A DNA stretch of 32,515 nt, taken from positions 1-32,515 of the forward strand of contig CACHBB010000012.1 of the NCBI GenBank assembly GCA_902577945.1, read 5' to 3'. Source of the stretch: an uncultured Alphaproteobacteria bacterium. GTDB lineage: Bacteria; Pseudomonadota; Alphaproteobacteria; HIMB59; GCA-002718135. The notes under the pieces were generated by a model that did not search any database, was not told where the DNA came from, and saw only the letters and a program-made list of their open reading frames with translations. This document shows, one piece after another, positions 1-32,515 of this stretch (position 1 is its first letter; each line of letters starts with the position of its first letter). A program made the translations under genes and the position numbers.

Positions 1-592
1 TTCCAAGACGTTGAACTTTTTTTATAGTTTTAAGAACTTCCATTTGTTGTTTTTGTCCCAAAGCAGAAGTTGGTTCATCAAGTATTAATATTTTTGCACC
101 AAAATAAATTGCTCTAGCAATTGCTAAAGTCTGTCTTTGCCCGCCCGACATAGTTCCAACTTTTTGATTGGGGTCAGCTATATTAATTCCAATTTTAGAC
201 ATTTCTTCAATTGTAATTTGATGCATTGCATCCATTTGCATTAAACCAAACGGGCCAGGACCTTTTTTTAATTCCCTTCCTAAAAAGAAATTTAAAGTCA
301 CAGAAGTTAAATTATTAAGGGCAAGATCTTGATAGACAGTACCAATCCCTGCATCAGAAGCTTGTCTAGGGGATGCAAATTTTACAATTTCGCCATCAAC
401 TTTTATTTCACCTTTTGTTGCTGGATGAACTCCAGATAAAACTTTAATTAGTGTTGATTTACCAGCACCATTGTCACCTAAAAGAGCATGAACCTCACCA
501 GGATACACATCAAGTGATACGCCATTCAGAGCTGTGAAACTTCCAAATTTTTTTACTAAATCTTTTATTTCAATAAGTGGTTTTTTATCCAT
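1..592 (-). CDS. Ribose-type sugar ABC transporter ATP-binding protein (3' part outside window)
   Basis: This is the ATPase of a monosaccharide importer and would power the permease encoded just upstream. Reading the minus strand from ATG at 592 gives about 197 codons before the window edge. Visible are Walker A (GDNGAGKST), the Q-loop (VYQD), the signature MSGGQRQ, and Walker B ending LDEPTSALG. The start is fixed by a one-base TAATG overlap with the stop of the permease gene, which implies translational coupling. Because the C-terminal part is missing, it cannot be decided whether this is a single-domain ATPase of FrcA type (about 250 residues) or a double-domain RbsA type (about 500). The family call is firm; the sugar is unknown. 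Confidence 0.9.
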   Translation of the reverse strand, partial: MDKKPLIEIKDLVKKFGSFTALNGVSLDVYPGEVHALLGDNGAGKSTLIKVLSGVHPATKGEIKVDGEIVKFASPRQASDAGIGTVYQDLALNNLTSVTLNFFLGRELKKGPGPFGLMQMDAMHQITIEEMSKIGINIADPNQKVGTMSGGQRQTLAIARAIYFGAKILILDEPTSALGQKQQMEVLKTIKKVQRLG

Positions 593-2184
593 TAAATACT
601 TCCCATTATCCTTCTTCTAATATTTTCATTTGTAAGTGCAGCGGTAACCAAAACAGCACCTAAAAATACTCTGTAAAAAGACCCATCAACACCAGGTATG
701 TAAAAAAAAGCTTCTTTGGCAATTCCAAATATAACTGCACCTAGCATAATACCCAATATTGAACCAAAACCACCAGTAAGTACAACACCGCCTATTACTG
801 CTGCAGCAATAGCCTCAAGTTCTTTAAGGTTACCTTTTGCTGTATCTGCTGTGTTTACCTCAAAGACCTGACAGGCTGCAAACATGGTAGCACAAAAAGC
901 CGTAAACATAAATAAACCTATTTTAACTTTGTTAGTTGGTACACCATTAGCTTGAGCTGCAGATAAGTTACCTCCGGTAGAATAAATCCAGTTACCAACT
1001 TGAGTCTTACTTAAAACAAAGTAGCAAATTATTGCGAGAAGCACCCAAATCATTACACAAGAATAAAAACCTGGTGCAAATTTATTTCCGAACATATTTA
1101 CATTCCAATCAGCAGTAAAATATAACCAATCAAAAACTGGTTCTAAAATATCACCACCAAAAAAGTTAGCAACTGGTCTAGCAGTAATAAAAGTATCTAT
1201 ATATGCTCTTGCTAGGTCCAATTCTGTTACAGATTTTGCAGCTACATCAGGGACTTGAATTCCCGCATCAATCTTTTTTTGTATGGCTTCAACCATTGAC
1301 TCGTTGCCAGACTTTTGAGCATTTTCCAGAGTTTTTTGCATGGTATCAACCATCTTTTGTTTCGATAATAATGTTTTAGTAAGTGCAACTTTTTCGTTAA
1401 TATAAGTTAGTTGTTCTGTAAGTTTTTCAACAGTGCTTTGTGGTGCTGTTTTTAATATTTCTATTAATTCTTCATTAGATAATGCTTTAGCAGCATCTCT
1501 TTCCATTTCACCATGTCCAGGAACATTGATAATATTTTTGATATCTGGCAAATCTGTAACCGTAGTAGAGCCAGCTGTTTGATCAGGAGCTTTATTAAAG
1601 GCTCTATAACAAACTTCTGTTAAACCTCTTAAAAAAAATAAACCACCTAAAGTAACAATAAATGAAGCAATGCCACTTTTAACAATTACATATCCTTGGA
1701 ACCATCCAAAAGATAATGTCATAACTAAAGTTATTAACAATGCCGTCAGTGGAGTAACATCCGTGATCTCAAATATTTTTAGGCCTTCAAAATGAAATCC
1801 ACCATCGAAAGAAATGTAGGGTATAACAACAGCAAACCCCCATTTTAAAATCATTGCCATTGCTCCACCAGCAAATCCAATCATTGATCCTACACTTAAA
1901 TCAAATTCACCTGCAATAATCAACATACCAGCACCAAGTGCAACAATTCCCAATTGTGAGATTACTCTAAAATTGTTTCTTATTCCAAGAGCGTTGAAAC
2001 CTTCTCCAGCAAAAGGGTTTAGTGAAAATTCTCCTTGTGGGATTGAGAAGTATCCTAACATTGCAAAAAGTAAAAGCATAACTCCAAGCGGACCAACTTC
2101 TGGTCTTGCAAATATTACGGAGTACCATCTTTTCGGTTTTAGCCTATCAGACTCTTGTCTTTTTACTTCTGTGTTTGAATTCAT
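592..2184 (-). CDS. Ribose-type sugar ABC transporter permease with large helical insertion
   Basis: This is the membrane subunit of an RbsC/FrcC-like importer, 530 residues from the chosen start against a usual 320-360. Hydrophobic helices precede and follow the family motif IAGEFDLSVGS, and the C-terminal half has the typical AAAVIGGVVLTGGFGS stretch. Between the helix ending near FLRGLTEV and the one starting near VMIWVLLAII lies a loop of roughly 170 residues (DNA about 1100-1590), rich in charged amphipathic helix; relatives have about 30 residues there. A longer frame opens at 2217, but that start lies inside a terminator-like hairpin (2195-2214), so ATG at 2184 (MNSNTEVKRQ) is preferred. 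No Shine-Dalgarno is visible. It lies between the binding protein and the ATPase. Confidence 0.9.
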   Translation of the reverse strand: MNSNTEVKRQESDRLKPKRWYSVIFARPEVGPLGVMLLLFAMLGYFSIPQGEFSLNPFAGEGFNALGIRNNFRVISQLGIVALGAGMLIIAGEFDLSVGSMIGFAGGAMAMILKWGFAVVIPYISFDGGFHFEGLKIFEITDVTPLTALLITLVMTLSFGWFQGYVIVKSGIASFIVTLGGLFFLRGLTEVCYRAFNKAPDQTAGSTTVTDLPDIKNIINVPGHGEMERDAAKALSNEELIEILKTAPQSTVEKLTEQLTYINEKVALTKTLLSKQKMVDTMQKTLENAQKSGNESMVEAIQKKIDAGIQVPDVAAKSVTELDLARAYIDTFITARPVANFFGGDILEPVFDWLYFTADWNVNMFGNKFAPGFYSCVMIWVLLAIICYFVLSKTQVGNWIYSTGGNLSAAQANGVPTNKVKIGLFMFTAFCATMFAACQVFEVNTADTAKGNLKELEAIAAAVIGGVVLTGGFGSILGIMLGAVIFGIAKEAFFYIPGVDGSFYRVFLGAVLVTAALTNENIRRRIMGSI

Positions 2185-2194
2185 ATAATAAAAA

Positions 2195-2214
2195 AAGCCG
2201 CCCAAAGGCGGCTT
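2195..2214 (-). terminator. Intercistronic hairpin with T-run (attenuator) between binding protein and permease
   Basis: The sequence forms a perfect 8-bp GC-rich stem (AAGCCGCC / GGCGGCTT) with a four-base loop, and the minus-strand transcript then has a run of T. It sits 11 bases after the binding-protein stop and 10 bases before the permease start, so it fits a partial terminator or RNA-stabilising hairpin that keeps the binding protein expressed above the membrane parts. The intrinsic-terminator architecture is clear; read-through is inferred from the operon. Confidence 0.8.
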
Positions 2215-2225
2215 CAAATTAGAAG

Positions 2226-3134
2226 TTATCTATCGATACCAGCTAATGCAGCAACTGAAGCCGCATTTGATTTATCAACAAATCCTGGTCCAGATGGAAT
2301 ATTTGCACCTGGTAATAGACCTGCACTGTTATTGTATAAATGTAATACAATAATAGGCATATAACCTTGAAGTCTTTGTTGCTGATCGATTGTAAATGCA
2401 ACTTTATCAGCAGCAATTAAGTCCATAACTCCAGGGCTTAAATCGAAACAAGAATGGTGAATACCACTCATACCAAGATCATCCATTGCTTTAGCTACAC
2501 CTTCACATACGTGAGGTCCAACAGATAGAATTGCATCAATATCTGTGTTAGCTTGTAAAGCAGCAGTAGCACGAGTTACGATAGTTGCAGGGTCAGAAGT
2601 AGTATCAACATATTCCATAGGAACTGCTTCTCCATAACCTTCACATCTATCAACTAGAGCAGTGTTGTAAGCTTCTTGGATCATACATAGACCTTTAGTA
2701 GCACCTTCAGCAGTTGCTCTTGCGCCTGCTTTTTGACCAGCAAGATATTCTGGCTGTCCAACATGCATTAACGCACCTAGAGCTGCAGAATTTTCTAAAC
2801 CAGAGTTCATAGTAATCACTGGAACACCAGCAGCAACAGCAGCTTTAATAGCTGGGCCTAATGCATCTGGATCTGGAAGTGAAATTACCATACCATCTGG
2901 TTGAGTAGCTGCAGCAGCTTGAATTGAGCTTGCCATATCAGCCATATCAGCAGATGGGTTATAAATATATTCGAAGTCAGCACCGATTGCACGAGCTGCA
3001 TCTTCTCCACCCTTTTGGACAACAGGCCAGAAAGGATCTTTACCTTCACCATGAGTTACCATAACGTATCTCTCAGCAAAAGCAGCACTTGTAGCGAAAA
3101 CAATCGCTACGATTGTCATAAGAATATTTTTCAT
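2226..3134 (-). CDS. Periplasmic sugar-binding protein, ribose/galactose type (ABC importer)
   Basis: This protein captures a sugar in the periplasm and delivers it to the permease encoded next. It has 302 residues and a clear Sec signal peptide (MKNILMTIVAIVFATSAAFA, cleavage after AFA), followed by a type I periplasmic-binding fold: a first strand YVMVTHGEGKDPFWPVV, then the pattern DGMVISLPDPDALGPAIKAA and GVPVITMNSG typical of the Peripla_BP_4 family. The start has a strong Shine-Dalgarno, AGGAGG at 3139-3144, four bases upstream. It is the first gene of the transporter operon and diverges from the TIM-barrel gene at 3330. Ligand identity cannot be read from the sequence; the nearby isomerase, kinase and transketolase genes suggest a pentose or branched sugar. 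Confidence 0.92.
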   Translation of the reverse strand: MKNILMTIVAIVFATSAAFAERYVMVTHGEGKDPFWPVVQKGGEDAARAIGADFEYIYNPSADMADMASSIQAAAATQPDGMVISLPDPDALGPAIKAAVAAGVPVITMNSGLENSAALGALMHVGQPEYLAGQKAGARATAEGATKGLCMIQEAYNTALVDRCEGYGEAVPMEYVDTTSDPATIVTRATAALQANTDIDAILSVGPHVCEGVAKAMDDLGMSGIHHSCFDLSPGVMDLIAADKVAFTIDQQQRLQGYMPIIVLHLYNNSAGLLPGANIPSGPGFVDKSNAASVAALAGIDR

Positions 3135-3142
3135 TATTCCTC

Positions 3143-3252
3143 CTAATAATTATTAGAATTTGGACAATATAACGACAAAATTTCAAATCAAGATTAAAAT
3201 TTGGACTTTTCTAATTTTGTAATAATTAATCTAGCTCTGCACTAATCTGCAC
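3143..3252. promoter_or_regulatory. Divergent control region with palindrome and direct repeats
   Basis: The gap between the binding protein (minus) and the TIM-barrel gene (plus) should hold both promoters. It contains a perfect 14-base palindrome (CTAATAATTATTAG, 3143-3156) next to the Shine-Dalgarno of the minus-strand gene, two copies of AATTTGGAC 41 bases apart (3157-3165 and 3198-3206), and two copies of TCTGCAC spaced exactly 10 bases (3236-3242 and 3246-3252). Helical spacing makes operator sites plausible, but AT-rich sequence generates such patterns by chance and no regulator gene is in view. Confidence 0.3.
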
Positions 3253-3329
3253 AAAACTATACCGAAAAAACTGAACTAATTTAGGAAAAAATTTTGATTT
3301 TAAAAAAATTAAAAGTAAGATGTGTCAAA

Positions 3330-4307
3330 ATGAAACAAAAATTTGGAGCAGGCATTTGGCATTTTGCAACATATGTTGACAGATATGCAACTGATGGATA
3401 TGGCGAACCTAGATCAGTAATAGATGCAATTGAACTTGCTGGTAAAGTAAAAGATCTTTCAGTTGTAGATATAAATTTTCCATTTTTTGGTGGCAATTTT
3501 ACTAATGAAAAAATAAAGGCCGCTCTTGATAAAGTAAATTTAGGAGTTGTTGGAATAACGCCAGAAATTTATACTAAAGAATTTAGGAAAGGGGCTTTTA
3601 CAAACCCAGATCCTGGTATTCGAAATAGAGCCCATGAATTGATAACTCAAGCATGTGAAGCTGTTAGGTTTTTTAATGCATCATATGTTAAGTTATGGCC
3701 TGGGCAGGACGGCTGGGATTATCCATTTCAAGTGGATCATGGAACGCTATGGAAAAACTCTATGGATGGTGTTGCAAGACTTGCAAGTGAAAATCCTGAT
3801 TTAAAATTCGTAATTGAGTATAAGCCGAGAGAACCAAGAGTTAAGATGAGTTATGACTCAGTAGCTAGAACTTTACTTGGGATAGAAAAAATAGGACTTC
3901 CAAATATTGGTATACTTCTAGATTTTGGTCATGCAATATACGGTGGCGAGTCAGCAGCTGACTCAGCGCAATTAGCTATAGATTATGGTCGTTTATTTGG
4001 GATGGATGTAAATGACAATTATAGATCATGGGACGACGATCTACTTGCAGGAAGTCTTCACCCAATTGAAATATTTGAGTTTTTTTACGTGCTTCAAAAA
4101 AATAAATGGGAAGGTGTTTGGCAACTTGATCAATTTCCATTTCGTGAAGATAGTGTTGAAATGGCAAATCAAGCAATAGATTTTCTTAAATCTATAAACA
4201 ATGCTTTAAATGATTTGGATGTGAAAGCTTTACAAGAGGCTCAATCGAATCATGATGCAATGAAAGCTCTAAAAATAGCACAAAAAGCCCTCTATAAAAA
4301 TTTATAA
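3330..4307 (+). CDS. Xylose isomerase-like TIM-barrel protein (sugar isomerase/epimerase family)
   Basis: The 325-residue product belongs to the AP-endonuclease-2/xylose-isomerase-like TIM-barrel family, whose members interconvert sugars or sugar phosphates using a divalent metal. Visible are the N-terminal [19 protein letters not shown], and the acidic or histidine metal-ligand positions expected at strand ends (KFVIEYKP with Glu, ILLDFGHA with Asp and His, GMDVNDN with Asp, WQLDQFP near the end). A longer frame begins with TTG at 3294, but ATG at 3330 begins the conserved domain. It diverges from the transporter at 3134 and converges with the kinase gene four bases away. Neighbours suggest it converts the imported aldose into the ketose used by the kinase; a D-apiose-isomerase-like role is one candidate, unproven. 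Confidence 0.8.
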
Positions 4308-4311
4308 TTTA

Positions 4312-5775
4312 TTATAAATAGAAATTTTTAATAACATGTTTCCATTTTTTATAATTTGAAGGAAATTCATTTTTATTTGGCCTATAAACAGTGTAATTTG
4401 GCTTATACTTTGAAATATTTTTTAAATTTTTTTCAATATTCATACCTAATAATCCCATTAGTAAAGATCCGTAAGACGACATATCATGAAAATCAGTTAC
4501 ATAAATTTTTCTCCTTAAAGTATTGGAAAGGAATTTCATAAAGGATTTGTTGGAAACTATACCGCCATCAACAAATATATCATTGCAAATAATTTTTTTA
4601 TTAATTTCTAAATCATCAAGATAATCTTTAATCTGATACGCTATTGATTCTAAAGCTGATCGAATAATGTGATTTTTATTAACTGATGGAGTTAGACCAT
4701 AAATCATTCCCTCACTACTAGGTAACCAGTGAGGAGAACTTAACCCAACAAATGCCGGAATAAAAATTACACCATTTGAACTTTCAGTTTTAGTAAATAT
4801 ATTATTTGTCTCTTCAGGATTATTTATAAGTTGAAGGTTTGTTTTTAACCAACTAATAGTTGCTCCAGCATAATTTATTAAACATTCGTACGAGTAAGAG
4901 GGTTGTTTTTTAAAAACATAAGATAAAGTAGTTATGATATTTTTTTTATAAATATATTTCTTGCCAATATTGGTTAATATGGATGCACCAGTTCCAAGAG
5001 TGATTTTGGTATTACCTTTATTAAAACATTGATTTGCAAAAATAGATGCTTGGGAGTCCCCCATGACACCAGAAATAGGGATATCGTTTTTTAAAATTTT
5101 ATTAAAATTTGTATAGCCAAATATAGAGGAACTTTCTCTGACTTCAGGTAGTTTTTTAATTTTTAAACCAAATAAATTTACTAATTCTTCACTCCACTTT
5201 AGAGTTTTATTGTTGAAAAATAGTGTTCTAGAAGCATTAGTAATGTCAGTAGAATAAGATTTTTGTTTTGTTAGACGATAAATTAGATATGTATCCATTG
5301 TTCCAAATAAAGCTGAGCCATTTTTCAGTTTTTCTTTTAAAATTTTTTTTGTTGATAATAATTGGACTAGTTTTGGGGCAGGAAAATATGTATCAAGTGT
5401 TAGTCCAGTATCTTTTTTAATTAATTTTCTATTTGTACTAAATTTATTTATTCGATCACATATACTTTGACCTCTTCTACATTGCCACACTACTGCGTTG
5501 TGAAGAGGTTTGCCTGAGTTAGAATCAAATATAACAAAAGTTTCTCTTTGGTTAGTAATACTTAGAAATAAATTTTTATGGTTTTTAATTTTTTTTGAAA
5601 CTTTTTTTAAAAGAGATAATATATTTTTATAAATTTCTTCAGCATCATGCTCAACATAACCTAATTGTTTTTGAATTTGTTTGTGTGATTTTGATACCTT
5701 GTGCAATAATTTTAAATTCTTATTATAGATAAAAACTGTAGTAGAAGAAGTGCTTTGATCAATCGATATGTACAT
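4312..5775 (-). CDS. FGGY-family carbohydrate kinase, glycerol kinase-like
   Basis: The 487-residue kinase transfers phosphate from ATP to a polyol or ketose. It aligns by eye with glycerol kinase throughout: DQSTSSTTVF at the N terminus, SITNQRET, AVVWQCRR, the TGLTLDTYF stretch, GVMGDSQAS, GTGASILTN and a C-terminal VDGGIVSN. The glycerol-contact residues of GlpK have counterparts here (R78, E79, Y130 and the catalytic base D240), but the Gln that follows the catalytic Asp in GlpK is Ser (S241), which may mark another substrate. The gene starts immediately after the transketolase C-half stop (TAA then ATG, no gap) and is last in the frc operon. Plain glycerol or dihydroxyacetone kinase remains possible; a kinase for a short or branched ketose is favoured by context. 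Confidence 0.85.
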   Translation of the reverse strand: MYISIDQSTSSTTVFIYNKNLKLLHKVSKSHKQIQKQLGYVEHDAEEIYKNILSLLKKVSKKIKNHKNLFLSITNQRETFVIFDSNSGKPLHNAVVWQCRRGQSICDRINKFSTNRKLIKKDTGLTLDTYFPAPKLVQLLSTKKILKEKLKNGSALFGTMDTYLIYRLTKQKSYSTDITNASRTLFFNNKTLKWSEELVNLFGLKIKKLPEVRESSSIFGYTNFNKILKNDIPISGVMGDSQASIFANQCFNKGNTKITLGTGASILTNIGKKYIYKKNIITTLSYVFKKQPSYSYECLINYAGATISWLKTNLQLINNPEETNNIFTKTESSNGVIFIPAFVGLSSPHWLPSSEGMIYGLTPSVNKNHIIRSALESIAYQIKDYLDDLEINKKIICNDIFVDGGIVSNKSFMKFLSNTLRRKIYVTDFHDMSSYGSLLMGLLGMNIEKNLKNISKYKPNYTVYRPNKNEFPSNYKKWKHVIKNFYL

Positions 5776-6708
5776 TTACTTGATCATGTTTTGCGCTATT
5801 TTTGCAATTTTTTCATCTGACATATTGTAATAATCAAGAACATCTTTTTGAGAACCATTCATCATATACTCGTCTGGGAAACCTAAAATTTTAAATGGTA
5901 AATTAATATTCTTTTGAGATAAAATACTAGCGCATTTTTCACCTAACCCTCCACTTACACTATGTTCCTCAATAGTAATAATTCCTTTTACTTTTGATAT
6001 AGAATTAAGAAGAATATTTTCATCAAAAGGTTTAATGGTATGCATACTTATTAAACTACAACTAATATTTATTTTCTCTAGAAGTTCACATGCCTTAAAT
6101 GCTCTTTGAACTGTTTCTCCTGTTGAAACTATAACTAAGTCATTTCCATTTTTTATTTTTATGCCATTACCTATTTTAAAATTATGATTACCATCATGTA
6201 GTTTCATCATTGGTTTTTTACCAAATCTTATAAAAAGAGGCCTTTGGTAATTTACTGCAGATTTAATTACTTCTTTTGTCTCATAATTATCAGCAGGAAC
6301 AACAATATCGATATTGTTTATTGCACGTAATACAGCAATATCATGTATCGAGTGATGCGTTGATCCAAGTTGACCATAACTAACACCTGCACTTATTCCA
6401 ACTAAAGTAACTGGATGATCAGAGTATGCAATGTCGTTTTTTATTTGTTCCAACGATCTGGCTGTTAAAAAACTAGATGGAGATACCCCAAAAACTTTTT
6501 TGCCAACTGCTGATAAACCAGCGCATATTCCAACAAGATTTTGCTCTGCTATACCAACTTCGATAATCTGTTGAGGAAGTTCCATTCCAAAACGTGTAAG
6601 TTTACCTGAACCTCTTGAATCACTTGTAACCACTATGATATTTTTATCTTTTTTTGCTAACTCTAAAAGAGTTTCGGCAAATACTTCCAAATTAGCTCTT
6701 TCAATCAT
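5776..6708 (-). CDS. Transketolase, C-terminal subunit
   Basis: This is the second half of a two-gene transketolase, 310 residues. It carries the pyrimidine-binding domain with the conserved VGIAEQNLVG segment, whose Glu (E55) would activate the thiamine cofactor, and a C-terminal transketolase domain (LVIVSTGETVQRA, GIITIEEHSVSGGLG). It overlaps the N-half gene by eight bases, so the two are translated together and should form an alpha2beta2-type enzyme. Split transketolases are known in many bacteria and archaea; two-subunit forms also include the apulose-4-phosphate transketolase. Its place between sugar importer genes and a sugar kinase suggests a pathway-specific transketolase, not the housekeeping one. 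Confidence 0.9.
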   Translation of the reverse strand: MIERANLEVFAETLLELAKKDKNIIVVTSDSRGSGKLTRFGMELPQQIIEVGIAEQNLVGICAGLSAVGKKVFGVSPSSFLTARSLEQIKNDIAYSDHPVTLVGISAGVSYGQLGSTHHSIHDIAVLRAINNIDIVVPADNYETKEVIKSAVNYQRPLFIRFGKKPMMKLHDGNHNFKIGNGIKIKNGNDLVIVSTGETVQRAFKACELLEKINISCSLISMHTIKPFDENILLNSISKVKGIITIEEHSVSGGLGEKCASILSQKNINLPFKILGFPDEYMMNGSQKDVLDYYNMSDEKIAKIAQNMIK

Positions 6709-7534
6709 TTTCTATATTCATTTTTAATTCTTCTAATTCTTTTTTTGCTAAAATAAATTGTTCATTAGAAGGCACTTTATGATGCCACATAACTTCATTT
6801 TCCATAAAGCTTATTCCTTTGCCTTTTGTAGTATTAGCAATAATTAAATTTACTTTGTTTTTTTCAAAAGGGGTATTAGCTAATATATTATTTAATTCTT
6901 TAACAGAATTACCATCTACTTCTTTAGTTGATAAATTGAATGCATTGAACTTCTCTTTAAGTGGTTCAATAGGATTGACATCCTCTGTTTTACCAGTAAT
7001 TTGAAGTTGATTTCTATCAATAATTACTACTAAATTATCTAAAGAATATTTATTTGCTGATAACAAAGCTTCCCAAATTGAGCCTTCGCTAAGCTCTCCA
7101 TCTCCTAGAAGAGTATAGACTTTATGGTTTTGCTTATCTAATTTAAATCCTATTGCCATTCCAACAGCAACAGACAAACCATGTCCTAAAGCACCTGTAT
7201 TATGCTCAATGCCTGGTATCTTTTTCGTTGGATGTCCAATAAAGTGAGAGTCAAATTTATTTAAAGTTGATAAATCATCTTTTGAAAAAAAACCTAGATC
7301 ACATAAGACAGTATATAGAGCTTCTACAGAGTGTCCTTTACTTTGAATGAAATGATTTCTGTCATAGTTATTAAAATTTCTTGGATTTATATCAAGTATG
7401 TTATTATAAAGTACATTCAAAATATCAATACATGATAGACTGCCCGCTGTATGTCCTGCACCTCCATTAAAAATAATTTCTAAAATTGTTTTTCTGTAAT
7501 CTATAGACTTTAATTCAAGATCTTTAGTGTTCAT
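6701..7534 (-). CDS. Transketolase, N-terminal subunit
   Basis: This is the TPP-diphosphate-binding half of a split transketolase, 277 residues. Diagnostic features are GGAGHTAGSLS near residue 25, the SKGHSVEALY segment, HNTGALGHGLSVAVGMAIG, and the thiamine diphosphate motif starting GDGELSEGS and ending at the Asn of IIDRNQ. The C-terminal subunit follows with an eight-base overlap. Upstream, frcA ends 26 bases away, so the whole frc-tkt-kinase block is probably one transcript. There is no clear Shine-Dalgarno. Transfer of a two-carbon ketol unit is the family reaction; donor and acceptor cannot be read from the sequence. Confidence 0.9.
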   Translation of the reverse strand: MNTKDLELKSIDYRKTILEIIFNGGAGHTAGSLSCIDILNVLYNNILDINPRNFNNYDRNHFIQSKGHSVEALYTVLCDLGFFSKDDLSTLNKFDSHFIGHPTKKIPGIEHNTGALGHGLSVAVGMAIGFKLDKQNHKVYTLLGDGELSEGSIWEALLSANKYSLDNLVVIIDRNQLQITGKTEDVNPIEPLKEKFNAFNLSTKEVDGNSVKELNNILANTPFEKNKVNLIIANTTKGKGISFMENEVMWHHKVPSNEQFILAKKELEELKMNIEND

Positions 7535-7560
7535 AAATTTAATCTAATTTAAATTAACAA

Positions 7561-8328
7561 TTAGTTGGATGTAGGTGGTGCCTTAGCCCCAGTCATAAAT
7601 GCAACCGCATCAGACATTTCATATTTTTTTGGATTAATTACACATAACCTTGTTCCCAATCTATGAATATGAATTCTATCTGCCACTTCAAAAACGTGAG
7701 GCATATTATGGGATATCAAAATTATAGGAATACCTCTTGCCCTTACTTCACCAATTAATTCTAAAACTCTTCTACTTTCTTTTACGCCTAAAGCAGCTGT
7801 GGGCTCATCCATTATAACTACTTTTGTACCAAATGATGTTGCTCTAGCAACTGCAACACCTTGTCTTTGACCACCTGATAGCGTTTCTACTAATTGATTG
7901 ATATTTTGAATAGTAAGTAACCCTAGGTCTGATAGTCTTTTTCTTGCTTCCTCGGCCATTGCTTTTTGATCCAAAAATCGTAAAAATTTTCCAAGAAAAC
8001 CTTTTTGTCTAATTTCTCTCCCTAAAAACATATTATCAGTTATTGATAACGCAGGTGATAAAGCAAGATTTTGATATACTGTTTCTATACCTAAAGTTCT
8101 TGCCTCAATAGGTGAAGTAAACGATACTCTTTTACCATCTAAAAGAATTTCGCCACTATCTGGAATAACGGCGCCACAAAGAACTTTAATAAGTGTTGAT
8201 TTTCCTGCACCATTATCTCCAATTACACCAAGTACTTCACCTGGATAAAGTTCTAAATCAGCACTTTCTAAAGCAACGACTGTTCCATATTTTTTGGATA
8301 GACTTTTAGCAACAAGTACAGGTTCCAT
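7561..8328 (-). CDS. frcA: Fructose-type sugar ABC transporter ATP-binding protein FrcA
   Basis: This single-domain ATPase (255 residues) matches the FrcA family of the rhizobial fructose/mannose/ribose importer closely in length and motifs. It has Walker A GDNGAGKST (37-45), YQNLALSPALSITDNMFLGR, signature LSGGQRQ (150-156), Walker B VVIMDEPTAALG, the switch His in ISHNMP, and a C-terminal end reading VAFMTGAKAPP as in FrcA. The start overlaps the frcC stop by one base (TAATG). It is third in frcB-frcC-frcA, followed by the transketolase subunits. The FrcA family is confident; fructose as the true substrate is inferred. Confidence 0.9.
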   Translation of the reverse strand: MEPVLVAKSLSKKYGTVVALESADLELYPGEVLGVIGDNGAGKSTLIKVLCGAVIPDSGEILLDGKRVSFTSPIEARTLGIETVYQNLALSPALSITDNMFLGREIRQKGFLGKFLRFLDQKAMAEEARKRLSDLGLLTIQNINQLVETLSGGQRQGVAVARATSFGTKVVIMDEPTAALGVKESRRVLELIGEVRARGIPIILISHNMPHVFEVADRIHIHRLGTRLCVINPKKYEMSDAVAFMTGAKAPPTSN

Positions 8329-9422
8329 TAATTTGAAACCTTCCTAATCCATTGATCAATACCAACAGCTATAATAATTAAACATCCCAAAGCAAATCTT
8401 TGCCATAAAACATCTAACCCAGCTATTGATAAACCGGAACTAAAAACTCCAACAATTAATGCACCAAATAAAGAACCAATAATTGTACCCCGGCCACCAA
8501 ATAAGGATGTTCCACCTATAACAACAGCTGTAATAGAGTCTAAATTACCTTCATAAAAACTTGTTGGTGATACTGATCCAACTCTCCCTATTGATACCCA
8601 CGCTCCTATTGCTACAACCAAACCTGCTACAGCATATATTGATACAAGCATCCTGTCTGTCCTTATACCTGATAATTCTGCAGCTTCTTTATCATCACCT
8701 ATAGCGTAAACATGTCTGCCCCATGCAGTTTTATTTAGCAAAAACCATAAGAAAATAAAAATTGCTATCATTAAGAATGCTCCATACGTAAAAACAAATC
8801 CTCCTAAATTAATTCTTTCTCCCCAGAAGTGAAGAAGAGGTGCATTTACTTCTATATCAGAACTTCTTATTGATTGTGATCCTGTGAAAAATATTACTAA
8901 TGCAAAAAATATATTCCAAGTTCCTAAAGTAACAATAAAGGGTGGTAGCCTTAACCGCGTTACCAACAGGCCATTGAATGCACCAGTAGCGATGCCAGAT
9001 ATAAATCCAATTGCAATTGCTGGCAATGTTGGCATGCCCATTTCAACCGAGAGCTTTCCCATAAAGACTGAAGCCAAAACCATCATAGCAGCTACACTTA
9101 AATCTATTCCCGCAGTTAATATTATTAATGTTTGTGCCGCTGCTAGAATACCTACTATTGTAACTTGTTGAACTATAAGAGAAAGATTAAAAGCTGAAAA
9201 GAATCTACCCCCAGCAATAAAACCAAATGCAATTACGCTTAATATTAAAATAATTACAGGAACAATAGTTGGATTTCCATGAAGGAAATGTTGAATTTTT
9301 TTTAAGATTGATTGTTCGCCTTGTTCGAAAGTATGATGTTCTTGATTTTTAGAACCAATATCATCACTAAATTTAGGTTGATCTTTCAAATCTTTGTTAA
9401 TGTCATCTGATATATTGTTCAT
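8328..9422 (-). CDS. frcC: Fructose-type sugar ABC transporter permease FrcC
   Basis: This 364-residue inner-membrane permease is of the RbsC/FrcC family. A hydrophilic N-terminal tail of about 50 residues precedes the first helix, then come the signature AGIDLSVAAMMVLAS, the FIVTLGTWNIFFAL helix, the cytoplasmic YAIGDDKEAAELSGIRT loop (which contacts the ATPase) and the GGTSLFGGRGTIIGS segment. Unlike the permease at 592-2184, the loop between the middle helices is of ordinary length. The stop overlaps the frcA start by one base. A hairpin (9451-9474) separates it from frcB, paralleling the other two importers in this window. Confidence 0.92.
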   Translation of the reverse strand: MNNISDDINKDLKDQPKFSDDIGSKNQEHHTFEQGEQSILKKIQHFLHGNPTIVPVIILILSVIAFGFIAGGRFFSAFNLSLIVQQVTIVGILAAAQTLIILTAGIDLSVAAMMVLASVFMGKLSVEMGMPTLPAIAIGFISGIATGAFNGLLVTRLRLPPFIVTLGTWNIFFALVIFFTGSQSIRSSDIEVNAPLLHFWGERINLGGFVFTYGAFLMIAIFIFLWFLLNKTAWGRHVYAIGDDKEAAELSGIRTDRMLVSIYAVAGLVVAIGAWVSIGRVGSVSPTSFYEGNLDSITAVVIGGTSLFGGRGTIIGSLFGALIVGVFSSGLSIAGLDVLWQRFALGCLIIIAVGIDQWIRKVSN

Positions 9423-9450
9423 GTTATTATTAGTGTTATTTTAAAAATTA

Positions 9451-9474
9451 TCAGGGCAGATATTTCTGCCCTGA
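9451..9474 (-). terminator. Intercistronic hairpin between frcB and frcC
   Basis: A perfect 10-bp inverted repeat (TCAGGGCAGA / TCTGCCCTGA) with a four-base loop lies between the frcB stop and the frcC start. On the minus transcript it is followed by TAATTTTTAAAA, so it can act as a leaky terminator or as a 3' stabiliser of frcB mRNA. It gives the usual excess of binding protein over permease. Confidence 0.7.
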
Positions 9475-9494
9475 ATAAATAGTTTTTTATTTAA

Positions 9495-10523
9495 TTAACC
9501 CCAACATCTGTCCATTCCTTCTGCAACACTGATTGAAGGAACTCCGCTAGCAGCATCATCTGTAACTAAATTCACACCAGTGTTAAAGAAATCAAGACCT
9601 GGAGTATTGTCAGGTTTTGAACCATCTTCAGCCCAAGCTTTAATAGCCTCAACACCCAGAGAAGCCATTAGTAGTGGGTATTGTTGTGATGTTGCACCGA
9701 TTATACCTCTTTTAACATCAGCTACACCTGGGCAACCACCGTCAACTGAAGCAATAAGAACGCTACCATCATCTTTTCCAACTGCTTTAAGTGCTTCATA
9801 AGCACCAACAGCTGCTGGCTCATTAATTGTATAAACTACATTTATGTCTGGATCTTTTTGAAGACATTTTTCCATTGCTGTTCTTCCACCTTCTTCATTA
9901 CCATTTGTAACTTCGTTACAAATAATACGTGGATCATCTTCATCACCCCATCTTGAAACATCTTTAACATCAATTCCAAAACCAGTTAAGAAACCTTGAT
10001 CTCTTAAAACACCAACTGAAGGTTGACTTTCATTTAGATCTAACATTGCAATTTTAGCATTTGCAGCATCAGCACCTAATTTTGAAGCAACCCATGCACC
10101 ACCTAATTCACCAGCTTTGAAATTATCAGTTGCAAAAGTTGAGTCTGCAGCTGTAATTGGCTCAAGTGGAGTATCAAGTGCAATAACTAGTAAGCCATTG
10201 TCTTGAGCATTTTTTAAAGGTGTTACAATTGCTTTTGTATCAGAAGCAGCAATTAAAATACCTTTTGCACCTGAAGCTATACAAGTTTCAATTGCTCTCA
10301 CCTGTGTTTCATGATCCCCGTCAACTTTACCTGCAAAAAATGATAGTTTTACACCTAATTCATTTGCACGAGCTTCCGCACCTTCTTTCATTTTAACAAA
10401 GAAAGGGTTGATATCTGTTTTTGTAATTAAGCAAGCTTCTATAGCATGTCCATCAGCATGAACTGAGAGACTTATAAAAGATGCTGAAAATAAACTTAAA
10501 ATAAATAATTTTATTTTATTCAT
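9495..10523 (-). CDS. frcB: Fructose-type periplasmic sugar-binding protein FrcB
   Basis: This 342-residue secreted binding protein captures sugar for FrcCA. The signal peptide runs to about VHA (cleavage before DGHAIEAC). The mature part closely follows FrcB-family sequence: [84 protein letters not shown] and a C-terminal MDRCWG. The two Cys in the C-terminal part and near the N terminus are typical of this group. The start has GGAGG at 10528-10532 four bases upstream. It heads an operon of six genes ending with the FGGY kinase. In rhizobia FrcB binds fructose, mannose and ribose; the exact ligand here is uncertain. Confidence 0.92.
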
Positions 10524-10615
10524 TATTCCTCCAATTTTGAAAAAAAACTACAAGAAATAATATATAAATCAACAACTATTATTAATAATACCATTATTAA
10601 ATTGATATATTTGAT

Positions 10616-11635
10616 TTAATTCCTATCAACTGGCTTAGATATAATTTTAAATATTGTTTTTAAATCTGCTTTTTTACAATAATTTGGACGCAACCCCTTA
10701 GAAATTAATTTCATATCCTGTATTACGATATCACCCATCTGTTTGAATACAATGTCTAGCGCTCCTGCTCTATGAGGAGAAAAGATTATATTTTTGAGCT
10801 TCCGTATTGGATCGTTTTTTGGAAAAGGCTCTATAGGGTAAACATCTATGCCTGCAAAAACATTTCTTGACTTTAAAAATTTATATAAATCTCTAAAATT
10901 TACGACCGCCGCCCTACTCATAACTAAAATTGTTGATAAATCTTTTATTAAATTTAATTTTTTCAAATTAAGCATTTCTTTATTAGTAGTTGTAGAAGTT
11001 GCATAAATAAAAATGATATCGCTATTTTTTAAAAGATTATTAAGTGATACCAGACTGACGTTTTTGGATTTAATATTAGTTTTAGTGATCCATGGATCAT
11101 AAGCTAAAATTTTATTGGCAAATGGTTTAATTAAAGGAAGTGTCGCTCTTGCCAAATCTCCAAAACCTATAAATCCAAAATTTTTATTTTTTATTAAAAA
11201 ATTATTTTGACTAATTTCACCTCCATATTTTTCTTTGTTTGTAATAAAATCGTTGTGCGCAATATGAATACTTCTTGCAATAGAAAGCAAAAGCCCGAGA
11301 GACATTTCAGCAACAGGTTGTGCAAAAACTGGTGAAGTGGACAGCACATAAATTCCATTTTTATGACAATAATTATAATCAATATTATGAAGGAAATTGC
11401 TCTCAACATTGAAAATTGCTTTTAGTTTTTTTGCTTTCTTTAAAGTAGATAGTTTAAGTGTTGGTTGTCCAATAATAAATTTAGCATCAGAAATATATCT
11501 ATTATAAAAATTTTCTTCAGAATGTTTATTTCTTTCAATAAGTTTATAATTTTTTTGCAGGTAGTTTAATCTATTCTTTGAAAAAATTAATTCCATTGTT
11601 CGTGGAAAAGGATCAACTAATATTGTTGGCATCAT
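10616..11635 (-). CDS. D-isomer-specific 2-hydroxyacid dehydrogenase, NAD-binding
   Basis: The 339-residue product has the two-domain fold of phosphoglycerate/glyoxylate dehydrogenases. Visible are the dinucleotide motif GFGDLA (157-162) with the NAD-selecting Asp about 20 residues on (LAYDPW, D180), and the catalytic trio R241 (MSRAAVV), E269 (VYPIEPFP) and H288 (FSPHRAG). The reaction would be NAD(H)-dependent interconversion of a 2-keto acid and a D-2-hydroxy acid. Two in-frame ATGs (11635 and 11632) compete; no Shine-Dalgarno is visible. It follows the IolD-like gene by 26 bases on the same strand, so it probably acts with it, while a 92-base AT-rich gap separates it from frcB. It is diverged from the dehydrogenase at 13607, so not a recent duplicate. 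Confidence 0.85.
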   Translation of the reverse strand: MMPTILVDPFPRTMELIFSKNRLNYLQKNYKLIERNKHSEENFYNRYISDAKFIIGQPTLKLSTLKKAKKLKAIFNVESNFLHNIDYNYCHKNGIYVLSTSPVFAQPVAEMSLGLLLSIARSIHIAHNDFITNKEKYGGEISQNNFLIKNKNFGFIGFGDLARATLPLIKPFANKILAYDPWITKTNIKSKNVSLVSLNNLLKNSDIIFIYATSTTTNKEMLNLKKLNLIKDLSTILVMSRAAVVNFRDLYKFLKSRNVFAGIDVYPIEPFPKNDPIRKLKNIIFSPHRAGALDIVFKQMGDIVIQDMKLISKGLRPNYCKKADLKTIFKIISKPVDRN

Positions 11636-11661
11636 ATTATAAAATAGAGAAAATAAATAAA

Positions 11662-13506
11662 TTAAACACCTTTTCGTTGCTTGTTTTTACCAGCAACAAA
11701 TTCTTTGTAAGCTTTTTTATTTTCTTCAGTTTTATGAATTTCTAATGTTGGGCTTTCCCAAAAAGCAGTTCCCTCCAACCACTCATAGCCATGAGTTAAC
11801 ATTGAAATTACGTAAGTTTTGCTAGATTCTTTTGCTCTTTTAAATGCTGCTTCTAGTTCTGAAGTAGATTTTACTGTTTCAGCATTGGCGCCCATACTTT
11901 TGGCATGAGCCTCAAAATCAACAAATTGAACATTGGAAGCTCGTGCGGATCTTAAATTACACAAATATTCTTTACCTCCTTTAGCAAGTTGTAAACGATT
12001 TATAACCATGTGACCTCCATTGTCACAAACAACTATAATCAATTTTTTGTCGTACATAATTGAACTATAGATGTCGCTATTCTGTAATAAATATGATCCA
12101 TCTCCAACAAATACAATTACATCTTGATCTGGTTTAGCCATTTTTATACCAAGAGCTCCAGATATTTCATAACCCATACAACTAAATCCCCACTCAGTTT
12201 CAAAAGTATTTAATTCTTTTGGTTTCCAAATTTGCACAACTTCTCCAACCAATCCTCCAGCTGCTGTAACAACAATATCAGAAGGGTCTGCATTTCTATA
12301 TACAGCACCAACTGCATGGGCATATGATGGAAGTTCTTGGTTCGTTGGACCACTTTCTTTTGTTACATATGAATCCCATGTGTTTCTCTCTTCAACTGCT
12401 CTTTTGTACCAATTATCTGGAGCTTTCCAGGAACCTAATTCTTCTGATAATTCTTGAAGCCCGACTTTAGCATCACTTACTACGGGAGTGGCTCTATGTT
12501 TAGTAGTATCAAACCTAGAAGTGTTTATTGATACCAGTTGGAAATTTTCATTTTCAAAATTGGTCCATGAACCAGTTGTAAAGTCACCTAGCTTTGTTCC
12601 GACAGCTAGCGCCAAGTCTGTATCAGTTGCAAGATTATTTGATGATCCTTCACCAAGACAGCCAATTGCACTTATATAATAGGGATCATCTTTACTCATA
12701 CAGCCAATTCCCATTACAGTTGCTGTTACTGGTATATTGTGTTTTTTTGCGAAATTAGATAACTCTTGTTCAGCTTCAGAATATAAAACACCACCACCTG
12801 AAATTATTATTGGCTGTCTAGATTGTTTTAATTTTTCTGCAGCTTTTTTTATTTGATTTGGATCTGGATATATTCTTCTGATTGTGTGTATTTTTTCCTC
12901 AAAAAAAACTTCTGGATAGTCAAAAGCTTCTCCTTGTACGTCTTGTGACATAGAAATAACAGCTGGGCCACAATCTGCAGGATCTAGCATTGTGTTTATA
13001 GCTTGAGGTAAAGAAGATAAAATTTGTTCTGGTCTAGTAATTCTATCAAAGTATTTTGAAACTGATTTAAAAGAATCATTTTGAGTTTCCGATGGAGAGT
13101 TAAAATTTTCAACTTGTTGAAGAACTGGATCAGGAAAACGGCTTGAAAATGTATCTCCAGGTAATAATAATAGTGGCAACCTATTACTTAAAGCAACAGC
13201 TGCAGCTGTAACCATATTTGTTGAACCTGGTCCAACTGATGAAGTAGCAATAAAAATCTGTTTCCTTCTCATAGCTCGAGCGTAACCAATACCAGTTAAA
13301 GCCATATTTTGTTCATGATGTCCTCTATAGCCAGGTAGTTGATCTTGAAATTCTTCCATTGCTTGACCAATACAAGCTACATTTCCGTGCCCATAAATAC
13401 CAAATGCTCCTGGAAATAATGGCTCTTTCTTTCCATTAATAACAGTTTTTTGTGCAACTAAATATTTTATTAAAGCATGCGAACAGGACAGGCGAAGTGT
13501 TTTCAT
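11662..13506 (-). CDS. iolD: 3D-(3,5/4)-trihydroxycyclohexane-1,2-dione acylhydrolase-like TPP enzyme (IolD)
   Basis: The 614-residue product is a thiamine-diphosphate enzyme of the acetolactate-synthase superfamily and matches IolD of myo-inositol catabolism along its whole length. Seen are FGIYGHGNV near residue 36, the catalytic Glu in YRGHHEQNM, TSSVGPGSTNMVTAAA, PGDTFSSRFPDPVLQQVEN, SQDVQGEA, EWGFSCMGYEISGALG and the TPP motif from GDGSYL to the Asn in VVCDNGG. IolD opens the ring of the cyclic dione made from inosose. GGAGG at 13511-13515 fixes the start. None of the other iol genes (iolE, iolB, iolC, iolG) is recognisable beside it; the partner is a D-2-hydroxyacid dehydrogenase, so a related ring or dione cleavage is also possible. 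Confidence 0.82.
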   Translation of the reverse strand: MKTLRLSCSHALIKYLVAQKTVINGKKEPLFPGAFGIYGHGNVACIGQAMEEFQDQLPGYRGHHEQNMALTGIGYARAMRRKQIFIATSSVGPGSTNMVTAAAVALSNRLPLLLLPGDTFSSRFPDPVLQQVENFNSPSETQNDSFKSVSKYFDRITRPEQILSSLPQAINTMLDPADCGPAVISMSQDVQGEAFDYPEVFFEEKIHTIRRIYPDPNQIKKAAEKLKQSRQPIIISGGGVLYSEAEQELSNFAKKHNIPVTATVMGIGCMSKDDPYYISAIGCLGEGSSNNLATDTDLALAVGTKLGDFTTGSWTNFENENFQLVSINTSRFDTTKHRATPVVSDAKVGLQELSEELGSWKAPDNWYKRAVEERNTWDSYVTKESGPTNQELPSYAHAVGAVYRNADPSDIVVTAAGGLVGEVVQIWKPKELNTFETEWGFSCMGYEISGALGIKMAKPDQDVIVFVGDGSYLLQNSDIYSSIMYDKKLIIVVCDNGGHMVINRLQLAKGGKEYLCNLRSARASNVQFVDFEAHAKSMGANAETVKSTSELEAAFKRAKESSKTYVISMLTHGYEWLEGTAFWESPTLEIHKTEENKKAYKEFVAGKNKQRKGV

Positions 13507-13606
13507 TTTTCCTCCAACTTATATTGAAATAACCATATTATAAAATGAATTTTTTTAAAGAGTTAAACATTTTATTTTTTAATATTTTTGGCTTATAGGA
13601 TATTGA

Positions 13607-14575
13607 ATGAAAGTAGCGATCTTAGGTAAAATACACCAAGATGGATTAGATTATCTAAAATCACAAAATGTATCAATTACTGAAATAAATGATTTTGACG
13701 ACCAAAACTCATTATCAAAAATCTCAGATGTAGAGGGAATTGTAATTAGAACAATGCATCTCGGGGAAGAAATTTTATCTAAATGTAGTAAATTAAAGAT
13801 TGTTGCCCGACATGGAGTTGGATATGACAATATAGACTTAGACTATCTTAATAAAAAAAAAATAGCTTTAGCTATTACAGGTCAATCAAATGCCGTAAGT
13901 GTATCAGAGCATGTTATGACAATGATGCTTGCACTTAGTAAAAATATTTTTGCTTCAGATAAACTTACTAGATCTAATGGTTTCGAATATAAAAGTGACT
14001 TGCAAGATTTCTTTGAATTGTATGAAAAGAATATTTTAATACTTGGGTTTGGAAGAATTGGGCAAGCATTAGCTAAAAGATGTTTGGGTTTCGAAATGGA
14101 AGTTTTAGTTTATGATCCATTCATTGATAATAAAAAAATAATATCTAGTGGATGCAAGCCCGTAAGTAAAACTCAGGGCTTTAAAATTGCAGATTATATT
14201 AGTATTCACTTACCTCTAAATAAAAATACAGAAAATTTAATTTCTGACGATGAATTTAAATTATTTAAGAAAAATCTCATTCTTATTAATACAGCAAGAG
14301 GTGGAATAGTTAATGAAAGCGCTTTGTATAATGCACTAAAGTCAAATAAAATTTTAGGGGCTGGTATTGATGTTTTTGAGCAAGAACCGCCAACTCAAAA
14401 TCATAAGTTATTTTCTTTAGAAAATATTATTTTAACTCCTCACAATTCTGCCTTAACACTTGAATGTAGAAAAAGAATGTCACTTGAATCTTGTATGAAT
14501 ATTATAAATTTTATAAACGATAAATCTAGTTTGAATAAAAATAATATTGTGAATTTGAGCAATTTGAATTTTTAA
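13607..14575 (+). CDS. Phosphoglycerate dehydrogenase-like D-2-hydroxyacid dehydrogenase
   Basis: This 322-residue NAD-dependent dehydrogenase is SerA-like but lacks the C-terminal ACT-type regulatory domain of full-length SerA, so amino-acid feedback control is unlikely. The NAD site is LGFGRIGQALA (G147-G152 core), with Asp at VYDPF following; the catalytic residues are R231 (NTARGGIV), E260 (DVFEQEPP) and H279 (LTPHNSAL). AGGA at 13597-13600 lies six bases before the ATG. It diverges from the IolD-like gene across a 100-base AT-rich gap and its stop overlaps that of the Rieske-like gene by four bases on the opposite strand. It likely reduces or oxidises a 2-keto/2-hydroxy acid from the neighbouring pathways; substrate unknown. 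Confidence 0.85.
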   Translation: MKVAILGKIHQDGLDYLKSQNVSITEINDFDDQNSLSKISDVEGIVIRTMHLGEEILSKCSKLKIVARHGVGYDNIDLDYLNKKKIALAITGQSNAVSVSEHVMTMMLALSKNIFASDKLTRSNGFEYKSDLQDFFELYEKNILILGFGRIGQALAKRCLGFEMEVLVYDPFIDNKKIISSGCKPVSKTQGFKIADYISIHLPLNKNTENLISDDEFKLFKKNLILINTARGGIVNESALYNALKSNKILGAGIDVFEQEPPTQNHKLFSLENIILTPHNSALTLECRKRMSLESCMNIINFINDKSSLNKNNIVNLSNLNF

Positions 14576-14892
14576 AGATTTAGATAAAGATTTCCATCTT
14601 CTTCAGTAACATCATAAATTCTCAATGTGTTCTTTTCCAAATCAGAAGTTGGATCACCTGAAACGATACTAAAAGTATTACCACAGCTTGAGCATTCTAA
14701 TTCTTCGCCCTCAACACCTGCTTCACTCAGCAAAGCTCTTTCAGCACAAGGACAGTTACCTTGCGTGGCAAAAAAACCTGACTCGAGTCTGAATATGGAA
14801 TAGTTAACATCTTCGTATTCAAAATTCTCAACTGAACCCACTTCAATATCATCTACTTCACCTATAAGGATTGGTTCAATTTCTTCATTCAT
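14572..14892 (-). CDS. Rieske-like small protein with four-cysteine ligand set
   Basis: The 106-residue soluble protein follows the small Rieske ferredoxin pattern, with N-terminal strands, a ligand loop, then a second loop ending in GNTFSIVSGDP. Canonical proteins have C-x-H then about 17 residues then C-x2-H. Here the same spacing is kept but both His are Cys: C47-P-C49 and C67-S-S-C70; I checked the codons (TGTCCTTGT and TGCTCAAGCTGT). It might hold an all-Cys [2Fe-2S] cluster, or a zinc or rubredoxin-like iron site. Acidic composition (many Glu/Asp) fits an electron carrier. It lies 61 bases downstream of the L-lactate dehydrogenase gene, at the end of the fuconate operon, so it could take its electrons; that is inference. 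Confidence 0.8.
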   Translation of the reverse strand: MNEEIEPILIGEVDDIEVGSVENFEYEDVNYSIFRLESGFFATQGNCPCAERALLSEAGVEGEELECSSCGNTFSIVSGDPTSDLEKNTLRIYDVTEEDGNLYLNL

Positions 14893-14953
14893 AACAAAAT
14901 TTCTAAAATAAAAATTAATGAGAATAAATAATTTTTTTTAAATATTTGTTAAT

Positions 14954-16108
14954 TTATCTGAATCTTAGATTTTTTCTTGTTAATTCTTGAATATTTGAAA
15001 CACCCATTAGCTTCATATCTCGCTCAATTTCATTTCTAAGGTTTGTTAAGCTTTTTTCAACTCCCTTTTGACCTCCAGCTGCTAGAGCATATAAATACAT
15101 TCTTCCCCCTGAACAGGCTTTTGCACCTAAAGAAAGAGCTTTAAGAACATGGGTACCTCTTCTGATACCACCTTCACAAATTACGTCAATCTTATCTCCA
15201 ACTGCATCAACAATTTCTGATAATTGATCAAAAGGAGATCTTGATCCATCCAATTGTCTTCCTCCATGATTGGATATCATTATCGCTGTCGCACCAACAT
15301 CTACTGCTTTTTTTGCATCATCAACAGACATAATACCTTTAATGGCAAATTGGCGGCCCCATTTTTTATTAATATTTTCAACATCCTTCCAGCTCATTGA
15401 ATTATCAAGCATCTTTGTAAAATAATCCCCAATTGTAGTCATAACAGTTGTCCCTTCACTAATATGATTTTTTAAATTACTCAATTCCCATTTTGGTCTA
15501 ATAAAATAATTGAGAGCCCACATTGGATGAAAAGCAAAACTAAACATGCTACTCAGCTTTAGTTTCATTGGAATAGTAAAACCAGTATACAAATCTCTTT
15601 CTCTATTACCTCCTACAGCGGTATCAACTGTAACAGCCATAGCCTCAAAGTTTGATGCTTTACATTGGTCAATTAGAGCATCATTTAAACCCTTGTCTTT
15701 ATGAACATATAATTGGAACAACTTAGGGGTGCTTACAAGTTTTGAAATTTCCTCAATACCTGCAGTTCCAAGAGATGAAATTCCAAACATTGTTCCATGT
15801 TTTTCAGCAGCCTTAGCTACTGCAATCTCACCATCATGATGAAATAATCTTTGAAGTGCTGTTGGGGCACAATATAATGGTATATCGAGTTTTTGTCCCA
15901 TTACAGTTGTTGACATATCTACCTTATCAACACCGCTTAATACATTGGGGACAAGATCACATTGATCAAAAGCCTCTGTATTACGACGATAAGTTATTTC
16001 ATCATCTGCTGCTCCATCTATGTAATGGAAGATAGGGCCTGGAAGCCTTCTTTTAGCAAGCTTTCTAAAATCCTTTACATTATGACAGTTATTGATGCTA
16101 CCAAACAT
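14954..16108 (-). CDS. lldD: FMN-dependent L-lactate dehydrogenase (alpha-hydroxy-acid oxidase family)
   Basis: This 384-residue enzyme oxidises an L-2-hydroxy acid, most likely L-lactate to pyruvate. It shows the family features in order: FHYIDGAADDE near residue 30, CAPTALQRLFH, the ISSLGTAGIEEI segment, FQLYVHKD, VTVDTAVGGNRERD, the FMN lysine in FAIKGIMS (K257), the active-site signature SNHGGRQLDG with base H281 and substrate Arg R284, and GGIRRGTHVLKAL. It acts at the membrane, feeding electrons to the respiratory chain in LldD. The start overlaps the FAH hydrolase stop by one base (TAATG). Being downstream of the hydrolase that would release L-lactate, it completes the 6-deoxyhexose route to two pyruvates. 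Confidence 0.9.
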   Translation of the reverse strand: MFGSINNCHNVKDFRKLAKRRLPGPIFHYIDGAADDEITYRRNTEAFDQCDLVPNVLSGVDKVDMSTTVMGQKLDIPLYCAPTALQRLFHHDGEIAVAKAAEKHGTMFGISSLGTAGIEEISKLVSTPKLFQLYVHKDKGLNDALIDQCKASNFEAMAVTVDTAVGGNRERDLYTGFTIPMKLKLSSMFSFAFHPMWALNYFIRPKWELSNLKNHISEGTTVMTTIGDYFTKMLDNSMSWKDVENINKKWGRQFAIKGIMSVDDAKKAVDVGATAIMISNHGGRQLDGSRSPFDQLSEIVDAVGDKIDVICEGGIRRGTHVLKALSLGAKACSGGRMYLYALAAGGQKGVEKSLTNLRNEIERDMKLMGVSNIQELTRKNLRFR

Positions 16109-16956
16109 TAAGCTGATATAGTTTTTTGAGTTTGTTCTCCAAGACCTTCTATTCCAAGCTTCATTTCATCACCAGGTTTCAAAAAAACTTGAGGGTTCAT
16201 CCCCATGCCAACACCTGGTGGTGTACCAGTTGAAATAATATCACCTGGTTGAAGTGACATAAATTGACTTAAATAGCTAATAAGAAAATTGACACCATAA
16301 ACCATTGTACTTGTTGATCCATCTTGCATTCTTTTTCCATTAACATCTAACCACATTTTTAAATTTTGTGGATCAGGAATTTCATCTGTAGTTACTAAAT
16401 ATGGTCCTATTGGTCCAAAGGTATCACATGACTTACCTTTGACCCACTGACCAGAATGTTCTATTTGAAATTCTCTTTCACTTAAATCATTTATAACGCA
16501 GTAACCCGCAATATGTGACTGAGATTCATTTTCAGAAATGTACTTTGCTTCTTTTCCTATAACAACACCAAGTTCAACCTCCCAATCAGACTTTACAGAT
16601 TTTCTTGGAATTTCTACATTATCATTTGGTCCAATTATTGCGCTGGTAGCTTTAGCAAAAATAATTGGTTCTGGTGGAACCTTCAAACCAGTTTCTTCTG
16701 CATGATCTGAATAATTTAATCCAATACAAATAAATTTTCCTACACTTTTTTTACAGACACATGGAGCAAGGCCGTCATGATTTTCTACTATTGGCAGAGT
16801 ATCAGTAGCAATTTTTTTAACCTCATTTAACTTTTCTATCTTTACGTTTTCATCATCCCAATCTTTTACTAAACTTGATGCATCTCGAATATTGCCTTTA
16901 TTATCTAATATTCCTGGTTTTACATCCTTAGCAATTCTGTATCTTAGTGTTTTCAT
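16108..16956 (-). CDS. FAH-family hydrolase, probable 2,4-diketo-3-deoxy-L-fuconate hydrolase
   Basis: The 282-residue product belongs to the fumarylacetoacetate hydrolase family. The metal site is visible as E126 and E128 (SDWEVELGVVIG) and D157 (VINDLSERE), with CIGLNYSDHAEE and STGTPPGVGMG around the active site. In the non-phosphorylating L-fucose and L-rhamnose routes such an enzyme splits the 2,4-diketo-3-deoxy acid into pyruvate and L-lactate. A frame upstream would start at 16968, but ATG at 16956 forms a TAATG overlap with the SDR stop, the junction type used repeatedly in this operon, and starts the family-like MKTLRYRI. Position between the SDR and the lactate dehydrogenase supports the substrate. 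Confidence 0.85.
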   Translation of the reverse strand: MKTLRYRIAKDVKPGILDNKGNIRDASSLVKDWDDENVKIEKLNEVKKIATDTLPIVENHDGLAPCVCKKSVGKFICIGLNYSDHAEETGLKVPPEPIIFAKATSAIIGPNDNVEIPRKSVKSDWEVELGVVIGKEAKYISENESQSHIAGYCVINDLSEREFQIEHSGQWVKGKSCDTFGPIGPYLVTTDEIPDPQNLKMWLDVNGKRMQDGSTSTMVYGVNFLISYLSQFMSLQPGDIISTGTPPGVGMGMNPQVFLKPGDEMKLGIEGLGEQTQKTISA

Positions 16957-17693
16957 TATAAAGTCCATCCTCCATCAATTAAATTTAATGTTCCTGTCAC
17001 AAAGCTTGATTCATCACTTGCTAAATATGTTGCAAGAGATGCAATTTCTTCAGGTTGTGCCAATCTTCCCATTGCTTGTCTTGCAATAAAATCTTCTTTT
17101 GCTTTTTTAGGGTCATCAGCCATATTTACTCTGCCTTGCCAAGATGGTGTTTCAACTGTTCCAGGTAAAATAGCGTTACATCTTATTCCTTTTTTTACAT
17201 AATCTATAGCAAGAGCTTTTACAAAACCATTTAAAGCAGCTTTTGTTACACCGTAAATAAATCTATTAGGTGCTCCTTTAACACTTGAAGCTGCAGAAGA
17301 AACAATAATCATATTACCTTTTCCTTGAGAAAGCATTTTAGGAAGTAAATTATAAGCCATCAAATATGCAGAATAAATATTTACATCAATAGATCTTTTA
17401 AATTCCTGATGATCACAATCCATTAATGTGCCATGATGTACAAAACCTACAGCATGAAAAAGAACATCTATAGTTTCTATGTTTGAGCAGAACTTTTCAA
17501 CTTCATCTTTATTGGTTGCATCAAGTTTTTGTATTTTAATTGCATTGTATTGACTATTTAGTTCATTTAATTTGTCTTCATTTATATCTGTAGCTATGAC
17601 GGAAGCACCTTCTTTTGCAAAAGCAATTGCGGTTGATCTTCCAATACCTTGTGCTGCTGCGGTGACAATTATTTTTTTATTTTTTAATCTCAT
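16956..17693 (-). CDS. SDR dehydrogenase, probable 2-keto-3-deoxy-L-fuconate (or L-rhamnonate) 4-dehydrogenase
   Basis: This is a classical short-chain dehydrogenase of 245 residues. The cofactor motif TAAAQGIG (11-18) and an Asp after the second strand (ATDINED) point to NAD; the catalytic Ser lies in VSSAAS and the YxxxK pair is Y147/K151. NAILPGTVETPSWQGRV and RQAMGRLAQPEEIA resemble the 2-keto-3-deoxy-L-fuconate dehydrogenase/DHRS6 group. It would oxidise C4 of the product of the dehydratase encoded just upstream, making the 2,4-diketo acid for the FAH hydrolase. Its start overlaps the dehydratase stop by four bases (ATGA) and its stop overlaps the hydrolase start. Which C4 epimer is used, or both, is not evident. 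Confidence 0.85.
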   Translation of the reverse strand: MRLKNKKIIVTAAAQGIGRSTAIAFAKEGASVIATDINEDKLNELNSQYNAIKIQKLDATNKDEVEKFCSNIETIDVLFHAVGFVHHGTLMDCDHQEFKRSIDVNIYSAYLMAYNLLPKMLSQGKGNMIIVSSAASSVKGAPNRFIYGVTKAALNGFVKALAIDYVKKGIRCNAILPGTVETPSWQGRVNMADDPKKAKEDFIARQAMGRLAQPEEIASLATYLASDESSFVTGTLNLIDGGWTL

Positions 17694-18988
17694 TTATTAT
17701 TCTTCCAATATTTTCCATTAGGAAATGAAAACTCATTAACAGACTTTTCTTTCATTTCAATAGAATATCCATGATCAAGAGGTGGCATATAATTACCATT
17801 TTCTATTTTACATGGATAAATAAAGTGTTCATGCAAGCTATCTTGATATTCAACTACCTTATCCTCTTTTGAACCATTAATTAATACATAATCAATCATA
17901 CATAAATGTTGGACATATTCACATAAGCCGACACCTCCAGCATGAGGATATACGGGAACATTAAATTTATGTGCCATTAGTAAAACAGTAATTATTTCAT
18001 TTATACTTCCCAAACGACAACTATCAATTTGACAAACATTCATAGAACCAGATTCTAAAAATTGTTTAAACATTATTCTTCCCCCACAAGCCTCACCTGT
18101 TGCTAGTCTAATATTGCCAACCGCTTTTTTAATTTTTGTAAATCCCATAATATCATCTGGACTAGTTGGTTCTTCTACAAAAAATAAATTAAATTTTTTG
18201 TAGGCATTTATATGATCAATTGATTGTTGAACACTCCACTGTTGATTTGCATCAACCATAATATAGCAATCATCTCCTATTGTTTTTCTAATTAATTCAA
18301 GTCTTTTGATATCTGCTTCAAGATCTAAACCAACTTTTATTTTAAAATGTTTCCAGCCCTTAGCCATATATTGCTTACATAACTGAATTGTTTTTTCATC
18401 AGAATAGCCAAGCCATCCTGCAGCTGTGGTGTATGAAGGATATCCCTCTTGCAATAATGTTTGTATTCTTTTTTCTTTATAATTTTGACTATTTTGTAAA
18501 ATGTTAAGAGCCTCTTCTGGTTTTAAAACATCTTCGATATATTTAAAAGTAAGCCAACTGAGTATTTTTTTAGGTTCACTTTCAACAACAAATTTCCATA
18601 AAGGTTTTTTATTTTTTTTAGCAATTAAATCCCATAAGCAATTAAATATTGCTGAGACGGCCATATGTACAACACCTTTTTCAGGTCCTAACCACCGTAA
18701 TTGACTGTGATCTACACATTTAAACCAAAGATTACCTATATTATTTTCTAAATCTTCAAGATCCATGTTTTCGAAAATAGGAAAAAAATGTTTTATGCAC
18801 TCTGCTACAATATCATTACCTTTACCGATGGTAAAAGCTATACCATAACCTTTTAGATTAGGATCATTAGTAATGGCCGTAACATAAGTTGCTGAATAAT
18901 CTGGATCAGTATGAATTGCATCAGATCCAGTTAGGTCTTTCGAAGTTGGAAATCTTACGTCATCAACTTTAAATTTCTCAATTTTCAT
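17690..18988 (-). CDS. fucD: L-fuconate dehydratase (enolase superfamily)
   Basis: The 432-residue enzyme dehydrates L-fuconate to 2-keto-3-deoxy-L-fuconate. It follows the L-fuconate dehydratase/ENOSF1 family from its N terminus (DVRFPTSKDLTGSDAI, DPDYSATYV, FTIGKGNDI). Active-site residues are in place: Lys pair in HFKIKVG (K216, K218), metal ligands D246 (MVDANQQW), E272 (FVEEP) and E299 (LATGEACG), and the D322/H349 dyad (YPHAGGVGLCE). Length and positions nearly coincide with the characterised Xanthomonas enzyme as I recall it. The start overlaps the CoA-transferase stop by one base, the end overlaps the SDR start by four. Other acid sugars are possible, but the SDR, hydrolase and lactate dehydrogenase that follow fit fuconate well. 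Confidence 0.9.
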   Translation of the reverse strand: MKIEKFKVDDVRFPTSKDLTGSDAIHTDPDYSATYVTAITNDPNLKGYGIAFTIGKGNDIVAECIKHFFPIFENMDLEDLENNIGNLWFKCVDHSQLRWLGPEKGVVHMAVSAIFNCLWDLIAKKNKKPLWKFVVESEPKKILSWLTFKYIEDVLKPEEALNILQNSQNYKEKRIQTLLQEGYPSYTTAAGWLGYSDEKTIQLCKQYMAKGWKHFKIKVGLDLEADIKRLELIRKTIGDDCYIMVDANQQWSVQQSIDHINAYKKFNLFFVEEPTSPDDIMGFTKIKKAVGNIRLATGEACGGRIMFKQFLESGSMNVCQIDSCRLGSINEIITVLLMAHKFNVPVYPHAGGVGLCEYVQHLCMIDYVLINGSKEDKVVEYQDSLHEHFIYPCKIENGNYMPPLDHGYSIEMKEKSVNEFSFPNGKYWKNNK

Positions 18989-20133
18989 TAAATTCCAAAC
19001 TCTTTTTTTATATTATTATTATCATTTCCAATTTTGGGAGCGGCCTTGCTAGATTTAAAAATTTCACCATCAATTTTTATTGGGCATCTAAGAGTTTCAA
19101 TATTGAGTCCATCATCTCGTTGTATCCTTTGCACCATATCAAGTATTTTAAAACCATCATGCTTAACCATTGTATTCCAATCTAATACTTTGGCACACCA
19201 TATATCAGCAGGTTCTAAAATACTTAACCAATGTTCCGTTGTTTCTTTTTCAATCCAATCACCTATATTTTTTTTTATCTCATCCCTTTTTGTAAACCAC
19301 TCTTTTTGATCATGTAAATTTTTAATTGAATCTAAATTAAGCAATTTACCTAATTGCGGAAGTGGAGTCATTGCAATAGCTATATATCCATTAGAAGTTT
19401 TATATATTCCATAAGGTGCTGACAAATAAGCATGTGCATTATTATATGAGCTTCTCTGTGGTTTTCTGTTACCATCATTAAAATAAGTTGTTAGAACTTC
19501 GAATTGAAAATCTAGCAAGGCTTCAACCAAACTTGTTTCAACGTGAGATCCTTTTTCAGTTCTAAATCTTTTAATAATTGCTGCTAATATACCTTCAACT
19601 AAAGCATGTCCTGCAAGCATATCAGCAACAGCTAATCCCATTGGAGTTGGTGCTTCTCCACCATTCCCATTCAACCAAACTAAACCCGTACGAGATTGAG
19701 CTAATAAATCTTGTCCTGGTAGTGAACTCCATGGTCCCTCTGATCCATACCCAGAAATTGTGCCATAAACTATTTTTGGATTAATTTTTTTAACACTTTC
19801 ATAATCTAAGCCAATTCTTTCAATTACACCTGGTCTAAAATTTTGAGTTATAATATCTGCTTTCTCAATTAACTTTTTAACTGTCTCAAGATCGTTTGGA
19901 TCTTTCAAATTTGCAGCAAAACTCTCTTTGTTTCTATTGATCGCATGAAAAAGGGTACTATCACCCTCTAAATCAGTATCACTTATATATAGATTTCTAC
20001 AAAGATCACCTACATCAGGTCTTTCAATTTTTATAACTCTTGCACCCAGATCTGCTAGTCTTAAACCTGCGTAAGGCCCAGATAAAAACTGGCTGAATTC
20101 TAAAACAGTTAATCCTTCTAATGGTCTAGTCAT
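18988..20133 (-). CDS. Class III CoA-transferase (CaiB/BaiF family)
   Basis: The 381-residue product moves CoA between organic acids. Family marks are LTVLEFSQFLSGPYAGLRLADLGARVIKIERP at the N terminus (seen in pieces over residues 8-39), the NRNKESFAANLK segment, NFRPGVIERIGLDYE and the catalytic Asp D142 in LPGQDLLAQS. It lies three bases after the stop of the binding-protein-like gene and overlaps the fuconate dehydratase start by one base, so it is co-translated with a pathway that has no obvious CoA step. With two MaoC-type hydratases nearby, it could activate an unsaturated or branched carboxylic acid. Substrate unknown; the family call is secure. Confidence 0.88.
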   Translation of the reverse strand: MTRPLEGLTVLEFSQFLSGPYAGLRLADLGARVIKIERPDVGDLCRNLYISDTDLEGDSTLFHAINRNKESFAANLKDPNDLETVKKLIEKADIITQNFRPGVIERIGLDYESVKKINPKIVYGTISGYGSEGPWSSLPGQDLLAQSRTGLVWLNGNGGEAPTPMGLAVADMLAGHALVEGILAAIIKRFRTEKGSHVETSLVEALLDFQFEVLTTYFNDGNRKPQRSSYNNAHAYLSAPYGIYKTSNGYIAIAMTPLPQLGKLLNLDSIKNLHDQKEWFTKRDEIKKNIGDWIEKETTEHWLSILEPADIWCAKVLDWNTMVKHDGFKILDMVQRIQRDDGLNIETLRCPIKIDGEIFKSSKAAPKIGNDNNNIKKEFGI

Positions 20134-20136
20134 TAT

Positions 20137-21270
20137 TTATTCTTTGAAGCTATCATTGTACATATCAGATAGTTTTTCACAAATACTTTCAGCTTTAATT
20201 TCTGATTGTAAATACTCATTGATTATATCACCACTTTGATCTTGAAATTCCATATAGCCATTATGTCTTGGTCTCACCCATGCAAGATCAAGTGTTTTAC
20301 GTGTCGCCTTAAAAAAATCATTAGTTTCACTGTTTATTTTTAAATCTTTCCAAGCCTCTGAATTACCTGGCTGTCCTCCACTTTCATAAAATATTGATTT
20401 CTGACAATCCGCACTAGCTATCCAAAAGGCATATTCTAGAGCTAAATCTTTATTTTTACTAACGTTCGAAACAGCAATACCAGTACCACCTAAATGTGTT
20501 CCCGCTGGACCTTTTCCTGATAAATCCATTACATCAATATATTTTAGAATTTTTTTTCTATAATTTTTTCGAGAGTAATTTGAAAAGCCATAAATATATG
20601 GGCAATAATAGAATTCATTTGTCTCTGTCATTAATTCAGCAGTTTGAATTGGATCCATTGTAAAACAATCTTTTATTAATTCGTTTGATACTGCTTTCAT
20701 CATGGTAAGGGTTTTAATTCCATAATTTTTATTAATAAAATTCTTTTTCTCAGGAATTAATTCCTCAGTTAAATTATTATAGATACTATAAAAACTACTT
20801 ATTGCGTGAACAGGTTTTAATGGCCAAAGTACTCTATTGTTTTTAGCTAAACCAATCAGCGCATTCCAATTTAAAGGATAACTCCCAATTAAATCTTCAC
20901 GGTAACAAGCAGTTTGTGATGCAGCATCAATTGCTAAAGCCCATTGTTTATTATTGATAAAATAACTTTGATGAGATTTGCCCACTGATTGTTTTTTAAG
21001 TTCTGCAATTTGATGTTCGTATTGTGGAAGATCTAAATTTTGAAGTAGTCCTTTACTGGCAACTTCACCAACATGGGGATAGTCTATAACAATTAAATCA
21101 TAGTCATCAGTCATTTCTTCTATAGGTCGATCAGCAAATGCTTGAAGTGGCCTTTTATCCCAATGAATTGAAACTTCGCTATTATGAATCTCTTGAAATT
21201 TTTTAGAAGTCGCAACCATAGGATCAAACCCCCTGGAGTGATCCCAAGTCATCCCTTTTAAGCTAATCAT
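20137..21270 (-). CDS. Binding-protein-like protein (extracellular solute-binding family 1 fold) lacking a signal peptide
   Basis: The 377-residue product resembles CUT1-type solute-binding proteins: an N-terminal strand ([17 protein letters not shown]), [23 protein letters not shown], a central [14 protein letters not shown], and late [26 protein letters not shown] plus [11 protein letters not shown]. Yet it starts directly at the first strand; there is no hydrophobic leader, and the region upstream is occupied by the MaoC gene in another frame (ATGA overlap at 21267-21270), so a missed signal peptide is unlikely. It should be cytoplasmic. No permease is adjacent. It could be a ligand sensor or a carrier for the CoA-transferase/MaoC enzymes coded on either side; its job is not known to me. 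Confidence 0.75.
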
Positions 21271-21830
21271 TTTTTTTCGTATTTATCTTTAAAGTCTTCA
21301 GGTCTTTTGTATAAAACTGAATGAAGATGCTCACAGTATAAAACTATTTCACCTTCACCTTTAAAAACTTCATAACTAGTTCTAACAAGTCCCATTTTTT
21401 CATATTTTGGTTTTTTTTCCATATTAGTTCTAATCGTATAAATTGTATCACCAATAAAAACTGGTTTAATAAATCTTAAACGATCATAACCATAACTAAA
21501 TGAGTTAACACAATTCGTTGCCACTAATCCCAAACCGTAAGAAAAGACCATCGCACCCGCAACCAATCTTTTCTGAAACATTCCTTCATTTTTTGCAAAA
21601 TGCTCATCTCCAACATAAGGATGCATATCTAATACCATACAATTAAATTGCATGGCCTCTCCCTCAGAAATTGTTCTTCTTAGCGATCTAATCTTATGGT
21701 CAATAATAACATCTTCGTAAAACCAATTTTCTGAATTCCATACTGGAATTTCTCCATGATCATTGGGCATATCTTTTGGAAAGGTTGACTCAATTCCAAC
21801 AGTGTTTTCAAATTTATTATCTTTATTCAT
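21267..21830 (-). CDS. MaoC-like hotdog dehydratase
   Basis: The 187-residue product has the MaoC/R-specific enoyl-CoA hydratase fold. Typical are the Asp-containing active-site loop ([16 protein letters not shown]), [15 protein letters not shown] for the hotdog helix, and [20 protein letters not shown] followed by the [19 protein letters not shown] strand. It would hydrate or dehydrate a 2-enoyl-CoA. It is first in the minus-strand operon that continues to the binding-protein-like gene (four-base overlap), the CoA-transferase and fuconate dehydratase. A second MaoC protein diverges 48 bases away, and the two may work as a pair or heterodimer. Shine-Dalgarno is weak. Substrate unknown. Confidence 0.85.
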
Positions 21831-21878
21831 TTTTACAATTATGCTACCTTATTACAGAGAAATATTTATTCAATAGAA

Positions 21879-22328
21879 ATGGTAGAAATAGAACAATTCT
21901 TCGAAGACTATGAACTTGGTGCGGAAAGAGTCACTGTTGGCAGAACCATCACTGAAACTGATATTGTAATGCACGCAATGCACTCTGGAGACTTTTACCC
22001 ACATCATACTGATGCTGAGTTTGCTAAAAGGGGTCCGTTTGGTCAACGAATAGCACAATTTAGTTGTACTTTTTCGATAGGTATCGCGCTTACAGCTTCA
22101 ATAGTTAACAAGCGAGCTTTTACCTATGGGTTTGAAAGATTACGTTTTCCTAATCCTGTTTTTATAGGTGATACAATTCACACTAAGGTTACAATAAAAG
22201 AAAAAAAGGATGATCCGAAAAGACCTCAATACGGACAAGTTAATGAAGCGTGTGAAATTTTAAATCAAAATGACAAATGTGTTTGTTATTCTGAACATAT
22301 ACTTTTGGTTGAAAGAAAAAATACTTAA
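21879..22328 (+). CDS. MaoC-like hotdog dehydratase (second copy)
   Basis: The 149-residue product is a single-hotdog MaoC protein: FEDYELGAERVTVGRTITETDIV at the N terminus (residues 9-31), the catalytic Asp/His loop (HSGDFYPHHTDAEFAK), RIAQFSCTFSIGIALTAS and [19 protein letters not shown]. It shares the RLRF-x-PVFIGDTI block with the MaoC gene that diverges from it, but is shorter by the N-terminal tail. The intergenic space of 48 bases must hold both starts and both promoters. Its stop overlaps that of the RraA-like gene by four bases on the opposite strand. An enoyl-CoA hydratase role with the CoA-transferase is the best guess. Confidence 0.85.
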   Translation: MVEIEQFFEDYELGAERVTVGRTITETDIVMHAMHSGDFYPHHTDAEFAKRGPFGQRIAQFSCTFSIGIALTASIVNKRAFTYGFERLRFPNPVFIGDTIHTKVTIKEKKDDPKRPQYGQVNEACEILNQNDKCVCYSEHILLVERKNT

Positions 22329-22981
22329 AAAACGCTATACTTAATATATGCTTCTTGTGGATCCATTCCTTCTCTTATAGCTTTTCTAACTTGGCTTTCA
22401 GTATTAATTAATTTTTCCGATTTTTCCAAAATATCTATTACTTTTTCTTGGGGAATAATAACAATACCATCAATATCTGCCATTACATAATCACCGTTAT
22501 CTATTTCTACATCTCCAATTTTAATAGTTTCTTCAAATTTAGTAGGCTTCCAATAAGCAACAACATCTTTAGGTGTATAAAATTTTGACCAAACAGGAAA
22601 ATCAATTTTGTTTATAAATTCTAAATCTCTACATCCACCATCGGCAATGTAGCCTCTAATATTTTTCTTTTGTAAAGTTTCAGCACTCAGTTCACCCATT
22701 AAAGCTATATTATTATCGTTTGGTTGACAGATAAGAACTTTATCTGATGGAGCCTTAGATAACAGACCAGTCCAAGCAAGGAGTGTTTCGTGATGAGAGA
22801 AACTAGTATTCGATTCCCCTTCAATAGTAAAAATTTGCCCTGCGATTTTGTGTTTTTCCTTATTAGGTTTAATATTTGGATTTAAAACAAAATTTTTAAA
22901 TCCATCATCTCTCATGACATCATGGATAACACTACTAAAACATTTTGATAATCTATCTGAAATTTCAGTAGAACTTGTCAT
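22325..22981 (-). CDS. RraA-like / HMG-CHA aldolase family protein
   Basis: The 218-residue product belongs to the RraA/dimethylmenaquinone-methyltransferase-like family, which includes 4-hydroxy-4-methyl-2-oxoglutarate and related pyruvate-forming aldolases. The family core is visible as MGELSAETLQKKNIRGYIADGG (in two halves, near residues 95-116) followed by CRDLEF, whose Arg and Asp are the substrate and metal residues of the aldolases. Keeping the RD pair argues for an aldolase, not the RNase-E inhibitor RraA. It overlaps the ABC ATPase stop by four bases (ATGA), so it is translated with the importer. It could cleave a 4-hydroxy-2-keto acid derived from the imported sugar; substrate not determinable. 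Confidence 0.75.
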   Translation of the reverse strand: MTSSTEISDRLSKCFSSVIHDVMRDDGFKNFVLNPNIKPNKEKHKIAGQIFTIEGESNTSFSHHETLLAWTGLLSKAPSDKVLICQPNDNNIALMGELSAETLQKKNIRGYIADGGCRDLEFINKIDFPVWSKFYTPKDVVAYWKPTKFEETIKIGDVEIDNGDYVMADIDGIVIIPQEKVIDILEKSEKLINTESQVRKAIREGMDPQEAYIKYSVF

Positions 22982-24072
22982 ATTGCTAAACCGCTGTTCT
23001 CATCGAATAAATATGTTCTATCTAAATTTAAAGCAAAATCTAAAACATCATTTGATTTAACTTGTTCGGGAGTGAACATTCTACTAACAATTTCTATTTC
23101 ACCAAAGTTCGTAAATATCAAAGTTTCAGTTCCAAGTGGCTCTGCTATATTAACTGATGATTGCATTTCCCATGCGTTAGATGGTTTTTGTCCAAATTGT
23201 AAAGGCACTATATCTTCAGCTCTAAATCCAAAAGAAATCTTTTGATATTCATTTACAGAATTTTGTTTATCTTTTGGCACAGGAACAATTATTCCATCAT
23301 TTGTTTTCATGGATAGTTGGTTATTTTGATTTACAACTGTAGCTTTAATCATATTCATAGAAGGAGAACCAATAAATGTTGCAACAAATTTTGTAGCTGG
23401 TCTTTCAAATAGATCTAATGGTGTTCCTGTTTGCTCTATTATACCATCTTTCATAATTACAATTCGATCAGCTAAAGTCATTGCTTCAACCTGATCATGC
23501 GTAACATAGACAATTGTTGTTGATACTTTTTGATGTAATCTTTTAATTTCTGTCCTCATCTGATTTCTTAATTTTGCATCTAAATTAGATAAAGGTTCAT
23601 CAAATAAAAAAACATCTGGTCTTCTTACAATTGCTCTTCCCATTGCAACTCTTTGTCTTTGACCACCTGATAATTGTGATGGTTTTCTTTGTAAAAATTC
23701 AGTTATATCTAAAATTCCTGCAGCTTCATGTACTCTTTCTTCAATTTCTTTTTTACCAAGTCCTGCGATCTTTAATGAAAATCCTAAGTTTTCTTCTACT
23801 GTCATATGAGGATAAAGAGCATAGTTTTGAAAAACCATGGATACGTTTCTTTCTCTTGGTTCTAGATTATTCATTTCTTTGTCACCAATTTTGATAATAC
23901 CCTCATCTATTTCCTCTAATCCTGCAATCATTCTTAGAGAAGATGATTTGCCACAACCCGATGGACCAACTAAAACTAAAAATTCTTTATCAATGATTTC
24001 TAAATCAATTTTTTTTACTGCTTGAACTTTTCCGTAAAATTTTGAAACACCTTGTAAGCTAACTTTTGCCAT
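22978..24072 (-). CDS. CUT1 sugar ABC transporter ATP-binding protein (UgpC/MalK type)
   Basis: The 364-residue ATPase powers the two permeases encoded upstream. It has Walker A GPSGCGKSS (36-44), FQNYALYPHMTV, signature LSGGQRQRVAMGRAIVR, Walker B FLFDEPLSNLD, the switch His in YVTHDQ and a C-terminal MalK-like TOBE region (SFGFRAEDI, EPLGTETLIF). An upstream in-frame ATG at 24174 would add 34 residues unlike the family; ATG at 24072 forms the TAATG overlap with the permease stop and starts MAKVSLQGVSKFYG, so it is chosen. The RraA-like gene is coupled behind it. UgpC-type ATPases serve glycosides, oligosaccharides or polyols; the ligand here is open. Confidence 0.92.
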   Translation of the reverse strand: MAKVSLQGVSKFYGKVQAVKKIDLEIIDKEFLVLVGPSGCGKSSSLRMIAGLEEIDEGIIKIGDKEMNNLEPRERNVSMVFQNYALYPHMTVEENLGFSLKIAGLGKKEIEERVHEAAGILDITEFLQRKPSQLSGGQRQRVAMGRAIVRRPDVFLFDEPLSNLDAKLRNQMRTEIKRLHQKVSTTIVYVTHDQVEAMTLADRIVIMKDGIIEQTGTPLDLFERPATKFVATFIGSPSMNMIKATVVNQNNQLSMKTNDGIIVPVPKDKQNSVNEYQKISFGFRAEDIVPLQFGQKPSNAWEMQSSVNIAEPLGTETLIFTNFGEIEIVSRMFTPEQVKSNDVLDFALNLDRTYLFDENSGLAI

Positions 24073-24932
24073 TATCCTTTTACTCCTCCAAATGTTAATC
24101 CTGTTACTAAATGCTTTTGAACCATAAAGGTTAAGATTAGTGCTGGAATAATTATAAAGACTGCGAGAGCACACATACCAGGCCAGTTTATTGTGAATTG
24201 TGCTGTGAAATCCATGAGTCCAACAGTTAATGTTTTTGAATCTGTACTTCTTGCTAGATTTGAAACTAATGCATATTCATTCCATGAAATTAAAAATGCA
24301 AATATTCCAGCAGATGCTATTCCTGATCTAGATAGTGGTAATTCAATATGCCAAAATGCTTGTAGTTTAGTACAGCCATCAGTCATCGCTACTTCCGACA
24401 TCGCTCTTGGAATTTGTCTAAAAAAACCATCAGTTAACCAAATTGTAAATGGAATATTTAAAGCAACAAAAACTAGTATAATCCCAATATGTGTATCAAT
24501 TAAACCAATTTTTGAAAAAATAATGAAGATTGGTAAACTTAAAGATATGCCTGGAATTGTTCTAGTTAACATGATTAATAAAAAATATTTATTTTTGTGC
24601 TTAAAATTATGTCTCGCAAAACCATAGCCTCCAATTGTCCCAACTAAAACTGCTATAAATGTACTTGTAAAAGAAATTATAAGTGAATTTCGTAAATAAC
24701 TTAAAACAGGGATAGGACTTCTACCCATTGATCCTTCGGAACCACCAAAGAGCATAGTTTCAAATTGAATTAAGTTTAAATTACGCGGTATCCAAACAGC
24801 AGGTTTTGCCATAACATCTACTTGAGGTCTAAATGCTGTAAGCACTACCCATAAACCAGGAGTCATAATTAGAATTATTAAAATAATAGCTGAAAACCAA
24901 ATTAGAATATTATTGATTTGTCTTTTATTCAT
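24072..24932 (-). CDS. CUT1 sugar ABC transporter permease (MalG type)
   Basis: The 286-residue inner-membrane subunit has six predicted helices, starting with IWFSAIILIILIMTPGLWV. The cytoplasmic EAA loop that docks onto the ATPase is clear: EVAMTDGCTKLQAFWHIELP. RNSLIISFTSTFIAVLVG and YGFARHNFKHKNKY are typical of MalG partners. It overlaps the upstream permease gene by eight bases and the ATPase gene by one. It forms a heterodimer with the product of the gene at 24925-25812. Confidence 0.92.
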   Translation of the reverse strand: MNKRQINNILIWFSAIILIILIMTPGLWVVLTAFRPQVDVMAKPAVWIPRNLNLIQFETMLFGGSEGSMGRSPIPVLSYLRNSLIISFTSTFIAVLVGTIGGYGFARHNFKHKNKYFLLIMLTRTIPGISLSLPIFIIFSKIGLIDTHIGIILVFVALNIPFTIWLTDGFFRQIPRAMSEVAMTDGCTKLQAFWHIELPLSRSGIASAGIFAFLISWNEYALVSNLARSTDSKTLTVGLMDFTAQFTINWPGMCALAVFIIIPALILTFMVQKHLVTGLTFGGVKG

Positions 24933-25812
24933 AACTTAACCTCTGCCTTGCTTCTACTAATTTATAAAAAAAGAAAAAAGTGAATGCAATTGAAAGAAAA
25001 ATTGAAATATATGACATTGCATTAGCCATTCCCATCTTAGCATCTACGTATCCAGTTCTCGAAATTAAAGTCCAAAGTAATTCTGTTCTTTTGGCAGGAC
25101 CACCACCCGTCATCATCTGAACAATATCATAAGCTCTTGCAACATCTAATGATCTGATCGTCATCGCAATAAATACAAATGGCATCAAAAAAGGTAATGT
25201 AATATTTTTAAATACTTGCCATGAGTTGCACCCGTCAACTTTGGCAGCCTCAATCGGATCTTTAGGTATGCCTAATAAACCTGCTAGTAATAAAATAGCA
25301 AATACTGATGTGCTGGACCATATTTCAGCAGCCATTATTGAAATGTTCGCTAAAATGCCATCTACAAGCCATGGTATTGGTTGTATGACTCCAAACTCTC
25401 TCAAAAAATTATTCATCAAACCAATATTGTCATTAAAAATGTACTTCCATTGAAATCCTACTAGAATTGGAGAAAACATCATTGGAAACATCATTAGTGT
25501 TCTCAACGTTCTTTGTCCGTAGGTAATTTTATTTATTAAAAGTGCTATTCCTAAACCAAAAACTAATTCTAAATTAAGAGCAATAGCTAAAAATAAAACT
25601 GTTCTTCCAAAAGCTATCCAAAAATCAAAGTCTCCAATTAGTCTTTCGTAATTTCTAAATCCAACAAAACGATAAAGAGTATCGGGTTTTGTTAACTTAA
25701 AAGGTGTAAAACTTGTCCATAATGATAGGAGCAATGGCAATAAAACAACACAAGTAAGTATTATTAAAGTAGGCATTAGTAAAACCCATGGTCCGTTTAG
25801 AAATTTTCTCAT
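24925..25812 (-). CDS. CUT1 sugar ABC transporter permease (MalF type)
   Basis: The 295-residue inner-membrane subunit has six helices and the EAA loop EAAKVDGCNSWQVFKNITLP. The first helix (VLLMPTLIILTCVVLLPLLLS) and the following SLWTSFTPF loop match the family; GFRNYERLIGDFDFWIAFGRT is the usual periplasmic segment. The TGGGPAKRTELL motif near residue 240 is typical of MalF-like permeases. It follows the binding protein across a 53-base gap with a strong hairpin, and overlaps the second permease by eight bases. Confidence 0.92.
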   Translation of the reverse strand: MRKFLNGPWVLLMPTLIILTCVVLLPLLLSLWTSFTPFKLTKPDTLYRFVGFRNYERLIGDFDFWIAFGRTVLFLAIALNLELVFGLGIALLINKITYGQRTLRTLMMFPMMFSPILVGFQWKYIFNDNIGLMNNFLREFGVIQPIPWLVDGILANISIMAAEIWSSTSVFAILLLAGLLGIPKDPIEAAKVDGCNSWQVFKNITLPFLMPFVFIAMTIRSLDVARAYDIVQMMTGGGPAKRTELLWTLISRTGYVDAKMGMANAMSYISIFLSIAFTFFFFYKLVEARQRLSYE

Positions 25813-25825
25813 GATAGATTTGGAA

Positions 25826-25852
25826 ACCTAGCTCTAGTGAATAGAGCTAGGT
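25826..25852 (-). terminator. Intercistronic hairpin between CUT1 binding protein and permease
   Basis: A perfect 11-bp inverted repeat (stem core CCTAGCTCTA / TAGAGCTAGG plus an A-T pair) with a five-base loop lies between the binding-protein stop and the permease start. Only a short T stretch follows on the minus transcript, so it is more likely an mRNA-stabilising hairpin than a full terminator. It occupies the same place as the hairpins at 2195-2214 and 9451-9474. Confidence 0.65.
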
Positions 25853-25865
25853 ATTTTATTAATTG

Positions 25866-27192
25866 TTAGAAGTAACCAGCGTCTTCCATAATTTCAGTTG
25901 CTTTCTTTGAAGCAGTAGCTAGCGCATCTTCAGGAGATTTGTCCCCAAGAATAGCTGCTTGAAGTTCTGGATATAGAGCGTTAGTAAATTCAATCCACTC
26001 AGGAATTAGTGGTGGAGTGAAAGCATCTTCTGCTAATGACATTTTGAAAGTTTCAAATACCATTAACATAAACTCATCACCTTCAGCTTTCTTCTCAGCA
26101 ATGATTGCATCCCAAATAGCTGGACGAGTTGGTGATAGTCCACCTCTTGCTTCAATCATTTGTGCTTTATTACTTGTTAAAGCCCATAAGAAAGATGCAG
26201 CTGCTTCTTTATCCGGACATGACTCTGTCATTGAGAAAGAGTGTGATCCTGACCAACCAGTTCTTAAACCACCAGAACCCATTGGAGCACGTACAAGTCC
26301 AATATCTCCAGCAACTTTAGAGTTTTCTGGATCATTAAAGAAACCTGCCCATCCTGCCCAGTCAAGATTCATAGCAATTGTTCCACTTGCAAAACCTAAT
26401 CCAGTGTCATCCCAAAGATAGTTTAAAACACCATCAGGAACTGCTTTAGCATTATACAAATCAATGAACCATTGAAGAGCTTCAACACCTGCAGGAGAAT
26501 TGAATATTGGACGATAGTCTTCGTCAAATAATGCTCCACCATTTGCAATTACTAGCTCATAGAATCGACCTGCAATTGCTTCTTCTTTACCAACATATTG
26601 AGTTCCGTAGAAATCAGGTGGATTTGAGAAAAAGATAGCCTGATCTTTAACTTGATCCCAAGTTTCAGGTGGTGTTAAATCATAGCCATACTTTGCTTTA
26701 AAGTTAGCTTTGTTATCAGCATCTTCATATAAACTTTTTTGATAATATAAGTTACTAACATCACTGTGTCTTGGCATTTGCACTAATCTTCCATCAACAG
26801 TAGAGTGCTCTAAAATTAATGGTGTATAATCTGCTAAAACAGATGCAGGCATAATATTATTTAAGTCTGTGTAAATATTGCCATATTGAGATGCAAAACT
26901 TGTGTGGTTGGACGCTACACAAAAATCTAAATTGCCTGAAGCAATATCTTTCTTAATCTCTTTGTCTAATTCAAAGTGATTTTTTTGTGTTACGATTTCA
27001 ATTTTTCCACCCGTGTTTTCTTCCCACCATGGAATTACTTCGTTGTATAATCCTTCGTATTGACCTCCGCCGATCAGTTTAACTCTTAGAGTTACACCAG
27101 AAAAAATCTCCCCATAATTCAGTTTCTGCTTTAGCTGAAAAAGAACCAAAAAAAGATACGGCAAGAACCAATGATAAAAATAATCTTAACAT
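25866..27192 (-). CDS. CUT1 periplasmic sugar-binding protein, with apparent one-base frameshift
   Basis: The mature part (from about GVTLRVKLIGGGQYEG) is a typical secreted sugar-binding protein: QKNHFELDKEIKKD, DFCVASNHTSF, DLNNIMPAS, WDQVKDQAIFF, LNLDWAGWAGFF, TGWSGSHSFSM. No good start exists in that frame. Another frame begins at ATG 27192, four bases after GGAGG (27197-27201, the spacing seen at the other binding-protein genes), and reads a perfect signal peptide, MLRLFLSLVLAVSFFGSFSA then KAETELWGDF. It hits a stop soon after a run of six T (27101-27106); removing one T joins both frames without loss. Either the read has an extra base or the gene is truly frameshifted or slippage-dependent. 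It follows the Gfo/Idh gene by 81 bases. Confidence 0.82.
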
Positions 27193-27196
27193 CATT

Positions 27197-27201
27197 CCTC
27201 C
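27197..27201 (-). promoter_or_regulatory. Shine-Dalgarno that decides the CUT1 binding-protein start
   Basis: GGAGG on the minus strand with four bases (AATG) before ATG at 27192. The other binding-protein genes here use nearly the same arrangement (GGAGG then AATA then ATG at 3134 and 10523), which identifies the true start although the downstream frame is broken. Confidence 0.75.
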
Positions 27202-27273
27202 ATAAATTTGTTAATTAATAATGCCATGTTGCAATTATTTGATAAAAATACAATAACTTTAGGGAAAATTTTT

Positions 27274-28359
27274 TTAATAGTGAACTATTGTCCCAGGTTG
27301 AGAATTAGACTCAAGACAAGCATATACAAGAGCCATTGTATTATAGGCATTATCGACGGAATGAGTTAATTCAGCTTCTTCTCCTGACGCATATCTTTGT
27401 AAGCTAGACATAGTACCTATAAATGCTTCTGGGAACCAAGTGCCAACATTCTTGACTTTGGTCCATTCAGTATCTTTTGTAGAAATTTCAATCTCTTCTG
27501 GTTCACCGTTTGGATAGTTAAGGAGTAAGCCAAATTTGATGTAAGCTGCCCCATCCAAACCTTCAACCCTAGCATACGCATGTGAGTGTTTCATACCATG
27601 CGAAGAATTATCATGAGTATGATTTATAGATAAACAACATCTGATATCATCTTCATATTGAAGAATTATACTTGATCTAGCATCGGCTAAGTTTGGTAAG
27701 TTAGGATGTTTTACTGATTTACAATGTACACTAGTTGGATTCCCAAGAACTGATCGTATCCAATCTAAATAATGAATAGAGTGGAGTGGAACTTCAACAT
27801 TATCTAATGTTTCTAAAAAAGGCCAAAGATGCCAAGGAGTACCTACGCTTAAACTTATTTCTAATTCCGTTAATTTGCCTAACATATTTTTATCTATTGC
27901 TTCTCTTAAGGCAATCATCATCGGACTAAATTTTAATTGAAGATTAACACATGCAATAATATTTTTTTCATTAATGATTTCTTTAATTCTTTTTGCTTGA
28001 GTCATACTATTACCCATTGGTTTTTGTAATTGGCAAATAGAATTATTTGGAATCTTTTGAACAATACCTAATAGAGCTTGAGGAGGAACTGCTATATCGA
28101 AAACTACATCTTTTTCTGCTAATGCTTCTTCTTCACTAGAGTAAATCTTTTCAATAGAATAATTTCCAGCACATTTTTTTGCTTTTTCTACATCAGGATC
28201 ATAAATTCCTCTCACAGGAAATTTTGCTTTTTTATATGCTGGCAAATGGGCGTCACTTACTATTCCACCAGCGCCAATGATTACAATTGGTTTTTTATTT
28301 TTTGGAAGCTCCCAAACAGTATTTAAATTTGCTATATCTTCTGTACTAATTTTTTCCAT
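27274..28359 (-). CDS. Gfo/Idh/MocA-family NAD(P)-dependent sugar oxidoreductase
   Basis: The 361-residue product has the two-domain Gfo/Idh/MocA architecture: a dinucleotide motif GAGGIVSDAHLPAYKKA (from residue 29), an Asp after the second strand (IYDPD), the family Lys-Pro pair as QKPMG (K113; Glu is usual where Gln stands here) and the catalytic His region HSIHYLDW (H196, D199). Such enzymes oxidise or reduce hydroxyl or C1 positions of sugars and inositols. It lies 81 bases upstream of the CUT1 importer on the same strand and diverges from the mutarotase operon. It is the best candidate in the window for a sugar 1-dehydrogenase that would start the fucose or rhamnose route, but it could equally act on inositol or a modified sugar. 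Confidence 0.85.
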   Translation of the reverse strand: MEKISTEDIANLNTVWELPKNKKPIVIIGAGGIVSDAHLPAYKKAKFPVRGIYDPDVEKAKKCAGNYSIEKIYSSEEEALAEKDVVFDIAVPPQALLGIVQKIPNNSICQLQKPMGNSMTQAKRIKEIINEKNIIACVNLQLKFSPMMIALREAIDKNMLGKLTELEISLSVGTPWHLWPFLETLDNVEVPLHSIHYLDWIRSVLGNPTSVHCKSVKHPNLPNLADARSSIILQYEDDIRCCLSINHTHDNSSHGMKHSHAYARVEGLDGAAYIKFGLLLNYPNGEPEEIEISTKDTEWTKVKNVGTWFPEAFIGTMSSLQRYASGEEAELTHSVDNAYNTMALVYACLESNSQPGTIVHY

Positions 28360-28452
28360 GGAAAATATTTCTAACTAAATTTTTTAAAAAAAGCAATAAA
28401 TCATACAGTAATAAAAGTTAAGATCAGAAAAAATTATGAATAACTAATGATT

Positions 28453-28481
28453 TTGTTTCATTTCATTGTAAGTTCTATGTT
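28453..28481 (+). promoter_or_regulatory. Possible sigma-70-like promoter for the mutarotase operon
   Basis: TTGTTT (28453-28458) and TATGTT (28476-28481) are separated by 17 bases, about 30 bases before the rhaM start codon at 28511 and clear of the Shine-Dalgarno (28501-28506). The hexamers match the consensus moderately (three and four of six). The divergent promoter for the oxidoreductase gene must lie in the same 151-base gap, but I cannot place it. Confidence 0.35.
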
Positions 28482-28510
28482 AAGTTAATTTGAAAAATTA
28501 AGGAGGTTGT

Positions 28511-28840
28511 ATGGCTATACAAAGATATGGAATGGCTGTCAGGTTGAAAGATGAGAAAAGACAATATTATATTGACAATCATGCAAATGTTTGGCCTGAA
28601 GTTTTAGAAGAGTTAAAAAAAATTAATGTTCAAAATTATAGTATCTTCTTAAAAGAAGATTTTATGTTTGGATATCTAGAGTATACAGGGAATGATTTTG
28701 ATGGCGATATGGGAAAGATGCAACAAATACCAATTGTAGATAAATGGACTAAACTAATGATAGATTGCTTTAATCCTTTCCCAAATAATGACGACAATGA
28801 ATCCTGGGTTATGATGGATCAAATTTTTTTTATGGAATAA
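28511..28840 (+). CDS. rhaM: L-rhamnose mutarotase family protein (RhaM, COG3254)
   Basis: The 109-residue product interconverts alpha and beta anomers of a 6-deoxyhexose. Its length is that of RhaM, and the family marks are present: RYGMAVRLKDEK at the start, the catalytic His in YIDNHANVWPEV (H24), NYSIFLKEDFMFGYLEY and a C-terminal WVMMDQIF. The strongest Shine-Dalgarno of the window (AGGAGG, 28501-28506) precedes the ATG. It heads a plus-strand operon with the epimerase-like gene three bases later. Homologues serve L-rhamnose and, in some bacteria, L-fucose; both fit here because the window codes for L-rhamnonate and L-fuconate dehydratases. Confidence 0.88.
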   Translation: MAIQRYGMAVRLKDEKRQYYIDNHANVWPEVLEELKKINVQNYSIFLKEDFMFGYLEYTGNDFDGDMGKMQQIPIVDKWTKLMIDCFNPFPNNDDNESWVMMDQIFFME

Positions 28841-28843
28841 TTA

Positions 28844-29806
28844 ATGACTGTTTTAGTTACAGGTGGTTTAGGATTTATTGGATCTAAGGTTGTTTTGCAA
28901 TTACTAAAAAAAGATATTGATGTTTTAGTGACAGATCTAGATATTGTAAAAAATAAAGACAAACTTGAAAGTAACATATTAAAAATTGGGAAAAATAAAG
29001 ACAAAGTAAAATATCAAAAATTAGATATTACCAATTATAAACAAATTGAAAATATTTTTCAAAATAACAAAATAGATTCAGTTATTAATTTAGCGTATGG
29101 AATAGGAACTATATGCGAAGAAAATCCATTACTTGCTAGTAAAATAAATATTGTTGGCACAACTTCTATATTTGAAATGATTGTGAAGTATAAAATCAGA
29201 CGATTAGTATTTGCAAGTAGCGAAACTGTTTATGGTGCTTATCAAGAATATTTTGGAAACAGAGCCGTAACAGAAGAAGATTACTCAGGTATTAATAATC
29301 ACTTTTATACATATGGTGTGATGAAACTTCTTAATGAGTTTATGGCTGAAAAATATATCAAGAAGCATGGATGTAGTATTGCGTATACTAGACCATCAGT
29401 TGTCTTTGGTTATGGAAGGCAAAATACCGCAATAAACTGGGCCGAAGATTTTGCAGCTAAACCTGCTTTAGGAAAACCAGCGCATTTACCATTTTCAAAA
29501 AAAAATAGAGACAATTGGATTTATGTAGATGATTGTGCTGAACAACTTGTTCGTTTAGCATTAAAAGAAACTCTAAACTATTCTTGCTTTAATACAGGTG
29601 CTGAAACTTTAGATGGTGCACAATTAGAAGCAACTGTTAAAAAAATAATTCCAGATGCAAAAATCTATTTTGATGAAAATGTAAAATCAACACCATTAAT
29701 TGATGATCAAAATGATGAAAGAATTCGAGAAGAAATAGATTTTAATCCAAGATCCTTTGAAGAAGGCGTTAAATGTCTTATACAAGATGTAAGAGAAAGT
29801 AATTGA
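28844..29806 (+). CDS. NAD-dependent epimerase/dehydratase family protein (extended SDR)
   Basis: The 320-residue product is an extended short-chain dehydrogenase with the N-terminal TGGLGFIG motif (6-13), Asp after the second strand (VTDLDI), the catalytic Ser in FASSETVYG and the Y158-x3-K162 pair (YTYGVMK). The family holds nucleotide-sugar epimerases, but also free-sugar and uronate dehydrogenases. The setting, between a sugar mutarotase and a MetE-like gene with gaps of three bases each, favours action on a free sugar or sugar acid rather than on a UDP-sugar. It could supply the missing sugar 1-dehydrogenase. Substrate undetermined. Confidence 0.82.
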   Translation: MTVLVTGGLGFIGSKVVLQLLKKDIDVLVTDLDIVKNKDKLESNILKIGKNKDKVKYQKLDITNYKQIENIFQNNKIDSVINLAYGIGTICEENPLLASKINIVGTTSIFEMIVKYKIRRLVFASSETVYGAYQEYFGNRAVTEEDYSGINNHFYTYGVMKLLNEFMAEKYIKKHGCSIAYTRPSVVFGYGRQNTAINWAEDFAAKPALGKPAHLPFSKKNRDNWIYVDDCAEQLVRLALKETLNYSCFNTGAETLDGAQLEATVKKIIPDAKIYFDENVKSTPLIDDQNDERIREEIDFNPRSFEEGVKCLIQDVRESN

Positions 29807-29809
29807 TAT

Positions 29810-30838
29810 ATGAGTTACACAACAACAGTCACAGGTAGTTATCCTAGAAAAGAAGTACAAAAGGATACACTTCGTAAACCAAGTGTTTCTGAAGAAGAGT
29901 CTTTTGAAATGATTAAATGGGCAGTTAAAGAACAGTCTGATCTTGGACTGGATATTATTACAGATGGTGAAGGGTACAGAGAGAACATGTATTGGTTTTA
30001 TCAATTAAGATTGGATGGAGTGGATGCCTTAAATAAAATTCGAAAAGATTTTACACTAGGTGGTTCAATGAAAGGTGTGGATTTAAGTAAGACTCATGGA
30101 ACAAAAGGATTTGGAATTGAATGTGCAGTTGTAAAAGATGAAATTAAAAATCTGAAAACAGGATTGGCAAAAAAATGGAGAGTGGCTAGAGATAATACTC
30201 CTACTAATGTCAGAGTGAAACAAACAATAACAGGTCCTCATATGTTGGCAAGATTTAGTGTTAATCAGAGACCTGATTTGTATCCAGATGATATAGCTTT
30301 AGCAAAAGCTTATGCGAACGCATTAACCAAAGAACTAGAAGAAGTTGTAAATGAAGGATGTGATTATGTTCAATTTGATGAACCTGTGTGGACTGAAAAT
30401 GTAAACGAAACAAAATGGGCTGCAGAGATACTAAATGGAATTATTGAAAAATTTCCTAATGTAAATTTTAACCTTCATGTTTGCGGTGGTAATGCACATC
30501 GAAAAAGAGGTTTTTTTGGAAAATACACAGATATGATTGAAGCTTTTAAAATTTTAAAAGTTAACGAAATACATTTAGAACATTGTAGTTTGCATTATAA
30601 AATGTTGGATGTTTTTAATGATTGGAAATTTGATGGAAAAGTATCTCTTGGAGTTATTGATCAAAGAATTGATAATACAGAAACTGAAGAAGATATTATT
30701 AATGCCATAAAACCTGCGCTAGAATATTTTCCTAAAGAAAAAATTTTGCTTACAAGTGAATGTGGTTTTGGACATGTGCCAATAGATATTGTAAAAAATA
30801 AAATAAAAATGTTAGTTGCTACAGCAAAAAAACTATAG
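29810..30838 (+). CDS. MetE C-terminal-domain-like methyltransferase (cobalamin-independent methionine synthase family)
   Basis: The 342-residue product corresponds to the C-terminal catalytic barrel of MetE without its N-terminal half. It starts with TTTVTGSYPRK, carries DEP in YVQFDEPVW (D190), and keeps the zinc ligands H223 and C225 (NLHVCGGN), E257 (HLEHC) and C318 (LTSECGFGH). Stand-alone members transfer methyl groups to thiols with other methyl donors than folate, or have unknown roles. It is the last gene of the mutarotase operon, three bases after the epimerase-like gene, and its end touches the L-rhamnonate dehydratase stop on the opposite strand. Context hints at demethylation of a methylated sugar or sugar acid, an untested idea; a methionine synthesis role is the conservative alternative. 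Confidence 0.82.
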   Translation: MSYTTTVTGSYPRKEVQKDTLRKPSVSEEESFEMIKWAVKEQSDLGLDIITDGEGYRENMYWFYQLRLDGVDALNKIRKDFTLGGSMKGVDLSKTHGTKGFGIECAVVKDEIKNLKTGLAKKWRVARDNTPTNVRVKQTITGPHMLARFSVNQRPDLYPDDIALAKAYANALTKELEEVVNEGCDYVQFDEPVWTENVNETKWAAEILNGIIEKFPNVNFNLHVCGGNAHRKRGFFGKYTDMIEAFKILKVNEIHLEHCSLHYKMLDVFNDWKFDGKVSLGVIDQRIDNTETEEDIINAIKPALEYFPKEKILLTSECGFGHVPIDIVKNKIKMLVATAKKL

Positions 30839-32017
30839 TTAGATTTCCTCTAACTCAACTTCAGTATTAAGCTCAGCTCCAAAACCTGGAAGATCAGTTA
30901 AACTAACTTCTCCATTTACAGGTACAGGTTCGTTGGTAAACATCTTACCAAAAATAGGAACCACTTCTGTTGCTTTTGGATGTAAATTTATAAACTCATT
31001 AAAGGGTGTTAAAGTTGAAGCGATACCAAAGTTATATGCATATACACCACTACAGTGGGGGATAACAATCATATCATAAGCTGATGCCATGGCTGCAATT
31101 CGTAATGTTTCTGTCATTCCACAGAGAGTAAGATCTGGTTGAAGAATATCTACTGATCTATCTCTTATAATATTTCTAAATCCATAACGAGAATTGGTAT
31201 GCTCACCGGTTGCCCATTTTTGCCAAGGGCACGCTTCTTTAATTAACTTATGACTTTCAAGATCATGAGGTGGAAGAGCTTCTTCAATCCAAAATAGATT
31301 TGCTTCTCTTACAGCATTTGCTAAATCAATCGCGTATGGTACATCTAGTGACATATAACAATCCACCATCAATCGATAATCATGCCCAACTTGTTTTCTA
31401 GTTTCCATTATATATTCTTGATTTTTCTTAAGGCCTTTGATGCCATCTCCTGGACCATAAGGTAAGGGTATTTTTGAACCTACATGTCCCCAATCTTGAG
31501 CAAGCTTTGCTTCTGGACCTGTTACATATGTTTGAAGTTTATCTCTAACTTTACCACCTATCATTTTATAAACTGGCTCACCTCTAACTTTTCCAATTAA
31601 ATCCCATAAAGCTAAATCGATACCAGCTATTGTATTCATAACAACACCATTTTGACCTGAGTAAGGAATTGCTGCTCTGTACATTTGATCATAAAGAAGA
31701 TTTAAGTCTCTAGCATCAGCACCAATTAAGAAGCGGTTTAAGTGATTTTTAATTATCCAACTTGCAATATAACCACCATAAGCAGTTGCGTAACCTTGGT
31801 GACCTCCTTCAGTTGTTACTTCTATAAAAATACCTTTAAGTACATCCATACCCCATGAAGATCTTGACTCCTGGAAAGTATTATAAATTGACATTGGGTT
31901 TGCAATAATTGTATCGTTTATCCAGTGACCTGCAGCGTGATCAGTGTAGTCTGCACCAGCACTTTGAGTTTTAACAATCGACACTTTTATTTCTGATATT
32001 TTGTATCGTTTATCCAT
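30839..32017 (-). CDS. rhmD: L-rhamnonate dehydratase (enolase superfamily)
   Basis: The 392-residue enzyme converts L-rhamnonate to 2-keto-3-deoxy-L-rhamnonate. It parallels E. coli RhmD along its length: GADYTDHAAGHWINDT (with the RhmD-type active-site His, H31), PMSIYNTFQESRSSWG, IDLALWDLIGK, metal ligands D219 (LMVDCYMS), E245 (WIEEALPP) and E272 (ATGEHTN), D295 (ILQPD) and the base H321 (VIPHCSGVY), then NEPVPVNGEV and PGFGAEL at the end. The start codon lies at 32017, divergent from a further binding-protein gene at 32138. It stands alone on its strand, so it is probably transcribed from the 120-base divergent gap. The C4 oxidation and hydrolysis steps are available from the fuconate operon. 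Confidence 0.92.
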   Translation of the reverse strand: MDKRYKISEIKVSIVKTQSAGADYTDHAAGHWINDTIIANPMSIYNTFQESRSSWGMDVLKGIFIEVTTEGGHQGYATAYGGYIASWIIKNHLNRFLIGADARDLNLLYDQMYRAAIPYSGQNGVVMNTIAGIDLALWDLIGKVRGEPVYKMIGGKVRDKLQTYVTGPEAKLAQDWGHVGSKIPLPYGPGDGIKGLKKNQEYIMETRKQVGHDYRLMVDCYMSLDVPYAIDLANAVREANLFWIEEALPPHDLESHKLIKEACPWQKWATGEHTNSRYGFRNIIRDRSVDILQPDLTLCGMTETLRIAAMASAYDMIVIPHCSGVYAYNFGIASTLTPFNEFINLHPKATEVVPIFGKMFTNEPVPVNGEVSLTDLPGFGAELNTEVELEEI

Positions 32018-32137
32018 TTAATAAATATCTTGTTACAAAAATGGCTAAAAAGCAACAAATTTAATTCTAAATATATGTGTTTTAAGTATATTTATCTTTT
32101 TAAGTGTGCTTTAATGCCGATTATATTGGAGGAAAAT

Positions 32138-32515
32138 ATGATAAAAAATATTTTTAAATTTACTCTCGCACTTATAGTTAGTGCCTTCGTATCATTAAGT
32201 GCAAAGGCAGAAACTGTAATTACTGTTGTAGATTGGCAGTCTGGTGTTGGAGGTATTACTAATGCTTATGCTGACTTTATAAAAGAGTTTGAAGCAGCTA
32301 ATCCAGGAGTAAAAGTGGAGTATACACAATATACAGTCTCCACTTATAATGAATTCTTAAAGCCTGCACTTTCATCTGGACAAGGCCCAGATGTTTTTGC
32401 TGTTTATCCTGGTCCTGATCTTGATGAAGTTATGAATGCTGGACATTTAGTTAATATAACTCAAGAGGCAGATTCTGAATGGAAGGGTTGGTTAGGAAAC
32501 AATATTAATATTCCT
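32138..32515 (+). CDS. CUT1-type periplasmic sugar-binding protein (5' part, runs off window)
   Basis: The first 126 codons of a secreted binding protein are present. The signal peptide is MIKNIFKFTLALIVSAFVSL followed by SAKA and cleavage before ETVITVVDW. Then come YADFIKEFEAANPGVKVEYTQ (in the family's first helix and strand) and SGQGPDVFAVYPGPDLDEV, typical of family 1 solute-binding proteins. GGAGG at 32128-32132 lies five bases before the ATG. It is not similar enough by eye to the binding protein at 25866-27192 to be a duplicate. Permease genes should follow outside the window; the divergent L-rhamnonate dehydratase suggests a 6-deoxyhexose or its glycoside as ligand. Confidence 0.88.
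   Translation, partial: MIKNIFKFTLALIVSAFVSLSAKAETVITVVDWQSGVGGITNAYADFIKEFEAANPGVKVEYTQYTVSTYNEFLKPALSSGQGPDVFAVYPGPDLDEVMNAGHLVNITQEADSEWKGWLGNNINIP

Follow-up and report, generated by a model that had tools for sequence, protein, structure and literature searches.

A gene on the minus strand at positions 14572 to 14892 of the window (the whole stretch of DNA analyzed, 32,515 nucleotides) encodes a protein of 106 amino acids that is a genuine, conserved and family-restricted variant of a known fold, the Rieske fold, in which the Cys2His2 ligand set is replaced by four cysteines in the pattern C47-x-C49-x17-C67-x2-C70. The protein is homologous to Rieske ferredoxins, its relatives form a single clade in which the four cysteines are invariant, and its gene is linked to an operon for sugar-acid catabolism. 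Rieske proteins are defined by two histidine ligands, which set the potential and its pH dependence, and a conserved natural version with four cysteines would show how far this scaffold can change. The product is most likely an all-thiolate metal protein, perhaps with a low-potential [2Fe-2S] cluster or with a mononuclear iron or zinc site. In the reading that we prefer, to which we assign a probability of about 45%, it is a His-to-Cys variant of single origin that binds a [2Fe-2S] cluster through four cysteines and works as a one-electron carrier; of this reading we infer the metal, the type of cluster and the redox role.

The ligand motif and its conservation

The open reading frame begins with an ATG at 14892 and its range includes the stop codon. 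In the translation, cysteine occurs only at residues 47, 49, 67 and 70, histidine does not occur at all, and C49 and C67 are separated by 17 residues. The codons of the first cluster loop (C47-P48-C49) are found at 14746 to 14754 and those of the second (C67-S-S-C70) at 14683 to 14694, both on the minus strand. The protein is acidic, with a pI of about 4.05 and a charge of about -21. An initial annotation of this DNA had described a Rieske-like protein with cysteine at both histidine positions in the exact Rieske spacing, and the translation and the invariance of these residues among relatives confirm the motif that it described.

With one genome scanned per species, 40 loci with the four-Cys gene were found. 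All four cysteines are identical in a set of 40 distinct proteins with identities as low as about 65%. In a family-wide search the complete C-x-C-x17-C-x2-C pattern was kept in all four-Cys homologues (48/48 distinct sequences), and the spacing of 17 residues is constant in 42/42 distinct motif stretches. The residues that flank the cysteines (46, 48, 50, 68 and 69) vary among the 40 distinct sequences, residue 48, between C47 and C49, being among the most variable positions of the protein (2.5 bits). The first loop is always CxC, with a cysteine at the histidine position, and in none of the proteins is it CxxC, while the consensus of the second loop is C-[PA]-[ST]-C-G-x-x-[FY], with G71 present in 38 of 40. 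The median dN/dS of the gene is about 0.11, close to that of the neighboring short-chain dehydrogenase/reductase (SDR) gene, which indicates that the reading frame is a genuine gene maintained by purifying selection. A sequencing or assembly artefact as the source of the four cysteines is ruled out by their occurrence in 86 genomes and 48 distinct sequences.

Homology to Rieske ferredoxins

Both its sequence and its predicted structure identify the four-Cys protein as a true Rieske homologue. The Pfam Rieske family (PF00355) matches the window protein with an E-value of 3.5e-4 and 20.9 bits, narrowly above the cut-off of 20.3; the proteins of loci L139, L140, L142, L141 and L070 also score above it (20.7-31.5 bits) and that of L061 below it (17.4 bits). 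NCBIfam Rieske-ferredoxin families give E-values of 1.7e-9 to 1e-6, every one of them below its own cut-off, and a search of the PDB returns Rieske ferredoxins at an E-value of 4e-6, the best of which belong to the carbazole, biphenyl and toluene oxygenase systems. An AlphaFold2 model built from 23 relatives has a mean pLDDT of 89.6, and Rieske ferredoxins rank first in its comparison with known structures by both Foldseek (E 7e-8) and VIA-align (Z 17.7, 1.7 Å over 101 residues). Restoring histidine at residues 49 and 70 in silico lifts the Pfam score from 20.9 to 37.8 bits, so that the departure of the protein from the family lies mainly in its ligands.

These results bear on the idea that the protein is a plain zinc ribbon that resembles Rieske proteins by chance. 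A CxxCG knuckle in the second loop and weak zinc-ribbon matches would fit this idea, but the match to Rieske ferredoxins extends over the full length in sequence and model and the Pfam score climbs once the histidines are restored, so that a plain zinc ribbon is scarcely credible and, as far as the models go, was rejected. On the other hand, the protein lacks the defining Cys2His2 ligands (CxH...CxxH), as cysteine occupies both histidine positions in all sequences, and it should therefore be classified as a variant rather than among the Rieske [2Fe-2S] proteins.

The oxygenase ferredoxins CarAc (1vck), BphF/BphA3 (1fqt/2e4p) and T4moC (1vm9) share with the four-Cys protein the fold, length, spacing of the cluster loops and small acidic character, as well as the surrounding motifs LSE...EC...F.I.SG. 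It differs from them in having cysteine for both histidines and in being encoded in a deoxy-sugar-acid operon with neither oxygenase nor reductase nearby. The closest homologue found has about 30% identity and is a Rieske ferredoxin of the ordinary CxH/CxxH type, which many of the genomes with the four-Cys gene also encode (e.g., L072:5983-6297). Unlike the four-Cys protein, this ferredoxin has Cys2His2 ligands, and its gene adjoins that of a ferredoxin reductase of the Reductase_C type and lies near fatty-acid desaturase/hydroxylase genes. At L072:4666-10070 and in L080, the genes for the Rieske ferredoxin and the Reductase_C reductase occur together with two membrane desaturase/hydroxylase genes and a ketopantoate hydroxymethyltransferase-like gene, apparently a three-component membrane oxygenase system in the same genus.

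Distribution and origin

The four-Cys gene is present in 86 of the 162 genomes of the order. Of these, 82 are among the 102 genomes in the window's genus, and the other four (G841, G882, G885 and G887) each represent another genus of the family; their divergent proteins keep all four cysteines. Five of the six genera of the family thus contain the gene. Neither the sixth genus (G888) nor any of the 52 sister-family genomes has it. The entire locus is missing from 21 genomes of the family, probably because they are incomplete or because strains differ. Outside the family, samples of the class (385 genomes) and of the phylum (398) gave only best matches with CxH/CxxH ligands, in a search that four cysteines on a distant Rieske background would escape. 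Plasmids gave only four matches, all below 36% identity, and viral contigs none. No natural four-Cys Rieske protein was found in a search of open-licence papers.

The four-Cys proteins group together as one clade with 100/100 support in a tree built from 46 sequences, and a long branch joins this clade, with weak support, among the CxH/CxxH ferredoxins of the same genomes. The simplest reading of this topology is a single origin from a Cys2His2 ferredoxin. In the mechanism that we propose, both histidine ligands of an ordinary Rieske-type ferredoxin would have been replaced by cysteine, once, and the four thiolates, held at the exact Rieske positions, would carry an iron-sulfur site, a low-potential [2Fe-2S] cluster with four cysteine ligands.

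The proposed metal site

Engineered variants of the Sulfolobus ferredoxin ARF provide the closest comparison for such a site. The H64C substitution alone gives a low-potential [2Fe-2S] cluster with 3Cys:1His ligation, which makes this ligand set a plausible intermediate step toward the four-Cys protein, while H44C alone failed (PMC2946596). The double mutant H44C/H64C, which carries the same two substitutions and thus the same ligand pattern as the natural protein, is an artificial construct in which cluster assembly largely failed (PMC2946596), and this failure counts against a four-Cys [2Fe-2S] site. The natural protein offers a convenient way to examine the reasons for this failure of the engineered one. 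In favor of a dinuclear site in the Rieske geometry is the first loop, which stays CxC and never becomes CxxC. It is our tentative view, held at somewhat short of even odds, that the protein is a natural Rieske fold with a stable all-Cys [2Fe-2S] cluster of a kind that assembles poorly when engineered, and that it acts as a low-potential carrier in the deoxy-sugar catabolism of marine bacteria.

The four cysteines could also hold a single metal ion on the Rieske scaffold, as a rubredoxin-like Fe(Cys)4 or a structural Zn(Cys)4 site, which we judge possible though rather doubtful. For electrons from lactate, a rubredoxin-like potential would also be a better fit than a very low one. The second loop with its conserved G71 is a CxxCG knuckle like those of rubredoxins and zinc ribbons, and it gives weak zinc-ribbon matches, to LysW with an E-value of 9e-4 and, in a separate search, to RPAB4 and LysW with E-values of about 0.1; together these features favor a mononuclear site. 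Moreover, a rubredoxin-like mononuclear Fe(Cys)4 site does form in the engineered ARF triple mutant H44I/K45C/H64C, likewise a Rieske scaffold with four cysteines (PMC2946596). That mutant has CxxC in both loops and its site required CxxC in the first, whereas the first loop is CxC in every four-Cys protein, and the two CxxC knuckles typical of rubredoxins and zinc ribbons such as LysW and RPAB4 are therefore not found. The four-Cys protein differs from these proteins also in that its whole fold is that of a Rieske protein.

A metal-free redox or scaffold protein, in which the cysteines would form disulfides or act as reactive thiols, is in our judgement quite improbable. Its precedent is NirD, the small subunit of nitrite reductase, an example of a Rieske fold that has no cluster; as in the four-Cys protein its ligand positions are altered, and NirD chains are among the fold matches of the model. 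NirD has no ligand set, in contrast to the four invariant thiolates in exact ligand spacing of the four-Cys protein: the former lost its ligands and the latter did not. By sequence, the window protein scores 32.7 bits against the NirD model (NCBIfam TIGR02378) and does not reach its cut-off of 74.65.

Whether the site is a low-potential cluster, as we prefer, or mononuclear, the protein could supply a carrier with a Rieske fold of either type. In the preferred reading, this acidic protein would probably serve as a small one-electron carrier, expressed with an operon of the L-fucose/L-rhamnose type. Counting against the preferred [2Fe-2S] carrier is the lack of a reductase gene in this operon, together with the finding that no ferredoxin reductase of the Reductase_C type was detected in three genomes with the four-Cys gene (G000, G841 and G882, the first two of which are incomplete), from which the protein also seems independent of that reductase.

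The operon

The genes upstream indicate that the four-Cys gene sits in an operon of the L-fucose/L-rhamnose type, the predicted products of which are pyruvate and L-lactate. All of them are on the minus strand. At 17690 to 18988 lies a gene for an enolase-superfamily protein like L-fuconate dehydratase (PDB 2hne/2hxt, E 1e-136), followed at 16956 to 17693 by the SDR dehydrogenase, a probable 2-keto-3-deoxy-L-fuconate/rhamnonate 4-dehydrogenase whose role is suggested by its position, and at 16108 to 16968 by a FAH-fold hydrolase closest to 2,4-diketo-3-deoxy-L-rhamnonate/fuconate hydrolase, an enzyme that yields pyruvate and L-lactate. The last gene before the four-Cys gene (14954 to 16108) encodes an FMN-dependent alpha-hydroxyacid dehydrogenase of the L-lactate type (Pfam FMN_dh, 2e-129; the L-lactate dehydrogenase subfamily model stays below its cut-off), the hydropathy of which reveals a hydrophobic insert at about residues 175-203. 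Enzymes of these kinds convert L-fuconate or L-rhamnonate to pyruvate and L-lactate (PMC11199699), and rhamnose regulons elsewhere include lactate dehydrogenase genes (PMC3870299), so that a lactate dehydrogenase in this operon makes sense. The operon encodes sugar-acid enzymes, and partner genes for an oxygenase or a ferredoxin reductase were not found in it. The four-Cys protein adds an unexplained component to the deoxy-sugar catabolism of open-ocean bacteria.

On the other side, a D-2-hydroxyacid dehydrogenase gene on the plus strand (13607 to 14575) converges on the four-Cys gene and overlaps its 3' end by 4 bp; this gene holds its place in almost all relatives.

The lactate dehydrogenase as a possible redox partner

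The four-Cys protein had been proposed, from its position downstream of the FMN dehydrogenase gene, to be the electron partner of this enzyme. The position is as described, the two genes being separated by 61 bp on the same strand, and the adjacency is conserved, as nearly all family loci on sufficiently long contigs keep the order SDR, hydrolase, dehydrogenase and four-Cys gene. In addition, the dehydrogenase occurs in 84 of the 86 genomes that have the four-Cys gene, and one of the two exceptions is a contig end. For most genomes, whole-genome co-occurrence was nevertheless rejected as proof of a partnership, since linked genes are expected to occur together and the whole locus is missing from 21 genomes of the family.

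Against an obligate link speak loci in which either gene occurs without the other. G882 has the order SDR, hydrolase and four-Cys gene, and no dehydrogenase was found in its operon or in its genome, which is 91% complete. Conversely, dehydrogenase orthologues without the four-Cys gene are present in 31 of the 52 sister-family genomes (G065 and 30 more) and in G888, which retains the dehydrogenase and the convergent 2-hydroxyacid dehydrogenase and has lost the hydrolase and the four-Cys gene. In G065 the operon is complete through the dehydrogenase and the four-Cys gene is missing, which shows that the pathway can also run without it. Within the family, the four-Cys gene tracks the hydrolase more closely than the dehydrogenase. 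The hydrophobic insert of the dehydrogenase, furthermore, resembles that of membrane-bound relatives that reduce quinone. It is therefore unlikely that the four-Cys protein is the dedicated electron acceptor of the dehydrogenase, a matter separate from that of its metal, and the enzyme is best regarded as a candidate redox partner and not as an obligate one. Four further apparent exceptions (G052, G845, G842 and G886) were rejected as contig ends. At L051:4802-5954 (G001:C10) the dehydrogenase gene is frameshifted and the four-Cys gene intact; this case was left out of the argument because the frameshift may be a sequencing error.

Several minor observations concern the history of the locus. 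The sister-family locus L155 (G065:C4) contains the entire operon from RraA to the dehydrogenase, and the search for the hydrolase was empty in the 51 relatives of this genome, an isolation that suggests horizontal transfer without the four-Cys gene. In G888, the convergent 2-hydroxyacid dehydrogenase gene still adjoins that of the FMN dehydrogenase. The identity of the FMN dehydrogenase ranges from 73 to 95% between loci L032-L071, independently of its neighbors, which suggests that this gene has recombined or been replaced within the operon. Finally, inspection by eye of the reading frames at 28511-32017 of the window points to a RhaM/FucU-like mutarotase, an epimerase and a second enolase-superfamily dehydratase, which look like additional genes for deoxy-sugar metabolism.
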